DNA from: Sandaracinobacteroides hominis | Lineage (GTDB): Bacteria; Pseudomonadota; Alphaproteobacteria; Sphingomonadales; Sphingomonadaceae | Length of the DNA: 64,000 nucleotides | Direction: 5' to 3' | Assembly: GCF_016464365.1 (NCBI RefSeq) | Contig: NZ_JADCUC010000005.1 | Coordinates: 124,001 to 188,000 of the forward strand | Shown here: piece after piece, positions 1-64,000 of the stretch | How the letters are laid out: each line of letters starts with the position of its first letter | Position numbering within the stretch: the stretch's first letter is position 1 | Position numbers and translations under genes: made by a program | Notes under the pieces: model-generated | The model's input: the letters and a program-made list of their open reading frames with translations, nothing else | Database searches by the model: none | What the model was told of the DNA's origin: nothing

Positions 1-798
1 CCGCGTTGCCTGCCGGGCGCCGGGACGGATATCGAAATCGACATCCGTCACCTCGACGCCATAGCGGAATTGAACGCCATGGTCCTCCAGCCATTTCACC
101 AGCGGCAAAACCAGTGATTCATACTGGTTATACTTCGTGAACATCAGCGCGGAGAAATCCGGCAGCCCACCAATATGGTGGATGAAGCGGTGCAGGTACA
201 GCTTCATCTCCAGCGCGGAATGCCATTCCTCGAAGGCAAACATCGTGCGCCAGTAGAGCCAGAAATTGCTCTTCAGGAAATCGGCGCCGAAAACCTCGTT
301 GATCCGCTTGTTCTCCATCTCCTCGCGCGTGGCGAGGAAGATCGCGATAATCTCTTTCTGGGCAGTGTCTGTCAGCGTGAACAGACCGTTGGTCTCGGCA
401 TCCTTGCCTTGCTCCACCGTCGCGCGGCACAGGGAATAGTTGGGATCATCCTTGTTCAGCCAGAAGAATTCGTCGAGCACGCTGGCGCCCTCGATTTCCA
501 GCGAAGGGATCGACCGATAGAGATCCCACAGGCACTCAAAATGGTTTTCCATCTCGCGGCCGCCGCGGATGACGAACCCTTTCTCCGGCTCTTCGATGCC
601 GTCGAGGGCGCCGCCGGGCAACAGTTGCTGCTCCAGAATGGTGATCCTATCGCCAGCCATTTGCCCATCGCGGATCAGGAACGCCGCCCCGGCGAGGGCG
701 GCAAGACCGGAACCGACAAACCAGGCCGTCTTTCCCTCCACGCCTTCGGGTTTGCGCGGGCGGGCGAAGGCCGCAAAATTTCCACTGGTATAGTCCAT
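1..798 (-). CDS. ohyA: Oleate hydratase (MCRA family), 3' end outside the window
   Basis: FAD-dependent fatty-acid double-bond hydratase that adds water to oleate to give 10-hydroxystearate. The reading frame is open from an ATG at 798 to the window edge, giving 266 residues of a protein usually well over 500 long. The N-terminal FAD-binding stretch reads [20 protein letters not shown], and further on come [35 protein letters not shown] and [18 protein letters not shown], all hallmarks of this family. An AGGGAGAAA ribosome-binding site precedes the ATG. It is the last visible gene of a four-gene minus-strand cluster with a thioesterase and a hydroxyacyl-CoA dehydrogenase, so a role in unsaturated fatty-acid use or detoxification fits. 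The family call is firm; the in vivo substrate is not known. Confidence 0.93.
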
Positions 799-821
799 GC
801 CGTTTCTCCCTGTGCTCAGGA

Positions 822-1685
822 TCAGTTTGCGGGCTTGTAATGGTAGAAGCCCTCACCGGAGGCGATGCCGAGTTTGCCTTTGTCGATGTAATTTTCCTTC
901 AGCCAGGCCGCGAGTGCGCGGGCGCTCTCATCCCCCTGCGAAAGGATATTGTAAGGGGTGGTAAGCCCGATGATGTCGTAGATTTGGAACGGCCCCATCG
1001 GCGCTCCCGTCGCGATCCGCCAGACCTTGTCGATATCCTCCGGCTCGGCATAGCCGCCCGCCGCGAGACCGGCAGCGGCGTTCAGGAACGGAACCAGCAG
1101 GGAATTGAGGACATAGCCCGCCTTTTCCCTGTGTATCGGGATGGGCACCATGCCGATGGCGGCGGCAAATGCCACCACCGCATCAAACACCGCCGCGGCG
1201 GTCTCATCCGTGCCCATCACCTCGGCCGTGTTGAACTTCCAGATATTGTTGGCGAAATGCAGCGCCAGAAAGCGGTCGGGACGGCCGGTGAAGGCTTTCA
1301 GGTCGCTGGGCAGAAGGGTGGAGGAATTGGTGGCGAAGATGGTCTTCGCCGGGGCGAGTGAGGCCAGCTTCTGGTAAGTCTGCTGCTTGATCGCCGTAAC
1401 TTCTGGAACCGCCTCGATCACGAGATCCGCGTCCACCACAGCCGCCGCCAGATCGGAGGTCAGCAGGATGCGCGACACGGCATCGGCGGCCTTGCCGTCG
1501 GGCGCACCTTCGACCTCCCGGCTGTAGGTTTCGACCAACGCACCGAACCGCCCGCGGGCCTGTGCCAGCGCGGCCTCGCCGATGTCATAGGCGGTCACGT
1601 TGAAACCACTATAGGCTGTCTGGAACGCGATCTGGCTTCCCAGCACACCGGTGCCAAGCACGGTAACATTGCGGATGTTTGTCAT
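822..1685 (-). CDS. 3-hydroxyacyl-CoA dehydrogenase (NAD-dependent)
   Basis: A 287-residue single-function dehydrogenase of the 3-hydroxybutyryl/3-hydroxyacyl-CoA dehydrogenase family, which oxidises L-3-hydroxyacyl-CoA to 3-ketoacyl-CoA with NAD. The Rossmann glycine motif [12 protein letters not shown] is at residues 9-20. The segment EAVPE (91-95) and the candidate catalytic histidine H143 in [10 protein letters not shown] sit where this family has them, followed by the C-terminal helical domain. The length matches the short, non-FadB form. Its ATG directly abuts the stop of the upstream thioesterase with no spacer, which indicates translational coupling. Position between a thioesterase and an oleate hydratase suggests a beta-oxidation or hydroxy-fatty-acid step; chain-length preference cannot be read from sequence. 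Confidence 0.9.
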
Positions 1686-2180
1686 TCAGGAACAGTCCCT
1701 TATTTCGTCGTGATTGAGAAAGGGGGCAGACACCTCCGGAAGAATGCGGACCGGCTTCAGACTTGCCCGGTCGAGCAGCGCCCAGCGAGAGTGCGCGGAG
1801 ACAATGACCCGACTGTCTGCCGCAAGAAACGCCACGCTGCGCTGATAACGGGCGCCGCGCGGAGCCCCATCCAACCAGGTGATTGCGCTGATTTCGTCTC
1901 CGGCTGCGATATTTCCGCGGTAGTCGATTTCGTGCCGCATCACGACGGCAACGAAACGGTCGCGATCCTGCACTCGCGCCGCAACCAGCCAGTGCGCGAC
2001 GGAAACCTCCTGAATCCATTTCACCCAGACCGCATTGTTGACATGTCCGAGTTCGTCGATGTCCTCGTCCTGGGCACGGAAGCGGGCGTGAAACCGACGA
2101 TTGTCATCGATATGCCCGGCCCAGGGCTCGCCATTCTCGTCGCAGCCGATACGCCGGCAATGTCCGAACGCCGCGTTCAC
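1686..2180 (-). CDS. Acyl-CoA thioesterase, 4HBT/hot-dog family
   Basis: A 164-residue hot-dog-fold thioesterase, predicted to hydrolyse acyl-CoA to free acid and CoA. The diagnostic stretch is RFRAQDEDIDELGHVNNAVW, the DxxGHVNN form of the catalytic motif, followed by the long helix WIQEVSVAHW and the beta strands of the fold. The frame stays open far upstream, but the likely start is the GTG at 2180, whose bases overlap the TGA of the TetR gene (GTGA, 4 bp). That start gives a normal family length, whereas the extended N-terminus is an out-of-frame reading of the regulator. It is coupled on both sides, to TetR upstream and the dehydrogenase downstream. Confidence 0.85.
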   Translation of the reverse strand: MNAAFGHCRRIGCDENGEPWAGHIDDNRRFHARFRAQDEDIDELGHVNNAVWVKWIQEVSVAHWLVAARVQDRDRFVAVVMRHEIDYRGNIAAGDEISAITWLDGAPRGARYQRSVAFLAADSRVIVSAHSRWALLDRASLKPVRILPEVSAPFLNHDEIRDCS

Positions 2181-2800
2181 AACCTGTCTCGTCCCGCTTG
2201 CGGGGCCGGAAGGCCGGACAGCGCGCGGAAGAAAACCGTCAGCATCTGTTCGCGCGGAACGGCATCCGCCGTATATCCCTGCACGGAAAGGCCCGCCCAT
2301 AGCGCATAAAGCGCGATGCCCGCCTGCATCGGCGGCAGCGCGGGGGTGAGTCCGAAGCGCTGCACGAGATCTGCGATCAGGTCGGCGAACGCGCGGTAGC
2401 AGGCGGCCTTGCCCTCGCGATGCCGCGCAGCGAAATCGGGATTCCGCCGCGCGTGCAATTGGAGTTCGATCGATAGCAGCGACCATTGCGGTTCATCGGC
2501 CAGCATCGCCAGCCGGTCGACCAGCATCCGCAGGATGTTTTCGATGTCGTCGCTGGCCGTGTGCGTGACCAGATTGCGCAACAGCGCGACCTCATCCCGG
2601 ATATGGGCGTGAAGGATATCGACGAGAAGGTCATCCTTGCTTGCAAAATTCGAATAGAAGGCCCCCTGTGAATGGCCCGCTGCACTGCAGATGTTGCGGA
2701 TCGACATGGCGGCAACGCCCTCCTCGACGATCGAGGCATGGGCGGCCGCGATCAGCCGGTCGCGGGTCTGGCGCTGCGCGTCTTTTCGCGTCGGCCGCAT
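2177..2800 (-). CDS. TetR/AcrR-family transcriptional regulator
   Basis: A 207-residue repressor of the TetR type. Residues about 7-55 form the DNA-binding domain (TRDRLIAAAHASIVEEG, then MSIRNICSAAGHSQGAFYSNFASKDDLL, quoted here in two parts, with the recognition helix SQGAFYSNF). The remainder is the helical ligand-binding domain, ending with a leucine-rich dimer helix. The start at 2800 is favoured because AAGGGTGA lies 4-11 bases ahead of it, although the frame is open further upstream. It heads a minus-strand unit with the thioesterase, hydroxyacyl-CoA dehydrogenase and oleate hydratase, so it probably senses a fatty acid or acyl-CoA and controls its own unit through the palindrome at 2845-2872. 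The ligand is an inference. Confidence 0.9.
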   Translation of the reverse strand: MRPTRKDAQRQTRDRLIAAAHASIVEEGVAAMSIRNICSAAGHSQGAFYSNFASKDDLLVDILHAHIRDEVALLRNLVTHTASDDIENILRMLVDRLAMLADEPQWSLLSIELQLHARRNPDFAARHREGKAACYRAFADLIADLVQRFGLTPALPPMQAGIALYALWAGLSVQGYTADAVPREQMLTVFFRALSGLPAPQAGRDRL

Positions 2801-2844
2801 GGAGTCACCCTTCACAAATTCGGTACACGGATTGCAATCATCAT

Positions 2845-2872
2845 ATTTCAGATATCGCATGATATTCGAAAT
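2845..2872. promoter_or_regulatory. Imperfect 28-bp palindrome, candidate TetR operator
   Basis: The outer arms ATTTC/GAAAT and inner arms ATATC/GATAT are symmetric about the centre, so 10 of 14 base pairs match. It lies 45-72 bases upstream of the TetR start in an unusually AT-rich patch. Size, symmetry and position fit a TetR-family operator for autoregulation of the fatty-acid unit. Confidence 0.55.
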
Positions 2873-3398
2873 GTGGCAAGGATATGCAGCCAAAAATGAC
2901 GACACTCTCACGAGCCTGATGTGACAGATCCGAATGCACGTTGGTGATTGGCCTCCTGCATTTGCCGCTTGGTCTCTACAGGCATGAGGAAAAGCCAACG
3001 CGCTGTGCAGATTGCGCTTGGCCACAGCAGGTCCACGAATAGCGTTCGCCATCTTGGTATCGAGGTCCACGACGCACCGATGGGTTCGGAACGCACAGAA
3101 ATCCGGTAACTGGGTTCCTCGCTCCCGTAAGAAGTTATCTCAACGAACGGCAGGTCTAGGTCGACCATAGCCAAGCGGGAACGTCAGGAAAGTTGGCGGT
3201 TATGACAAAACGGAGAAAACGGAGAGCGGGTGCGACCCAGTTACATCGTTTAGCGGAACCTTGGCGCGGCTTTGATCGTCTGCAGGCTCAGATGAGGGTG
3301 CGTCAGCCGCTGGACACATTCAGCCAAACACGCTCTGTTGCAGGAAAAGGTCGTTTGCAAATTCCGCAGTGATATGCGGCCAGCTTGGGGAGTTGCTG
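2873..3398. other. Gene-free stretch between the TetR promoter and the VIT gene
   Basis: No convincing gene is seen on either strand. A minus-strand open frame at 2908-3174 has no recognisable domain and no ribosome-binding site. A perfect tandem pair of the 9-mer AAAACGGAG lies at 3207-3224. The stretch may simply carry the two divergent promoter regions. Confidence 0.5.
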
Positions 3399-6227
3399 TT
3401 GCGTTTGATCGTTTTCCTGCTGACCTTTGCATTGGCCCTCCCTGCTGCCGCTCGCAATGTCGCCAACACGCTCAACCCCACCCTTGTAGAGAACGAGCGC
3501 GGCATTCGAAGTGATGAAGGTTCGGAAGCAGCCACGCTGAAGATCGAAACCTTGTCGATCGAGGCCGTGCTGGCAGGGCCCACGGCTGCAGTGACGCTGG
3601 AGATGCAGATCGCCGCTGACTCGAGGGCCCCGCACGAAGCGGATCTGACGTTGCGCCTCCCCGCTGACGCCGTCGTCACAGGCTATGCGCTCAATGTCGG
3701 AGATGCGATGATCCCTGGCCTGTTGATCGAGCAGCCAAAGGCGCGAGAGCTGTATGAAAACCAGCTGCGGCACGGCATCGATCCCGGCCTTGCCGAAATC
3801 AGCGGGAACCGCTTCACCACCCGCATTTTCCCAATCGACGCGAAAAACCCGCGGCGCTTCCGGGTCAGCTTTGTCGCGCCGCTGGACACCGCCCAAGGCT
3901 TCCTGCTGCCGCTGGCGCGCGATGGCACGATCGGAAACGTGTCTCTCCGCGTAACGGCCGCTGGCTATACCAAGAAGCCGAAGGTGGTTTTCGCGGGTCG
4001 GGCGCTTGATTTCGTCGACAACAGCGCCGGGTGGAGCGCATCCGCCGACTTCAGGGATTTGCAGCTGCGCGACGGATTGTCGATCTCCGGCGGACAGGCA
4101 GCCCCCGTTGCCATTGCCCAGCACAACAATGGCGAGGCGTTTTTCGTGATCGCCGACCGTGACAATAAGGAAGCGGTCGGACAATCCATGGCGACGGCAC
4201 AACGCCCCCGGCTGCGCATCTATTGGGACCGGTCGCGGTCGCGCGCGGAAACCGGGGTTGCCATCGAGACAGAGGTGCTGACACGACTGGCGGACAAGCT
4301 GGCGCCTGCGACAATCGATCTCGTGACCTTTGCCAGCGACCAGCCGCAGGTCAGCGAAATACGCGATGCCGCTGCGCTGCGCGCTGCCCTTGGCAAGATG
4401 AGCTATCGCGGCGCAACCTCCTTTGCCGGCCTGGACGGCCTGACCTTGCCGCCGGCAACGCATTGCGTTCTGGTGTCCGACGGCAGGATTACGATCGACC
4501 GGAGCGAGGCATTTTCGCCCGATTGCGCCCTCAGCGCACTGACCGCCGCGCCCGATGCCGACGGTGCACGGCTGGGTCGGATGGCCCATGGGAATGGCGG
4601 CGTGCTGATCCGGGCCGTTGCGGGCGGCGAGGCCGAGGCGGCCGTGGCGCTGGCCACGCCGGGCGTCCGCGTGCGGGATGTGCGCGACGAAGTCGGGCGG
4701 CGGCTGGCTTTCCGCGCGCTTCTAGCCCCCCGTGGCGAATGGCTGCTGACAGGGCCGCAGGGCAATGCGCGCGAGATCGTGCTGCGGCTCAGCGACGGGG
4801 GCGAACGGCGCTATCGGCCAGAGGCTGTTGCCGTGGCCAGCGACGCCCCCGGCGCACTCTGGGCGGCGGACCGGCTGGGCGCCCTGTCGGACGATCCCGT
4901 CCGCCATGCAGAAATGGTGCGGCTGGCCAACAGATATCAGGTGGCGGCGCCGGGCATGGCGTTTCTGGTGCTGGAAAGCCCGGACCAGTATCTGGAAGCC
5001 GATCTGACGCCGCCGCCCGGCTTCAACGCGGAATGGCAGGCGCAGTATAAAGAGGCGCGAGAACAACAAGCCGGTTCTAGAGCCAGCGAGAAACAGGAGC
5101 GGTTCGACTATGTCCTTTGGGAATGGAACGAACGAAAGACGTGGTGGGAGAAGAAATTTACGCCGCTGACAACAGCCCAGGTCCGAAAGCGCGACGGCGT
5201 GGACAGTCGGGCCGATGGACGCCGTGCCGTGCCAGCGATGATTTCAACGCCGGATGTGATGTATGCTCCTCCACCCCCTCCACGCCCCCCATCTCACCCC
5301 GCGCCCGCGCCGCCCCCTCCGCCGCCTCCCGCGCCGCCGCCTCCTGGAGCACCCGCGCCAGCGCCCCCCGCTGCCGCGGCAATGGTAGCCGACAGCATCG
5401 TCGTTTCCGGCGCGCACGCGACAAAGCCGGCCTCTGTCGAGCGCAGTGCAGAGATCAAGGTGGACTTCGCCGACATGATCGCGAAGCGCCCCTATATCGA
5501 CGCACTCGACAGCGCCGCCCCCGCTGATCGTCTGCGCGTGCTGGCCGAGCAGGAAGCGGCCTACGGCAAGGTGCCGGCTTTCTACTTCGACACCGCCGAA
5601 TGGTTCCGCCTGAAAGGTGATACGGCAACGGCGGCGCAATTGTTGCTTTCGGCTCTTGATCTCGACAGTGCCGACGACGAGACGCGCCAGATCGTGGCCT
5701 TCCGGCTGGAACGCGACCGCCAGTTTGATCGCGCGGTCGAAGTGGCGGAGCGGCTGGCAACCGTGAACGCCGATTTCCGGCCGCAACCGGGGCGCGATCT
5801 CGCCCTTGCCCTGATCGCGCGCGGCATGAACAGCGGTGCTGCCGGGCGTGGCGATCTGGAACGCGCCTTCGCCCTGCTCACAGATACCGCGCTCAATCCA
5901 GCATCGGGCGCTTTCGAAGGGATCGAGGTGATTGCCCTTATGGAAGCCAATGCGCTCATCCCGCGTATCGAGGCGGTTGGCGGCAAATGGTCTCTCGATC
6001 CGCGGTTGGTGGCCCGGCTGGACGCGGATGCCCGGATCGTGATCGCCTGGACCGCAGCCGACGCCGACATCGACCTGTGGGTCGACGAACCCAATGGCGA
6101 GCGGGTGATGTACAATCGCCCGCTGAGCAGCTCTGGCGGGCGGATTTCCAACGACATGACCGATGGCTATGGCCCCGAGGAATATGCCACGCGCAGCGCC
6201 TGCTCGCCGCCGGCTACCGCCTCATGA
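3399..6227 (+). CDS. VIT-domain exported protein with degenerate VWA and truncated DUF2135 domain
   Basis: About 942 residues. A signal peptide (RLIVFLLTFALALPAAA) is followed by a VIT domain over roughly residues 40-170, then a VWA-like region with VLVSDGRITID in place of a complete metal site. A proline-rich linker lies near residues 620-660, followed by helical TPR-like sequence and the start of a DUF2135 domain (IDLWVDEPNGERV). The start chosen is TTG at 3399 because GGGGAG lies six bases ahead; a GTG at 3369 is in frame but lacks a ribosome-binding site. DUF2135 stops after GYGPEEY: the last 14 residues (ATRSACSPPATAS region) do not resemble the family, so the C-terminus is truncated or joined to foreign DNA. 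Function of such bacterial proteins is poorly known; periplasmic or surface location is inferred. Confidence 0.8.
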   Translation: MRLIVFLLTFALALPAAARNVANTLNPTLVENERGIRSDEGSEAATLKIETLSIEAVLAGPTAAVTLEMQIAADSRAPHEADLTLRLPADAVVTGYALNVGDAMIPGLLIEQPKARELYENQLRHGIDPGLAEISGNRFTTRIFPIDAKNPRRFRVSFVAPLDTAQGFLLPLARDGTIGNVSLRVTAAGYTKKPKVVFAGRALDFVDNSAGWSASADFRDLQLRDGLSISGGQAAPVAIAQHNNGEAFFVIADRDNKEAVGQSMATAQRPRLRIYWDRSRSRAETGVAIETEVLTRLADKLAPATIDLVTFASDQPQVSEIRDAAALRAALGKMSYRGATSFAGLDGLTLPPATHCVLVSDGRITIDRSEAFSPDCALSALTAAPDADGARLGRMAHGNGGVLIRAVAGGEAEAAVALATPGVRVRDVRDEVGRRLAFRALLAPRGEWLLTGPQGNAREIVLRLSDGGERRYRPEAVAVASDAPGALWAADRLGALSDDPVRHAEMVRLANRYQVAAPGMAFLVLESPDQYLEADLTPPPGFNAEWQAQYKEAREQQAGSRASEKQERFDYVLWEWNERKTWWEKKFTPLTTAQVRKRDGVDSRADGRRAVPAMISTPDVMYAPPPPPRPPSHPAPAPPPPPPPAPPPPGAPAPAPPAAAAMVADSIVVSGAHATKPASVERSAEIKVDFADMIAKRPYIDALDSAAPADRLRVLAEQEAAYGKVPAFYFDTAEWFRLKGDTATAAQLLLSALDLDSADDETRQIVAFRLERDRQFDRAVEVAERLATVNADFRPQPGRDLALALIARGMNSGAAGRGDLERAFALLTDTALNPASGAFEGIEVIALMEANALIPRIEAVGGKWSLDPRLVARLDADARIVIAWTAADADIDLWVDEPNGERVMYNRPLSSSGGRISNDMTDGYGPEEYATRSACSPPATAS

Positions 6228-6331
6228 ATTCCTGGTATTTCCAGCGCAACCTGCTGACCGAACTGGAAATGGCAAAGGTCGTTGCGAGAATTCACGCAGC
6301 GGCAGATTCCGAGCGGGATGGCTGGAAGTAG
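6197..6331 (+). pseudogene. Orphan coding-like tail in a second frame after the VIT gene
   Basis: In a frame different from the VIT gene, codons from 6197 read RLLAAGYRLMNSWYFQRN and then LLTELEMAKVVARIHAAAD, ending at a TAG at 6329-6331. The amino-acid mix looks like a genuine protein C-terminus but has no start of its own, and I do not recognise the family. It may be what remains of another gene joined to the VIT gene by deletion or recombination next to the tRNA. Chance is not excluded. Confidence 0.3.
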
Positions 6332-6393
6332 GTCGAAGCCGACTGCTCTGTTGCCACAAGCTCGAATCGTTGACCCACGAGACGACCAAGAGC

Positions 6394-6416
6394 GCGGCAG
6401 CAGATTAAGCTGCCGC
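6394..6416 (+). terminator. Hairpin terminator after the VIT gene
   Basis: A perfect 8-bp stem, GCGGCAGC with GCTGCCGC, encloses a 7-base loop and is followed by ATTTGT. It lies between the VIT gene and the convergent tRNA gene and could stop transcription from the left. Confidence 0.5.
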
Positions 6417-6497
6417 ATTTGTAGCCCAGAATGTAGCCCAGAACATGCTGCCGGGCTGGCGTTCTGGGCGATATTACCGGTAACCTCTTGAAACTGC

Positions 6498-6573
6498 TGG
6501 TGCCGCTTAGGTGACTCGAACACCTGACCCCATCATTACGAATGATGTGCTCTACCGGCTGAGCTAAAGCGGC
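6498..6573 (-). tRNA. tRNA-Thr (anticodon CGU)
   Basis: On the minus strand the 76 bases from 6573 to 6498 fold as a complete cloverleaf. The acceptor arms are GCCGCTT and AAGCGGC, the discriminator is A, and CCA is encoded. The D-arm reads TAGCTCAGCCGGTAGAGCA, the anticodon loop TTCGTAA gives CGU, and the T-loop is TTCGAGT. CGU decodes the ACG threonine codon. The 3' end faces the truncated VIT gene, the side at which integrases usually insert. Confidence 0.95.
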
Positions 6574-6644
6574 GAACCAGCAGGGGCGCGGCCTTAGCAG
6601 CATGACGGTTCCCCTACAAGGCCCATCCGTCTAAAGCCCGTGCC

Positions 6645-7097
6645 ATGTCCTACACACCCGCGCATCTTGGCCATAGCAGCGGCCTTCCCGCCTCTCCGGA
6701 AGAGGCCGTGCTCGATTATCCGCCCAATCCGCACCCCGGCACGGTCTATCTCGTTCGCTTCGTCGCGCCGGAGTTCACGTCGCTATGCCCCGTCACCGGT
6801 CAGCCGGATTTCGCCCATATCGTCATCGACTATGTGCCGGATCAGACCATCGTCGAATCGAAGGCGCTGAAACTGTTCCTCGGCTCCTTCCGCAACCACG
6901 CCGGCTTCCACGAGGCCTGCACCGTGGGCATCGGCAAGCGGCTGGCAGACGAGATGAAGCCCGTCTGGCTGCGCATCGGCGGCTACTGGTATCCGCGCGG
7001 CGGCATTCCCATCGACGTCTTCTGGCAGACCGGAGCGCCGCCGGCGGGGCTTTGGCTACCCGATCAGGGCGTGCCCCCCTATCGCGGCAGGGGCTGA
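6645..7097 (+). CDS. queF: NADPH-dependent 7-cyano-7-deazaguanine reductase
   Basis: A 150-residue QueF of the short, single-domain type, which reduces preQ0 to preQ1 in queuosine biosynthesis for tRNA wobble modification. The catalytic cysteine is C48 in [13 protein letters not shown], with the general acid D55 seven residues on, the same spacing as in characterised enzymes. The signature [20 protein letters not shown] follows, matching the family substrate-binding region. The start ATG and the length agree with typical alphaproteobacterial enzymes. It stands alone, 71 bases after the tRNA-Thr on the opposite strand and 83 bases ahead of the racemase gene. No other queuosine genes are in the window. 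Confidence 0.95.
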
Positions 7098-7180
7098 GCC
7101 TACCCCCGCGTCTATGGCAGGTTGTGCCGGTCACAACCCGGCCGCAAAAGCCTCCCAAATCTCAAGGGAAGGCAAGACGC

Positions 7181-8308
7181 ATGGCAGGACCGCTCGCAGG
7201 TATCCGGATCATCGAAATGGCGGGCATCGGCCCCGGCCCGTTCGCCGGCATGATGTTGGCCGATCATGGTGCCGAAGTGATTCGGGTGGATCGCCCCGGC
7301 CATCAGTCGCCCGAGCCGGTGCTGGGACGGAACCGCAAGTCCATCGTCGTCGACCTGAAAACGCCCGAGGGCATATCCATCGTCCGCGACCTGGTGAAAT
7401 CCGCCGACGGATTCTTCGAAGGCCTGCGCCCGGGCGTGATGGAGCGCCTTGGCCTTGGCCCGGAAACGCTCCTCGCCGACAATCCGAAGCTGGTTTACGG
7501 CCGCATGACCGGCTGGGGCCAGACCGGCCCCTATGCGCCAGCCGCCGGGCACGACATCAACTATATCTCCCTTGCCGGTGCGCTGCACACCTATGGCCGC
7601 GAGGGCGAAAAGCCAACGCCGCCGATCAATATGGTCGGCGACTTCGGCGGCGGTGGCATGATGCTGGCGTTCGGCATGGTTTCGGCGCTGCTGTCGGCAA
7701 AGACGACCGGCAAAGGCCAGGTGATCGACTGTGCGATGACCGAGGGCGCCGCCGTGCTGATGGGCATGATCTGGGGATTCCGCGGCATGGGCGCCTGGAA
7801 GGACGAGCGCGGCGTCAACATGCTGGATACCGGCGCGCACTTCTATGACAGCTATGAATGCGCCGACGGCAAGTTCATCTCCATCGGCTCGATCGAGCCG
7901 CAATTCTACGCCCTGCTGCGCAAGCTGACCGGTCTGGATGCCGATCCCGATTTCGACGCGCAGATGGATTCAAGCCAGTGGCCGGCGTTGAAGGCCAAGC
8001 TGACAGCGCTGTTCAAATCGCAGCCGCGCGATCACTGGTGCCAGCTGATGGAGGCAACCGACGTCTGCTTCGCGCCGATCCTCTCCATGGCCGAGGCGCC
8101 CGGGCATCCGCACAACAAGGCACGTGGCGCCTTCCGGGAAATCGGCGGGATGATGCAGCCGATGCCATCGCCCCGCTATTCCGGCACCCCCACCGCCGTT
8201 CCCACGGCCGCCCCGAAGGCCGGCAACGACACCGAAGCGCTGCTGCAGGGCCTCGGCTATGATGCGGGCAAGCTCGCGGCGCTGAAGTCGGCAGGTGCAA
8301 TCGCATAG
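7181..8308 (+). CDS. CaiB/BaiF family acyl-CoA racemase (AMACR-like)
   Basis: A 375-residue class III CoA-transferase fold protein most like alpha-methylacyl-CoA racemase, which epimerises 2-methylacyl-CoAs so that branched chains can enter beta-oxidation. The start PLAGIRIIEMAGIGPGPFAG is typical. H124 (AAGHDINY) and D154 (NMVGDFGGGG) fall almost exactly where the catalytic His and Asp of the mycobacterial racemase lie, and the compact length favours racemase over transferase. AAGGGAAGG lies ahead of the ATG at 7181; the frame is open further upstream, but that part overlaps queF. It is followed after 2 bases by a GNAT gene, so the two are likely cotranscribed. A CoA-transferase role is the alternative. 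Confidence 0.88.
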   Translation: MAGPLAGIRIIEMAGIGPGPFAGMMLADHGAEVIRVDRPGHQSPEPVLGRNRKSIVVDLKTPEGISIVRDLVKSADGFFEGLRPGVMERLGLGPETLLADNPKLVYGRMTGWGQTGPYAPAAGHDINYISLAGALHTYGREGEKPTPPINMVGDFGGGGMMLAFGMVSALLSAKTTGKGQVIDCAMTEGAAVLMGMIWGFRGMGAWKDERGVNMLDTGAHFYDSYECADGKFISIGSIEPQFYALLRKLTGLDADPDFDAQMDSSQWPALKAKLTALFKSQPRDHWCQLMEATDVCFAPILSMAEAPGHPHNKARGAFREIGGMMQPMPSPRYSGTPTAVPTAAPKAGNDTEALLQGLGYDAGKLAALKSAGAIA

Positions 8309-8310
8309 CG

Positions 8311-8718
8311 ATGGAAGTCCGGCTGCTCGACGCCCGGCAGCGGGAGGCGGCGGCCGCCTTGTGGGAAGCGTGCGGGCTGACGCGGCCGTGGAACGATCCA
8401 CGCGCCGATTTCGACCGCGCGGCTTCCGCGGACAACGCGGCTGTGCTGGGGTTCTGTGAAGGCCCGGCACTGCTCGGCACGGTGATGGTGGGCGAGGACG
8501 GCCATCGCGGCTGGGTCTATTATCTGGCGGTCGCGCCTGCTGCCCGAGGCGCCGGGCTGGGCGCGCAGTTGATGGCGGCAGCGGAAGCCTGGCTGCAGGA
8601 ACGCGGCCTGCCGAAGCTGAATCTGATGGTTCGCACGGAAAACAAGGCAGTTATCGCTTTCTACACCGCGCAGGGCTATGCGCTGTCCGAAGTGACCGTC
8701 CTGCAGAAAAGCCTCTGA
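8311..8718 (+). CDS. GNAT-family N-acetyltransferase
   Basis: A 135-residue acetyltransferase with the acetyl-CoA-binding motif A as VAPAARGAGLGAQLMAAAE and the motif B ending AVIAFYTAQGYALSEV, a layout like YpeA-type small GNATs. The acceptor substrate cannot be told; small molecules, peptides or protein N-termini are all possible. It starts 2 bases after the racemase stop, and its stop shares one base with the dgt start (TGATG), so it sits in a coupled unit racemase-GNAT-dgt-serine hydrolase. There is no clear functional link among these products. Confidence 0.88.
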   Translation: MEVRLLDARQREAAAALWEACGLTRPWNDPRADFDRAASADNAAVLGFCEGPALLGTVMVGEDGHRGWVYYLAVAPAARGAGLGAQLMAAAEAWLQERGLPKLNLMVRTENKAVIAFYTAQGYALSEVTVLQKSL

Positions 8719-9890
8719 TGGCAGCCCGATTTGCAACCGACCCCGCGCAGTCGCGCGGCCGTTTCCATGCCGAACCCGAAAGCCCGCTGCGCACGGCCTT
8801 CGCCCGCGATCGCGACCGGCTGATCCACTCCACCGCCTTCCGCCGCCTGCGCTACAAGACACAGGTGTTCGTGGCCCCCGATGGCGACCATTTCCGCGTC
8901 CGCCTCACCCACAGCCTGGAAGTCGCCCAGATCGCCCGCAGCATCGCCCGCGTGCTGGAGCTGGACGAGGATCTGGCGGAAGTCGTCGCCCTGGCCCACG
9001 ATCTCGGCCATCCACCCTTCGGCCACAGCGGCGAGGACGCGCTGGGCCGCGCCATGCACCCCTATGGCGGCTTCGACCACAATGGCCATGCCATCCGCAT
9101 CGTCACCCTGCTGGAAAGCCGGACACCCGCCTACGACGGGCTGAACCTCAGTTGGGAAGTGCTGGAAGGGCTGGCAAAGCATAACGGACCCGTCGCTAAC
9201 CCCGGCTGGGCGCTCTCCACGCATGAGGCGCTCTGGCCGCTGGAGCTTTTCAGCTGGCCGGGCCTCGAGGCGCAGGTAGCGGCGCTGTCCGACGATATCG
9301 CCTACAACGCCCATGATCTCGACGATGGACTGCGCGCCGGCCTGCTGGATCTGGACGAGGTCTGCGCCGCCGTGCCGCTGGTGGATGCCATCTGGCGCGA
9401 CGTGAAGGCGCGCTGGCCGAACGAGCAGCGCAAGCGCGCGCTGCGCCCGCAATTGATCCGCGACCTGATCGGCGTGCTGGTGGAAAGCCTGCTCAGCGAA
9501 ACCCGCCGCTTGCTTGCCGAAGCAGCGCCGCAATCCGCGGACGAGGTGCGCATGTCCGGCCGGGCGCTGGTTGGCTTCACGCCGGCAACGCTCGCTGAAA
9601 TCGCCCCGCTCCGGTCGCATCTGATGCAGGCGATGTACACGCACCCCTCGGTCAAGCAGCTGCGGCAGCCGGCCGAACAGGTGGTGGAGCAGTTGTTCCT
9701 GGCGCTGGAGGCCAGGCCGGGCGAACTGCCGGAACGCTGGCGCGAGCGGCTGGCAAATGAAGGAGACGACAGCATATGGCGCGGGCGGACAATCGGGGAC
9801 TATGTGGCGGGCATGACGGATCGCTTCGCCATCCGCGAGCATCGAAGGCTGACAGGCGCGTGCCCTATGCCGGACGAGTTCATCTTCTAG
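8718..9890 (+). CDS. dgt: Deoxyguanosinetriphosphate triphosphohydrolase-like protein (HD domain)
   Basis: A 390-residue dNTP triphosphohydrolase of the Dgt/SAMHD1-like HD superfamily, cutting dNTP to the deoxynucleoside and triphosphate. The metal-binding set is visible as RLTHSLEVAQIAR, then ALAHDLGHPPFGHSGEDAL and, later, the aspartate in SDDIAYNAHDLDDGL. The N-terminal SPLRTAFARDRDRLIHSTAFRRLRYKTQVF (quoted as a position, residues about 22-52) is the characteristic nucleotide-facing region; the pieces RDRDRLIHSTAFRRL and YKTQVF are diagnostic. Length matches the shorter alphaproteobacterial subfamily. Its end overlaps the next gene by 31 bases. A role in dNTP pool control or phage resistance is known for the family but not shown here. 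Confidence 0.93.
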   Translation: MAARFATDPAQSRGRFHAEPESPLRTAFARDRDRLIHSTAFRRLRYKTQVFVAPDGDHFRVRLTHSLEVAQIARSIARVLELDEDLAEVVALAHDLGHPPFGHSGEDALGRAMHPYGGFDHNGHAIRIVTLLESRTPAYDGLNLSWEVLEGLAKHNGPVANPGWALSTHEALWPLELFSWPGLEAQVAALSDDIAYNAHDLDDGLRAGLLDLDEVCAAVPLVDAIWRDVKARWPNEQRKRALRPQLIRDLIGVLVESLLSETRRLLAEAAPQSADEVRMSGRALVGFTPATLAEIAPLRSHLMQAMYTHPSVKQLRQPAEQVVEQLFLALEARPGELPERWRERLANEGDDSIWRGRTIGDYVAGMTDRFAIREHRRLTGACPMPDEFIF

Positions 9891-11257
9891 CGGCGCTGCT
9901 GCTGCTCGCCGCCCCCGCTACCGCACAGAGCGCTGCGGCCGATGCCCGCACGCTGGCGCTGGCGGCTGGCTGGAAGGCGAGCTTTCTCTGCTCCGACATC
10001 TTCGTCGGCGGCATGGACGAGAAGAGCGTCATTTCCAACGAACTGGAAGATGCGCAAACCAATCTGCAGCCGCTTCTCGCCGGTCTTGAGGCGAAGATCG
10101 ACCGCGCCGCCCGCCGCGTGGAGGTAAGCGCCGGGCCGGATGCGCCGGCCCGCGTGGCGCAATATGTGCAAGGCCGCGGCTGTGTGCAGCTGCCCATCGG
10201 CGGCAAGGCCGGGCAGGTGCCAATGCCCGCCGAACTGATCGGCGGGCCGGATCGCAAGGCGATGGATGCAAGACCCTGGCCGCAGGGCGACAGCATGGCC
10301 ACCGCTTCGTTGCCGGCCGCCCGCAAAAAGGCTCTGGAAGCGGTGATGGCTGACGGCCTGACAGGCGACCGCTTTGGCAAGGGCAGCCGAACCTCGGCGC
10401 TGCTGGTGGTGCAGGACGGCAAGATTGTTGCCGAGCGCTATGCGCGCGGTGTTGGCGTCCACACCCCGCAACGCACCTTCTCCGTGGCGAAATCGCTGAG
10501 CTCGGCCCTGATAGGCCGCGCGGCGGCGCTTGGCGTGATCGATCCGATGAAACCGGCGCATGTGCCGGAATGGGAGACGCCCGGCGATCCGCGCGCGGCA
10601 ATCACCATCGACCAGTTGCTGCGGATGCAGTCCGGCCTCTGGACCAATGGCCCCGGAAGCCGCACCGACGCACTTTACTATGGCGGCGCGACCGTCCCCG
10701 AAACTGCCGGCACAGCGCCGGTGGAAGTGCCGCCCGCTACCCGCTTCACCTATGCCAACAACGATACGCTGCTGGCCGTAAGGGCGCTCAATTTCGATCT
10801 GGGCGAAGCGGCTCCGACCTTTGCCTACACGCACCTGCTCTGGCCGCTGGGGATGACCCGCACCACGATCGAGGGCGACTGGCAGGGCAATCCGATCCTC
10901 TCCTCGCAGGTGTGGATGACCGCGCGCGACATGGCGCGGCTGGCGCTGCTGCACCTGAACGACGGCCAATGGGGCGGCCAGCAGCTGCTGCCGGAAGGCT
11001 GGGTGAAGGACGCCACCACGCCCCTGGGCCCGCAACCGCCGGCCGAGCGCGGGCAAGGCTATGGCCGCGCCATCTGGCTGCTGGGGCCGGCATCGGGCCT
11101 GCCCGAGGGCAGCTACGGCTTCTTCGGCAATCGCGGGCAATATGCGATCATCGTGCCCTCGCAGCGCCTGGTGGTGGTGCGGCGCGGCTTCGACGGCCCG
11201 GGCAAGGAGTTCCAGATCACCGACTTCGCGCGCGACGTGGCGGCGGCGCTGAAATAG
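9860..11257 (+). CDS. Serine hydrolase, class C beta-lactamase-related family
   Basis: About 465 residues when started at the GTG at 9860, which gives a clean signal peptide (RVHLLAALLLLAAPATAQS). An in-frame start at 9776 would place the signal deep in the protein and overlap dgt by far more. The catalytic SxxK motif is SVAK at about 208-211, the second motif is the tyrosine of TYANND, and the C-terminal RGQYAIIVPSQRLVVVRRG strand completes the fold. An extra N-terminal domain of about 170 residues with a few cysteines precedes the hydrolase domain. Relatives include 6-aminohexanoate-dimer hydrolases, esterases and D-amino peptidases, so the substrate is open. It is probably periplasmic and ends 3 bases from the convergent tilS. 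Confidence 0.88.
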   Translation: MPYAGRVHLLAALLLLAAPATAQSAAADARTLALAAGWKASFLCSDIFVGGMDEKSVISNELEDAQTNLQPLLAGLEAKIDRAARRVEVSAGPDAPARVAQYVQGRGCVQLPIGGKAGQVPMPAELIGGPDRKAMDARPWPQGDSMATASLPAARKKALEAVMADGLTGDRFGKGSRTSALLVVQDGKIVAERYARGVGVHTPQRTFSVAKSLSSALIGRAAALGVIDPMKPAHVPEWETPGDPRAAITIDQLLRMQSGLWTNGPGSRTDALYYGGATVPETAGTAPVEVPPATRFTYANNDTLLAVRALNFDLGEAAPTFAYTHLLWPLGMTRTTIEGDWQGNPILSSQVWMTARDMARLALLHLNDGQWGGQQLLPEGWVKDATTPLGPQPPAERGQGYGRAIWLLGPASGLPEGSYGFFGNRGQYAIIVPSQRLVVVRRGFDGPGKEFQITDFARDVAAALK

Positions 11258-11260
11258 GGT

Positions 11261-12217
11261 TCAGTGCCGGCGAGGGGCGGCCCGGGAAAGCTGCCAGCGC
11301 CCGGCGACATAGCGTGCCTGCACGCCCGAAAGGGTGGCGGTCCCACCACCGTCCAGAGTAGCGAGCAGCCGGGCCAGTGGCGGACCTTCGGCAGGGACGC
11401 CAAGCTGCTCCACAGCGCGTGCCAGCAAGCGCCGCCTCAGCTCCGCAGGCAAGGCCTCCGGATCGATCAGCAGCGCATCGCCGTCTTCCACCACCCGCGA
11501 TTCCCAGGCCCGCTCCGCCGCCCAGCCAAGCGCCGCCTCGGCCTCGGCGAGATGCTCCGTGCTCGCGGCGAGCCTCTCGGGATGCAGCCAGTCCGTTGCC
11601 GCCAGCAACGCACGCGCTGCCGTCCGGTCGTAGCGGGGATCGCTGTTCGACGGGTCGCTCACGGCCTCCCAGCCGGCCTTTCGCACCACTTCCGCCAGCT
11701 CCGCCCGCCGCCACCCCAGCAACGGCCGCAGCACGCACACCCCGGCGATGCAGGCGCTGCGCCGGATGCCCGCCAGCCCGCCGGGGCCGCTTCCGCGCGC
11801 CAGCCGTAGGAGCACCGTCTCGGCCTGATCGTCCAGATGATGTGCAGTCAGCAACAGGCCGATGCCGTTTGCCCGGCACCAGTTGCCCATCGCCCCATAG
11901 CGCGCACCCCTCGCTTCAGCCTGCAGGCTCGCGCCCTTCTGCATGGCAAGCGTGAAACTGGTGTGCGGCAGTCCCATCGATCGGGCGTGCATCGCCACCA
12001 TCGCACATTCCGCTGCAGCCTCGGCGCGCAGGCCGTGGTCGACACTCAGGACATGCGCCTGCTGTGGAAAGGCCCGCGCCGCCAGCCACAACAGCGCCAG
12101 CGAATCCGGCCCGCCGGAAACGGCAAGCGCCATCGGCGTCTCATTTCCGAACTGTGGCCCGGCCAACCGCCGCACTTCGGCGGCGAACAGTTCCGGCGTC
12201 AGCCGTTCAGCTGCCAC
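11261..12217 (-). CDS. tilS: tRNA(Ile)-lysidine synthase
   Basis: Modifies C34 of the CAU-anticodon tRNA-Ile to lysidine so that it reads AUA. The ATP-binding PP-loop is ALAVSGGPDSLALLWL, followed by VLSVDHGLR and LLTAHHLDDQAETVLLRLARG, all standard for TilS. The C-terminal part is short, as in many alphaproteobacteria. I place the start at the GTG at 12217, giving 318 residues and an 11-base overlap with cpoB. An ATG at 12247 would add ten arginine-rich residues that look like an out-of-frame reading of cpoB. It is the last gene of the RodZ-like/cpoB/tilS minus-strand run. Confidence 0.93.
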   Translation of the reverse strand: MAAERLTPELFAAEVRRLAGPQFGNETPMALAVSGGPDSLALLWLAARAFPQQAHVLSVDHGLRAEAAAECAMVAMHARSMGLPHTSFTLAMQKGASLQAEARGARYGAMGNWCRANGIGLLLTAHHLDDQAETVLLRLARGSGPGGLAGIRRSACIAGVCVLRPLLGWRRAELAEVVRKAGWEAVSDPSNSDPRYDRTAARALLAATDWLHPERLAASTEHLAEAEAALGWAAERAWESRVVEDGDALLIDPEALPAELRRRLLARAVEQLGVPAEGPPLARLLATLDGGGTATLSGVQARYVAGRWQLSRAAPRRH

Positions 12218-13154
12218 ATTTCGCCTGCGCGCGGGCCGCGGTCGCATCCGCCGCGAACTGCCCGGTCAGCTTGTCCGGATAGGCGGTCTTCAGCTGATCC
12301 AGAGCCTGGCAGGCCGCCTTCGGCTGTTTCAGTTCGATCAGCGATTTGCCCAGCCACAACAGGCTGTTATGTGCCCGCTCGCCGCGCGGATATTTCTGGT
12401 ATCCGGCCAGAAAGGCCTTGGCGGCGTCCGCCGTCTTCCCTTGGGCGAGCAGCGAACGTCCCGCCCAGAACTGGGCGTTGGAAGCGCGGGCGTGCTTGGG
12501 GCTTTCCGTCACGAACTGATTCAGCGCCGTCGCCGCCTCGGCATATTTCCCATCGACATACAGCTGGTAACCGGCCCGATACTGCGCCTCGGCGGCATCC
12601 GTCGTCGGCGGCGCAGGCGCTGCAGCGGCCGGTGGCACGGTGGCAGGCGCCGGCTTGGCAGCAGCCGGCTTCTGCGGAGTCGGCACGACAACCGGCGTCG
12701 CCGCAGGCGCCGGAACCGAAGCCGAAGCAGCTGTCGTCGCTGCAGCAGGGCCCTTGCCCTCCAGCGCATCCAGCCGGAACTCGGTATCGCCGCGAAATTT
12801 CTTCATCGCCTCTTCCAGCTGCCGCATCTGGAACTGCAGGGTTTCCACCTGTCCTGTCAGCTGGCGCTGCTGGTTCTCCAGCGCCTCGACGCGCTGCGTC
12901 AGATCCACCAGCGGAGCGGTGGCGGGCGTTCCCGCCGGCGTCACCGGCTGCGGCTCCACCGTCACTTCCGGCGCGAAGAAGCGCTTGTCCCCCCCCGGAA
13001 ACACCTGCCGCTGCACGGCGCGCATCTGGCTTTCCAGCGTGCCCACCCGCTTGTCGATCTGGCTCACCTGCGCCTGCGAGGCAGGGGGCGTCTGGGCAAA
13101 AACCATTCCGGTGGAGGAAAGCAGGACGACAACAAAAAGACTGCGCGAGATCAT
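12207..13154 (-). CDS. cpoB: Tol-Pal system coordinator CpoB (YbgF)
   Basis: A 315-residue periplasmic protein that coordinates outer-membrane constriction with peptidoglycan synthesis through the Tol-Pal machinery. A signal peptide (SLFVVVLLSSTGMVFAQ) is followed by a coiled coil (QIDKRVGTLESQMRAVQRQ, and VEALENQQRQLTGQVETLQF). Next is an Ala/Pro-rich linker, and then TPR repeats beginning AQYRAGYQLYVDGKYAEAA, with ARASNAQFWAGRSLLAQGK and SLLWLGKSLIELKQPKAAC. This domain order is exactly that of YbgF/CpoB. The other tol-pal genes are not next to it here, which is somewhat unusual; it pairs instead with tilS, a neighbour seen in related bacteria. Confidence 0.92.
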   Translation of the reverse strand: MISRSLFVVVLLSSTGMVFAQTPPASQAQVSQIDKRVGTLESQMRAVQRQVFPGGDKRFFAPEVTVEPQPVTPAGTPATAPLVDLTQRVEALENQQRQLTGQVETLQFQMRQLEEAMKKFRGDTEFRLDALEGKGPAAATTAASASVPAPAATPVVVPTPQKPAAAKPAPATVPPAAAAPAPPTTDAAEAQYRAGYQLYVDGKYAEAATALNQFVTESPKHARASNAQFWAGRSLLAQGKTADAAKAFLAGYQKYPRGERAHNSLLWLGKSLIELKQPKAACQALDQLKTAYPDKLTGQFAADATAARAQAKCGS

Positions 13155-13218
13155 GCAAAAGGCCTTGGCTTCATTTGACCCGCGTAATCAAGCGCCGGCC
13201 TCCTTGCCGCAAGCTGAA

Positions 13219-14124
13219 TCAGCCCGCTGGTGGGACGGCCGGAGCTACCGCTGCCGCAGCGGGCGGCGGGGCAATGACCGCCGTCGGCGCCAGTCCGCCA
13301 GTCACCGGCTGCTGCCGGGCGAGCAGGTCGGCCGGGGCCAGCGACAGGTCGCGCACCTGCTCGGCGGCGGCCCCCAAAGGCGGAACCTGGGTGGTGCCCA
13401 CCTTCACATCCAAGGCGCCGGCGCGGCCGGTGCGCAGTTTCCACGCGCGTCCGGCGGGCAGGGTCATGGTTTGTCCGGGGGTCATCGTGCCCATGAAAAA
13501 GCTTTCCTGCCCGTCGGAAATGCGCAGCCACACTTCCTCCTTGGCAGTCACCGTCACCGGCGCGGCCGGGTCGGCGGCCGGCGCGGTCGGCGTAACTTCG
13601 ACGGCGCCGGGTTCGGGCGGCAAGGCCTCGGTCGCAGCCGATTCCCGGGCAGGCAAGGCAGGCGGCGCCGGGCTCAGCCAGCCGGCACCCCAGGCCCAGA
13701 AGCCGGCCAGCGCCAGCAGCAGCGCCACCACCGAACCGAAAACCAGCCCGCGCGAAGGCAGCCGCTTTTCCTCCAGCGGCTGCAGGTCGACCATCGTCGG
13801 GATCGGATCGCCCTTTTGCGATTCCCGGCGATAGCGCTCCGCAGCGGCAGCGGGATCCAGCCCTACGGTGCGCGCATAGGCCTTCACGAATCCCAGCGAG
13901 TAGGTCAGCGCCGGCAGCTTGTCGTGCGCGTCCGCCTCGATTTCCTTCAGGATTCCGGGGCGTACCTTGGTGCGCTGGGCTACTTCCTCCAGGCTCAGGC
14001 CGGCGGCTTCCCGCGCAAGCAACAGCTCGGCGCCGATGGTTTGGGGTTCTGCCACAGCCGATGCGGCGCGGCGCCGGCCGGTGGGTTGCGGTTCATCCTG
14101 AGGCACGCCGTTCGCGTCGTCCAA
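13219..14124 (-). CDS. RodZ-like helix-turn-helix membrane protein
   Basis: About 301 residues. The N-terminal helix-turn-helix domain (GAELLLAREAAGLSLEEVAQ, TKVRPGILKEIEADAHDKLP) is followed by a single transmembrane helix (GLVFGSVVALLLALAGFWAW) and a periplasmic beta domain (VTAKEEVWLRISDGQESFF) with Pro/Ala-rich flanks. This is the architecture of RodZ, the MreB-linked cell-shape factor. The start is taken as TTG at 14124, since GAGGGA lies a few bases ahead; an in-frame TTG at 14184 has no such site. RodZ proper is often longer, so the function is assigned by architecture. Confidence 0.82.
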   Translation of the reverse strand: MDDANGVPQDEPQPTGRRRAASAVAEPQTIGAELLLAREAAGLSLEEVAQRTKVRPGILKEIEADAHDKLPALTYSLGFVKAYARTVGLDPAAAAERYRRESQKGDPIPTMVDLQPLEEKRLPSRGLVFGSVVALLLALAGFWAWGAGWLSPAPPALPARESAATEALPPEPGAVEVTPTAPAADPAAPVTVTAKEEVWLRISDGQESFFMGTMTPGQTMTLPAGRAWKLRTGRAGALDVKVGTTQVPPLGAAAEQVRDLSLAPADLLARQQPVTGGLAPTAVIAPPPAAAAVAPAVPPAG

Positions 14125-14328
14125 AACTATCCCTCGCGACAGGCTTCGACACCGGCGATCCGGCATGCTGGCCTGCTTGCTCAAGAGCGGCTCGGCCCTT
14201 GGAACGGCCTCGCGCGCCCATATTGTCGATCCCCTTGGGGGGATAGGCCGTGGCCCCTTGCAAAGTCAACCGCGCCTCCCAAAAGCACGGCAACGCGGGC
14301 CAAATGCGCCCTGCAACGCCCACAAAGC

Positions 14329-14357
14329 TTGTTGCAACGCAGCAGATGCGCTATGGG
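14329..14357 (+). promoter_or_regulatory. Candidate promoter for typA
   Basis: TTGTTG, a 17-base spacer and TATGGG form a plausible housekeeping promoter ending about 50 bases ahead of the typA ATG. It is weak evidence, based only on match and position in the divergent gap between the RodZ-like gene and typA. Confidence 0.35.
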
Positions 14358-14407
14358 CGCGCCCGTTCGCGAATAGAACGCCTATCCCTCCCGTACACGG
14401 AATCCAG

Positions 14408-16246
14408 ATGCAACTGCGCAATGTGGCGATCATAGCCCACGTCGACCATGGCAAGACCACATTGGTGGATCAGCTTTTCCGCCAGTCCGGCACCTTCCGC
14501 GACAACCAGCGTGTCGCCGAACGCGCCATGGATTCGAACGACCTCGAGCGTGAGCGCGGGATCACCATCCTTGCCAAGTGCACGTCGGTCGAATGGGCTG
14601 CTCCCGATGGCGAGCACACCCGCATCAACATCGTCGACACCCCGGGTCACGCAGACTTCGGCGGCGAGGTGGAGCGTATCCTCTCGATGGTCGATGGCGT
14701 GATCCTGCTGGTGGATGCCGCCGAAGGCGCCATGCCGCAGACCAAGTTCGTGACCGCCAAGGCGCTGGCGCTGGGCCTGCGCCCCATCGTCGTGGTCAAC
14801 AAGATCGACCGTCCGGACGGCCGTCCGCAGGAAGTGCTGGACGAAGTGTTCGACCTGTTCGTGGCACTGGGCGCCAACGACGAGCAGCTGGACTTCCCGG
14901 TTCTCTTCGCTTCGGGTCGCAACGGCTATTGCGGCCCCGACGCCGACGTGCGGCAAGGCACGCTGACGCCGTTGTTCGAGAAGATCGTCAGCCATTTCCA
15001 CGCGCCCAAGGCCGATCCCGACCTGCCGTTTGCCTTCCTCGTCACCCTGCTGGACCGCGACCAGTTCGTTGGCCGAATCCTGACGGGACTGATCGCGCAG
15101 GGCACGCTGAAGCTGAACATGCCGATCCGCGCCATCGACCGCGACGGCAAGACGGTGGAAGAAGGTCGCGCCACCAAGATCCTGGCCTTCCGCGGCCTGG
15201 AGCGGGTTCCCGTTGAAGAAGCGCAGGCAGGCGACATCGTCTCCATCGCCGGCCTGACGGTCGCCACGGTCGCCAACACCATCGCCGATCCCTCGGTGAC
15301 GGAGCCGCTGTTTGCACAGCCCATCGATCCGCCGACCCTGTCGATGCGCTTTGCCGTGAACGACAGCCCGTTTGCCGGCAAGGAAGGTTCCAAGGTCACC
15401 AGCCGCATGATCCGCGATCGCCTGATGCGCGAAGCGGAGGGCAATGTGGCGATCCAGGTGACCGAGAGCGACGACAAGGATTCGTTCGACGTCGCCGGCC
15501 GTGGCGAACTGCAGCTGGGCGTGCTCATCGAAACGATGCGCCGGGAAGGCTTCGAGCTTTCCATCGGCCGTCCGCGCGTGATCTTCGGCAAGGACGAGCA
15601 GGGTAACCGCACCGAGCCCTATGAAACCGTCGTCATCGACGTGGACGAGCCCTATTCCGGCACCGTCGTCGAGAAGATGGCCGGCCGCAAGGGCGAGATG
15701 ACCGACATGCGCCCGTCGGGCGGCGGCAAGGTCCGCCTCTCGTTCATCGCCCCGTCGCGCGGCCTGATCGGCTATCATGGCGAATTCCTTTCCGACACGC
15801 GCGGAACGGGCATCATGAACCGCCTGTTCGACAAATACGGCCCGTGGAAGGGCCCGATTGCCGGCCGTGCCAATGGCGTTCTGATCTCCACCGAAACCGG
15901 TGAGGCCGTCGGCTATGCACTGGGCTATCTGGAAGAGCGGGGCGAGCTGATGGTCGTTCCGGGCGAACCCATCTATGCCGGCATGGTCGTGGGCGAAAAC
16001 GCCAAGTCGGACGATCTGGAAGTGAACCCGCTGAAGTCGAAGCAGCTCACCAACTTCCGCGCCAGCGGCAAGGACGATGCCCTGCGCCTGAGCCCGCCGA
16101 AGCGTCTGACGCTGGAGCAGGCGATCGCCTACATCGATGAGGACGAGCTGGTCGAAGTGACTCCGAAGTCGATCCGCATCCGCAAGCTCTACCTCGACCC
16201 GCACGAGCGCAAGCGCCACTCGCGCTCGCTGAAGGCCGCAAGCTGA
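14408..16246 (+). CDS. typA: Ribosome-associated translational GTPase TypA/BipA
   Basis: A 612-residue GTPase of the EF-G-like family that binds ribosomes and supports assembly and growth under stress or cold. The G1 motif is AHVDHGKTT near residue 10, G2 lies within RGITI, G3 is [12 protein letters not shown], and G4 is NKIDR. The C-terminal half ends with the TypA-specific region ([18 protein letters not shown], then [15 protein letters not shown]). The start ATG at 14408 gives the [19 protein letters not shown]-terminus seen in orthologues; the frame is open for 81 codons upstream but without similarity. It is divergent from the RodZ-like gene and followed by a GC-rich hairpin at 16251-16279. 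Confidence 0.97.
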
Positions 16247-16250
16247 AGCG

Positions 16251-16279
16251 ACGCCCCGACACCCTTCAGTCCGGGGCGT
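16251..16279 (+). terminator. GC-rich hairpin after typA
   Basis: Arms ACGCCCCG and CGGGGCGT pair perfectly over 8 bp around a 13-base loop, 5 bases after the typA stop codon. There is no T-run, so it may be a weak or factor-assisted terminator. Confidence 0.45.
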
Positions 16280-16406
16280 GAACCTCGCCTGGGTGGAAGC
16301 AGGCGACGGAGTGGTTCCGGAGCCGGCGACCTGGGCAAGGATGATCGCCGGCTACGGGCTGGTGGGGTCGATGGTGCGTCGAAAGGCGGTGGTCAGGCAG
16401 GCTTGA
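16278..16406 (+). pseudogene. Orphan PEP-CTERM sorting tail, gene fragment
   Basis: A plus-strand frame open from a GTG at 16278 to TGA at 16404-16406 encodes 42 residues that end in VPEPATWARMIAGYGLVGS, MVRRKAVVRQA. That is a PEP-CTERM tail with the PEP motif, hydrophobic stretch and basic end, although it contains an arginine and a tyrosine where an intact tail is normally smooth. No body of a secreted protein precedes it: the sequence abuts the typA hairpin. It overlaps the 3' end of the convergent PEP-CTERM gene by 14 bases. Best read as the remnant of a deleted PEP-CTERM gene; I see no ribosome-binding site. Confidence 0.55.
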
Positions 16407-17001
16407 GCATTGGTCTTCTCCGGAGCGCCACCCCTGCAGCGGCGAACCCGCTCAGCATAAGCGCCCAGCTGCCCGGTTCAGGGATGGCCGGCAGGTTGAG
16501 TTTGCCGTTCATGGTCCATTCGGTCCGAAAAGGGGTAGAGTATTGGTAGATAAGGGCGTTGGCGTCGAGTGTGCCGGATGCTCTTGAAAACTTTCCCGTT
16601 CCGCCTGTCACCAGCACGGTGATGATGGGATTATATACTTGCGGATCGGCGGTCGGATAGATCAGTCCCGAGTAGGTGCCTTCCAGCTGGTCGCCGCTTT
16701 CGAAAGTCCAATCGAAAAAGCCGTTCGCAAGCGTTCGTACGCCCATCACCGGGGCACTCACGCAGTGTCCTTGCACCGGCTCGAACAGCCCCAGGTTCGA
16801 TGCGCCGCTGGCCTGGCCAACGCCGCCTGCACCATCCCATAGCTGAACATGGCCGCCCAACGGCCCGCCGCAGGGCGGGACCGGGCCCGCAGCAAAATTG
16901 ATCGCGCTGATGCTGCCACTGAAAGACACAACCCGCGCATCAACCGTGGAAGCAGCTCCGCCCAGCGCCAGAATGGCGATTGCCATAACCTGCTTTTGCA
17001 T
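16393..17001 (-). CDS. PEP-CTERM secreted protein of unknown function
   Basis: A 202-residue exported protein. The signal peptide (VMAIAILALGGAASTVDA) is followed by a beta-rich body of about 150 residues with two cysteines (PPCGGPLGG and GHCVSAP). It ends in the tail IPEPGSWALMLSGFAAAG, then LRRRPMLKP, which matches the PEP-CTERM sorting signal cut by an exosortase. A strong AGGAGG lies five bases ahead of the ATG. No exosortase gene is in the window, so processing would depend on one elsewhere. A winged-helix regulator is encoded divergently 126-141 bases away, with a palindrome between them. The body has no family I recognise. Confidence 0.85.
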   Translation of the reverse strand: MQKQVMAIAILALGGAASTVDARVVSFSGSISAINFAAGPVPPCGGPLGGHVQLWDGAGGVGQASGASNLGLFEPVQGHCVSAPVMGVRTLANGFFDWTFESGDQLEGTYSGLIYPTADPQVYNPIITVLVTGGTGKFSRASGTLDANALIYQYSTPFRTEWTMNGKLNLPAIPEPGSWALMLSGFAAAGVALRRRPMLKPA

Positions 17002-17037
17002 AACATCCTCCTGTTAGTGGATATTTCAGCAGTGTTG

Positions 17038-17063
17038 CATTTGAGATGCATCTGCTTCAAATG
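17038..17063. promoter_or_regulatory. Palindromic site between the PEP-CTERM gene and the winged-helix regulator
   Basis: Arms CATTTGA and TCAAATG pair perfectly over 7 bp around a 12-base spacer, which overlaps the perfect 10-bp palindrome AGATGCATCT. It lies in the divergent gap 37-62 bases ahead of the PEP-CTERM start and could be an operator for either gene. Confidence 0.45.
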
Positions 17064-17142
17064 ATGAAATTCTGATGATTTTCCGACGTTAGGAACAGTC
17101 GCAGCGGTAACCACCCGTTGGGCGGCAATGTCGAGGACAGTG

Positions 17143-18558
17143 ATGGCTGGTGTAATCAAGCTGTCTGACGAACGGGATTTTCGGCTGGGTAGCGCGACCG
17201 TCCGCCCGTCGCTTTGCCAGCTTGCCGGCTCGGCCGGCAGTTGCACATTGGAACCTCGCGTTATGCAGGTATTGGTGGCGCTGGCGCGTGCGCGCGGCTC
17301 CACCCTTTCCCGGGAAGACCTGATCCAACAGTGCTGGAGCGGGCGCCTGGTGGGCGAGGATTCAATCCATCGCGCCATTTCGCAGCTTCGCCAACTCTCG
17401 CGCGGGGTTGCTCCCGGTGCATTCGGAGTCAGCACAATAAGCCGGGTCGGCTATCGGCTTGATGCGGCCGTGCTGATGGAGACCGATCAGGATCTCGAGG
17501 ATGCGCTCAGGGCCGGCCGCAATTCCTGGCGGATGGGCAAGGCGGCGCCCGATATGGCTGCAATCGAAACCCTGCGCACTGCCGTAAAGCGCTATCCAGA
17601 GAGCGCGGAAGCGTGGGGGATACTTGCGCTGCTATGTCGGCAGGCAGCCGAATATGCCCCCCCGGAGGAATGTGCCGGGTTCGTCATGGAATGCGAGCGC
17701 GCGGCATCCCACGCGCTTCGGATAGACCAGCGCAATGCCGATGCCATGGCAGCCAGCGCCATGCTCGCACCTCTGTTCGGCGGATGGATGGACGCACGGC
17801 GGCGCCTGGAACAGGCGTTGGCGCTCAATCGCGAGAGCACGGCGGCTCTGCATGATTTCGCCATGCTGGAAATGGCCACCGGACGGCCCAGCGCGGCGGC
17901 GCCTATCATCGAAGCCTTGTTGGAACGGGACCCGTTCGCACCCATGTTGCTCTACAAGCGCATCTATCATCTGTGGACACTGGGTCGGCTGGATGAAATG
18001 GATCGCGTTGCCGATCGCGCCATGCAGCTGTGGCCCGGCCATACGGCGATCTGGTTGGCCCGACTCTTCAGCCTGATTGGCACCGGACGGGCGATATCGG
18101 CACTGGCGCAAGTGGATGAGGCCGCTACCCGGCCCGAAATCCCACCCGCCGCGCTCACCACGCTTCGGCTGACGACTTCCGTGATCGCACAGCGACAGCT
18201 TGGTGAAATCGCGCCCGCCATGGAGGGCGATGCCGTGCGCGCGGTTGTTTCAAGCGCAACGCGAGGCCCAGCGCAGGCACTGGCCGCGCTCCAGCAACTG
18301 AGCGCAATCGGCGCAGTGGACGCAGCCTTCGATGTTGCACGCGGCTATTATCTTCGTCGCGGGCCAGTGACAGTGGGCCCCCACCACACTTCGGAGGACT
18401 GGTCTGCAACCGATCAGCACCGGAAGGTGACGCAAGCGCTGTTCATCCCGGTAACGGAGGTGCTGCGGCGCGATTCCCGTTTCGAGCTGTTGTGCGACGA
18501 GATCGGGCTTGCCGACTATTGGCGCCAAACCGGAGTGCAGCCGGATTTCAGGCTTTGA
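17143..18558 (+). CDS. Winged-helix (OmpR/CadC-type) regulator fused to TPR-like repeats
   Basis: About 471 residues. The N-terminal 100 residues form a winged-helix DNA-binding domain (LEPRVMQVLVALARARGSTL, REDLIQQCWSGRLVGEDSIH, ending VSTISRVGYRLDA), as in OmpR C-terminal and CadC domains, but with no receiver domain. The rest, roughly 115-470, is an alpha-helical TPR-like region without a clear transmembrane segment. Such fusions are common in sphingomonads. The start at 17143 is preferred since GAGGA lies five bases ahead; an ATG at 17128 is also in frame. Its signal is unknown. The divergent arrangement suggests it may control the PEP-CTERM gene, an inference only. Confidence 0.85.
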   Translation: MAGVIKLSDERDFRLGSATVRPSLCQLAGSAGSCTLEPRVMQVLVALARARGSTLSREDLIQQCWSGRLVGEDSIHRAISQLRQLSRGVAPGAFGVSTISRVGYRLDAAVLMETDQDLEDALRAGRNSWRMGKAAPDMAAIETLRTAVKRYPESAEAWGILALLCRQAAEYAPPEECAGFVMECERAASHALRIDQRNADAMAASAMLAPLFGGWMDARRRLEQALALNRESTAALHDFAMLEMATGRPSAAAPIIEALLERDPFAPMLLYKRIYHLWTLGRLDEMDRVADRAMQLWPGHTAIWLARLFSLIGTGRAISALAQVDEAATRPEIPPAALTTLRLTTSVIAQRQLGEIAPAMEGDAVRAVVSSATRGPAQALAALQQLSAIGAVDAAFDVARGYYLRRGPVTVGPHHTSEDWSATDQHRKVTQALFIPVTEVLRRDSRFELLCDEIGLADYWRQTGVQPDFRL

Positions 18559-18605
18559 CAGTCTGGCTGATACCATCTCCCCGTAGTTTGGTTTAGTCGA
18601 TCGAC

Positions 18606-19055
18606 ATGCAAGGCAGATTCAAGTCGGAGATGGGCAGGGCGCTCTCGCTCGCCCGCGAGGCGGCTGCAAAAGGCGAGGTTCCGGTGGGGGCGGTTTTGAC
18701 CGGTCCGGACGGCGCCTTGATCGCCGAGGCCTACAACCTCACCCGGACACTGCCCGATCCCACAGCGCACGCCGAAATGCTGGTGCTGCGCGAGGCGGCC
18801 CGGGTACTCGGCAACGAACGGCTGACCGGCTGCACGCTGTGGGTGACGCTGGAGCCCTGCCCGATGTGCGCCGCCGCAATCGCGGAGGCGCGGATCGCCA
18901 GGCTGGTTTATGCCGCCTCCGATCCGAAGGGTGGCGGTGTGGAGCATGGGCCGCGCATCTTCACCCACAGCCGCCACCGGCCCGAGGTGGTATCCGGCGT
19001 TGCCGAGGCCGAGGCGGCCGCTCTGCTCAGGGTCTTTTTTGCCAGCAGGCGTTGA
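18606..19055 (+). CDS. tadA: tRNA-specific adenosine deaminase
   Basis: A 149-residue zinc deaminase that converts wobble adenosine 34 of tRNA-Arg(ACG) to inosine. The zinc ligand and proton shuttle are in PTAHAEMLVL (H55, E57), and the two cysteines are in TLEPCPMCAA (C85, C88). The N-terminal GEVPVGAVL and the C-terminal part are as in TadA. The ATG at 18606 lacks a strong ribosome-binding site. It follows the winged-helix gene by 47 bases on the same strand. Guanine or other small-molecule deaminases share the motifs but differ in overall pattern, so TadA is likely. Confidence 0.92.
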   Translation: MQGRFKSEMGRALSLAREAAAKGEVPVGAVLTGPDGALIAEAYNLTRTLPDPTAHAEMLVLREAARVLGNERLTGCTLWVTLEPCPMCAAAIAEARIARLVYAASDPKGGGVEHGPRIFTHSRHRPEVVSGVAEAEAAALLRVFFASRR

Positions 19056-19410
19056 CCGCTCCACTGTCGTAGCCGCCGATCCGGCGCAGTCGAAGCGCGT
19101 TTCAGGTGCTGCGAGGAGCACCGCGGCATCCTTGCCACGATGGGAAATCCGCACTTCGGGCACCAGTTTCTGAAATTACCGGCACAGCAAAGGCAATAGT
19201 TCGGAATTTGTCCTAAAATATCGATTTCAATATTATTAAATAATCGATTGTATGACTTTGAAAATTGTTTAAGTGTAGTTTTGCGAATCGACTGAAGGGC
19301 AATTCAGAATTCGCTGCGGAACTGACGAAAGTTTTCCAAAAATATGTGCAAAAATATTCGGAAATAGTCCGGATACGATGCGCTGACTCCATCGAAAAGG
19401 GATGAATTCT
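19056..19410. other. AT-rich regulatory stretch ahead of the ice-binding gene
   Basis: No gene is seen. The right two-thirds is strikingly AT-rich compared with its surroundings. It contains arms ATCGATT and AATCGAT (19220-19226 and 19242-19248, 15 bases apart) and a direct repeat CAAAAATAT at 19337-19345 and 19349-19357, one 12-base step apart. These may be regulator or nucleoid-protein sites for the ice-binding gene. Confidence 0.45.
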
Positions 19411-20295
19411 ATGCTGTCTCCAGCCCACGACCGAGGTCCATCTCATCCGTCCCGAGCGCGACTTCTCTTCGCCATCGCAGCGCTGGCGGTGGTGGCAATC
19501 CCCGCCCAGGCCGCCACCGTTCTGCAGACTGCGCAGGAATTTGCGGTTCTCGGGGCCGAAACCGTCACCAACACCGGGCCGACCACTATCGTCGGCGATC
19601 TGGGGGTGAGCCCGGGCACGTCGATCACCGGCCTTGCCGACATCACGCTCACCGGAGCGGTGCACCAGACCGACGCCGTCGCATTGCTCGCCCAGGCCGA
19701 TCTCACCGCCGCAAAGCTCAGTCTGGCGGCGCTTGCCCCCACAGGTGACCTCACCGGGGTAACACTCGGGTCCGGCGGCACCGTCCTGATGCTCACGCCC
19801 GGGGTCTACAGCTTCGCAAGCTCCGCCTTCCTGGACGGCGCCCTCGTACTGGACGCGCAGAACAATCCCGATGCGCTGTTCGTCTTCCAGATCGGCTCCA
19901 CGCTGACCACAAGCAGCGCATCGTCGGTGACAGTCATCAATGGCGACAGCGACACCCAGCTCTACTGGAATGTCGGCAGCTCGGCGACGCTGGGCACCAC
20001 CACGGTCTTTGCCGGCAACATCCTGGCAACCGCCAGCATCACGATGAACACGGGCGCGCAGATACTGTGCGGCCGCGCGCTGGTGACGACCGCAGCCGTG
20101 ACACTCGATACCAACGTCATCACCAACAGCTGCGACAGCGATTTCGGCAGCTTCGGCTTCAGCGGCGGCTTCGGCGGCCCGGCGGTCGTTCCGGAACCGG
20201 CGAGCTGGGCGCTGATGCTGGCCGGCTTCGGGGCAACCGGGTTCGCGCTGCGCAGGTCTCGGCGAACGGCGCTCCTGTCCGCCCCGGCGGTCTAG
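19411..20295 (+). CDS. Ice-binding-like (DUF3494) protein with PEP-CTERM tail
   Basis: About 294 residues. A signal peptide ([19 protein letters not shown]) leads into the DUF3494 beta-solenoid domain with its hallmarks: [20 protein letters not shown] at the start, [13 protein letters not shown], then [14 protein letters not shown] and [18 protein letters not shown]. The domain ends with the cysteine-bearing [20 protein letters not shown]. The tail [18 protein letters not shown] plus LRRSRR is a PEP-CTERM sorting signal. The start at 19411 lies nine bases after AAAAGGG; an ATG at 19402 is too close to it. Family members bind ice or act as adhesins; many in temperate bacteria have no proven ice activity, so the surface role is inferred. 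Confidence 0.88.
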
Positions 20296-20333
20296 AGGCG
20301 CGTCAGGGGTCGCGCGGCTGGCCGGTGCGCCGT

Positions 20334-20732
20334 CTAGGCGTCGGGTACGAAGTCCAGCGCGACCCCGTTGATGCAATAGCGCAGGCCGGTTGGCGGCGGA
20401 CCATCGGGGAACACATGCCCCATGTGGCTGCCGCAGTTGGCGCAATGCACTTCCATCCGCACCATGCCGTGGCTGGTATCGCGCGAGGTTTCAATGCCAC
20501 CCTCTACCGGCGTATCAAAGCTCGGCCATCCGGTTCCGCTTTCGAACTTGGTGCCCGATGTGAACAGTGGCTGCCCGCAGCCGGCGCAGACGAACTGGCC
20601 AGCCCGCTTTTCACGCAGCAGGTCGCAGCTGCCCGGCCGTTCGGTGCCGTGCTGGCGCATCACCTGATATTGTTCCGGCGTCAGCTTCTGCCGCCATTCT
20701 CCGTCGCTCAGCTGGAATGGGAATTCGCTCAT
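20334..20732 (-). CDS. msrB: Peptide-methionine (R)-S-oxide reductase
   Basis: A 132-residue repair enzyme that reduces the R-epimer of methionine sulfoxide in proteins. Two CxxC zinc pairs are visible, CAGC (49-52) and CANC (97-100). The catalytic cysteine is C120 in GLRYCINGVAL, with GTGWPSF and HVFPDGP as family marks. The start ATG at 20732 overlaps the aroB stop by 4 bases, which suggests coupling with the shikimate genes. An in-frame extension upstream of 20732 has no similarity and is an out-of-frame reading of aroB. Confidence 0.96.
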   Translation of the reverse strand: MSEFPFQLSDGEWRQKLTPEQYQVMRQHGTERPGSCDLLREKRAGQFVCAGCGQPLFTSGTKFESGTGWPSFDTPVEGGIETSRDTSHGMVRMEVHCANCGSHMGHVFPDGPPPTGLRYCINGVALDFVPDA

Positions 20733-21856
20733 GCAGCGCTCCTCCGTTCGCTCGATCCGCTCAGGTCGGCTTGCAGAAAGGCCGTCACTGCCTCCAGCGG
20801 CACGCCCTTGGCAACAAAGGCGTCGCCGATCTCGCGCGCCAGGATAAAGGGCAGGCCGTCCGCCGTCTTTTTCTTGTCGTGCGCCATGTGCGCTACCAGC
20901 CGGGCGGCCGCGTCGGCAGAAATTCCGGCCTCTGCCGGCCAGGCCATCATGCCCAGCGATTGCAGATGCGCCGTCAGCCGTTCGGCATCCGCTTGCGGGC
21001 AAAGCCCGCGCAGCGCCGAGAAACGAAACGCCTGCGCCATGCCGATGCCCACGGCCTCGCCATGCAGCAGCTTGGTGGAAAAACCCGTCTCCGCTTCCAG
21101 CGCATGGCCAAAGGTGTGCCCCAGGTTCAGGAGGGCGCGAACATCGTCGGTCTCCCGCTCGTCGGCGGCAACGATCGCGGCCTTCGCGCGGCAGCTTTGC
21201 GCCACCGCATGCGCCAGCGCCTGCGCGTCTCCGGCCAGCAGCCGAGGGGCATTCGCTTCGCACCATTCATAGAATGCCGGATCGGAAATCAGCCCGTACT
21301 TCACGATTTCGGCATAGCCTGCCCGCATTTCACGCGCTGGCAGTGTGGTCAGGCAATCGAGATCCGCCCAGACCGCCAGCGGCTGGTGAAAGGCGCCGAC
21401 CAGATTCTTGCCGGCCTTGGTATTGATGCCGGTCTTCCCACCCACCGAGCTGTCGACCATCGCCAGCAGGGTGGTGGGAATCTGGATGAAATTCGTCCCG
21501 CGCTTCAGGATCGCAGCGGCAAATCCCGTCAGGTCGCCGATCACGCCGCCCCCCAGCGCCAGCACCACGTCGGAACGCGTAAGGTCCAGCGCCAGCAACC
21601 GGTCCAGCAGCTGCTCCAGCTGGGCAAAGCTCTTGGTTCCTTCGCCCGCCGGCAGCACGATGGGCGTCGGCTCGAACCCCTGAAGCCCGGCGACCAGCGC
21701 CGGGAGGTGCCGTGCGGCCACGCTTTCGTCCGTAATGATGGCAACACGCTTGCGCCTGGTGAACGCCGCGAGCCGCTCCCCCGCCTGCGCCAGCAATCCC
21801 CGCCCTATGGAAATGCTGTAGCTTCGGTCGTTCAGGGCAACAGGTACATCGATCAT
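20729..21856 (-). CDS. aroB: 3-dehydroquinate synthase
   Basis: A 375-residue NAD- and metal-dependent enzyme, second step of the shikimate pathway, converting DAHP to 3-dehydroquinate. It carries the NAD-site segments DVVLALGGGVIGDLTGFAA and PTTLLAMVDSSVGGKTGINT, and the metal/histidine segment NLGHTFGHALEAETGF followed by LLHGEAVGIGM. All are standard for AroB. The ATG overlaps the aroK stop by 4 bases (ATGA), the usual aroK-aroB coupling, and the gene in turn overlaps msrB. Confidence 0.97.
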   Translation of the reverse strand: MIDVPVALNDRSYSISIGRGLLAQAGERLAAFTRRKRVAIITDESVAARHLPALVAGLQGFEPTPIVLPAGEGTKSFAQLEQLLDRLLALDLTRSDVVLALGGGVIGDLTGFAAAILKRGTNFIQIPTTLLAMVDSSVGGKTGINTKAGKNLVGAFHQPLAVWADLDCLTTLPAREMRAGYAEIVKYGLISDPAFYEWCEANAPRLLAGDAQALAHAVAQSCRAKAAIVAADERETDDVRALLNLGHTFGHALEAETGFSTKLLHGEAVGIGMAQAFRFSALRGLCPQADAERLTAHLQSLGMMAWPAEAGISADAAARLVAHMAHDKKKTADGLPFILAREIGDAFVAKGVPLEAVTAFLQADLSGSSERRSAA

Positions 21857-22449
21857 GTATGCGCTTTCGGGTCGCGCCGGCGCAGTTCGTCAAGGATGGC
21901 ATTCACCGTTTCCTCGTGCGGACCGTTTGCCGACAGAATGCGGATTGGCGCCTGCGCATAGCAGGGGCCACGCACCGCCATCAATTCGGTAAGAACCTGT
22001 TTCGGATCGCGATCCACCAGCAAGGGGCGATGTCCCCGCCTGGCGACGCGCTGCACCAGCGTATCGATCTCCGCATCCAGCCACACCGCCGTCCCATCGC
22101 GCAGGATCAGCTCGCGCGTCGCGGCATCGACAAAGGCGCCACCCCCCGTGGCAATCACCTTGTGGCCCGTCTCCATCAGCCTGGCGATCACCCGCCGCTC
22201 GCCGTCGCGGAAATGCGGCTCGCCAAAACGCGAGAAGATGTCGGAGATCGGCATCTGCGCCGCCGTCTCGATCTCGGCGTCGGCGTCGACGAACGGCCAG
22301 TGCAGCCGGGCCGCCAGCCGCTTGCCCACCGTGGACTTGCCCGATCCCATCAGCCCGACCAGCACGATCGGCCGCCGCCGCCAGTCGGGGCGCAGCCGTT
22401 TGCCGTCGGTTGCGGCAATCGCAGGGGAGGGGGCTTCCGCTTGCTTCAT
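21853..22449 (-). CDS. aroK: Shikimate kinase
   Basis: A 198-residue kinase that phosphorylates shikimate using ATP. The Walker A is VGLMGSGKSTVGKRLAA, the shikimate-binding DADAEIE follows, and RFGEPHFRDGERRV and ATGGGAFVD complete the family set. The extra N-terminal part of about 25 residues (KQAEAPSPAIAATD) is longer than in enteric AroK and typical of alphaproteobacteria. Divergent from an exported-protein gene with only 21 bases between the two starts, so promoter elements must overlap the coding ends. Confidence 0.96.
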   Translation of the reverse strand: MKQAEAPSPAIAATDGKRLRPDWRRRPIVLVGLMGSGKSTVGKRLAARLHWPFVDADAEIETAAQMPISDIFSRFGEPHFRDGERRVIARLMETGHKVIATGGGAFVDAATRELILRDGTAVWLDAEIDTLVQRVARRGHRPLLVDRDPKQVLTELMAVRGPCYAQAPIRILSANGPHEETVNAILDELRRRDPKAHT

Positions 22450-22470
22450 CGCCGCCGCTATAGGGTCGCC

Positions 22471-24258
22471 ATGCCTTTGCGTGCAAATCCTCTCCGGAAC
22501 CCGCGTGCGAGCCTGCTGCTCGCTGCCTCGCTGCTCCTTGCAGCGCCTCTTGCCGCCCAGGACGCAGCGCCACCGACGTCGGGCGGGGCGCCGAAGTCCC
22601 TGCTACCCGATGATATAGCCACGCCTCCGCCGCCGCCCGCCGGCACCGTTCAGGCCGACACGCCGGAAATCTCGGCCGGGCCAACGGATATCCCGGGCTT
22701 CGACCCCCTGCCGGCTCAGCAGCAGACCGCCGAACTTCCCAAGCCGCAGGAGACGGAAGAGGTCGATCCGCTGGCGCTTCTCGCCGGCCCCACCGTCTCG
22801 CCGGACTTCGCCGGCTTCCTGACGCCTGCCATCGGCGGCTATCCGGCCGATCTGTTCTCCGGCGCCGACGGACGCTTCCTTGCCACGCTGCTGAACCGCC
22901 TCGACGCACCGCTCGCCAGCCGCTGGGCGCAGGTCATGCTGCAGCGGGCGCTGGTCAGCCGCACCACGGCACCCGCCTCCCTGGCTCCTGCCGATTGGGT
23001 TGCTGCCCGCAGCTCGGCACTGACGGCAATGGGCGATGCAGCCGACGCCCACCGGCTCGCCTCCTCCATCACCATCGACAGCTACACCGAGCGGCTCTAC
23101 GCGGCGGCCGCGCAGGCTTCGCTGGCGACCGCCGATCCGATGGCGCTGTGCCCCCTGTCGCCCACTGCCCGGGTGCTGACGGCCACGCCGACATGGACGC
23201 TGATGGATGCGATGTGCCTGGCGATCCTGGGCGACGATATCGGCGCCACAGCCATGTTCGACCGGCTGCGCAAGGACGGGGATGTCTCCGCCTTCGATAT
23301 CGGGCTTGCCGAACGGGTGGCCTCTGCAACAGGCGGCAGCCGGCGCGGAGCGAACCCGGAGTGGAGCGAAGTGAAGGGCGGCCTTACCGCCTGGCGAATC
23401 GGCCTTTCCAGCGCCGCCGGGCTTGAGCTGCCCGAAGAATTTCTGCGCAATGCCACTGTTGCACAGCGGGCTTGGATCGTCCGCCTGCCCGCACAAAGTA
23501 TCGGCCAGCGCGCCGGCTTTGCACCGGCAGCCGCCGCGACCGGAGCCGTCAGCACCGCTGAGCTGAACCGCATCCTTGCCGCCGAAGCCGCCGGGCTCGA
23601 TCCGGCTCAAGCCGGCAACAGCCCGGGCGGCCAGTTGCGCACGGCCAATTTGGCTGCCGACATCGGCGACCGGCTGGACGCAATGAAGTCGCTCTGGGGC
23701 CGCGCACCAGCAGGCTCACTGGAAAATTATGGCTGGCAGATCTCCACGGCACCTGCTGCCGCCCGGATTCCCGCCAGCAGCGGCCTCGCACCGGATGCGC
23801 CGGCGATTGTCGCCTCGCTTGTCAGCGCCGGCATCACGCCCAGTGCCATCCGCTGGTGGGCGGCAACGGCGGACGCCGACAGCGACGTGCGCGCAGCGGT
23901 CTGGGCGCAGCTGGTCGCGGTTTCGACCTTGCCGCTCGATTCGGGCCTCTACGACAAGTGGGCGGGCAAGGTCTCGCCGCACCGGGCACAGCTGCTTGCG
24001 GCCGGACTGCAGGGCCTCGGCCGGGGCAGCGTGGGCGCCGAGATCACCCCCATCACCAACGACTGGACGCGGGCGCTGGATCGCGCTGTCGCCTCCCGCC
24101 GCACGGGTGAAGTGATGGTAATTGCCGCCACCGGACTGCAGGGAAGCTGGGGCGACGTGCCACCAGATTATCTTCGCCGCATCGCTGCCGCGCTCACCGC
24201 CGTGGGCCACGCTGCCGAGGCGCGGCTGATCGTGGCTGAAGCCGCCAACCGCGGCTGA
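22471..24258 (+). CDS. Exported protein of unknown function
   Basis: A 595-residue protein that I do not recognise. The signal peptide (ASLLLAASLLLAAPLAAQ) is followed by a proline-rich stretch (TPPPPPAGT, PAQQQTAELPKPQETEEVD) and a long helical, alanine-rich body with no clear motif. The start at 22471 follows no strong ribosome-binding site, but the signal peptide fixes the N-terminus. It is divergent from aroK with a 21-base gap, and the next gene downstream is rplI on the other strand. A periplasmic location is likely; nothing visible indicates an enzyme. Confidence 0.7.
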   Translation: MPLRANPLRNPRASLLLAASLLLAAPLAAQDAAPPTSGGAPKSLLPDDIATPPPPPAGTVQADTPEISAGPTDIPGFDPLPAQQQTAELPKPQETEEVDPLALLAGPTVSPDFAGFLTPAIGGYPADLFSGADGRFLATLLNRLDAPLASRWAQVMLQRALVSRTTAPASLAPADWVAARSSALTAMGDAADAHRLASSITIDSYTERLYAAAAQASLATADPMALCPLSPTARVLTATPTWTLMDAMCLAILGDDIGATAMFDRLRKDGDVSAFDIGLAERVASATGGSRRGANPEWSEVKGGLTAWRIGLSSAAGLELPEEFLRNATVAQRAWIVRLPAQSIGQRAGFAPAAAATGAVSTAELNRILAAEAAGLDPAQAGNSPGGQLRTANLAADIGDRLDAMKSLWGRAPAGSLENYGWQISTAPAAARIPASSGLAPDAPAIVASLVSAGITPSAIRWWAATADADSDVRAAVWAQLVAVSTLPLDSGLYDKWAGKVSPHRAQLLAAGLQGLGRGSVGAEITPITNDWTRALDRAVASRRTGEVMVIAATGLQGSWGDVPPDYLRRIAAALTAVGHAAEARLIVAEAANRG

Positions 24259-24287
24259 CCGTTTCCCGATACGGACCCGATACAGAA

Positions 24288-24317
24288 AGGGGCGCCCACC
24301 TCGCAGTGGGCGCCCCT
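24288..24317 (-). terminator. Strong hairpin terminator after rplI
   Basis: A perfect 12-bp stem, AGGGGCGCCCAC with GTGGGCGCCCCT, encloses a 6-base loop, 22 bases past the rplI stop in the minus direction. On that strand it is followed by TTCTGTATC. The symmetry could also serve the convergent gene at 22471. Confidence 0.75.
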
Positions 24318-24338
24318 GAATCTGCAAACCTGAGGCTA

Positions 24339-24944
24339 TCAGGCTTCCGAAGCGGCTTCTTCGCCAGCTTCGTCGGCTGCAACTTCCGCCGTCGCGCCGG
24401 GTTCGGCGTTCGGATCGAAGTCTTCCGTGAAGCCAGCTTCTTCGCGCTCGAAGAGGTCGGCGGTCACGTCGACGCCCTTGGCCTGCAGCTCGGCTTCTTC
24501 CGGCGAGCGGGCGACATTGACCTTGGCGGTCAGCGTCACTTCCGGGTGCAGCACCAGCTTCACTTCGGAAATGCCCAGCAGCTTGATCGGCTTGTCCAGC
24601 ACCACGGCCGACTTGACGATCTTGTGGCCAGCTTCGCTGATGGCTTCGGCCACGTCGCGGGCCGAGACCGAACCGTAAAGCGCGCCAGCGTTCGAGGCCT
24701 GGCGGATGAGGACAACCGACACGTCGGTCATCGTCTTCGCCTGCGCTTCGGCGGCTTCACGGCGCTTGGCGTTGTCGGCTTCGATCGTTGCGCGCTGCGC
24801 TTCGAACTTCGACTTGTTGGCTTCGGTGGCGCGAAGGGCCTTGCCGCGCGGCAGCAGGAAGTTCCGCGCGAAGCCGGGCTTCACGGAAACGACATCGCCG
24901 ATGCGGCCGAGCTTTTCGACGCGTTCGAGAAGGATCACATCCAT
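24339..24944 (-). CDS. rplI: 50S ribosomal protein bL9
   Basis: A 201-residue large-subunit protein that binds 23S rRNA near the L1 stalk. It begins MDVILLERVEKLGRIGDVVS and VKPGFARNFLLPRGKA, the highly conserved N-domain, followed by the long connecting helix and the C-domain. The tail (EPGATAEVAADEAGEEAASE region) is acidic and longer than in E. coli, giving 201 residues against about 149. Last gene of the rpsF-rpsR-rplI operon, 12 bases after rpsR, followed by a strong terminator. Confidence 0.97.
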   Translation of the reverse strand: MDVILLERVEKLGRIGDVVSVKPGFARNFLLPRGKALRATEANKSKFEAQRATIEADNAKRREAAEAQAKTMTDVSVVLIRQASNAGALYGSVSARDVAEAISEAGHKIVKSAVVLDKPIKLLGISEVKLVLHPEVTLTAKVNVARSPEEAELQAKGVDVTADLFEREEAGFTEDFDPNAEPGATAEVAADEAGEEAASEA

Positions 24945-24956
24945 CGAATATGCTCC

Positions 24957-25181
24957 TTACTTGACGAGGTAGGGCAGCAGGCCGAGGTGGCGTGCGCGCT
25001 TGATGGCTTGCGAAAGTTCGCGCTGCTTCTTGGCGGAAACCGCCGTGATGCGCGAAGGGACGATCTTGCCCCGCTCAGAGACGAAGCCCTGCAACAGGCG
25101 GATGTCCTTGTAGTCGATCTTCGGCGCATTGTTGCCCGAAAAGGGGCAGCTCTTGCGGCGACGGAAAAACGGGCGTGCCAT
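24957..25181 (-). CDS. rpsR: 30S ribosomal protein bS18
   Basis: A 74-residue small-subunit protein that pairs with S6 on 16S r[23 protein letters not shown] and the C-terminal [20 protein letters not shown] match the family. Only 3 bases separate it from the rpsF stop and 12 from the rplI start, the standard operon. Confidence 0.97.
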
Positions 25182-25184
25182 GGC

Positions 25185-25646
25185 TTACCAGGCTCCTTCT
25201 TGAGTGCGCTCGCGCGGGGCGCGCTCGGGGCGGTCGCCCCGGTCACCACGATCCGGACGGGGGCCGCGATCACCACGTTCGCCGCGCTCGCCCCGGTCAC
25301 CGCGTTCCCCACGCTCGGCGCGGTCGGACTTCTTCATCATCGCCGACGGGCCGGCTTCCAGCGCATCCACGCGGATGGTCTGATAGCGGATCACGTCTTC
25401 GTTCAACGCAACCTGGCGCTCCAGCTCCAGGATCGCCGGCGCCGGGCCGTCGATGTTCAGCAGCACATAGTGCGCCTTGCGGTTCTTGGCGATGCGATAG
25501 GCAATGTTGCGCAGACCCCAGTATTCGGTGGTGGCAACGGTTCCGCCCATGTCGGTGATGATCTTGCTGAAGGCCTCGGTAAGGGCCTCCACCTGCGCGG
25601 GCGCCAGATCCTGACGCGCAAGATACACATGCTCGTAAAACGGCAT
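25185..25646 (-). CDS. rpsF: 30S ribosomal protein bS6 with a basic/acidic repeat tail
   Basis: A 153-residue small-subunit protein. The conserved domain covers residues 1-105 ([20 protein letters not shown] at the start, [20 protein letters not shown] in the middle). The last 45 residues are a low-complexity Arg/Gly/Asp/Glu tail ([18 protein letters not shown] and similar), replacing the polyglutamate tail of E. coli S6. Such tails are seen in related alphaproteobacteria. It is first in the rpsF-rpsR-rplI operon, with GAGAGAAAGAGA ahead of the start. Confidence 0.96.
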
Positions 25647-25773
25647 GATGTCTCTTTCTCTCTTGCCGATCGGCTGGCCTGCGGCGAATTCCGCTGGCCC
25701 CTCCGGCTTTCTTCGGGAGGCGCGCCCCTAGCGGAAACGCGCCCCGACTTCAACCCCGTTCACCTTCCTGCGC

Positions 25774-28700
25774 TCACTCCGAAAGCGCGTGGCGGGCGAT
25801 CGTCGCCAGATGCGCCAGCATCGGCAAGGTCGGCGCACCGGATTGCCGCGCCGCCTGGATTGTCCGGGCCAGCGCGGAAACATCGGCGTCGTGCGACTTC
25901 AGCCACGCCTCCGCATCCGCCAGCGGGTCTCCGCCATCAGCCGCCAGCCGCCGGATCAGGTCCAGCCGCATGGATTCAAAGCCGCGCGCCGTAGTCGCGG
26001 CCAGCAGCCGCTCCCAGTTGTCGGCCGGGTTCAGGGCCTGTGCGGCTCCTTGCGCCCAGTCGATCCCCAGCGCCTCGCCCAAACGCGTATAGGCCTGCGC
26101 CGTCTTGCCCTCGTCGAGGTTGAGGTCAGAGGCGAGCGCCACCACGCCCGCCGCTCCGGAAAGCGCGTTCAGCGTGGCGATCCAGTCGACGACATTGGCC
26201 GGTGCACCAGCCGTCGTCAGCCGCTGCCGCACCGCCTCCACCTGCGCCCGCGGCTCCGGCCGCAGGAGATTGTCCAGCTTGCCCAGCAACCGCTTCAGGC
26301 CTGGCGCAAGGCGGGCAGACAGCCGCGCCGGGCTTTCAGCGCCGCTGCGGCGGGCGAGATCGCCCACCAGCGTGCGGGTGATCCTGGCCGCCTCCGCATG
26401 CAGCCCCAGCGCGACCTGCGCCGGCACCTGTGCCGAATCGATCGCCTTCCACAGGCTCTCCAGATCAAACAGCGTCCGAGCCGAAACGAAGGCAGCGGCG
26501 ATCGTGCTCAGCGGGCAGCCAAGCTCCGCCGCCAGATCATGCCCCAGCGTCAGCCCGCCCCGGTTCACCAGCAGGTTCGCGAGCTTGGTGGAAACGATTT
26601 CCCGCCGCAGCTGGTGGCCGCGGATCTCGCCGGCGAAATCCTCGCGCATGGCAGGCGGAAAGGCGCGGAACAGATCCTCCTCCAGCAGCGGATCGCCCAC
26701 CACCGGCGATTGCACCAGCGTGTCCTTCAGCTCCATCTTCGTATAGGAGAGCAGCACCGCCAGCTCCGGCCGCGTCAGGCCACGCCCCAGCCGCTTGCGC
26801 TCCTCGATCTCGCGCGGCCCCGGCAGACCCTCCACCACCCGGTCCAGCCGGCCGGAGGCTTCCAGCATCTCCATCAACTGCACATGGTCGGCCAGCCGCG
26901 GCGCGGCGTGCGATTCCGCCACCGACAGCACCAGAGTCTGCGCCGCGTTGTTGGAAAGCACCAGCGCCGCCACCTCGTCGGTCATGCTTGCCAGCAGGGC
27001 GTCGCGCTTGGGCATGTCCAGCTTGCCGGTGCGTGTGGCCGACGACAGCGCGATCTTGATGTTCACCTCATGGTCAGAGGTGTCGACGCCTGCCGAATTA
27101 TCGATGAAATCGGTATTCAGCCGCCCACCGTGGCTCGCATATTCGATCCGCCCGGCCTGTGTCGCCCCCAGGTTGGCGCCCTCGCCGATCACCCGGGCAC
27201 GAATCTCGCCACCGTCCACCCGCTGCGAATCGTTGGCGCGGTCGCCGACCTCGGCATGGGTTTCCGACGCTGCCTTCACATAGGTGCCGATGCCGCCGAA
27301 CCACAGCAGGTCGACCTTCGCCTTCAGGATCGCCGTCATCAGCTCGGATGGCGCCATCGCCTCGGCCGTCACCCCCAGCAGGGCCCGCACTTCCGCCGAC
27401 AGCGGAATCGATTTCTGCGAACGCGGGAATACACCGCCGCCCGCCGAGATCAGCTTGGGATTATAGTCCGCCCAGCTGGAGCGCGGCAGGGCGAACATCC
27501 GCGCCCGCTCCTTCCAGCTCTTCGCGGCATCCGGCGAAGGGTCCAGGAAGATGTGGCGATGGTCGAACGCCGCCACCAGCTTCAGCGATTTCGACAGCAG
27601 CATGCCGTTGCCGAACACGTCGCCCGACATGTCGCCGACGCCGGCCACCGTCACCGGATCCGTCTGCACGTCCACGCCCATTTCGGCAAAGTGCCGCGTC
27701 ACCGACACCCAGGCACCGCGCGCGGTGATGCCCATCGCCTTGTGGTCATATCCAACCGACCCGCCCGAAGCGAAGGCGTCGTCCAGCCAGAAGCCGGTAT
27801 CCTCCGAAATCGCATTCGCGGTATCGGAGAAGGTCGCCGTCCCCTTGTCGGCTGCCACCACCAGATAGGGATCGTCGGCATCCAGACGCCGCACATTCTC
27901 CGGCGGCACCACCTTGCCCTCGACATCCAGATTGTCGGTGATCGACAGCAGCGTGCGGATGAAGATCTTGTAGGCTTCCTGCCCCTCCTTCGCCCAGCCG
28001 TCGCGGTCCACGGCCGGGTCGGGCAACTGCTTTGGATAGAATCCACCCTTGGCGCCGGTCGGCACGATCACCGAATTCTTGACGATCTGCGCCTTCACCA
28101 GCCCCAGCACCTCGGTGCGGAAATCGTCGCGCCGGTCAGACCAGCGCAGCCCGCCCCGGGCAATCGGCCCACCGCGCAGGTGAATGCCCTCCACGCGCGG
28201 CGAATAGACCCAGATTTCCCGCCAGGGCAGCGGCTTCGGCAGCCCCGGAACCTTCGCCGACTCCAGCTTGAAGGCGAGCGCCGCCGGACCGCCCGGCACA
28301 AAGGCGTTGGTGCGCAGCATCGCGGCGAGCAGCCCGTGGAACAGCCGAAGGATACGGTCGTCGTCGATCGCCTGCACCTCGTCCAGCGTCTCGCGGAAGT
28401 CTTCCTCCGCCGCCTTCGCCTGCGCGTCCGTACCCTTGGCGGAATGCCGCGCGCGGAACAGCGCGATCAGCGCCAGCGTCGCCGGCCGGTTCCGCCGCAG
28501 CACGTCGACCACGGTCTGGATCGAATAGGAGGTGCCCGTCTGCCGCAGGTAGCGGAACCAGGCGCGCAGCCAATTGGCTTCCTCGGCGGTCAGCCCTGCG
28601 GCCGGAATCAGCGCGTTGAACGGGTCGTTCTCCTGAACGCCGGTCAGCACTGCATCCAACGCCGGGTTCACCACCTTGCAGAATGCGGGAAGGTCGGCCG

Positions 28701-30456
28701 GCGGGATCGAGGTTTCCAGCTTGAAGTCGTGGATCCAGCCGATCTCGCCGTCGGCCAGATCATAGGGAACCTCTTCGATCACCCGGAAGCCGAAATTCTC
28801 CAGCATCGGCACCGAATCCGACAGCGGTATGATTTCCCCCAGTCGATAGATTTTCAGCCGGATCGTCGAATCCGGGTCGCCCGCCCGCCGATACAGCGCC
28901 ACGTGCCGGTCGTCCGGCGTCGAAAGCTCGGTCAGCCGCAGAATATCGTCGGCTGCCTCGGCCGGCGTGAATTCCGACCTATAGCCGGGCGAGAAGGCCC
29001 GGCCATGCGTCATTGCCAGCCGTGCCGCGCGGATCGCGCCCGCACGGCCCACAAGCGCCATCTCCAGGTCGTCGTCCCAACCGCGCGTCAGCTGCACCAG
29101 CCGCTGGTTCAGCCGCTCGCTGTCCGGATCCTGTGTGGTCTCCTCCACCACATAATGCACGCGTGCCAGCCCCTCGGCGCGCAGCTCCGCGTCGAACTTG
29201 CCCAGCTTCCCCCCATATTCCGCTTCCAGCATGTCGCCCACGCGGACGCGCAGGTCGGCCGAATAGGTTTCGCGCGGAATGTAAACGAGGATGGAGGCCT
29301 TGCCCGAGCGGGTATCGCGGCGCGCAAACAGCTGCGGACGCGGCCGATCCTGCAGCGACAGCAGGCCCTTCGCCATGCCCAGCAGCTCTTCGGTGTCAAT
29401 CTGGAACAGCTCTTCGCGCGGGAAGGTCTCGATCACATGCGTCAGCGCTCGCCCGGCATGGCTGCGTGGCGTGAAGCCCAGCCGCTCGGTCACTTCCGCC
29501 ACCTTGCGCCGCACCAGAGGCACCCGGCGCGGACTCTCCCGCAGTGCGGCGCTGGCAAACAGGCCGACGAAGTGCGTCACGCCCGAAACCTTGCCGTGGC
29601 TGTCGAAGCGGCGCACGGAAATCACGTCCAGCGGCACCGAGCGATGCACGGTGGACCGCAGCGGCGACTTGTGGATGCTCACCGGCTCGTCGGCGCCGCC
29701 TTCTTCCTCCGGCGCCGGCCAGTGGGCGTTGTCGCGCAGCAGCCCCAGCCGCTGTGCGCCATCAGCCGCCCCCAGCAGGGTGAAATTGTCGGCCGCCAGC
29801 CACTCCAGGAAAGCGATATTCTCGGCCAGCACATGCGGGGCGATCGGCGGCGGACTGTCGTTCAGCGTCCGTGCCGCGCCACGCAGGTCCTTCAGCATCG
29901 ATTGCCAGTCGTTCACCGCGCTGCGCACATCGGCATAGACCTGGTCCAGCTCTTGCGCGATGACACTGCGCAGCCGGGCCGGCGCCCGCTCCACATCCAT
30001 CAGGATCAGGCTCTCGCGCGGTGCATCCGGTTCGCCCAGCGCCACCACGCGGCCGTCGCCGTCCCGCCGGACTCCCAGGATCGGGTGCAGCAGCCGCTGG
30101 ATCTCCAGCCCGTTGCGGCCGATGGCCGTTGTCGCGCTGTCCACCAGGAAGGGCATGTCGTCGGTGGAAAGCGCCACCGGCATGTGCCGATGCCCCACCT
30201 CGCCCTCGCCGGCGCCGATGCGGATATTGTGCGCGCCTGCTCGCCGCACCGCAAAGGCCTGGAAGGCGAAATCCGCCATCCGGTCGAGGTCTGCTTCTGC
30301 AAGCCCCTCGATCTCCGCCGGGGTGGCCGTGGCAAACAGCAACTCGCGGAACTGGCTCCGCAACGCCGGCGGAAAGCTCGTCGGATCAATTGCCGCCCCC
30401 TGTTTCACACCGCTGGACTTGGATTCTGCGTCAGACTTCTGCGCCGTGCTCGGCAT
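25774..30456 (-). CDS. gdhB: NAD-dependent glutamate dehydrogenase, large type
   Basis: A 1,560-residue oxidative glutamate dehydrogenase, converting glutamate to 2-oxoglutarate and ammonia with NAD, a link between amino-acid catabolism and the TCA cycle. Its size is that of the 180-kDa family, three times a normal GDH. ACT-like segments and the N-terminal domain precede the catalytic part, which carries WSDRRDDFRTEVLGLVKAQ, PTGAKGGFYPKQL and EVGDRANDSQRVDGGEIRAR. The start ATG at 30456 is favoured as ACGAGGTGG precedes it; an in-frame ATG at 30525 has no such site. It follows a gene of unknown role on the same strand by 138 bases. The symbol is as used in Pseudomonas. Confidence 0.95.
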   Translation of the reverse strand: MPSTAQKSDAESKSSGVKQGAAIDPTSFPPALRSQFRELLFATATPAEIEGLAEADLDRMADFAFQAFAVRRAGAHNIRIGAGEGEVGHRHMPVALSTDDMPFLVDSATTAIGRNGLEIQRLLHPILGVRRDGDGRVVALGEPDAPRESLILMDVERAPARLRSVIAQELDQVYADVRSAVNDWQSMLKDLRGAARTLNDSPPPIAPHVLAENIAFLEWLAADNFTLLGAADGAQRLGLLRDNAHWPAPEEEGGADEPVSIHKSPLRSTVHRSVPLDVISVRRFDSHGKVSGVTHFVGLFASAALRESPRRVPLVRRKVAEVTERLGFTPRSHAGRALTHVIETFPREELFQIDTEELLGMAKGLLSLQDRPRPQLFARRDTRSGKASILVYIPRETYSADLRVRVGDMLEAEYGGKLGKFDAELRAEGLARVHYVVEETTQDPDSERLNQRLVQLTRGWDDDLEMALVGRAGAIRAARLAMTHGRAFSPGYRSEFTPAEAADDILRLTELSTPDDRHVALYRRAGDPDSTIRLKIYRLGEIIPLSDSVPMLENFGFRVIEEVPYDLADGEIGWIHDFKLETSIPPADLPAFCKVVNPALDAVLTGVQENDPFNALIPAAGLTAEEANWLRAWFRYLRQTGTSYSIQTVVDVLRRNRPATLALIALFRARHSAKGTDAQAKAAEEDFRETLDEVQAIDDDRILRLFHGLLAAMLRTNAFVPGGPAALAFKLESAKVPGLPKPLPWREIWVYSPRVEGIHLRGGPIARGGLRWSDRRDDFRTEVLGLVKAQIVKNSVIVPTGAKGGFYPKQLPDPAVDRDGWAKEGQEAYKIFIRTLLSITDNLDVEGKVVPPENVRRLDADDPYLVVAADKGTATFSDTANAISEDTGFWLDDAFASGGSVGYDHKAMGITARGAWVSVTRHFAEMGVDVQTDPVTVAGVGDMSGDVFGNGMLLSKSLKLVAAFDHRHIFLDPSPDAAKSWKERARMFALPRSSWADYNPKLISAGGGVFPRSQKSIPLSAEVRALLGVTAEAMAPSELMTAILKAKVDLLWFGGIGTYVKAASETHAEVGDRANDSQRVDGGEIRARVIGEGANLGATQAGRIEYASHGGRLNTDFIDNSAGVDTSDHEVNIKIALSSATRTGKLDMPKRDALLASMTDEVAALVLSNNAAQTLVLSVAESHAAPRLADHVQLMEMLEASGRLDRVVEGLPGPREIEERKRLGRGLTRPELAVLLSYTKMELKDTLVQSPVVGDPLLEEDLFRAFPPAMREDFAGEIRGHQLRREIVSTKLANLLVNRGGLTLGHDLAAELGCPLSTIAAAFVSARTLFDLESLWKAIDSAQVPAQVALGLHAEAARITRTLVGDLARRSGAESPARLSARLAPGLKRLLGKLDNLLRPEPRAQVEAVRQRLTTAGAPANVVDWIATLNALSGAAGVVALASDLNLDEGKTAQAYTRLGEALGIDWAQGAAQALNPADNWERLLAATTARGFESMRLDLIRRLAADGGDPLADAEAWLKSHDADVSALARTIQAARQSGAPTLPMLAHLATIARHALSE

Positions 30457-30594
30457 CAGCCACCTCGTTCCGGTGCGGGAAATTCCCGCTGTGTCTCGCC
30501 CGGAGGTCGGGTCACCCGCCTCCATTTTCGCCCGATATGCGCCAGCTTCCGGCGCGCTTCAAGCGAAGGGCTTGTTACAGAGGTAGCAGTCCAA

Positions 30595-31329
30595 TCAGCG
30601 CCCCGCACCACCTTCCATGCTGCCGTGCATCCAGTCGATGGCGGCCGCCAGCTCGCGGTGCAGCGCTGCCGTCTCCCGCGCCGACAGCAGCTTGCGCCAG
30701 CTCGCTACCACCACGGCGGCCGGCGCCCCGTCAGCAGCGTTGTCCGGCCGGAAGGGCAGGGCGATGGCCCGCAGCAGCAGATGCGCCCGCCCGCGGCCGC
30801 CTGCATCGGCTTCACCGTCGCTGTCCATCAGAGCAGGTGCACCCGTAGCCACGGCGCGAACTGCCAACGCTACCAGTCGTTCGGCAAGCGTTGCATTGCT
30901 TCGGGAATCGGCGCGCGCCAGGCCGGGCTCGATCCGCGCCAGCGCGGAAATTGCCTCTCCGGCAAACAGCAGCTCGGGATCCCCGCCCTCCGGCAAAGAC
31001 AGCAGCAGGGCCTGGCCGGCCATCGCCGCGGCGACAAACTGCAGCGCTGCCGAAGCGACCGGCAGCTCGCCCTCCGGCTTCATCCCCAGCCACATGGTCT
31101 CGGCCCGGCGCACGAGACGTCGCTCGATGCCGCCCGGCGCGACCTGGCCGCTGCCCATGCGCGGTGCCAACGCAGCGTGGCTTCCCAGAATGGGCTCCGG
31201 GCGGCCCATCTCATAGCTTTCCCGCTTTGCCCACGGCTGCACCTTCTGCAATCCCGGCGCCGCGCCGCCGGCGCTCTCCCGCGCCGTCTGCAAAAGCTGC
31301 CTGATCGCGCTACTCGACAGTTGTTCCAT
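30595..31329 (-). CDS. Conserved-type protein of unknown function upstream of the glutamate dehydrogenase
   Basis: A 244-residue, helix-rich protein that I do not recognise. There is no signal peptide or transmembrane segment, and the end reads AALHRELAAAIDWMHGSMEG. The start at 31329 is chosen because GAAGG lies a few bases ahead, while upstream in-frame codons read a proline- and cysteine-rich segment with no coding look. It is on the same strand as the glutamate dehydrogenase, 138 bases ahead of it, so they may share a transcript. A sensory or regulatory role is possible but unsupported. Confidence 0.65.
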   Translation of the reverse strand: MEQLSSSAIRQLLQTARESAGGAAPGLQKVQPWAKRESYEMGRPEPILGSHAALAPRMGSGQVAPGGIERRLVRRAETMWLGMKPEGELPVASAALQFVAAAMAGQALLLSLPEGGDPELLFAGEAISALARIEPGLARADSRSNATLAERLVALAVRAVATGAPALMDSDGEADAGGRGRAHLLLRAIALPFRPDNAADGAPAAVVVASWRKLLSARETAALHRELAAAIDWMHGSMEGGAGR

Positions 31330-31415
31330 GATTTCTGCCTTCAACAACCCGACCGACCCGCACTTGTAACGGCAAGGTTCCGGCAAGCTTGCGTGCCCAT
31401 TTGCGTGCCATGGCG

Positions 31416-31431
31416 TGTCAATTTTTTGACA
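31416..31431. promoter_or_regulatory. Small inverted repeat in the divergent gap ahead of sseA
   Basis: Arms TGTCAA and TTGACA flank a four-T spacer. Each arm on its own strand also reads as a consensus -35 box, so this could be overlapping promoters or an operator for the divergent pair. No convincing -10 at 17 bases was found on either side. Confidence 0.3.
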
Positions 31432-31504
31432 TGCTTGTCGGCGTCCAAAGCCGCGTTTAAGAGGTCGGACATCGCCTGAATGGGCCTAAGGAGATGAGGT
31501 TTCG

Positions 31505-32344
31505 ATGGACGCAATCGTCAGCGCCGAGTGGTTGAAGTCGGAACTCAGCAAGAGCGACGTGCGCATCGTCGACGCCACGCTGTTCCTGCCAGAACACAAC
31601 CGGAATTCGAAGGCCGAGTTCGAAGCCGCCCACATCCCGGGCGCCGTTTTCCTCGACCTTGAGGAAGTCACCGATCCGTCTTCCGGGTTGCCGCTGATGC
31701 TGCCGCGCCCGGAAAAGTTCGCCAGCCGCGCGCAGGCGCTGGGCCTCGGCGACGGTTCGCGCATCATAGTCTATGACAACAGCCCGCTGCGCTCCGCCGC
31801 CCGCGCCTGGTTCATGTTCCGCGTCTTCGGCGCGCATCAGGTCGCCGTGTTGGATGGCGGACTTGAAGCCTGGAAGGCGGCCGGCGGCGAGCTGGAAAGC
31901 GGCAAGCCCATCGTCCGCCACCGCCACTTCACCGTCTGGGGCGATACCTCTTCGGTGCGCGATCTCGATGCCATGCGCGAGAATCTGAAGACCGGTGCCG
32001 TGCAGGTGGCCGACGCCCGCCCCGCCGGCCGCTTTGCCGGCGCCGAGCCGGAACCGCGCCCCGGCGTCCGCCCCGGCCACATGCCGGGTGCCAAGAACCT
32101 GCCTGCCACCACCCTCTATGACGAGGCCGGCAAGTTGAAGGATGCCGACGGCCTGAAGGCTGCGTTCGCAGCCGCCGGGATCGATCCGGAAAAGCCGCTG
32201 ATCGCCACCTGCGGCTCGGGCGTGACGGCGGCCTCGATTGTCCTTGCAGCGCATGTCCTGGGCCTGAAGGACGCCGCGCTTTATGACGGCAGCTGGGCAG
32301 AATGGGGCTCTCAGGCCGATACACCTGTCGTCACCGGCCCCTGA
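31505..32344 (+). CDS. sseA: 3-mercaptopyruvate sulfurtransferase (rhodanese family)
   Basis: A 279-residue two-domain rhodanese. The active-site loop is CGSGVTA at about C236, the form typical of mercaptopyruvate (not thiosulfate) sulfurtransferases, and the N-domain has DGGLEAWKAAGGELESGKP. The enzyme moves sulfur from 3-mercaptopyruvate to acceptors such as thioredoxin or cyanide. AAGGAGATGAGG lies ahead of the ATG. It is followed 18 bases later by a cystathionine beta-lyase, so sulfur amino-acid metabolism links the pair. Confidence 0.93.
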   Translation: MDAIVSAEWLKSELSKSDVRIVDATLFLPEHNRNSKAEFEAAHIPGAVFLDLEEVTDPSSGLPLMLPRPEKFASRAQALGLGDGSRIIVYDNSPLRSAARAWFMFRVFGAHQVAVLDGGLEAWKAAGGELESGKPIVRHRHFTVWGDTSSVRDLDAMRENLKTGAVQVADARPAGRFAGAEPEPRPGVRPGHMPGAKNLPATTLYDEAGKLKDADGLKAAFAAAGIDPEKPLIATCGSGVTAASIVLAAHVLGLKDAALYDGSWAEWGSQADTPVVTGP

Positions 32345-32362
32345 CCGGGCCTGACGGGGGAA

Positions 32363-33580
32363 GTGGGCAACAGCCACAAGCCAGAGACCTGGTCGACGTC
32401 TGCCGGACGGCGGCCGGAATGGACGCATAACCACGAACGGACCGGCGGCATCGTCAATCCGCCGGTCTGGCGCGCCTCCACCATTCTCTACCCGACCATC
32501 GCCGACATGGACGCGGCCAACACGAAACAGGACGATACCCTGTTCTATGGCCGCAAGGGCACGCCCACCACATGGGCACTTCGCGAAGCCCTGACCGGGC
32601 TCGAACCGGGCGCGGCCGGTACGATGCTCTATCCATCGGGCGTTGCCGCCATCGTCGGCGCCATCCTCTCCGTCGCCCGCCCCGGCGACCATATCCTCCT
32701 CCCGGACAGCGCCTACGATCCCACCACCGCCTTTTCCACCGGCGTGCTGAAGCGTCTGGGCGTCGAGGCAGAACCCTATGATCCGCTGATCGGCGCCGGC
32801 ATCGCCGCGCTGTTCCGCCCGAACACCAGCCTTCTCCTCCTCGAATCGCCGGGTTCGCTCACCTTCGAGGTGCAGGATATCCCAGCGATGACGGCGGCTG
32901 CCCGCGCCGCCAGCATCCCCACGCTCCTCGACAACAGCTGGGCCGCCAGCCACTTCTTCAAGGGTATCGCCGCCGGCTGCGACATGGTCATGCAGGCGAT
33001 CACCAAATATGTCGGCGGCCACTCCGACCTGATGATGGGCTCGGTCAGCGCCACCGCGCCCTTCTTCGCCCGCCTGCGCTCAACCGCCTGGCAGCTCGGC
33101 CAGTGCGTTTCCGGCGACGAAGCGGCGCTGGCGCTGCGCGGCTTCCGCACCCTGCCGCTGCGCATGGCGCGCCACCAGCAGTCGGCCATGGAAATCGCCT
33201 CCTGGCTGAAGGCGCATCCGCTGGTCGATCGCGTGCTGCACCCGGCCTTCCCGGATTGCCCCGGCCACGAAATCTGGAAGCGCGATTTCAGCGGCGCCTC
33301 GGGCCTGTTCGGCGTCGTCCTCAACGTCGGCAGCCGCGCGGACGCCGGGCTGTTCTGCGACGATCTTCAGCATTTCGGTATCGGCTTCTCGTGGGGTGGC
33401 TACGAAAGCCTTTGCATCCCCACCAGCCCGGAAAAGCTGCGCAAACTTCCGGGTTACAAGCCAGCGGGCCTGTCGCTCCGCTTCTCGATCGGCCTGGAAG
33501 ACCCCGCCGATCTTCTCGACGACCTGTCATCCGCCCTGAAGCGCATGGAGCAATTGCATGACCGCCCCTTGGACGAGTGA
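32363..33580 (+). CDS. metC: Cystathionine beta-lyase
   Basis: A 405-residue PLP enzyme that splits cystathionine into homocysteine, pyruvate and ammonia. PLP lysine is in AITKYVGGHSDLM, with the phosphate-binding MLYPSGVAAIVGAILS and PPVWRASTI segments of MetC. LLLESPGSLTFEVQDI also matches MetC better than cystathionine gamma-synthase. The start is GTG at 32363; GGGGGAA lies directly ahead. It overlaps the downstream amidase by 23 bases, so sseA-metC-amidase form one unit. Its homologue metZ sits at 44952 in the window; together they could make methionine by direct and indirect sulfur routes. Confidence 0.93.
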   Translation: MGNSHKPETWSTSAGRRPEWTHNHERTGGIVNPPVWRASTILYPTIADMDAANTKQDDTLFYGRKGTPTTWALREALTGLEPGAAGTMLYPSGVAAIVGAILSVARPGDHILLPDSAYDPTTAFSTGVLKRLGVEAEPYDPLIGAGIAALFRPNTSLLLLESPGSLTFEVQDIPAMTAAARAASIPTLLDNSWAASHFFKGIAAGCDMVMQAITKYVGGHSDLMMGSVSATAPFFARLRSTAWQLGQCVSGDEAALALRGFRTLPLRMARHQQSAMEIASWLKAHPLVDRVLHPAFPDCPGHEIWKRDFSGASGLFGVVLNVGSRADAGLFCDDLQHFGIGFSWGGYESLCIPTSPEKLRKLPGYKPAGLSLRFSIGLEDPADLLDDLSSALKRMEQLHDRPLDE

Positions 33581-34997
33581 CGTCGCGACACTGTTGCACC
33601 AAACGGACGCCGTAGGTCTAGCCGAGCATGTGAAGCGCGGCGACGTCAGCCCCCGCGAACTGCTGGAGGCCGCCATCGAGCGCGTCGGCGCCACCAATGC
33701 CGAGTTCAACTATATCGCCCAGCATTGCGAGGATCGCGCCTTCGCCCTCGCCGATGGCCCGATGCCCGAGTCGCCGCTCGCGGGTGTGCCGTTCCTTGTA
33801 AAAGACCTCGGCATCGACATAGCCGGAGTCCGCACCGGCTCCGGCAGCCTGTTCCTGAACCATATCGCCGAAACCAATTCCAACTTCGTCGATCGTGCCG
33901 ACGCCGCCGGCCTCCTCATCTTCGCCAAGACCACCACGCCCGAACTCGGCCTCACCGTCACCACCGAAAGCAAGGCCACCGGCCGCACCCGCAATCCCTG
34001 GAATACCGAACGCACGACAGGCGGCTCCTCGGGGGGCGCTGCCTGCGCCGTCGCGGCCGGGGCGGTGCCTATGGCGCAGGCGTCCGACGGGGGCGGATCG
34101 GTGCGCGTCCCGGCCTCCTGCTGCGGCCTCCTCGGCCTCAAGACCTCGCGCGGGCGCATCCCGCTGGGGCCGGGCAAGGTCGAGGACTGGAACGGCCTTT
34201 CCGGCATCGGACCGATCAGCCGCAGCGTCCGCGATGCTGCCGCGTTCCTCGACCTGTTCGGAGTTCCCGCCGCCGGAGACCGGGTGCGCCCGGCGCGCCC
34301 CGCCAGTTACCTCGCCGCACATGCCGTCGCCCCCCGCCGTCTGCGTATCGCCCTGATGATCGAGCCGCTCACCGGAGAGCGCGTCGACCCCGACGTCCGC
34401 TCCACCGTGCATGATTCCGCTTTGCTGTTGGGCCGGATGGGTCACAGCATCGAAGAAGCGCGCCCAACCATCGACATGGGGGCCCTGTCCGACGCCAATG
34501 TGTGCAACATCGCCATCAGCGTCACCCGGACGCTGACCGCCCACGCCGCCGCCGCAGGTCACGAGGCAGACGCCGAATCGATCGAGAAGATCACCGCCAT
34601 GTGGCGCCACATCGGCAACGGCCGCACCGGGCTTGATCTGCAGGCGACGCTGGCGACGTTCGAACAGGCAGCGGTCACCATCGACAGCTTCTTCGATTCT
34701 TACGACATCCTGCTGATGCCGACCCTCGCCAAGCCGCCGGTCGAACTGGGCCTGCTCGATCTCGACACCGACGACCCATCCGAATTCGGCCGCGAGTTCC
34801 AGCAATTCTGCCCCTATGCCAGCCTCGCCAACATGACCGGCTGCCCGGCAATCAGCCTGCCGCTCGGCACCTCGCACGACGGCTTGCCCATCGGCGTGAT
34901 GGCCATGGCTCCCTTCGCTGATGAACTGACCTTGCTGCAACTGGCGGCCGAGCTGGAGGCAGCGGTGCCCTGGGCGCAGCGCCGGCCGATGATCTAA
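33558..34997 (+). CDS. Amidase (amidase signature family)
   Basis: A 479-residue amide hydrolase. The Ser-cisSer-Lys triad is visible: the lysine in PFLVKDLGIDIAG, the cis-serine region TTGGSSGGAACAVAAGAVP, and the nucleophile serine in DGGGSVRVPAS. The order and spacing match the family that also includes GatA and 6-aminohexanoate-cyclic-dimer hydrolase. It is not GatA, since neither GatB nor GatC is present. Overlap of 23 bases with metC suggests coupling. Substrate unknown. Confidence 0.92.
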   Translation: MTAPWTSDVATLLHQTDAVGLAEHVKRGDVSPRELLEAAIERVGATNAEFNYIAQHCEDRAFALADGPMPESPLAGVPFLVKDLGIDIAGVRTGSGSLFLNHIAETNSNFVDRADAAGLLIFAKTTTPELGLTVTTESKATGRTRNPWNTERTTGGSSGGAACAVAAGAVPMAQASDGGGSVRVPASCCGLLGLKTSRGRIPLGPGKVEDWNGLSGIGPISRSVRDAAAFLDLFGVPAAGDRVRPARPASYLAAHAVAPRRLRIALMIEPLTGERVDPDVRSTVHDSALLLGRMGHSIEEARPTIDMGALSDANVCNIAISVTRTLTAHAAAAGHEADAESIEKITAMWRHIGNGRTGLDLQATLATFEQAAVTIDSFFDSYDILLMPTLAKPPVELGLLDLDTDDPSEFGREFQQFCPYASLANMTGCPAISLPLGTSHDGLPIGVMAMAPFADELTLLQLAAELEAAVPWAQRRPMI

Positions 34998-35010
34998 CCG
35001 GGCTTACGTC

Positions 35011-35784
35011 CTAGCCTTTCGGGCGCACCCGTACCATCAGCGGCCCGAAGGCCGATGCCTGGCTAAGCTCCGCAGCCCCGATGCGAGTCAGTTCCAGCGC
35101 CGCTACAAAGCTGGAGGCGATGGTAGAGCGCGTGAGCTCCGGGTCTTCGGAATCCGGCAGGAAGCGCTTCAGGTCGGTCCAGTCCAGCGCTTGCCCCAGC
35201 ATCGCCGAAAGCCGCGCCAGCGCATCCTCCAGCGTCAGGATCGCCCCCCTCGCATGCGGAGTCCACGGCTCTGCCTTCGGCCGCGCATGCATCTGCCCAT
35301 AGGCCGACAGCAGGTCATAGAGGCTCGCGTCGATGCTCGATTGGCGCACCGTGCGCAGCCCCTCGGGCATCCCGCGCGCAAACACATCGCGCCCCAGCAA
35401 GTCTCGGTTCACCAGCTTCTCGGCAGCCGCCCGCATCGCTTCCAGCCGCTTCAGCCGCCAGCGCAAACGGTCGGCCAGCTCATGCGGATCGGGATCCGGG
35501 CTTTCCTCCCGCGGCAGCAGCAGGGCGGATTTCAGATAGGCAAGCCAGGCCGCCATCACCAGATAATCGGCTGCAATCTCCAGCCGAAGCGCCCGCGCCT
35601 TCTGGATATAGACCAGATACTGTTCCACCAGCGGCAGGATCGGAATCGCGGCCAGATCGATCTTCTGCGTCCGCGCCAGCGACAGCAGCAGGTCCAGTGG
35701 GCCCTCCCAGCTGGCGAAACTGACGATCAGCGTATCGGCTGCCTCAGCAGCGCGTGGCGGGTCCTCGGCGAAAATCTCGTTCAT
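35011..35784 (-). CDS. scpA: Segregation and condensation protein A
   Basis: A 257-residue kleisin subunit of the SMC-ScpAB chromosome condensation complex. The N-terminal FASWEGPLDLLLSLARTQKI is the ScpA hallmark, followed by LEIAADYLVMAAWLAYLKS and a C-terminal winged-helix part (EDALARLSAMLGQALDW). The ATG at 35784 overlaps the nagZ stop (ATGA). An scpB gene usually follows but is not here; a convergent amidase lies 13 bases past the stop instead. Confidence 0.94.
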   Translation of the reverse strand: MNEIFAEDPPRAAEAADTLIVSFASWEGPLDLLLSLARTQKIDLAAIPILPLVEQYLVYIQKARALRLEIAADYLVMAAWLAYLKSALLLPREESPDPDPHELADRLRWRLKRLEAMRAAAEKLVNRDLLGRDVFARGMPEGLRTVRQSSIDASLYDLLSAYGQMHARPKAEPWTPHARGAILTLEDALARLSAMLGQALDWTDLKRFLPDSEDPELTRSTIASSFVAALELTRIGAAELSQASAFGPLMVRVRPKG

Positions 35785-36797
35785 GCAGCCGCGAGCAGCG
35801 CGTCGCGCCGCGCAGCAAGCGCGTCGACCGTGCCGCTTGCAGAGCCGGCCCATGCCATCGCCCGCTCCAGCCGCGCCCGCGCCGCCTCCCCGATCTCGCC
35901 CAGCGCGCCGGCCACGTCCTGCATCTCTGCAAAGTCGCCGCCGCAATGCAGGGCAATGTCGCAACCCGCCTCGATGACGCCTCTTGCACGGCCGGCCATG
36001 CTGTTGCCGCCCGGCTGGGTGCCCAGCGCGTGCATGCCCAGATCGTCCGACATCAGCAGATTGTCGAAACCAATGCTGCCGCGAACGATGTCGCGGATGA
36101 TCGTCGGCGACAGCGAAGCGCACAGCTCCGTGTCCCACGCTGTGTAGAGAATATGCGCCGTCATCGCCATTGGCGCGTCCGCCAGCCGCCGGAACGGAAT
36201 GAGGTCGGTCTCCAGCTCTTCCGCACTGGCCGTCACCGTCGGCAGCGCCAGGTGCGAATCCAGCGTCCCGCGCCCGTGCCCGGGAATATGCTTCACTACG
36301 CCGACGCAGCCGCCCGCCTTCAGCCCGTCCAGCGTCGCCCGCCCCAGCGAGGCAACCATGTGCGGATCGCGGCCATAGCTGCGGTCGCCGATCACCTCGT
36401 GCATGTCGTCGGCCTTCACATCCAGCAGCGGCAGGCAATCGACGTTGATGCCCAGCTCCGCCAGCATCACCCCCAGGCCCTGTGCGTTGGCGCGCGCCGC
36501 CGCCATCGCCGTCAGCGGCGCCTTCTCCCACGCCTCGCCGAACACCACCGGCGGCGGAAACTCGGGCCAGTGCGGTGGCCTCAACCGGGCCACGCGTCCG
36601 CCCTCCTGGTCGATCAGGATCGGCACGTTGGCGTTGCCCGCCAGTTCCTTCAGCGAATCGGTCAGCGCCCGAACCTGTTCCGGCGTTTCCACATTGCGCC
36701 GAAAGAGGATGAAGCCCGCCGGTTCGCATGCGCGAAACAGGGCTGCTTCAGAGGGCGAGAGCTGGGTGCCGGCAAGGCCGAAGAAGGCGGGAATCAT
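35781..36797 (-). CDS. nagZ: Beta-N-acetylhexosaminidase (GH3)
   Basis: A 338-residue family-3 glycoside hydrolase of peptidoglycan recycling that removes GlcNAc from GlcNAc-anhydroMurNAc peptides in the cytoplasm. The catalytic loop KHIPGHGRGTLDSH with its Asp-His pair and the nucleophile aspartate in MSDDLGMHALG are both present, as is PILIDQEGGRVARL. I use the ATG at 36797 (MIPAFFGLAG) as start, matching family N-termini; a longer in-frame start has no support. It overlaps scpA by 4 bases, a pair seen across alphaproteobacteria. Confidence 0.94.
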   Translation of the reverse strand: MIPAFFGLAGTQLSPSEAALFRACEPAGFILFRRNVETPEQVRALTDSLKELAGNANVPILIDQEGGRVARLRPPHWPEFPPPVVFGEAWEKAPLTAMAAARANAQGLGVMLAELGINVDCLPLLDVKADDMHEVIGDRSYGRDPHMVASLGRATLDGLKAGGCVGVVKHIPGHGRGTLDSHLALPTVTASAEELETDLIPFRRLADAPMAMTAHILYTAWDTELCASLSPTIIRDIVRGSIGFDNLLMSDDLGMHALGTQPGGNSMAGRARGVIEAGCDIALHCGGDFAEMQDVAGALGEIGEAARARLERAMAWAGSASGTVDALAARRDALLAAA

Positions 36798-36816
36798 GTT
36801 CCGCCAATGCCGGGCA

Positions 36817-37221
36817 TCAGACCATGCCGCAAGTCGTGCAGCGCGTGATCGCGTGTGCGAAAACCACAAGAGCCAGAATGGCGACGGTCACATAGGTAAG
36901 GACCGTCCCCAGTATCCGACCCGGTCCGGGGATTCCGGGCTTCATGCCCAGCGGGTGCATCAGCCGCCCGGCCACAAAGGCGATTGCCAGCGCCACCACA
37001 TACCAGCTGGCGCCAACGGCCTGTTCCGCGAGAAAGATCAGGATCAGCCCGATCGGCGCCCATTCGGTGCAATTGGCATGGGAACGAACACGCAGCAGCA
37101 ATTCTGCATTGCCGCCATCACCCAGCGAAATCTGCCCACTGCGGCGCAGGGCCGATATGCGCGACGCCAGCAGAACTAGCAGAAGGCCGAGGATAGCTGC
37201 CGAAATCATGGTCACTTGCAT
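36817..37221 (-). CDS. MAPEG-family membrane protein
   Basis: A 134-residue integral membrane protein with four predicted helices (ISAAILGLLLVLLASRIS, IGLILIFLAEQAVGASWYVV, AIAFVAGRLMHPLG, and TVLTYVTVAILALVVFAHAI). The HANCTEWAPIGL segment is the MAPEG signature, where other members carry HxNxxE. Eukaryotic members are glutathione transferases or leukotriene enzymes; the bacterial role is unknown. GGGGAGA lies 8 bases ahead of the ATG at 37221. It precedes nagZ by 19 bases on the same strand and is divergent from rpmF. Confidence 0.85.
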   Translation of the reverse strand: MQVTMISAAILGLLLVLLASRISALRRSGQISLGDGGNAELLLRVRSHANCTEWAPIGLILIFLAEQAVGASWYVVALAIAFVAGRLMHPLGMKPGIPGPGRILGTVLTYVTVAILALVVFAHAITRCTTCGMV

Positions 37222-37253
37222 CGCATTCTCTCCCCATCGCCGTTTATGCACTC

Positions 37254-37281
37254 TTGCCTTTTCGGGAATTTTGGCTAAGAC
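37254..37281 (+). promoter_or_regulatory. Candidate promoter for rpmF
   Basis: TTGCCT, a 16-base spacer and TAAGAC lie in the divergent gap between the MAPEG gene and rpmF, about 84 bases ahead of the rpmF start. Supported only by consensus similarity and position. Confidence 0.35.
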
Positions 37282-37364
37282 CGCGCGCTCGATTCCCAAC
37301 TGTCCGGGCGGTTCGGGCGCGTCAGGTGCGCGCTTCCCGCCCTTTTGATTGAAGAAGGTGCCTC

Positions 37365-37544
37365 ATGGCCGTCCCCAAGCGCAAGACCTCGCCTTCCCGG
37401 CGCAACATGCGGCGCAGCCACGATGCGCTGACCGCGGTAGTCCCGCAGGAATGCAGCAACTGCGGCGAGCTGAAGCTTCCCCACCACATCTGCCCGTCGT
37501 GCGGCTTCTACGACGGCCGCGAAGTCATCGCTTCGGCCGACTGA
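37365..37544 (+). CDS. rpmF: 50S ribosomal protein bL32
   Basis: A 59-residue ribosomal protein beginning [20 protein letters not shown]. Two CxxC pairs (C30, C33 and C43, C46) form the zinc ribbon. GAAGAAGG lies ahead of the ATG. It comes just ahead of plsX-fabH, a very conserved order linking ribosome and fatty-acid synthesis genes. Confidence 0.97.
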
Positions 37545-37561
37545 GCCTTTCGCGCGTGCCC

Positions 37562-37615
37562 GGCTCGTGTCTGATGCCTGGCTCGTGTCTGATGCCCGGC
37601 TCCTGTCTGATGATT
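37562..37615. repeat. Three 18-bp tandem repeats between rpmF and plsX
   Basis: The unit GGCTCGTGTCTGATGCCT occurs three times head to tail (37562-37579, 37580-37597, 37598-37615); the second differs by one base and the third by four. The sequence is non-coding as far as can be seen. It lies after the rpmF stop and ends 49 bases ahead of the plsX start, so it could alter the message between the two genes. Slippage is a likely origin. Confidence 0.85.
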
Positions 37616-37664
37616 GGGCGAGCCGCTCCTTGCAGCAACTGAATGTGAGGATTAGGCAGGCGAC

Positions 37665-38792
37665 GTGAGCAGCGCAGAAGAAAGTACAGCCCTTGTCGGC
37701 AAGGCCGACAGGCGACACCCCGTTATCGCGCTGGATGCGATGGGCGGCGATGTCGGGCCCGAAGTGGTGGTGGCCGGTGCAGAGGTAGCGCGCGAGCGCT
37801 ATCCCGACGTGCGGTTCCGTATCTATGGCCAGGAAGGCCCCGTTCGCGCGGCGCTGTCAAAGGCCCCCCGCGTGGCGGCAGAGGCGGAAATCATCCACGT
37901 CGAAGGCGTCGTGCTGGGCACCGACAAGCCGGGCCAGGCGATCCGCCGCGCCCGCTCCACGTCCATGGGCCTTGCCATCGAGTCGGTGAAATCCGGGGAT
38001 GCATCCGCTGCAGTCTCCGCCGGCAACACCGGCGCGCTGATGGCGATGGCAAAGCTTGCGCTGCGCACCATGGAAGGTATCGATCGCCCCGCGCTCGTGG
38101 CGCTGATGCCTACGCTGAAAAGCGATTCGGTGGTGCTTGATCTGGGCGCCAATACCGATTGCGACGCGGAAAACCTTGTCCAGTTCGCGGTGATGGGCGC
38201 CGCCTTTGCCCGCACCGTGCTCGGGCTCGATCGGCCGAAGGTCGCCTTCCTGAACATCGGCGAGGAAGACATGAAGGGGACCGAGGCGATCCGCGACGCG
38301 GCCGCCCTCCTTCGCACCGCCGCTGTCGACCTGCCGCTTGATTTCCTCGGCAATGTCGAGGGCAACGGCATCGCGCAGGGCAATACCGACGTCATCGTCA
38401 CCGATGGCTTTTCCGGCAACATCGCACTGAAGACCGCAGAGGGCACGGCAAAGCTGGTCACCGGGCTGCTGGCAAACGCCTATCGCGCTTCGCTGCTCAC
38501 CAAGCTCGGCTATCTCTTTTCCAAGTCGGCACTTCGGGCGCTGCGCGACCAGCTCGATCCCAACAACCACAACGGCGCCGTCTTCCTTGGCCTCAACGGC
38601 GTGGTGGTGAAAAGCCACGGCGGCGCCAACATCAAGGGCTTCGCCAACGCCATCGGCGTCGCCTATGATCTGGTGACACAGGATATCCACGCCCGCATTC
38701 ACGCCGACATGGACAATTTCACGGCCCACCGGCGTGACAATCCGCCGGCGATTCCCCCGGCGTCGCCCAGCCCCGCCGTCGACGCCGCCTGA
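37665..38792 (+). CDS. plsX: Phosphate acyltransferase PlsX
   Basis: A 375-residue enzyme that makes acyl-phosphate from acyl-ACP for phospholipid synthesis, peripheral at the membrane. The start region [20 protein letters not shown], then [30 protein letters not shown]-type sequence ([16 protein letters not shown]) and [19 protein letters not shown] all match. GTG at 37665 is the start. It ends 1 base ahead of fabH, a tight unit. Confidence 0.96.
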
Positions 38793-38793
38793 G

Positions 38794-39756
38794 ATGCCCC
38801 GCAGATCCGTCATCACCGGCACAGGAAGTGCCCTGCCGCCAGGCGTCGTCACCAATCAGGATCTGGCCGGCCGGCTGGATACCAGCGACGAATGGATCGT
38901 CGAGCGCACCGGCATCCACCAGCGCCGCATCGCCGCCCCAGAGGTGAAAACCTCCGATCTCGCCGTTGAGGCAGCCGAAAAGGCGATGGCAGCAGCCGGT
39001 GTGACGGCGGCTGACATAGACCTGATCGTTGTCGCTACTGCCACGCCAGACGATACCTTCCCGGCCACCGCCACCCGCGTGCAGGCAAAGCTGGGCGTCC
39101 GCCGCGGCGCCGCCTTCGACATCGCCGCCGTCTGCTCGGGCTTCGTCTATGCGCTGACGGTCGCCGATGCCCTGTTGAAATCGGGCGGGCACAGCCGGGC
39201 GCTGGTGATCGGCGCCGAACTCTTCAGCCGAATCCTCGATTGGGAAGACCGCACCACCGCCGTCCTCTTTGGCGACGGCGCCGGCGCCGTGGTGCTGGAA
39301 GCCCGGGATGCGGGCGACCGCGGCATCCTGGCGGCGCGGCTGCATGCAGACGGCCGCCACGCTGACCTTCTCTATGTCGACGGCGGCCCCGGCAGCACCG
39401 GCACGGTCGGCAAGCTTCGGATGAAGGGCCGCGAAGTCTTCCGCCACGCCGTCGCCAATCTTTCCAGCGTCGTGGGCGAAGTCCTGGAGGATGCCGGCCT
39501 TGCGCCGGCCGATGTCGATTGGCTGGTGCCGCACCAGGCCAACGCCCGCATCCTGGAGGCAACGGCGCGCAAGCTGAACCTGCCGATCGAGCGGGTGGTG
39601 ATGACGGTGGGCAGCCATGCCAACACCTCTGCCGCCTCGGTTCCGCTGGCGCTGGACGCGGCTGTGACGGATGGCCGCATCCAGGTGGGTGACATCTGTC
39701 TTCTGGAGGCTATGGGCGGCGGCTTCACCTGGGGTGCAGTCCTGCTGCGCTTCTGA
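38794..39756 (+). CDS. fabH: Beta-ketoacyl-ACP synthase III
   Basis: A 320-residue thiolase-fold enzyme that condenses acetyl-CoA with malonyl-ACP to start fatty-acid synthesis. The catalytic cysteine is C114 in [13 protein letters not shown]; the histidine in [10 protein letters not shown] and the asparagine in [14 protein letters not shown] complete the triad. The N-terminal [14 protein letters not shown] is standard. It follows plsX by one base and ends 256 bases ahead of ihfA. Confidence 0.97.
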
Positions 39757-39917
39757 AGGGCCGTTTGCCGCTATCCGGTCCATCGTGGATCCGCCGCGAA
39801 AACAGCAGACTTCGGCCCGAATAGTGCGAGAATCGTGCCGAAATCGCCGGCCTTTAACCGCCCGCGCCGGAATGCAGATGCGATTCGTCCCAGTTTCGAA
39901 GCCACAAGCCGGCGCCG

Positions 39918-39946
39918 AATAGTTAACCCCCTTATCATTAACTATT
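39918..39946. promoter_or_regulatory. Inverted repeat upstream of ihfA
   Basis: Perfect 9-bp arms AATAGTTAA (39918-39926) and TTAACTATT (39938-39946) flank an 11-base spacer, 67-95 bases ahead of the ihfA ATG. It sits in an AT-rich patch and contains TTAACC, resembling half of a CtrA-type site, with a further TTAACC at 39854. The TTAA spacing (11) is not the canonical CtrA seven. Candidate operator or autoregulatory site. Confidence 0.45.
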
Positions 39947-40012
39947 ATCCTGATGCGAAGGGCTTTCGCCAAGCCACGCTTTTGATTAGAGTTCCTTCGG
40001 AAGGAGGGGGCT

Positions 40013-40351
40013 ATGGTCGATTCGCAAATGCCGGGGGGCAAGACGGTATCAGGGGCGAACCATCAGGTCCCCACCCTCACGAGGGCTGACCTCGCTGACG
40101 ATCTTCATCGTTCCATCGGGCTTTCGCGGGCAGAATCCGCAGAGCTGGTGGAGCAGGTTCTCGACAATATCACAGAGGCACTTCTGTCTGGCGGCAACGT
40201 AAAGCTGTCGTCGTTCGGAAGTTTCATGCTCCGGAAAAAGGGCCTGCGTGTCGGACGCAACCCGAAGACCGGGGTGGAGGTGCCGATTCAACCGCGCACC
40301 GTCCTCACCTTCAGACCCAGTCAGCTGCTCCGACAAAAGATCAACAGCTGA
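40013..40351 (+). CDS. ihfA: Integration host factor alpha subunit
   Basis: A 112-residue DNA-bending protein of the HU/IHF family. The core runs from [20 protein letters not shown] to [20 protein letters not shown], and the beta-arm tip [18 protein letters not shown] carries the proline that intercalates into DNA. The N-terminal extension of about 20 residues ([16 protein letters not shown]) is longer than in E. coli. AAGGAGGGGG lies ahead of the ATG, a very strong site. It shares one base with the MerR gene that follows, a conserved alphaproteobacterial pair. The inverted repeat at 39918 may regulate it. Confidence 0.94.
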
Positions 40352-40791
40352 TGCCCCCCGCAGCAAGGAGCGAGGCTCCGGGTAAGGACCCGGCGGCCTT
40401 CCGCACCATTCGCGAGGTTTCGGAGCAGCTGGATGTTCCGCAGCACGTTCTGCGATTCTGGGAAACCCGCTTTCCGGAACTGAAGCCGCTGCAGCGCGGC
40501 GGCAACCGCCGCTATTACCGCCCGGCCGACGTCGCCTTTGCCGCTGCCCTGCACAAGCTGCTCCACAAGGACGGCTACACGGTGAAAGGCGTCCGCAAGC
40601 TGATCACCGAGAATGGCGCCGCCAACCTTGTCGCCATCGCCCAGGGAGACGCGGCCGTGCCACGCAACGGCAAGCCCCCAGCAGTCCCCGACGTCGAAGA
40701 GGGCGGGGTGCTCACGCCCGCCCCGAGCATGGCTCTGCTCGACGATCTTGTGCGCCTTCGCGACCGGCTGGCAGCCGCGCTGGCCGCCTGA
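40351..40791 (+). CDS. MerR-family transcriptional regulator
   Basis: A 146-residue MerR-type regulator. The winged helix-turn-helix ([20 protein letters not shown], then [13 protein letters not shown]) is followed by a helical region and a short C-terminal helix, without the cysteines of metal-responsive members. Position after ihfA, with the ATG overlapping its stop by one base, is conserved in alphaproteobacteria, but the function of this orthologue is not known to me. Confidence 0.9.
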
Positions 40792-40881
40792 ACTGCGTCC
40801 TGACGCCGTTTTGCCGGCTATGCGTTCCTTGCCGTCAAAGCGTCACTTGCACCTAATCTGCGGCGGGCTACAACAGCTCCC

Positions 40882-41613
40882 GTGAAATCCATTGCAGTCT
40901 TCTCGATCAAGGGTGGCGTGGGGAAATCCGCGACTGCCGTAAACCTGGCCCATGCCGCGGCCACAACCGGCGGTCGTCGCACCCTGCTCTGGGATCTCGA
41001 TTCCCAGGGCGCGGCTACCTATCTGCTGAAGCTGTTGCCCAAAACCGGGGTAAAGGCCCGCGCCGCCGTTTCCGGCGAAGTTCCCATAAGCGAACTGGTG
41101 CTGCAGACCGAGTTTCCAAACCTGCACGTGCTGCCTGCGGACAAGAGCCTGCGCCGGCTGGAGGGCGATCTTGCCCAGAGCGACAAGCTGAAGCTCCTCC
41201 GCAAGCATCTGAAGGCGCTGGCGGCAGACTATGACCGCATCATTATCGACTGCCCGCCCGGCCTTTCCGAGCTGGCAGACCGGCTGTTCCGCGCCGTCGA
41301 CCTGATCGTTATGCCTTCCATCCCTTCTCCGCTCAGCTCGCGCGCCGCGGACCAGCTGCGCGTCGAGCTGCAGAGATCGCACGAGGGCAAGCCGCCCATC
41401 CTGCCGCTCTGGAGCATGGCCGACGGTCGGCGCAAGCTGCACCGCGACAGCATCGCGCTGCACCCCGACTGGCCGATCATACCCTATGCTTCCGCCGTAG
41501 AATCGATGGCGGTTCACCAGGCGCCGGTAGCGGTGGTTCAGCCGCGCAGCCCGGCCGCGCGTGCCTTTGCCGGCCTCTGGGCCGCTGTGGAAGCTGAACT
41601 ACGGAAAAACTGA
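40882..41613 (+). CDS. Orphan ParA-family ATPase
   Basis: A 243-residue deviant Walker A ATPase of the ParA/MinD group. The motif KGGVGKSATAVNLAHAAA is at residues 10-27, LLWDLDSQGAATYLL is the Walker B region, and IIIDCPPGLSELADRLF is the family D-C-P-P segment. No ParB or centromere-like repeats are nearby, so a chromosome or plasmid partition role is not supported; such orphans often position other cargo. The start GTG at 40882 has no clear ribosome-binding site. It ends 10 bases from the convergent histidine kinase. Confidence 0.88.
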   Translation: MKSIAVFSIKGGVGKSATAVNLAHAAATTGGRRTLLWDLDSQGAATYLLKLLPKTGVKARAAVSGEVPISELVLQTEFPNLHVLPADKSLRRLEGDLAQSDKLKLLRKHLKALAADYDRIIIDCPPGLSELADRLFRAVDLIVMPSIPSPLSSRAADQLRVELQRSHEGKPPILPLWSMADGRRKLHRDSIALHPDWPIIPYASAVESMAVHQAPVAVVQPRSPAARAFAGLWAAVEAELRKN

Positions 41614-41623
41614 ACGGGGTTGG

Positions 41624-42946
41624 TCAGCGTGCCGCCAGCGGCAGGGTCACCCGCGCCCTCAGGCCTCCCGATCGGCGGTTCTCCATCACCACATCGCCGC
41701 CATGTGCCCGCGCAATGGAGCGGACCACCGCCAGACCCAGCCCGATGCCGCCGGTTTCCCGGCTGCGCGACCGCTCGATGCGATAGAAGGGCTCGAACAC
41801 CCGCTCCTGTTCCGCGGGCGGGATGCCGGGGCCTTCATCCTCCACGTCGATCACCGCCAACTCGCCATCGCGCCACACCCGCGCATGGGCGCTGCCGCCA
41901 TAGCTTTCGCCATTTTCCAGCAGGTTCGACACCAGCCGGCGCAGGCCCAACGCATCGCCTTCCACCACCAGCGTATCCAGCACCTCTGCACTCACCTTGC
42001 GCCCCGTTTCGGCAAGATCGTCGGCCACCTTCTCCACCAGCGAGCCCAGCTCCAGCCGCTGCCGCTCGGTCGGCTGGCTGTCGGTCCGGGCCAACCCCAG
42101 CGTCGCCTGCACCATGGCTTCCATCTCGGCCACGTCCCCCCTCAGCTTGTCGCGCTCGCGGCTGTCCAGCGCCTCCAGCCGGAAGGCAAGTCGCGTCAGC
42201 GGCGTTCGCAGGTCATGCGCGATCGCGCCCAGCATCTGCGTCCGGTCGGTCACATAAGCCTGCAGCCGCTGCTGCATCTGCCGGAAGGCGTCGGATGCCC
42301 GCTCCACCTCGGCGGAACCCTCCACCAGCGGCGGATGCGCGCGCGGATCGCGCCCCAGCGCCTCGGCCGCGTCGGCGAACTGCTCGAATGGCCGCGCCAG
42401 CCGCCGTGCAAAGATCCAGGCCACCGGCAGCATGGCAAAGGCACTCGCCAGGAACAGCAGCATGAACCGCTGCTCCCGCGTGTCGAACAGGCCCCGGTCA
42501 ACCGGCTCCACCAGTGTCCAGCCGTCCGTCTGCCGCAAGCCAACCTCGAAATGCCCCAGCAGGGCCGGCTGCGCTTCGCCGTCCTCGGAATAGACCTCCA
42601 CGAACTTGCGCCCCTGGATGTCCGTCAGGGCAATGGCGACATCCTCCGGCGACCGATTCAGTCGTATCGCCAGTTCCGCGGAAAGCCGCTTCGCCGCCGG
42701 CCCGTCGGCCGCCGCGCCCGAAGGCGCAACCGGAACCGTCCGGAACACCAGCGCCTTTTCGTTGCGCTCCTCGATCGCCCGCGCCAGCGCGCTCAGCGGA
42801 ACCGTGCGCGGCGGATCGGGCGGTACCAGCACGAACAGCAGCAGATTCACCACCTGCGCCACGGCCACCGTCGCCAGCACAAGGGCGAAGATCTGCGTGA
42901 ACAGCGAGCTTGGAATTTCGTGCGGCGCTGGCCGCGCCTTGGACAT
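41624..42946 (-). CDS. Sensor histidine kinase (EnvZ-type)
   Basis: A 440-residue membrane kinase. The first transmembrane helix is about 15-41, then comes a periplasmic sensor domain of about 120 residues and a second helix about 161-180. HAMP follows, with the phosphorylated histidine H244 in GAIAHDLRTPLTRLAFRLEA. The ATPase has NLLENGESYGG (N box), VIDVEDEGPGIPP (G1) and GGIGLGLAVVRSIARAHGG (G2). It shares one base with the response-regulator gene upstream. The stimulus is unknown; envelope or osmotic stress is typical of the group. Confidence 0.94.
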   Translation of the reverse strand: MSKARPAPHEIPSSLFTQIFALVLATVAVAQVVNLLLFVLVPPDPPRTVPLSALARAIEERNEKALVFRTVPVAPSGAAADGPAAKRLSAELAIRLNRSPEDVAIALTDIQGRKFVEVYSEDGEAQPALLGHFEVGLRQTDGWTLVEPVDRGLFDTREQRFMLLFLASAFAMLPVAWIFARRLARPFEQFADAAEALGRDPRAHPPLVEGSAEVERASDAFRQMQQRLQAYVTDRTQMLGAIAHDLRTPLTRLAFRLEALDSRERDKLRGDVAEMEAMVQATLGLARTDSQPTERQRLELGSLVEKVADDLAETGRKVSAEVLDTLVVEGDALGLRRLVSNLLENGESYGGSAHARVWRDGELAVIDVEDEGPGIPPAEQERVFEPFYRIERSRSRETGGIGLGLAVVRSIARAHGGDVVMENRRSGGLRARVTLPLAAR

Positions 42947-43680
42947 CAGCGCCTGACGACGGCAGGCGTGAACATATATCCCTCGTTGCGCACGGTACGT
43001 ATCAGCTCGTCGTGCGCATGCGCGCCAGAGAGACTGGGGGATTGCATGGCGCCGTCCAGCTTGCGCCGCAGCCGGCTGATCTGCACGTCGATCGACCGGT
43101 CGTAGCTGTCTGCCTCACGCCCGCGCGCCAGATCCAGCAGCTCCTCGCGTGCCAGCGGCTGCTGCGGCCGCTCTACGAACACGCGCAACAGAGAGAATTC
43201 GCCGTCGGAAAGGGTGATCAGCACCCCGTCGGGCGAGGTAAGCTCGCGCCGCACCAGGTCCAGCCGCCAGCCGGCAAACTCGGCGACGACGCCCGCTCCA
43301 TCGCCGGCAGGCTCCTGCCGGCGACGCAACACGGCGCGGATGCGCGCCAGCAGCTCGCGCGGGTTGCAGGGTTTGGGCAGATAATCGTCGGCGCCTACTT
43401 CCAGCCCGACGATGCGGTCGCTGTCCTCGCCCATGGCCGACAGCATGATGATCGCCGGGCCGCCGGGCTTCGCAAGGCGCCGGGCAATCTCCAGCCCATG
43501 TTCGCCCGGCATCATCAGGTCCAGCACCACCAGGTCGAACGGCTTCTGGGACTTGCCGATGGCGCGGTCCATCGTGCTTCCGTCTTCCGCGGTGGTCACG
43601 TCATAGCCGTGTCGGCCCAGGAAATCAGACACCAGGTCCCGAATTCCGGGATCGTCATCTACCAACAGGATGCTCGGCAT
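42946..43680 (-). CDS. OmpR-family response regulator
   Basis: A 244-residue two-domain regulator. The receiver has the acidic pocket LLVDDDPG, the phosphorylated aspartate D54 in DLVVLDLMMPG and the lysine in DDYLPKPCNPREL. The C-terminal winged helix (LTLSDGEFSLLRVFVERPQ-type sequence, RSIDVQISRLRRKLDG, IRTVRNEGYMF) follows. It pairs with the histidine kinase through a 1-base overlap. A 9-bp inverted repeat abuts its start. Confidence 0.95.
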   Translation of the reverse strand: MPSILLVDDDPGIRDLVSDFLGRHGYDVTTAEDGSTMDRAIGKSQKPFDLVVLDLMMPGEHGLEIARRLAKPGGPAIIMLSAMGEDSDRIVGLEVGADDYLPKPCNPRELLARIRAVLRRRQEPAGDGAGVVAEFAGWRLDLVRRELTSPDGVLITLSDGEFSLLRVFVERPQQPLAREELLDLARGREADSYDRSIDVQISRLRRKLDGAMQSPSLSGAHAHDELIRTVRNEGYMFTPAVVRR

Positions 43681-43725
43681 TGTTCTAGGCTTTCCTGCCT
43701 GCTCAGTCTGCCAAGCCCTAGAACA
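43681..43725. promoter_or_regulatory. Inverted repeat abutting the response-regulator start
   Basis: Perfect 9-bp arms TGTTCTAGG (43681-43689) and CCTAGAACA (43717-43725) flank a 27-base spacer. The distal arm overlaps AACATGTT, itself palindromic. The repeat touches the response-regulator ATG, so it lies in the 5' leader or operator of the two-component operon. Confidence 0.5.
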
Positions 43726-43781
43726 TGTTACGTCCCGATGAAATCATCCGAACGTCATCCCTATGCAAAAAATCGGTGGGC

Positions 43782-44237
43782 TCAGCCGCCGGTCTTCGGA
43801 GCCGGCGAAGGCTCGCTCTTCAGCTTGCAGCTGCGAACCGTGGAGGCGGCCGTCGGGTCGTCCAGCTTGTCCAGCGGCGCGCGCTGCAGCAGGGCTGTCT
43901 CGCCGTCCGTCACCCAGATCACGCCGTTCCCGGCCTCCAGCCCCTGCGTGCTGGTAAAGCGCTGGCCGCTGTCCGACTTGGGCTTGTCCGACGTCGCCTC
44001 GGTCAGCCGCAGGTCCATGTCCTTCACGATCAGCGCCACGTCGGCCTTGCCCTCGGCATCCGTCCCATAGATGGCGGTAACCGGCATGTCCTTCTCGCAG
44101 ACATAGGCCACCGAACGCATGGCCTTGGCCTTGGTCAGTGGCAAGGGCGCCGCATCCGGTTGCTTCGCCGGCTCGGCCTTCTTCTCCCCGCAGGCCGCCA
44201 GCAGCAGCAGGGCGGTAAGCGCTATCGCCCGGATCAC
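43782..44237 (-). CDS. Lipoprotein resembling MliC-type lysozyme inhibitor
   Basis: A 151-residue exported protein with a lipobox LLLAACGEKK (cysteine 16). The body has the MliC-like pattern SVAYVCEKDMPVTAIYG at the start and NGVIWVTDGETALLQRAP later, followed by a second cysteine (RSCKL). MliC family proteins inhibit C-type lysozyme through a short loop; here the match is to pattern only. It overlaps the glutathione peroxidase stop by 4 bases, suggesting coupling. The fold assignment is tentative. Confidence 0.65.
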   Translation of the reverse strand: MIRAIALTALLLLAACGEKKAEPAKQPDAAPLPLTKAKAMRSVAYVCEKDMPVTAIYGTDAEGKADVALIVKDMDLRLTEATSDKPKSDSGQRFTSTQGLEAGNGVIWVTDGETALLQRAPLDKLDDPTAASTVRSCKLKSEPSPAPKTGG

Positions 44238-44833
44238 GCCTTCAGCGCCTTCTCGATCGCAGAGGTAACTTCCGGGCTATCCGGCGTCAGCTTGCTGCCG
44301 AAGCCTGCAATCAGTTGCCCGTCCTTGCCGATCAGGAACTTGTGGAAGTTCCACTTGGACTCGTTGTCGGTCGCAAGCTCGGCCTTTGCCCACTTGTACA
44401 CCGGCGCCGCATTCGGCCCCTTCACCGAGGCTTTCTCGGTCAGCGGGAACGTGATGCCGAATTTCGTGTCGCAGAATTCCTTGATCTTGCCGTTGTCGTC
44501 ATATTCCTGGCCCATGAAATCGCCAGACGGCACGCCGATCACGGTAAAGCCCTTCGGCCCCAGCGTGGTCTGCAGCTTTTGCAGGGCCTCATATTGCGGC
44601 GTCAGCCCGCAGAAGCTGGCGGTGTTCACCAGCAGCACGACCTTGCCCTTATAGGCGCTCATCGGCATCGGCTTGCCGTCGATCCGCGTCATCTTGAAAT
44701 CATAAAAGCTGTGCGCGTCCTTCGTGGCTGCCGCAGGCGCTGCCTTCGCGGTTTGCGCACGGACGGCGGAAACGATCATGCCCGTGGCCGCCAGCATGGT
44801 GGCGGCGCCGAGAATGGGAAGCCAGATACGCAT
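44234..44833 (-). CDS. Glutathione peroxidase family protein, exported
   Basis: A 199-residue thiol peroxidase. An N-terminal signal peptide (LGAATMLAATGMIVSAVRAQ) sends it to the periplasm, unlike most bacterial members. The peroxidatic cysteine is C75 in LLVNTASFCGLTPQYEALQK, and the WNFHKFLIGKDGQLIAGFG region is conserved. The usual Asn-Gln-Phe segment reads S-G-D-F (IGVPSGDFMGQEY), so the catalytic glutamine is replaced, a variant seen in related bacteria. It likely uses thioredoxin-like donors rather than glutathione. Translationally coupled with the lipoprotein gene. Confidence 0.93.
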   Translation of the reverse strand: MRIWLPILGAATMLAATGMIVSAVRAQTAKAAPAAATKDAHSFYDFKMTRIDGKPMPMSAYKGKVVLLVNTASFCGLTPQYEALQKLQTTLGPKGFTVIGVPSGDFMGQEYDDNGKIKEFCDTKFGITFPLTEKASVKGPNAAPVYKWAKAELATDNESKWNFHKFLIGKDGQLIAGFGSKLTPDSPEVTSAIEKALKA

Positions 44834-44951
44834 GAAAACCCTCCAAAGGTTTGAGCTGAGCGCCTTATCCCAATCCGATTCGCGCGTCCACTGTACGAAG
44901 AGGGCAGGTCCACACTTTGCCAGCGGCCATCGCCCGTCCTAAAGGGGCCGA

Positions 44952-46160
44952 ATGAAGCGCAAGACAGGACAGGATCGAAGCATCACCTCCACCTGGCGGC
45001 CGGCAACGGTCGCCGTGCGCGGCGGAACGGCACGAAGCGACTTTGGCGAAACGTCGGAAGCCATCTTCCTGACGTCGGGCTATTGCTACGACAACGCAGA
45101 GCAGGCAGCCGCCCGTTTCCGCGGCGAGGAAAAGGGCATGACCTATTCCCGCCTGCAGAACCCTACGGTGGAAATGCTCGAGGAGCGCCTCGCCCTGATG
45201 GAAGGCGCCGAGGCCTGTCGTGTTTCCTCCAGCGGCATGGCGGCAATGTCGGCCACGCTGATGAGCACGCTTTCCGCCGGCGACCATCTGATCGCCGGCC
45301 GCGCTGCCTTCGGCAGCTGCCGGGTGCTGGTGGACACGATCCTTCCGCGCTTCGGCGTCGAAACCACCGTCGTCGACGGCCGCGATACCGACGCCTGGAA
45401 AAGGGCGCTCCGCCCCAACACCAGGGCTGTGTTCCTGGAAACACCAGCCAACCCGACGCTCGACATTGTCGACCTGCGCGCCGTTGCCGACATTGCCCAT
45501 GATGCCGGCGCCCTCGTCATCGTCGACAACGCCTTTGCCTCCCCCATCCTGCAACGCCCGCTGGAAATGGGCGCCGACATCGTCGCCCACAGCGCCACCA
45601 AGCTGATGGACGGCCAGGGCCGCGTGCTGGCAGGCGCCGTGATGGGGCCCGAAGAGTGGATGGAGAAAACCTATCTCGCCTTCACTCGCCACACCGGGCC
45701 GATCCTCTCCCCCTTCAACGCCTGGGTGGTGCTGAAGAGCCTGGAGACGATCGACCTGCGCGTCCGGCGCGCCTGCGAGAACGCGCTGAAGGTAGCGCAG
45801 TTCCTGGAAACCCGCGTTCCGCGCGTCCTCTATCCCGGCCTCGCGTCACACCCGCAGCACCAGCTGGCCATGTCGCAGATGCAGGCCGGCGGCACCATCA
45901 TCGCCATGCACGTGGATGGCGGCCGCAAGCAGGCGCATGCCCTGCTGGATGCGCTGGCGCTCATCGACATCTCCAACAACCTGGGCGACAGCCGCAGCCT
46001 GATGACGCATCCGGCCTCCACCACCCACGCCAGCATGACGGAAGCGGCGCGGCTGGAAATGGGGATCGATGAAGGGATGCTGCGCTTCTCTGTCGGCCTG
46101 GAGGACGCTGAAGACCTGATCGACGATCTGGCCCAGGCACTGAAGGCGGCCGGCGTTTGA
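44952..46160 (+). CDS. metZ: O-succinylhomoserine sulfhydrylase
   Basis: A 402-residue PLP enzyme of the Cys/Met metabolism family that makes homocysteine from O-succinylhomoserine and sulfide. The lysine is in [19 protein letters not shown] and [20 protein letters not shown] holds the phosphate site. The N-terminal [20 protein letters not shown] and the tail [20 protein letters not shown] fit MetZ better than cystathionine gamma-synthase. The final bases overlap the start of apaG. A divergent gene pair lies upstream in a 118-base gap. Confidence 0.92.
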
Positions 46161-46570
46161 GCCTGCCCGCGCTCTTTGCGGTTTCGGCGACGACCGAAGG
46201 CGTGACGGTGCGCGTGCAGCCGAGCTATGCGGCAGACCAGTCAGATCCGGAAAACGGTCACTGGGTCTGGCATTATCATATCCGCATCGAGAACGGCGAC
46301 GGCATGGGCATCCAGATCATCGACCGCCACTGGGTCATCACTGACGGACGCGGCGACCGCCGCGACGTGATGGGCGAAGGCGTCGTCAGCGAGCAGCCCC
46401 GGATCGCGCCGGGCGGCAGCTTCGACTATGTTTCCGGCTGCCATTTCCCGACGCCCTCCGGCCATATGCAGGGCCGCTTCGGCGTGCTCGATTCCGCCGG
46501 CCGCCGCTTTGAAGTGGAAATTCCCGGCTTCGATCTCATCTCGCCCGATTCCCGAAGGGCCGCGCACTGA
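46157..46570 (+). CDS. apaG: ApaG-domain protein
   Basis: A 137-residue beta-sandwich protein of the ApaG family (fibronectin type III-like fold). It contains GVTVRVQPSYAADQSDPENG, HYHIRIENGDGMGIQIIDRH and GEGVVSEQPRIAPGGSFDY, all conserved. The start is TTG at 46157, inside the metZ stop region (TTGA), so translation is coupled. Enteric homologues are tied to cobalt/magnesium efflux; the function is otherwise unknown. Ends 1 base ahead of the LysR gene. Confidence 0.93.
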   Translation: MSLPALFAVSATTEGVTVRVQPSYAADQSDPENGHWVWHYHIRIENGDGMGIQIIDRHWVITDGRGDRRDVMGEGVVSEQPRIAPGGSFDYVSGCHFPTPSGHMQGRFGVLDSAGRRFEVEIPGFDLISPDSRRAAH

Positions 46571-46571
46571 C

Positions 46572-47354
46572 ATGAAACGTTCGCTGATCCCGCTGAACGC
46601 GCTGCGCGTCTTCGACGCCGCCGCCCGCAGCCTGTCCTTCACCCGCGCCGCCGACGAACTGGCTGTGACGCCGGCGGCCGTAGGTCAGCAGATTCGCGCG
46701 CTGGAAGAAACACTGGGTGTCATCCTCTTCCGCCGCACCGCCAAGGGCCTTGAACTCACCCCGGAGGCAAGCCGAGCGCTTCCGCACCTGCGCGCCGGCT
46801 TTTCGGCCTTCGAGGAATCGGTATCCGCGCTTCAGGAAGGGCAGGGGGCGCTGCGCCTGTCACTCGGCTGCGCCCGCGGCGCGATACGCCACTGGCTGCT
46901 GCCGCGCCTGAAAGGCTGGCTCGACGAAAATCCGGAAGCCTCGGTCCAGATCCTGGCCCTGGATGCACCGGTCGATTTCGCACAGGCCAATCTCGATCTG
47001 GCGCTCAGCTTCGGCCCGGCCCCGGATGCAGAGGGCGTGTTCGGCCGCCAGCTCGCCGAAGAGGTGCTGGTGACCGTTGCAGCCCCCGGCGGCGCCTCCC
47101 GCGCGCTCGGCTGGCGCAGCATGGAAGGCCCGGCACTGGCGCTGCCGGATGCCGGGCAGGCGCTGGATTGGGCAATCGCCGGTCTGGGCGAAGCGCGCGT
47201 ACCGCTGACGCTGGCGGCATCTGCACTGGCCGCGGGGACTATCGTCGAAACCGGGGAGCGAAGCCCGACGGAAGAGGCCTATTGGCTGTGTGCACCCGCG
47301 CCGCAGTGGAAGAGCGCGAAGGTGAAGGCGCTGGTCGATCGGCTGCTGGCCTGA
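46572..47354 (+). CDS. LysR-family transcriptional regulator (GcvA-like)
   Basis: A 260-residue regulator. The helix-turn-helix is LNALRVFDAAARSLSFTRAADEL with AVTPAAVGQQIRALEETLG, quoted as positions 8-50 in two parts, the pattern of the GcvA subgroup. The effector domain is shorter than the usual 300 residues. The ATG at 46572 lies 1 base past the apaG stop; longer in-frame openings upstream overlap apaG without similarity. It completes the metZ-apaG-lysR unit, so sulfur amino-acid control is possible. Confidence 0.92.
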   Translation: MKRSLIPLNALRVFDAAARSLSFTRAADELAVTPAAVGQQIRALEETLGVILFRRTAKGLELTPEASRALPHLRAGFSAFEESVSALQEGQGALRLSLGCARGAIRHWLLPRLKGWLDENPEASVQILALDAPVDFAQANLDLALSFGPAPDAEGVFGRQLAEEVLVTVAAPGGASRALGWRSMEGPALALPDAGQALDWAIAGLGEARVPLTLAASALAAGTIVETGERSPTEEAYWLCAPAPQWKSAKVKALVDRLLA

Positions 47355-47413
47355 GGCGCGGCATTTGACAGGCTGATTCCGCCTGAAACGCTGAACGTTC
47401 GGAAAGGTTTTCC

Positions 47414-47441
47414 TTGCGCGACAAGCGATTTGGCTTAGGAT
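47414..47441 (+). promoter_or_regulatory. Candidate promoter for the secretion operon
   Basis: TTGCGC, a 16-base spacer and TAGGAT lie between the LysR gene and the TolC-like gene, about 175 bases ahead of its GTG. A weak consensus match only. Confidence 0.25.
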
Positions 47442-47615
47442 TGCCCGCACTCGCAAGAGCATGAGTTGCCGCACAATTTTGCCTCTGAAGGCAGATTCGC
47501 GACGACCGGTTCAAGCGGGAGATCGATGGGCAAGCATCCTATCGGATCGTCTGGTGGAGGGGGATTTCCAATCTGGCGGCGTTTCCGTAGGGCGAATGAA
47601 ATATGGGGAGCACGC

Positions 47616-49604
47616 GTGTCGGATCGCAACCTGAATTCAGGGGGGCTCGGCAGACTGTCTGGGGCCGCCAGCGCAAATAGCCGCGTCTTCAGTCGAATTG
47701 GCACAGCAACCATGCTTGCAGCCCTGCCACTTTCGGCTGCCCTGCCACTTTCGGCTGCCCTGCCACTTTCGGCCGCCCTGCCACTTTCGGCTGCCTTGGC
47801 GCAAACCGCACCGTCCGCGCCCGTCGTCGGCCCGATAGACCCGGGCCCACGGGCTCGCGGCGAAGCACCCAGCGGGCTCGCCAAGCGATCCCGCAACCAG
47901 ATCGGCGACGCCGACGCCATCACCCAACGCTTCGAGGCGTTCGTGGACTCCGCAGTTGCAGCGCGCGGGCTTGTCGCGACGCCGCTGGAGCCGGGTGGTT
48001 CCTCGCTTTCGCCGGAAGTGGCCGGCAAGCTGTTCTGGTGGGAAGGCAAGATGGGCACGGTGCCCACGCGAGACGCGCCTGTCGCCGGAATACAGCTCGC
48101 AGACCTGCTGCAGCGCGCCACCGCCACGTCGCTGCAGATCGCAACCTTCGCCGAACTCCCCGCCATACGCGATACGTCCATCGCCGAGGCAAGGGGACGG
48201 TTCACGCCCGAATTCTACGCCGAGGGCAAGTCGACCCGGCGCGAGGACGCAACCACCGCGCTCTACCAGACCGGCGGCGATCCGCGCCTGAAGGAAAACG
48301 AGAACAGCGCCGAATTCGGCCTCCGCAGCCGCATCCAGTCCGGCGCTCAGGTGTCGATGTCGCAGCGCTTCTCAGACCTTGAGAGCAACATCATCACCTA
48401 TGTGCCCGATCACCAGTCGCGGTCGCGCACGACGTTCAGCGTCGTGCAGCCGCTGCTGCGCGACAGCGGGCTGGAATATAACAACAGCTTCGAGGAGCTT
48501 GCGGAGCTGGAGACGGAGGCCGCCAAACTGGAATTCCGCCGGCAGGTCGAATCGCACCTGCTCGAAGTCACCCGCACCTACTGGACGCTGTTCCTTGCCC
48601 GCGCCAATCTGGTTCAGCAGGAACGCGCCGTCGACTCCGTCAGCCAGATTTCCCGCCGCATCGAGGACCGCAAGGGCGTCGACAGCCTGGAGCTGCAGCT
48701 GAACCGCGCCCGCGCCACCGAGGCAGAGCGCAAGGCCGGGCTGGTGCGCGCCCGCAACGCCGTCCGCAATGCAGAGGCGCGGCTCCGGGCACTGGTGAAC
48801 GATCCGCAGATGAACGCGGTGGGCGCGGCCGAAATCGCCCCTGCCGACCGCCCCGACGCAAAGGCCACCCCCATCGATCTCACCGCCGATGTGGCAACCG
48901 CGGTCAAGGCTCGCCCGGAAGTGCGCTCGGTGATGATCGGCTACCGCGCCTCGCTGCTGCGCGAAGGCATGGCCGCCAACGAAAGCCTGCCGCAGCTGGA
49001 TCTGGTGCTGGAGGGCAGCCTTAGCGGCGGGCGTGACGGCGTCGCCTACGGTCCCGCCTTCAGCAACGCCTGGTATGGCATGCCCGGCTATGTCGCCGGC
49101 CTCCGCCTTGCCGTCCCGCTCGGCAGCGACGAGCGCAAGGCCCGCTACGATCGCCGCCGGCTGGAAACCTGGCAGCAGGCGATGCAGGCGCGCACCACCA
49201 TCGAAACCGTCATCCTCGAAATGGAAGTAACGGCCAACGAATATGTTGCCGCCTGGAACGATCTGATGCGGCGCGGCGAAGCGCTGCGGCTGGCAACCGC
49301 CGACAACGAACTGCTTGGCAACCGCTATGCCTCGGGCCTTTCCCTCTCCGGCGGCGGCGGCGCTTCCGACGGTATCCTCTATCTCGACCAGCTGCTCGCC
49401 AGCCAGGACCGCGTGGCCAACGCCGAACTCGAGGTTGCGAGCGCGCAGGCCACTTTCCAGGTCGCAAGCGCCGCCCGCGCCCGTGCAAGGGGCACGCTGC
49501 TGGAGGAAAACGGCCTCACCATCGTTCGCGAGGAAAGCGACTCCGGCGCGGACAGGGGCCTGCCTCGCTACCGGGTCGTCAAAACCTCGGCGGCGGTCCA
49601 GTGA
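47616..49604 (+). CDS. TolC-family outer-membrane channel with repeat-expanded signal peptide
   Basis: About 662 residues when started at the GTG at 47616, since GGGGAG lies five bases ahead. A long arginine-bearing n-region leads to a hydrophobic core built from four ALPLSA units and a cleavage-like ALAQTA. The mature part has the OEP helical barrel: DLLQRATATSLQIATF, RTTFSVVQPLLRDSGLEYNN, EFRRQVESHLLEVTRTYW, and a second half from ARPEVRSVMIGYRASLLREG through LGSDERKARYDRRRLETWQQ. It is longer than E. coli TolC (about 470) because of an N-terminal addition. It is the first gene of the operon and overlaps the giant protein gene by 4 bases, which points to a channel dedicated to it. Confidence 0.88.
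   Translation: MSDRNLNSGGLGRLSGAASANSRVFSRIGTATMLAALPLSAALPLSAALPLSAALPLSAALAQTAPSAPVVGPIDPGPRARGEAPSGLAKRSRNQIGDADAITQRFEAFVDSAVAARGLVATPLEPGGSSLSPEVAGKLFWWEGKMGTVPTRDAPVAGIQLADLLQRATATSLQIATFAELPAIRDTSIAEARGRFTPEFYAEGKSTRREDATTALYQTGGDPRLKENENSAEFGLRSRIQSGAQVSMSQRFSDLESNIITYVPDHQSRSRTTFSVVQPLLRDSGLEYNNSFEELAELETEAAKLEFRRQVESHLLEVTRTYWTLFLARANLVQQERAVDSVSQISRRIEDRKGVDSLELQLNRARATEAERKAGLVRARNAVRNAEARLRALVNDPQMNAVGAAEIAPADRPDAKATPIDLTADVATAVKARPEVRSVMIGYRASLLREGMAANESLPQLDLVLEGSLSGGRDGVAYGPAFSNAWYGMPGYVAGLRLAVPLGSDERKARYDRRRLETWQQAMQARTTIETVILEMEVTANEYVAAWNDLMRRGEALRLATADNELLGNRYASGLSLSGGGGASDGILYLDQLLASQDRVANAELEVASAQATFQVASAARARARGTLLEENGLTIVREESDSGADRGLPRYRVVKTSAAVQ
47721..47792 (+). repeat. 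Four 18-bp tandem repeats inside the signal peptide of the TolC-like protein
   Basis: The unit GCCCTGCCACTTTCGGCT is repeated four times head to tail (47721-47738, 47739-47756, 47757-47774, 47775-47792), with one base different in the third. Each encodes ALPLSA. Copy-number change by slippage would lengthen or shorten the hydrophobic core in steps of six residues without a frameshift. Confidence 0.95.
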
Positions 49605-52600
49605 ACGCCTTCACCCGCCACATGCGCAACGCGCTGAAGGCGGGCGCCTCGTTCCTCAATCCGGGGCTGACGCCCGTGCCGGCACCCATGGACGCCCGCC
49701 GCTGGCTGATGGACGCGGTGATGCCGCTCGAAGATCGCATCATGCTCGATGCGGAGCCGGTAGCGACCATAGCCCCCGCCTCGGGCTTGCCCGAAGTGCT
49801 GATCGGAAGCAATTTCGTCCTCGACATCACCTTCGACAACATCCCCGATGGAGATCCGGGGAGCAACGTCGGCTATGGCCCCTATGTCGATCTCTACATC
49901 CCGCACCTGGGCAAGGACGGCGGCAACAGTGATCCGACCGACGGCGTCGATTTCGTCGGCGCCACCTATCTGGGCGCTTCCGTGCAATCGACGCTCCTCA
50001 CCTTCGATGCGAACGGCCAGGCCACGCACCCCTTCGCCAGGGACAGCAGTGGCCAGTTTCGCGTGCTCACCGGCGCTCCGGGCGATCAGGTTGTCGTGTT
50101 GCGCCTGCCATTCGGCAGCTTCACGCCGGGGCAGCCGGCCGTCACCATCGCCGCGGAATTCCAGCTCTCGCCGCTGGCGGATTTCGCCCCGGATTTCAGC
50201 AGCGCCGATCTGGAATTCTCCGCGCAAGGCGGCTTTGCCCTCGGCCGCGATCCCAACAACAATCCCACCGTCGATCCGCCAATCCTGCAGCCGGTTCCCG
50301 ATAGCCAGACCATAACGCCGATCCTTGTCGGGCTGACGAAGACATCGGACGCGCCAAGGGGCGAAACGGCGACCGGCCCCAATTTTGTCCACACCTACAC
50401 CATCGATGTGAACGTCGCGCCGCAGCAACAGATCCAGAATCTCAACGTCACCGACATCCTGTCGTCGAACATCGTTTTTCTCGATGCAACGGTCACCAGC
50501 GGCGGCGGCACGATAACCACCCAGCCCACAGCCGGCTCCGTCGTCACGCCGGGTCTCGATCAGCTCATCGTCAATTTCGGCAGCATCACAGGCACGGCCG
50601 GTGTCGACGCGCAGATTCAGGTGCGCTTTTATGTGAACGATGTTTCCGGCGACGGCGGCCAGCCCGTCCTCGATCCGGATTCAGGAGCCTCCTCGGTCAC
50701 GCTGAACGATGTGAAGTCCGAGGGCACCCACATCCCTCTCGATCCGCGCGATCCGCAGCAGCAGTTCACCCAGGATCTGCTTCCGGTGGACAACAGCATC
50801 GTCAACCGCTCGATCGCCATGCGCAAGGACGTTGTGATCGTTGAGGACAGGAACGTCGCCGGCCTCTCTCCGGGCGACGTGCTGGAATACACGCTGCACG
50901 TTGACCTCTCCGATTATTTCTCCTTCGGCGACATCGTCATCCAGGACATTCTTTCCCGCGGCCAGCAGCTCGAAGGCAGCTTCACTCCCCACCTGACGCT
51001 GACGGAGAGAGGCGTCACCACGCAAGCGGATTTCACCGGAAACGTTCAGGTGGGCGACCAGTTCGTCGGGCCGAACGTCAACATGGTCTATGACAGCGTA
51101 ACCGGCCTTACCACCATCAACTTCGACGTTTCCGGCGAGATTGAGCTGCAGAACCTGTCCGGCGGCGACGGCGTCATCGAAGGCGGGCGCACCCATCCCG
51201 GCGACGCCCTGCTCGGTGTCGGCCCCACAATGGCACTGCTTACCTTCCGCACGGTGGTGCTCTCCTCCGCGCCCGACGGACAGGGCGGCACCGTTCCCAT
51301 CGACCAGGGCGACCGGGTCGGCAATCGCGCGACGGTTCAGGCAAACGTCTATCCCAATGGCAATCCGGCTGGCCCGCCCACAGGACAGCAGACCGACGAC
51401 GATACGGCATCCATCCGGATCCAGACCGGCGCGCTGTCGCTGAAATCGGTGGTCGCGGTGAACGGCGACACCGATCTTTTCCTCGGGCCGAATGGCATGC
51501 CGCAGGTCACCCAGGGCGATACCATCACCTTCCGCCTGCAATATGTCCTGCCGACAAGTTCGGTCACCAATTTCAATCTGGTCGATTTCCTGCCCCTTCC
51601 GGTGCTCACAGCGCAGAATCTCACCTTCATTCCCGAAGGTACGATACCGGCCGAGGGGGAATTCACCTTCGGCCCGCTGGACAGCTTCAGCGATCTCACC
51701 AACGCGCCGACGCCCACCGTCACCTTCGATACCGACGCCAACGCCATCCGCTTCAACTACGGCACCTACAGCTTCCAGGATCAGGCGCCCGGCAACCAGC
51801 CCATCACCACCGTCATCGATCTGCTGCTCACGCTACGCGTAAACGACATGTCCTATGGCGACGGCCTCCTCCTCACCAACCTGCTGCAGGGCACCGAAAG
51901 CAACAGCGAGGGCGAACAGACGATCACCAGCGTCATCGCCCAGTTCGAGGTGGGCGAGGCGGACATTGTCATCGACAAGGGCGTCGTCGATTTCGCCGGC
52001 AACAGTGCCGGTTCCTTTGTCGGCAGCAGGCAGCCCAGTGGTGTCTCCTTCGATGGCGCGGCTGGCAACACGTCGCCGGCAGTATTCACCGGCCTCATCA
52101 CCGACGCCGCGCTCGCTACTGGCCTGATCGACGCCGACCTCACCGGCGTCGACGCCGGCGACAAGGTGACCTTCGCCATCACCGTCAACAACAATGGCGC
52201 CGGCATCCGCGGCGCCTTCGACGTCACCATCAAGGACCTGCTGCCAGACGGCTTTGAGATTCCCGCCGACGCCGCCGGCCTCAACCTCAAGGTCACCTAC
52301 GGCGACGGCACCAGCGTCGCCTACACCGATCTGGGCGGCGGCCTTTTCGGCAACGGCATCCGGCTGGTCGACGGCGTGGACGGCGCACTCGCCGCGGATC
52401 CCGCGAAGGGGCAGGGCGGCACCACCACCAACGACATCGTCATCATCACCTATGATCTGGTCGCAACCGCCGCCGTGCAGCCGCGCCAGGTCTGGACCAA
52501 CACCGCCAGCGTCGACCATTTTGCCGGCCAGGAAGGCGGCAACAACCTAGTCTTCAATCCCATCACCGACGACGCCTCCGTCACCATCAGCCCCGTCACC

Positions 52601-55600
52601 GCCACCAAGGTGCTGCAGAGTACGTCGGAAAGCTTCACGCCCGGCAGCGACCTCGCCATCGGCGAAGTCGCCACCTTCCGCCTCACCTATGTCCTGCCAG
52701 AGGGTCAGACGCGCGGCCTCGTCCTGTCGGATCTGTTGCCGCTCGGCGCAGGCGGAACGCTCGGCAACGTCAGCGCCAGCATTGTCTCGGTCGGCGGCGC
52801 GATCAGCGGCGCAGGCGTTCCGCCCGCCGGCAGCTCCATTGCCTTCGACAGCGGAACGCACAGCTATATCGCGACCTTCGGCGATGTCAGCGTCAACTCC
52901 GGCAGCACGGAGGCCGACCGCACCATCGTGATAGAGGTAAACGCCCGGGCTTCCGACGTGGTCGAGAATGTCCGCGGCCTCACGCCATCGAACCGCGCCG
53001 ACGCAAGATATGTCACCACCAATCAGGATGGCAGCACCGACAATTATCTGGAAAGCGCGCAGGTCGGGGTCCGGCTGGTGGTACCCGATCTGTCGATCGC
53101 CAAGACTGCGAACCCCACGACGATCGTCGAGGCGGGGCAGATCATCACCTACTCGCTCGTCATCAGCAATCCGGCAAACGCCGCCGGCACGACGGCCTTC
53201 GGCCTCAAGATGACCGATTCCGATCTTGCAGCGCTCGGGTTCACGAACATCACCATCCAGAGCATCGTTTCGAACGGTGCCACAAACGCCGACGCCGTTG
53301 CGGATGCCGCCGGTGTCGTGACCGTCACGGCCGACAGCCTGGACAATGGCGGCCTGATAACGGTTCTGTTCACCGTGAAATCCTCGCCGACCCTTTCGGC
53401 AGGCGCCGTGCTGGTAAACCATGCGACGCTCGATCCCTACACCACGCTCGCCGCCACCAGCCCGGATTTCGCCACCGCCCGCATACTCACCGAAAGTCCG
53501 GTATCGGCGCAGGTCCAGCTCGAAGGTGCGGGCCTCACCAAGACCATCTTCACCACTTCGGTCGGCAACGATACCAGTCCGCTCGTCCAGATCGGCGAGT
53601 TCGTGACGTTCGATCTGCGCATCACCCTGCCGGCCAGCGTCACCCCGGTCACCCTCAGCGATTTTGCCCCCGCCGGCCTGGTCCTGCAGTCCGCGCAGCT
53701 CATCTCCATAGGCGGGCAGACCGCAGCCGGCGCGACATCCGGAGGCAATATCACCGGTTCGCAGGTTGCCGTGGGCGACACGGCCACCGTCGCGGGCAAC
53801 GCGTTCACCTTCAATTTCGGCACGCTCACCATAGCCGAGGACGGTATGTTCGCCATTTCCGAGGCCGACATCATCACCGTGCGGGCGATTGCCCTGGTGG
53901 CGGATGTGCCCGGAAATGTCGGCAAGACCATCGCCAACCAGACGTCCCTCGTGAACAACGCCTCCGTCAACTTCGGAATCGGCACCACCAACGCCTCGTC
54001 GACGGTGCAGGTGGTCGAGCCGTCTCTCACGCTCCTGAAACAGGGTAACCGCCCCAACATCCAGGCGGGTGAAACAGAGACCTACACCGTATCGGTCACC
54101 AATACGGGCCTGGGTACGGCCTTCGATCTGATCCTCAGCGATGTTCTCAATCCAAATCTGCTGCTCACGGGGCTCATCACCGTCGAGGGGCCATCGGCCG
54201 GCGCGGCCGTGGGCAGCTACGCTTCCTTTGCCGATATTCCGCCCATCACCCTTGCCGGCAATGGCGCCGCCTTCACCGTCACCTACTCGGCGGTGGTTCA
54301 GGATGCCGCCTTGCTCGGTTCCGGCATCCCCAACGTCATCAACGCCAGCTTCGACAGCCTCCCTGGCGCAGGCGGCCGCGCAGACAGCGGCTCGTCGCAG
54401 TTCGTCATCAACATCACCGGTCCGTCCACTCTCACAAAGGAAGTGATCTGGACCTCGATCAACGCCGACGCAGACACCAACGTGCAGATCGGGGAAATCG
54501 TCGAGTTCCGCGTGGTTGCCACCATCCCCAACGGCACCACCAACCTGCAGCTTTCCGATACCCTGCCCAGCGGCCTGCAGCTGGTGGCCGGCTCGGTCGT
54601 GCTCGAAAGCTTCCTCGGCGACACCAACTACCAGAGTTACACGCTGGACACGGTGGGGCAGACGACCACCCTCGATTTCGGCACCATAACCAACCCGGCC
54701 GCCAATTCCGACGACACGATCGTGTTTACCCTGCGCGCAACCGTGCAGGACATCATTGGCAACGTGAACGGCACCGTGCTGCTGAACAGCGCCCAGGTAT
54801 GGCCGCTGCTGCTGTCCCCGGTGGTCGGCACGGCCAGTGTAACGGTCATCGAGCCCGATATTCGCGTGAACAAGATCGAACTTTCACTGAACCGTCAGGC
54901 GGGCGAAGTCGCCTTCTATCTGGTCGAAATTCGCAACCTCGGAACCGGCACCGCCTTTGACCTCACCATCACGGATCCGCTCGCCCCGGAGCTGGCGCTG
55001 GTGCCGGGCTCCATCGAAGTCCGCGGCGCCGACGCCGGCAGCGCCGAGGGCACCTACAACAGTTTCAGCGACATCCATGTCGATCACCTGGTCGCCGGCG
55101 GCGATTTCACCATCACCTACCGCGCGACCGTGCTCGATACCGCCCGGCTTGGCAGCACCATCGTCAACACGGCGACCGCCTATTACGACAGCCTTCCGGG
55201 AGAGGGCGACGTCGGCCGCGAACCCCTCGTTCCGCCCAGCGACCAGGCATTCATCACCGTGAGCGGGCCGGTCAGCTTCGACAAGACCATCCTCACCACC
55301 AGCATCGGCAACGACGCCAATCCCGATGTGCAGATCGGCGAACGTGTCACCTTCCGCATGGTCGCCACCCTGCCCGACGGCACGACCAACCTGAACTTCA
55401 ACGATACGCTCCCTTCCGGCCTGCAATATGTAGTCGGCAGCTTCAAGGCGATCTCGATGTTCGGCGCCGCGCCGCCGGCGGGAACGCTGACGGAAGGGCC
55501 GACCGTCTCCATCCAGTTCGGGCAAATCACGAACCCGTCCGCCAATCCCGACAACACGGTCGTGCTGGAAATCCAGGCCATCGTCATGGATGTCCCCGGC

Positions 55601-58600
55601 AATATCGCCGGCACAATCCTCACGAACGATGCCGACGTGACCACCAACCTCGGTGTCGTCGCCGACACCCGGGATGTCCGGATCGTCGATCCCGTGCTGA
55701 CCGTCGGCAAGTCCGCTCTGGTCAACGGCGGGCTCAATGGCGATGCGGGCGATCTCGTCACCTATACAGTCGTCGTCGCCAACGACACGGCGGTCTCCAC
55801 CGGCGTCGCCTATGATTATGTTTTCGCCGACGTTCTACCTGCCGGGGTGCAACTGGTGGGTACGCCTGCCCTTTCCGGCAGCGCCGCCGCCGGGGCGACG
55901 CTCGATCTCAGCCTGCCGAACACCGTCCGTGTCTCCGGTGACAGTATCGCGCTGGGCGATACGCTCACCATAATCTACACCGCCCGCATCATCGACACCG
56001 TGCAGGTGCCCAGCAGCATCACCAACACGGGCGACATCGGATACGACACGCTGCCCGGCGCAGGCGGCGCTGACCGCACCGCCAGCGACGACGCCACCAT
56101 CTTCATAACCGGCGATCAGGCCTTCGTGAAAACCATCGTCGCCACCGACAACCCAACTACCCATGCCGAGCAGTTCGATCCGACCGTGGACGACGTCACC
56201 ATCGGCGAAACCGTCACGTTCAACCTCGTCGCAACCCTCCCCGAAGGCGTGATCGGCCCGGTGATCCTCACCGATAGCCTGCTTTCGCCGGCCGGTGTCG
56301 GTACCCTCGCGCCCGTCGCCGGCAGCTATACGGTTACCCTCAACGGCAGCACCACCGCCATCACCCCGACGCTCACCGACACCAACGGCGACGGCATCGC
56401 CGACAGCCTGACCTTCGATTTGGGCACGGTGACGATCGACCCGGACAACGATCCGGGCAACAACGACATCGTCATCAGCTACCAGGCAATCGTCCCCGAC
56501 GTGGCGGCGAATTTCGCCGGCCCGGGCCGCGTGCAGGTGCAGGGCGCCAGCCTCTCCACGCCGCTCGGCACGCTGGGCGCCGGAACCCGGCTCGAAGTCG
56601 TCGAGCCGAAGCTGCAGGCGGTCAAGACCGCCAACGTCACCAGCGCCCAGCCCGGCGACATTGTCACCTACACCGTTACCCTGCGCCACACCGCCGATTC
56701 CACGGCCGCGGCCCAGGATCTCAACTTCACCGACCTGTTTGCAGGCGGTCAGCTGGTCCTCGTCCCCGGCTCGATGGTCATATTGTCTGGCCCCGGCACG
56801 GCAGGCGTCAACAGCGTCGATATCTCCACGCTGCTGCTCGGCGAGGAAACCGTGATCCGGTATCAGGCGATCCTGCAGCCGGTCGCGCCCGGCACAGTTG
56901 TCACCAACACGGCAGTCGCCGATTTCGACAGCCAGCCCGGCAACGGCGGCCGGCCCGACACCGCAATCGACAGCGTCGACGTCACCGTGCCCGGCTTCGT
57001 GAAGGCAATCACCGACACCAGCAATCCTGACACCGGCAACATCCAGTTCACCCCCGGCGCCCCCGATCTCACCATCGGCGAAACCGTCACCTACACACTG
57101 ACCGTCACCCTTGCCGCTGGCGTCACCAACGTCTCCATCGCCGACACCTTGCTCGGCGTCGGCAGCACCGGCCTGCTGCAGCTCGCCGCCACCCCTGCCA
57201 TCGCCTTCGGCACGGGCGTCACCGCCAGCATCCCCAACCCGGTGCTGCAGGAAACAGACACCAACGGCGACGGCCGCACCGACGCACTCGGCTGGAATTT
57301 CGGCACCGTCACCAACAGCAGCGGCGCCGCCTCCACCCTCACCATCACCGTCGTCGCCCGCGCCCAGGATATCCCGGCCGACGCCATCCCTGTGGGCAAC
57401 GGCGCCGGCGATATCCTCCTGCTCCCGGCCACCTTCAACTACGGCTCCGGCACCATCGCGTCCTCGATCATCGTCGACATCGTCGAGCCCGATCTCGGCA
57501 TCGCGAAGACGGTGGACGTAACCGAGGTCGATGCCGGCGATCCGCTGACCTACACGGTTGTTCTCACCAACAACGGCACCGCGCCGGCCTACAATGTCGA
57601 CCTCACCGACATCCTGCCGCCGAATGTCAGTTTCACCGGCGCCCCCGTCACCGTGACCGGCGCTTTCAACGGCATATTCGCCAGCCTCGATGCCGTCGCC
57701 ATCGCCCGCCTGATGCCCGGCGAAAGCGTCACCGTCACCTATCATGCCATCGTCGGGGACGGCGTTTCCCCCGGCGACGTCCTGCCGAACAGCGCCGGTG
57801 CGGAAACCTCCAGCCTGCCGGCAGATCCGGAAGCGCGCGACTATATGGTTGGTCCGGTCGTTGCGCCGGTCACCGTCGTCGGAGATTACACGCTCACCAA
57901 GGAGATCGCCGTCGCCGGCACCTCGCTGGTCGATACGGGCGAGGCGGCAGTCCGCCCAGGCATCACCGACCTCGCCATCGGTGAACGCGCGACAGTGGTC
58001 CTCACCATAGGCCTTGCGGAAGGCACGGTGAATCAACTCGTCGTAGAGGACCTGTTGGCCAGTGGCGGCGCCCAGCTCGGCCTGCTTCCGGGCAGCATCA
58101 CCGCCACGCACGACGGCGCTGATGTGCCTGTCACCATCCTCGAAATCGACGACAACAACGACGGCGTCACCGATCGCATCCGCTTCGATTTCGGTACCTT
58201 CATCAACCCCGGCGACAACGACCTGACCGACAATGCGATCGTCATTACCTACACGGCAATCGCCCTGAACCGGCCCGGCAACAGCTCGGGCGACCAGCTC
58301 GATCTGCCCGCCACGCTGACCTGGTCGGTTCCGGCGAACCCTGACAACCAGCAGAACGCGAGCGCCGGCGTCGACCTCGTCGAGCCCGGCCTCGTCATCG
58401 ACAAGAGCTTCACGCCGTCCACCGGCGAGGCCGGAAGCCTCATCTCGTACCGCCTCACCATCGGCAACAACGGCCTCGGGCCGGTCTATGATCTCGGCAT
58501 CACCGATCTCGCCGATCCCGGCCTCAATCTCGTCAGCGGCTACACGCTTACGCAGGGCGGCGTGACCACCACCGTAACGTCGCTGGCAGACCTGCCGCTG

Positions 58601-61285
58601 CTCCGGCTAATGCCGGGCGAAACCGTAACGGTGGATTATGTTCAGCAGATCGGCGACTCGCCGCTCGTCGGCTCCACGCTGGTGAACACCGCCACCGTAG
58701 CCGGCGACAGCCTGCCGGGAGTCGACCCGGACGAGCGCGACGCCGTTCCCGCCAGCGACACGGCCGCGATCACGCTGACGCCGACGGTGCCGGTGCAGAT
58801 CACCAAGTTCATCCCTGTCCCCAGCACCGACGATCCCAACACCAACGCCGAACAGTTCCGCCCCGACATCACCGATTTCACCATCGGCGAAAGCGGCGTC
58901 GTCTTCCTCCAGGTCACGCTGCCCAAGGGCACTACCGGCGATGTCGTCGTCACCGATGCGCTGGCGTCGCCGGCAGGCCTGCTGGGCTTCAAGCCGGGAA
59001 CCGTGATCGCTTCGCTGGGCGGCGTGGTGCTGGATCCCGCCAGCTACACCGTCACCGCGATCGACAGCGACGGCGATCTGCGCACCGATCAGCTGCGCTT
59101 CAACTTCGGCGATATCGTCATCCCGGGCAGCGTCGATCCCAGCCTGCACACGCTCGATATCCGTTATGGTGTGCAGGTGCAGAACCTGCTGCGCAACCAG
59201 CCCGGAGACATGCTCGATCTGCCCGTGCGGCTGGATTATGTCACGGCATTGGGCGCCGCCGCGCAGCTCACGGCGCAGTCGGGCGTCGACATCGTGCTCG
59301 GCAGCCCGGTCACCATGAAGCTCTCCGTCAAGTCCGAAGGCGACAGCGGCAGCCTGAACGGCATCGGCCCCGCACCGGGCGACCTCAGCGGCACCGCCGG
59401 AGACATCTTCACCTATACGCTGCACATCCAGCACACGGATCGCGCCACCGGGCCCGCCTATGATCTCTCCGTGCGCGATATCCTGCCCGCCGGGCTGGAG
59501 CTGATCGCAGGCAGCGCCTCTGTCGACATCGCCGGCGCCACGCTAACCACCGGCGCGGACGGCCTCGTCGTCACCTTGCCGCAGCTGCTCCTCGATCAGA
59601 GCTTCAATATCACCTATCAGGCCCGCATCACCGACGCCACGCTGTGGAACACGGAACTCACCAACGAGGTCTATCTCGATTTCGACAGCGCCGCCGGCCC
59701 CGGCGGCCGCCCGGGCGGCAGCAGCGACAGCTTCACCATCGAAAGCTTCGGCGAAGCGACGATCCGCACCGACATTGTTTCAACCGACAATCCGAACTCA
59801 GGCGTCGGCGCCGTGCAGCCCGGTGTCACCGATCTCGGCATCGGCGAACAAATCGTCTGGCGCCTCACCACCACCCTTAACGAGGGCACGACAGACAGCT
59901 TCATCGTCACCCACCGGCTGCCATCCGGCGCCAACGGCGTGATCTCTATCGAATCCATCGCTGCCCCGGTGCTCGGCGCCGGCATCACCGCCGAACGCGC
60001 CAACCCGAATGCCCAGCTCAGCGACACCGACGGTGACGGCATCGCCGACACCATCGTCTGGGATTTCGGCCGCGTCACCAATGCCGGCGACAATATCATC
60101 GATGCCCGCGACACCATCTCCATCGACGTTGTCGGCCGCGTGCCCGACGATCCGCGCAACGTCCAGGGAGACATCCTCGACACCGGTTCAGAGGTCGATT
60201 TCGGCACCGCAACCGGCCCTGGCTATGATGTCTCGGGCGTTCCCGTCGCCATCGTCGAATCCGCCCTCGTCATCGACAAGACGGTTCCCCCCGGCGACAT
60301 CCTGCCCGGCAACCTCATCCCCTATACCATCCGCGTCAGCAACGCCGACTATGCCCTGCTGGCCGCCTCCGACATCGTCATCACCGACCTGCTGCAACCC
60401 GGCCTTACGCTGGAAGGGCCGATCACCATCGTCAGCGGCCCGGAAGGCACGGTCGTCAACGGCACCACCGTCACCACCCCGCTGTTGCCGCTGGGGCAGG
60501 AGGTCGTCATCACCTACAGCGCCCGCCTCGCCTTCGATCTCGATCCGACCCAGCCCGTCGTCAACACGGCGGTTGTCACCTGGGACAGCCAGCCCGGCAA
60601 CGGCGGCCGCCCCGGCGAAGCGACCGACAGCGTCGTGATAGACCTGCTGATCCCGCCGCCGCCCACCCCGAACAGCATCGACGAAGGGGCAAGGCAGTCG
60701 GTCGAGAACTGGATCGCCCGCCGGTTCATCGAGGTTCCCACCACCACCCTTTACAGCGGCGCGGCCCAGCCGGGCGCCCGTGTCGTCGTGCAGATCCAGG
60801 ACGCGCTGGGCGGCGGCGCCCAGATGGCAGCCGCCACGGCAGATGCCGGCGGCAACTGGATCGTCCGCGCTTCAGGCGTCACCGCCTCCAGCAACCACAG
60901 CGACTATTCGATCGAGGATTATTTCGCCTCCACCCGGCTGTTCGCTTCCGCCGATCCGATGTTCCACGATCATCCGGATTGGGCAGAGGACGCACGCAGC
61001 TTCGCCGTACCGATCGGCACCCACGCCTCGCTCATCTCGCGGCCGATCACCCTCGTAGCTACGCAGCCGGCATGGGCACTGCCCGGCTCCGACGGCGACC
61101 CCATCCGCCTTTTCTACGCCCCCGGCCAGCAGGGCCTGTCCTTTGCCAGCGAAGGGCTGACCATCGACAAGGTCATGCGCGAAGCCGCCTCGGCCGCGGT
61201 TGCAGAGGCGTTCGCCCGCGATCAGGGCGGCATGGCAGCGCTGAACCGGTTCAACGCCCACTCGCTTGGCGCCGGCACGAACTGA
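49601..61285 (+). CDS. Giant DUF11-repeat surface protein (3,894 residues) with N-terminal LEDRIMLDA motif
   Basis: A giant protein without a Sec signal: residues 1-40 (FTRHMRNALKAGASFLNPG onward) lack a hydrophobic core. Residues 43-51 read LEDRIMLDA, resembling the LEPR-x-LL/LDA N-terminal motif of large exported repeat proteins. The bulk consists of DUF11/isopeptide-D2-like beta domains. From about residue 1,160 the boundary motif VVEPxL-x-x-K and its variants recur about every 300 residues, near residues 1159, 1470, 1748, 2027, 2332, 2627, 2926, 3230 and 3550. The C-terminal 200 residues include an Ig-like segment (YSGAAQPGARVVVQIQDA) and a different end. No RTX nonapeptides are seen. The GTG start overlaps the TolC-like stop by 4 bases. 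A surface adhesin or biofilm role is inferred. Confidence 0.88.
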   Translation: MNAFTRHMRNALKAGASFLNPGLTPVPAPMDARRWLMDAVMPLEDRIMLDAEPVATIAPASGLPEVLIGSNFVLDITFDNIPDGDPGSNVGYGPYVDLYIPHLGKDGGNSDPTDGVDFVGATYLGASVQSTLLTFDANGQATHPFARDSSGQFRVLTGAPGDQVVVLRLPFGSFTPGQPAVTIAAEFQLSPLADFAPDFSSADLEFSAQGGFALGRDPNNNPTVDPPILQPVPDSQTITPILVGLTKTSDAPRGETATGPNFVHTYTIDVNVAPQQQIQNLNVTDILSSNIVFLDATVTSGGGTITTQPTAGSVVTPGLDQLIVNFGSITGTAGVDAQIQVRFYVNDVSGDGGQPVLDPDSGASSVTLNDVKSEGTHIPLDPRDPQQQFTQDLLPVDNSIVNRSIAMRKDVVIVEDRNVAGLSPGDVLEYTLHVDLSDYFSFGDIVIQDILSRGQQLEGSFTPHLTLTERGVTTQADFTGNVQVGDQFVGPNVNMVYDSVTGLTTINFDVSGEIELQNLSGGDGVIEGGRTHPGDALLGVGPTMALLTFRTVVLSSAPDGQGGTVPIDQGDRVGNRATVQANVYPNGNPAGPPTGQQTDDDTASIRIQTGALSLKSVVAVNGDTDLFLGPNGMPQVTQGDTITFRLQYVLPTSSVTNFNLVDFLPLPVLTAQNLTFIPEGTIPAEGEFTFGPLDSFSDLTNAPTPTVTFDTDANAIRFNYGTYSFQDQAPGNQPITTVIDLLLTLRVNDMSYGDGLLLTNLLQGTESNSEGEQTITSVIAQFEVGEADIVIDKGVVDFAGNSAGSFVGSRQPSGVSFDGAAGNTSPAVFTGLITDAALATGLIDADLTGVDAGDKVTFAITVNNNGAGIRGAFDVTIKDLLPDGFEIPADAAGLNLKVTYGDGTSVAYTDLGGGLFGNGIRLVDGVDGALAADPAKGQGGTTTNDIVIITYDLVATAAVQPRQVWTNTASVDHFAGQEGGNNLVFNPITDDASVTISPVTATKVLQSTSESFTPGSDLAIGEVATFRLTYVLPEGQTRGLVLSDLLPLGAGGTLGNVSASIVSVGGAISGAGVPPAGSSIAFDSGTHSYIATFGDVSVNSGSTEADRTIVIEVNARASDVVENVRGLTPSNRADARYVTTNQDGSTDNYLESAQVGVRLVVPDLSIAKTANPTTIVEAGQIITYSLVISNPANAAGTTAFGLKMTDSDLAALGFTNITIQSIVSNGATNADAVADAAGVVTVTADSLDNGGLITVLFTVKSSPTLSAGAVLVNHATLDPYTTLAATSPDFATARILTESPVSAQVQLEGAGLTKTIFTTSVGNDTSPLVQIGEFVTFDLRITLPASVTPVTLSDFAPAGLVLQSAQLISIGGQTAAGATSGGNITGSQVAVGDTATVAGNAFTFNFGTLTIAEDGMFAISEADIITVRAIALVADVPGNVGKTIANQTSLVNNASVNFGIGTTNASSTVQVVEPSLTLLKQGNRPNIQAGETETYTVSVTNTGLGTAFDLILSDVLNPNLLLTGLITVEGPSAGAAVGSYASFADIPPITLAGNGAAFTVTYSAVVQDAALLGSGIPNVINASFDSLPGAGGRADSGSSQFVINITGPSTLTKEVIWTSINADADTNVQIGEIVEFRVVATIPNGTTNLQLSDTLPSGLQLVAGSVVLESFLGDTNYQSYTLDTVGQTTTLDFGTITNPAANSDDTIVFTLRATVQDIIGNVNGTVLLNSAQVWPLLLSPVVGTASVTVIEPDIRVNKIELSLNRQAGEVAFYLVEIRNLGTGTAFDLTITDPLAPELALVPGSIEVRGADAGSAEGTYNSFSDIHVDHLVAGGDFTITYRATVLDTARLGSTIVNTATAYYDSLPGEGDVGREPLVPPSDQAFITVSGPVSFDKTILTTSIGNDANPDVQIGERVTFRMVATLPDGTTNLNFNDTLPSGLQYVVGSFKAISMFGAAPPAGTLTEGPTVSIQFGQITNPSANPDNTVVLEIQAIVMDVPGNIAGTILTNDADVTTNLGVVADTRDVRIVDPVLTVGKSALVNGGLNGDAGDLVTYTVVVANDTAVSTGVAYDYVFADVLPAGVQLVGTPALSGSAAAGATLDLSLPNTVRVSGDSIALGDTLTIIYTARIIDTVQVPSSITNTGDIGYDTLPGAGGADRTASDDATIFITGDQAFVKTIVATDNPTTHAEQFDPTVDDVTIGETVTFNLVATLPEGVIGPVILTDSLLSPAGVGTLAPVAGSYTVTLNGSTTAITPTLTDTNGDGIADSLTFDLGTVTIDPDNDPGNNDIVISYQAIVPDVAANFAGPGRVQVQGASLSTPLGTLGAGTRLEVVEPKLQAVKTANVTSAQPGDIVTYTVTLRHTADSTAAAQDLNFTDLFAGGQLVLVPGSMVILSGPGTAGVNSVDISTLLLGEETVIRYQAILQPVAPGTVVTNTAVADFDSQPGNGGRPDTAIDSVDVTVPGFVKAITDTSNPDTGNIQFTPGAPDLTIGETVTYTLTVTLAAGVTNVSIADTLLGVGSTGLLQLAATPAIAFGTGVTASIPNPVLQETDTNGDGRTDALGWNFGTVTNSSGAASTLTITVVARAQDIPADAIPVGNGAGDILLLPATFNYGSGTIASSIIVDIVEPDLGIAKTVDVTEVDAGDPLTYTVVLTNNGTAPAYNVDLTDILPPNVSFTGAPVTVTGAFNGIFASLDAVAIARLMPGESVTVTYHAIVGDGVSPGDVLPNSAGAETSSLPADPEARDYMVGPVVAPVTVVGDYTLTKEIAVAGTSLVDTGEAAVRPGITDLAIGERATVVLTIGLAEGTVNQLVVEDLLASGGAQLGLLPGSITATHDGADVPVTILEIDDNNDGVTDRIRFDFGTFINPGDNDLTDNAIVITYTAIALNRPGNSSGDQLDLPATLTWSVPANPDNQQNASAGVDLVEPGLVIDKSFTPSTGEAGSLISYRLTIGNNGLGPVYDLGITDLADPGLNLVSGYTLTQGGVTTTVTSLADLPLLRLMPGETVTVDYVQQIGDSPLVGSTLVNTATVAGDSLPGVDPDERDAVPASDTAAITLTPTVPVQITKFIPVPSTDDPNTNAEQFRPDITDFTIGESGVVFLQVTLPKGTTGDVVVTDALASPAGLLGFKPGTVIASLGGVVLDPASYTVTAIDSDGDLRTDQLRFNFGDIVIPGSVDPSLHTLDIRYGVQVQNLLRNQPGDMLDLPVRLDYVTALGAAAQLTAQSGVDIVLGSPVTMKLSVKSEGDSGSLNGIGPAPGDLSGTAGDIFTYTLHIQHTDRATGPAYDLSVRDILPAGLELIAGSASVDIAGATLTTGADGLVVTLPQLLLDQSFNITYQARITDATLWNTELTNEVYLDFDSAAGPGGRPGGSSDSFTIESFGEATIRTDIVSTDNPNSGVGAVQPGVTDLGIGEQIVWRLTTTLNEGTTDSFIVTHRLPSGANGVISIESIAAPVLGAGITAERANPNAQLSDTDGDGIADTIVWDFGRVTNAGDNIIDARDTISIDVVGRVPDDPRNVQGDILDTGSEVDFGTATGPGYDVSGVPVAIVESALVIDKTVPPGDILPGNLIPYTIRVSNADYALLAASDIVITDLLQPGLTLEGPITIVSGPEGTVVNGTTVTTPLLPLGQEVVITYSARLAFDLDPTQPVVNTAVVTWDSQPGNGGRPGEATDSVVIDLLIPPPPTPNSIDEGARQSVENWIARRFIEVPTTTLYSGAAQPGARVVVQIQDALGGGAQMAAATADAGGNWIVRASGVTASSNHSDYSIEDYFASTRLFASADPMFHDHPDWAEDARSFAVPIGTHASLISRPITLVATQPAWALPGSDGDPIRLFYAPGQQGLSFASEGLTIDKVMREAASAAVAEAFARDQGGMAALNRFNAHSLGAGTN
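53075..60660 (+). repeat. Array of about 300-residue DUF11-type units in the giant protein
   Basis: Nine boundary motifs (VVPDL, VVEPS, VIEPD, VDPVL, VVEPK, VEPDL, VEPGL, VLGSP, VESAL) recur with spacings of roughly 311, 278, 279, 305, 295, 299, 304 and 320 residues. Each unit has a TGLGTAFDL-like half, an INTAxxxxDSLPGxGG edge and a QIGExVTFR/IGExVTF half. Units are diverged rather than identical, so this is an old tandem array. Confidence 0.8.
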
Positions 61286-61292
61286 CCTATCG

Positions 61293-63356
61293 ATGGATGC
61301 CGCCGCGCCGCGCCGCGCCGCGCAACTCAGCGTCAACCGCAGCCTGTTCCGGGGCAGGGTGCGCTATGTCGTCAGCGCACCCCTCGCCGGCGCTCACATA
61401 TCGCTCAACCCCGAAAGCTACCGGCTGCTTCAGCGCATCGATGGCGAAACCAGTCTCGATGACCTGATCGCCGACCCGGCGCCCGGCCTGCCGCCGCCGG
61501 CGCTTCGCGAACATGTGCTGCAGCGTCTCGTCGCCGCTCGTCTTGTCGAACTCCCCGGCCAGCCCGCCGCGCCGCGCCCTACCGGCCCGGCCGAGGGAAG
61601 AATCCTCTTCTTCCGCCGCGAACTCGTCGACATCGCACCGTTGATGCCCGTTGTGAACCGCCTGTTCGGCTGGATGTTCACCCGCGGCGGCCTCATCGCC
61701 TTTGGCCTTGTCGTCCTCGTCGCCCTGCTGCGCTTCCTGGATGGCCGCGCCGATTCCCAGCCCTTCGCCTGGCTCAGCCAGCTCGCCGCCGGCGAAGCGC
61801 TGATGCTCTGGCTGTTCTTCCTCCTGCTGAAGGGTGCGCACGAGCTTGGCCACGGCCTCGCCCTCTGGCGCATGTCCGCGGCAGAGGGCAGGGCCGTGCA
61901 ATCCATCCGCGCCGGGCTGATGGTGATGCTGGTGATGCCCTTCCCCTTCACCGACGTCTCGGCCGCCTGGAAACTCTCCAGCAAGTGGCGCCGCGCGGCA
62001 ATCGGCTGCGCCGGCATGTATGTCGAAATCTGGATTGCGGCGCTTGCCCTGCTGCTCTGGAGCTTCACCAGCTCCGAAGTGCTGCGCACAATCTGCATCC
62101 AGGTGGCGACCGTTGCCGGCGTCACCACCCTGTTGTTCAACCTGAACCCACTTGGTCGCATGGACGGCTATTATGTGCTGGGCGATCTCGCCGAACGCCC
62201 CAATCTGCTCGGACAAGCCTCGCAGGCCGCCAACGCCTTTGCAGCCCGGCTGTTCCGCGTCAGTCCGCAGGCAGCCGCCACTCCACCCGATTGGCCGATG
62301 CTCCTCTACTGGCTCGGCGGCTACAGCTATCGCGTGCTGGTCTTCGTCGGCATGGCCTGGCTGGTGCACGACTTCGCGCCTGCGCTATCCATCGTCATCC
62401 TGCTGATCGCCTTTTCGCTGCTGATCGTCCGTCCGGTGCACGCCACTGCCCGTACGCTGATCGCGATGGCGCCTGAACCGTCGCCCGTAAAGCGCAAGCT
62501 TTGGATCTCGGCCGCCGTCGCTGCGGCCGTGGCGCTGTTCCTGCCGCTCCCTGCGGGCGTTCCGGCATCCGGCCTTGTCGAACTGCCAGCCTCCACGCTC
62601 ATCTATGCGCCGCGCGACGCCCGCCTGCTCGCCGTCGCCCCTGCCGGCCGCGCCGCTGCAAACACCCCATTGCTGCTCCTCGAATCTCCGGACGCAACCG
62701 AGGACCGGGCCATTGCAGCGGCCCGGCGCGAAGCGGCCGTCATCACCTGGCGGCGCGCCGCCGATACCGGCGCCGGCGGCACCCAATCTGCCGCCGAACA
62801 GGTGCAGCGCCTCGATACCCAGCTCGCCGCACTCGACAACGAAGTCGCCCGGCTGGAAACGGTTTCAGAAGCACCGGGCCGCTTCGATCCGCTCGATTCC
62901 TCCAGCTACGCCGGCGGCTGGGTGAGCATCGCCCGCGACAAGCCGCTGGCTGTGCTGCAGCGCGAAGGCCCGGCTCGCCTGCACCTGCTCGTGGCAGAGG
63001 ATCGCATCGGCAGCATCAGCCCCGGCGACCGTGTCACGGCCCGCATATGGGGCAGGCCCGGCCAGTTTCGCGCCACGGTAGAGCGTGTTGGCGAGCGCAT
63101 CGTCGATCTGCCCAGTGCCGCCCTGGGCCGGGGAGCAGGCGGCAGCATCGAAACCCGCCCCGACGATCCTAAGGGCAAGGCGGCTGTCGCCTCGCATGTC
63201 GAATTCTGGGCCAGGCCCGATGCCGATGCGCCACCGCTGTTCATGGGGCAACGGATCGAGGCGCGGATCGGCCAGCCGCCGCGACCGCTCGCCTGGCAGC
63301 TCGGCGCTGCCGCGCTCCGCCTGCTGGACGTGCGGGCCCAAAGACAAGATGGATAG
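61293..63356 (+). CDS. PqqD-like / M50 site-2 protease / HlyD-like membrane fusion protein
   Basis: A 687-residue multi-domain protein. Residues about 30-90 are PqqD-like (SLNPESYRLLQRIDGETSLD), a domain used elsewhere to bind peptide substrates. Membrane helices follow with the zinc-protease site HELGH at 183-187 (GAHELGHGLALW) and the second metal motif NPLGRMDGYY at 285-294. After further helices (VLVFVGMAWLV, LSIVILLIAFSLLIVRPV) one last helix at about residue 410 leads to a barrel and coiled-coil part (TLIYAPRDARLLAVAPAGRA, QVQRLDTQLAALDNEVARLE) like HlyD adaptors. The start ATG at 61293 lies 7 bases past the giant gene stop. Substrate handling or cleavage of the giant protein is inferred. 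Confidence 0.87.
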   Translation: MDAAAPRRAAQLSVNRSLFRGRVRYVVSAPLAGAHISLNPESYRLLQRIDGETSLDDLIADPAPGLPPPALREHVLQRLVAARLVELPGQPAAPRPTGPAEGRILFFRRELVDIAPLMPVVNRLFGWMFTRGGLIAFGLVVLVALLRFLDGRADSQPFAWLSQLAAGEALMLWLFFLLLKGAHELGHGLALWRMSAAEGRAVQSIRAGLMVMLVMPFPFTDVSAAWKLSSKWRRAAIGCAGMYVEIWIAALALLLWSFTSSEVLRTICIQVATVAGVTTLLFNLNPLGRMDGYYVLGDLAERPNLLGQASQAANAFAARLFRVSPQAAATPPDWPMLLYWLGGYSYRVLVFVGMAWLVHDFAPALSIVILLIAFSLLIVRPVHATARTLIAMAPEPSPVKRKLWISAAVAAAVALFLPLPAGVPASGLVELPASTLIYAPRDARLLAVAPAGRAAANTPLLLLESPDATEDRAIAAARREAAVITWRRAADTGAGGTQSAAEQVQRLDTQLAALDNEVARLETVSEAPGRFDPLDSSSYAGGWVSIARDKPLAVLQREGPARLHLLVAEDRIGSISPGDRVTARIWGRPGQFRATVERVGERIVDLPSAALGRGAGGSIETRPDDPKGKAAVASHVEFWARPDADAPPLFMGQRIEARIGQPPRPLAWQLGAAALRLLDVRAQRQDG

Positions 63357-63362
63357 ACCTGT

Positions 63363-64000
63363 ATGCGTTTGCTGATTCCCCTTGCGCTGTTCATGATCGC
63401 GCCCGCCACGGCGCAGACGCCGCCAAAGCCAGCGCCCGCAAAGACCATTGCCACCCGCCCGGCTGCCGGCCCGCTCGCCGTGCCGGCGGTCTTCACGGCT
63501 GAACGGACCGCGGTGCTGAAGGCAGGGGCAGACGGGCGGGTGATTTCCGTCGGCGTCGCCGAAGGCGCGCAGGTCAAGGCCGGCACCATCATCCTGAAGC
63601 TCGATGACCGCGAACAACGCGCCCGCGTGTCGCTTGCGGCGCAGGCAGCCGGCTCCAGCGCAGAGGCGCGCTCGGCCAGCGTTCGCGCGCAGGAAGCAAA
63701 CGCCCGACTCTCCAGCGTCAAGGCAGCCGCAGCCAAGGGCGCGGCCACCGATTGGGAAGTACGCCAGGCCACCGCCGCCGCTGCGCAGGCGCAGGCAGAC
63801 CTCCGCATGGCGCAAGACAGGCAGTCCATCGAAGGCAAGCGGCTCGGGCTCGAGCAGACCGTGCTGGATTCCTACATCGTCCGCGCCCCCTTCAACGGCC
63901 GCGTCACCCGCCTCAGCGCCCGCACCGGCTCCACCGTGCGCAAGTCGGATTCGGTCGCCACCGTCGTCGATATCGGCACGCTCCGCGCAGAGGCCTATGT
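63363..64000 (+). CDS. HlyD-family periplasmic adaptor, 3' end outside the window
   Basis: The first 212 residues of a membrane-fusion/adaptor protein. A signal peptide (RLLIPLALFMIAPATAQT) comes first. The beta-barrel/lipoyl half-motif GRVISVGVAEGAQVKAGTII follows, then a long alanine-rich coiled coil (SSAEARSASVRAQEANARLS) and the second lipoyl half (YIVRAPFNGRVTRLSARTGS). Adaptors of this kind link an inner-membrane transporter with TolC. It starts 6 bases after the M50 gene and belongs to the same operon. The partner ATPase or pump, if any, should lie beyond the right edge. Confidence 0.9.
   Translation, partial: MRLLIPLALFMIAPATAQTPPKPAPAKTIATRPAAGPLAVPAVFTAERTAVLKAGADGRVISVGVAEGAQVKAGTIILKLDDREQRARVSLAAQAAGSSAEARSASVRAQEANARLSSVKAAAAKGAATDWEVRQATAAAAQAQADLRMAQDRQSIEGKRLGLEQTVLDSYIVRAPFNGRVTRLSARTGSTVRKSDSVATVVDIGTLRAEAY

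Follow-up and report, generated by a model that had tools for sequence, protein, structure and literature searches.

Giant LEPR-XLL-type repeat proteins as the likely cargo of the M50/HlyD/GAF-HlyD module, and a form of the module without SecA in Sandaracinobacteroides hominis

Results

Giant proteins with an N-terminal LEPR-XLL-type motif are likely the cargo of the M50/HlyD/GAF-HlyD module, an assignment that is new here. In Sandaracinobacteroides hominis the module shares an operon with a TolC-like channel and a 3,894-residue giant, and the five genes probably form a dedicated two-membrane route which, judging from sequences and predicted folds, would bind, process and export the giant. The core of the module has been known since 2015: in the available passages of Kamneva, Poudel and Ward (PMC4452313) a secondary SecA_DEAD gene is described in loci with M50-HlyD, HlyD and GAF-HlyD, SecA_DEAD is suggested to act as ATPase and M50 to form the pore, and the module is assigned neither a cargo nor a role. 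Also new here are module forms without SecA, including that of the window, two SecA-like proteins without ATP-binding motifs, and a fusion N-terminus that is predicted to fold like a RiPP leader-binding domain.

Operon layout

The window, meaning the whole stretch of 64,000 nucleotides that was analysed, corresponds to C17:124001-188000 of a 3.53 Mb genome (21 contigs, listed as 100% complete). From 47616 on, five co-directional genes follow each other in the order TolC, giant, PqqD-M50-HlyD, short HlyD and GAF-HlyD:

47616..49604, + strand: TolC-like channel of the outer membrane (OEP), starting with GTG at 47616 or alternatively with TTG at 47466
49601..61285, + strand: giant DUF11/isopeptide-domain protein, 3,894 aa, presumed cargo
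49727..49753, + strand: LEDRIMLDA, a motif of LEPR-XLL type (giant residues 43-51), presumed leader/recognition element
61293..63356, + strand: PqqD-M50(S2P)-HlyD fusion, presumed to serve as receptor of the leader, as protease and as inner-membrane component
61302..61562, + strand: PqqD/RRE-like domain of the fusion, residues 13-99 of P0003 (numbered from TTG 61266)
61839..61853, + strand: HELGH zinc motif of the fusion, residues 192-196
62145..62174, + strand: NPLGRMDGYY, second metal-binding motif of the fusion, residues 294-303
62544..63305, + strand: HlyD/MacA-like adaptor domain of the fusion, residues 427-680
63363..64000, continuing to 64208 (L006:7364-8209), + strand: short HlyD-type adaptor, 281 aa
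L006:8206-9930 (window-equivalent 64205-65929), + strand: GAF-HlyD, 574 aa, wholly outside the window

The TolC and giant genes overlap by 4 bp, 7 bp separate the giant's stop from the ATG of the M50 fusion (61293), 6 bp lie between the fusion and the short HlyD gene, and the latter overlaps GAF-HlyD by 4 bp. The preliminary description had listed four genes on one strand, overlapping or 6-7 bp apart: a TolC-like channel, a repeat protein of 3,894 residues without Sec signal or RTX repeats, a PqqD-M50-HlyD fusion and an HlyD-type adaptor. All four ORFs were confirmed on the + strand, the adaptor starting at 63363. It had also suggested looking beyond 64000 for an ABC ATPase; what follows there is a second HlyD-type adaptor (GAF-HlyD) and no ABC ATPase. 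The genes after GAF-HlyD lie on the opposite strand, and from their sequences the first long ORFs past the operon appear to encode an M20-type peptidase, a cation exchanger and an S8 autotransporter-like protease. The last of these (L006:12491-15616, - strand, three genes past the operon) could target surface proteins. Measured for three of the operon genes, G+C content (0.65-0.69) is unremarkable against 0.658 for the window.

The channel protein was identified by PF02321 (E=9e-15, 55.4 bits against a cut-off of 22). Its signal peptide contains four tandem ALPLSA copies (window 47721-47792), and since the unit is 18 bases long, a change in copy number would keep the frame. A possible defence system was also considered and rejected: PADLOC returned nothing relevant, with a single 16-bit match of TolC to JetC. 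The GAF part of the operon's GAF-HlyD protein is assigned by predicted fold; Pfam detects no GAF domain in this protein.

The giant protein

Repeats above cut-off were found in the giant with PF01345 (DUF11, 224 bits), TIGR04226 (268 bits) and TIGR01451 (254 bits), and the protein is built of units of about 200-250 aa. It contains 0 cysteines and 425 acidic versus 145 basic residues. No GGxGxD (RTX) repeat occurs across the protein, no Sec-type hydrophobic stretch is present in its first 100 residues (highest 19-residue Kyte-Doolittle mean 1.15), and no 19-residue window of the whole protein has a mean above 1.63. Profiles, hydropathy and the GGxGxD count agree with the first reading of this protein. 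A cargo without cysteines, RTX repeats or a Sec signal fits unfolded export.

The LEPR-8K profile scored 13.9 bits on the giant as a protein and 20.1 bits in a six-frame search, with a cut-off of 17. Like the LEPR-XLL (NF012209) giants, the window protein carries an N-terminal LE[PDQ]RxLL-type motif before a very long repeat region. It differs in that its motif, LEDRIMLDA, has a D where giants of the SecA clade mostly have an S, and in the DUF11/isopeptide domains that follow the motif. In the parts of the literature available, an LEPR-XLL protein of roughly 8000 aa is mentioned without an export route (PMC10868602), and the term LEPR-XLL is also carried by PMC9611531. The words LEPR, giant, adhesin and PqqD are absent from the text of PMC4452313 that was searched. 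No account of LEPR giants as cargo of the module was found in the literature searched, a scope that left aside preprints and most subscription papers; among the sources available in part was a review of tripartite systems (PMC8277102).

The PqqD-M50-HlyD fusion

The PqqD, S2P and HlyD parts named in the preliminary description are confirmed by profile and by predicted fold (RRE, S2P and MacA folds); the fold searches were dominated by adaptor domains, which makes the absence of other folds uninformative. Pfam Peptidase_M50 alone reached 16.0 bits on the fusion, under its gathering score of 27.2. The HExxH and NPxxxDG motifs and the S2P fold of a site-2 protease (M50) are all present. HExxH is kept in 91/91 fusion homologues, 9 of which read HExAH or HExFH, and the candidate reading of the fusion as an inactive pseudo-protease was rejected on this ground. 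The N-terminus is predicted to adopt the winged-helix leader-binding fold of RiPP recognition elements (PqqD fold).

The best NCBIfam match of the fusion was the daptide protease NF041824 (113 bits), under the cut-off of 300. With the EpeP and DapP-type M50 leader peptidases of RiPP pathways it shares an M50 core and an RRE-like leader-binding domain. In contrast to these, the window protein is fused to an HlyD adaptor, and its cargo would be a protein of 3,894 aa instead of a peptide. EpeP offers a precedent: in the available part of a review (PMC10885120) this M50 protease is credited with a presumed role in both cleavage and export, and its deletion left some product.

Search for a dedicated ATPase

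Type I secretion relies on an ABC ATPase and usually handles cargo with RTX repeats and a C-terminal signal. The TolC-type channel and the HlyD-type membrane fusion protein of such systems are both present in the window operon, and HlyD adaptors, TolC and a very long repeat cargo are shared with the ABC-HlyD-TolC systems that secrete giant RTX/LapA-type adhesins. The window operon differs in having no ABC ATPase with a fused membrane domain, no RTX repeats in its cargo (a usual but not universal feature) and a presumed N-terminal signal.

The genome contains 33 ABC_tran matches, the closest on the operon contig about 60 kb further on (C17:249674). Nine longer ABC frames were scanned by family and TIGR01842 was searched genome-wide, which yielded 41 matches, none above cut-off. 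Among the frames scanned only two have fused membrane domains, and both are closest to MsbA-type models: one scores above the TIGR02204 (MsbA_rel) cut-off, and the best match of the other, MsbA_lipidA, is below cut-off. Both fall far under the cut-offs of TIGR01842, TIGR01846 and TIGR03375. No type I secretion ABC above its curated cut-off was detected genome-wide or adjoining the operon, which bears out the earlier remark that no ATPase is visible.

PF07517 identified one SecA in the window genome, the canonical one. The window operon resembles the locus of Kamneva et al., as described in the available passages of PMC4452313, in the joint presence of an M50-HlyD fusion, a separate HlyD and GAF-HlyD, sometimes with an OEP, and in the absence of an ABC transporter. 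It differs from that locus in lacking a secondary SecA_DEAD in both operon and genome, and in the LEPR giant that is proposed here as cargo.

Co-occurrence of LEPR giants with the module

LEPR-8K was searched in 40 hand-chosen module genomes, comprising 12 of the 13 fusion genomes of the class and 28 of the 80 named-genome loci. A match in a frame of >=1000 aa was found in 33/40, over cut-off in 28; in the five below it (G028, G289, G290, G291, G296) the motif was read in the sequence. The giant lies on the contig of the fusion in 25 of the 40, at distances of 2.4 to 41.6 kb. Seven module genomes (G050, G070, G091, G109, G147, G295, G316) have no match in a frame of that length; in G050 the motif sits in a shorter frame (530 aa), the contig being 6.7 kb long. 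In the class sample of 289 genomes, LEPR-8K matched at E<=0.1 in a frame of >=1500 aa in 7/13 fusion genomes versus 2/276 others (Fisher p=1.9e-9), a p-value that overstates the case because both thresholds were chosen with the matches already in view and one genus accounts for three of the seven genomes. Co-occurrence of LEPR giants with PqqD-M50-HlyD fusions, which had been put forward as a check, is thus present, both within 50 kb and in the class comparison.

A number of LEPR-8K matches were judged not genuine. These include both of the exceptions among the 276 genomes without the fusion: the match in G169 is an internal stretch without an LE.R motif and the frame in G231 is antisense to a conserved gene. 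The G070 frame is also antisense, and the gene opposite the G231 and G070 frames is one which we take to be nuoF-type. The match in G283 is antisense to an apparent RND pump gene, and a LEPR pattern match inside TolC of G175 was judged to be chance. In 14 control genomes LEPR-8K matched at E<=1 in 7, one of them above cut-off. Bare matches are therefore common at weak E-values, and the case rests on frame length and on the motif as read in the sequence.

Within the window clade, homologues of the window TolC and giant adjoin each other in G289, G290 and G291. These two genes converge on the M50-HlyD-GAF-HlyD genes in G291; G289 and G290 carry them on a contig other than that of the module, and in locus L043 of G289 a DUF11 end converges on the module. 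The association with LEPR giants is seen in loci of Proteobacteria, Verrucomicrobiota and Nitrospirota. A LEPR open frame of 14,158 aa is present in Verrucomicrobia bacterium IMCC26134 (G317:C1:3701230).

Phylogenetic distribution and SecA variants

By protein search the fusion is found in 13/289 genomes of the class, including the window's own. A 34-row profile recovered it in the same 13 only, with partial matches in G070, G109 and G193. The A2 profile (E<=1e-15) matched 105/289 genomes; outside the 13, among the matches listed, only adaptor-domain positions (~390-651) were hit. In the window's family the distribution of the fusion is patchy (7/249 genomes, own included). A scan of named genomes gave at least 561 relatives, and the 80 kept include members of Pseudomonadota, Planctomycetota, Verrucomicrobiota, Fibrobacterota and Nitrospirota.

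Of the 96 fusions placed in a tree, 55 have a local SecA-like gene and 41 lack one, some because they are at a contig end. The presence label changes 10 times on the tree (7 changes forced by well-supported branches) versus 31.2 in shuffles. Two clades lack a local SecA, the window's own with 6 rows and a second group of 16 (0/22 rows). Their union has a support of only 53 and is neither shown nor rejected.

SecA proteins were counted with PF07517 in 31 genomes, taking matches >100 bits (a threshold of our own) and excluding partial matches <40 bits. Canonical SecA is present in 31/31; a single SecA was counted in 20 genomes and at least two in the other 11. Some of the partial matches <40 bits, those of G294, G295, G297 and G301, are above the family cut-off. 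The one in G297 (38.5 bits) shares a contig with the second LEPR frame of that genome and may be a degenerate module SecA. The count covers 16 genomes of the two SecA-less clades, with six rows outside it, and 15 of these 16 have one SecA, the exception being the Nitrospira MAG G296 with three. Inside the SecA clade, G292, G293 and G294 (L091, L107, L119) possess canonical SecA alone.

Among module SecA-like proteins with frames >380 aa, GK[TS] and DE are kept in 49/51. Two SecA-like proteins with weak Pfam SecA matches, L050:12019-13809 and L106:12345-13880, have lost both the Walker A and the Walker B motif (pseudo-SecA), and the L106 genome has no other second SecA. Some modules have an intact SecA, others a SecA-like protein without the motifs of the ATP site, and others neither. 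ORFs with ABC signature motifs were detected on 7/91 module contigs (L070:3396-5375, L091:4605-5384, L096:18466-19518 and four G contigs).

Additional genes were observed at some loci. A SapC-family gene (L045:11905-12663; PF07277, 184 bits) lies between the M50 fusion and HlyD, and in L051, L058, L072, L110 and L118 ORFs that look SapC-like from their sequence separate the M50 fusion from the module gene that follows. In the window genome SapC is on another contig and therefore outside this operon. Genome G299 (L118) has three LEPR frames of ~12,500-12,900 aa along with three secondary SecAs; each of the contigs C1, C2 and C5 carries one frame and one SecA, apparently as three separate modules.

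Leader motif and exporter clade

The motif was found by pattern in 31/40 fetched stretches, mostly no more than ~65 residues from a possible start. In a hand-made list of giants, the LL/MF pair is followed by D in 9/9 members of the second SecA-less clade, 3/4 of the window clade and 0/27 of the SecA clade. Left out of this count are three G294 giants (two with D), the second LEPR frame of G290 (D), five Planctomycetota giants (L086 and four of G303 and G304; one with D), a motif resembling the leader (S) in L046, where the frame has 469 aa, and six frames without the pattern motif, five of which read A or S while the sixth (G070) is antisense. The putative leader motif differs between exporter clades, which is also new here. 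Since the D/S split runs along clade lines, it could reflect common descent instead of recognition by the exporter.

Discussion

In the proposed route, the RRE-like domain of the fusion would bind the N-terminal LEPR leader, and the site-2-protease core would remove it and may help to move the unfolded, cysteine-free chain over the inner membrane. The HlyD domain of the fusion and the two HlyD adaptors would link to TolC, and outside the cell the chain would fold into a long DUF11/isopeptide rod. The fusion, a membrane protease with a putative leader-binding domain, would thereby occupy the position that an ATP-driven motor holds in other secretion machines. Because no dedicated ATPase was found, export would be powered by proton-motive force together with folding outside the cell, or by canonical SecA borrowed for the purpose. 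The early proposal of a dedicated exporting and processing route, possibly distinct from type I secretion, is supported, as no ordinary type I cassette follows downstream and the co-occurrence extends to other genomes; we infer the processing part from HExxH in all 91 homologues and from the leader-binding fold. A more far-reaching version is tentative and rather less likely. It would be secretion without any dedicated ATPase: the RRE-site-2-protease-HlyD fusion would recognise the LEPR leader, cut it off and, with TolC, move giants across both membranes by proton-motive force and outside folding, with SecA in the other clades as an accessory component, acquired, lost or converted to a pseudo-ATPase.

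The main rival is export driven by SecA, as Kamneva et al. proposed, with SecA-less genomes using canonical SecA, possibly together with SecYEG, and with the fusion as a processing and adaptor platform instead of a pore. The published suggestion of SecA_DEAD as ATPase (available passages of PMC4452313), the SecA-like gene at 55/96 module loci, the Walker motifs kept in 49/51 of such proteins and the canonical SecA in every genome searched are all consistent with it. However, the cargo has no recognisable Sec signal, two module SecAs have no ATP site and two whole clades have no SecA beside the module, and this reading appears rather unlikely.

It is improbable that the fusion and HlyD proteins are an envelope-stress or small-molecule efflux unit merely neighbouring an adhesin that is exported otherwise: the adaptors do score best against RND/MacA-type drug-efflux models and a GAF domain suggests sensing, but the LEPR giant association spans loci of three phyla and Pfam matches 0/5 operon proteins to an RND, MFS or ABC pump. 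A conventional type I system with its ABC ATPase encoded elsewhere would account for the HlyD and TolC parts and could draw on the many ABC_tran matches, but it was rejected on the family and TIGR01842 scans, with both fused ABCs nearest to MsbA-type models, and is strongly disfavoured.

For the very large LEPR proteins, with frames up to 14,158 aa, no export route is stated in the literature reached by search. The preferred reading, a dedicated route built around the fusion, ties LEPR giants to one module and points to a probable leader and to the peptidase that probably removes it. With it, how a chain of thousands of residues might cross two membranes without a motor of its own becomes testable by a few gene deletions.
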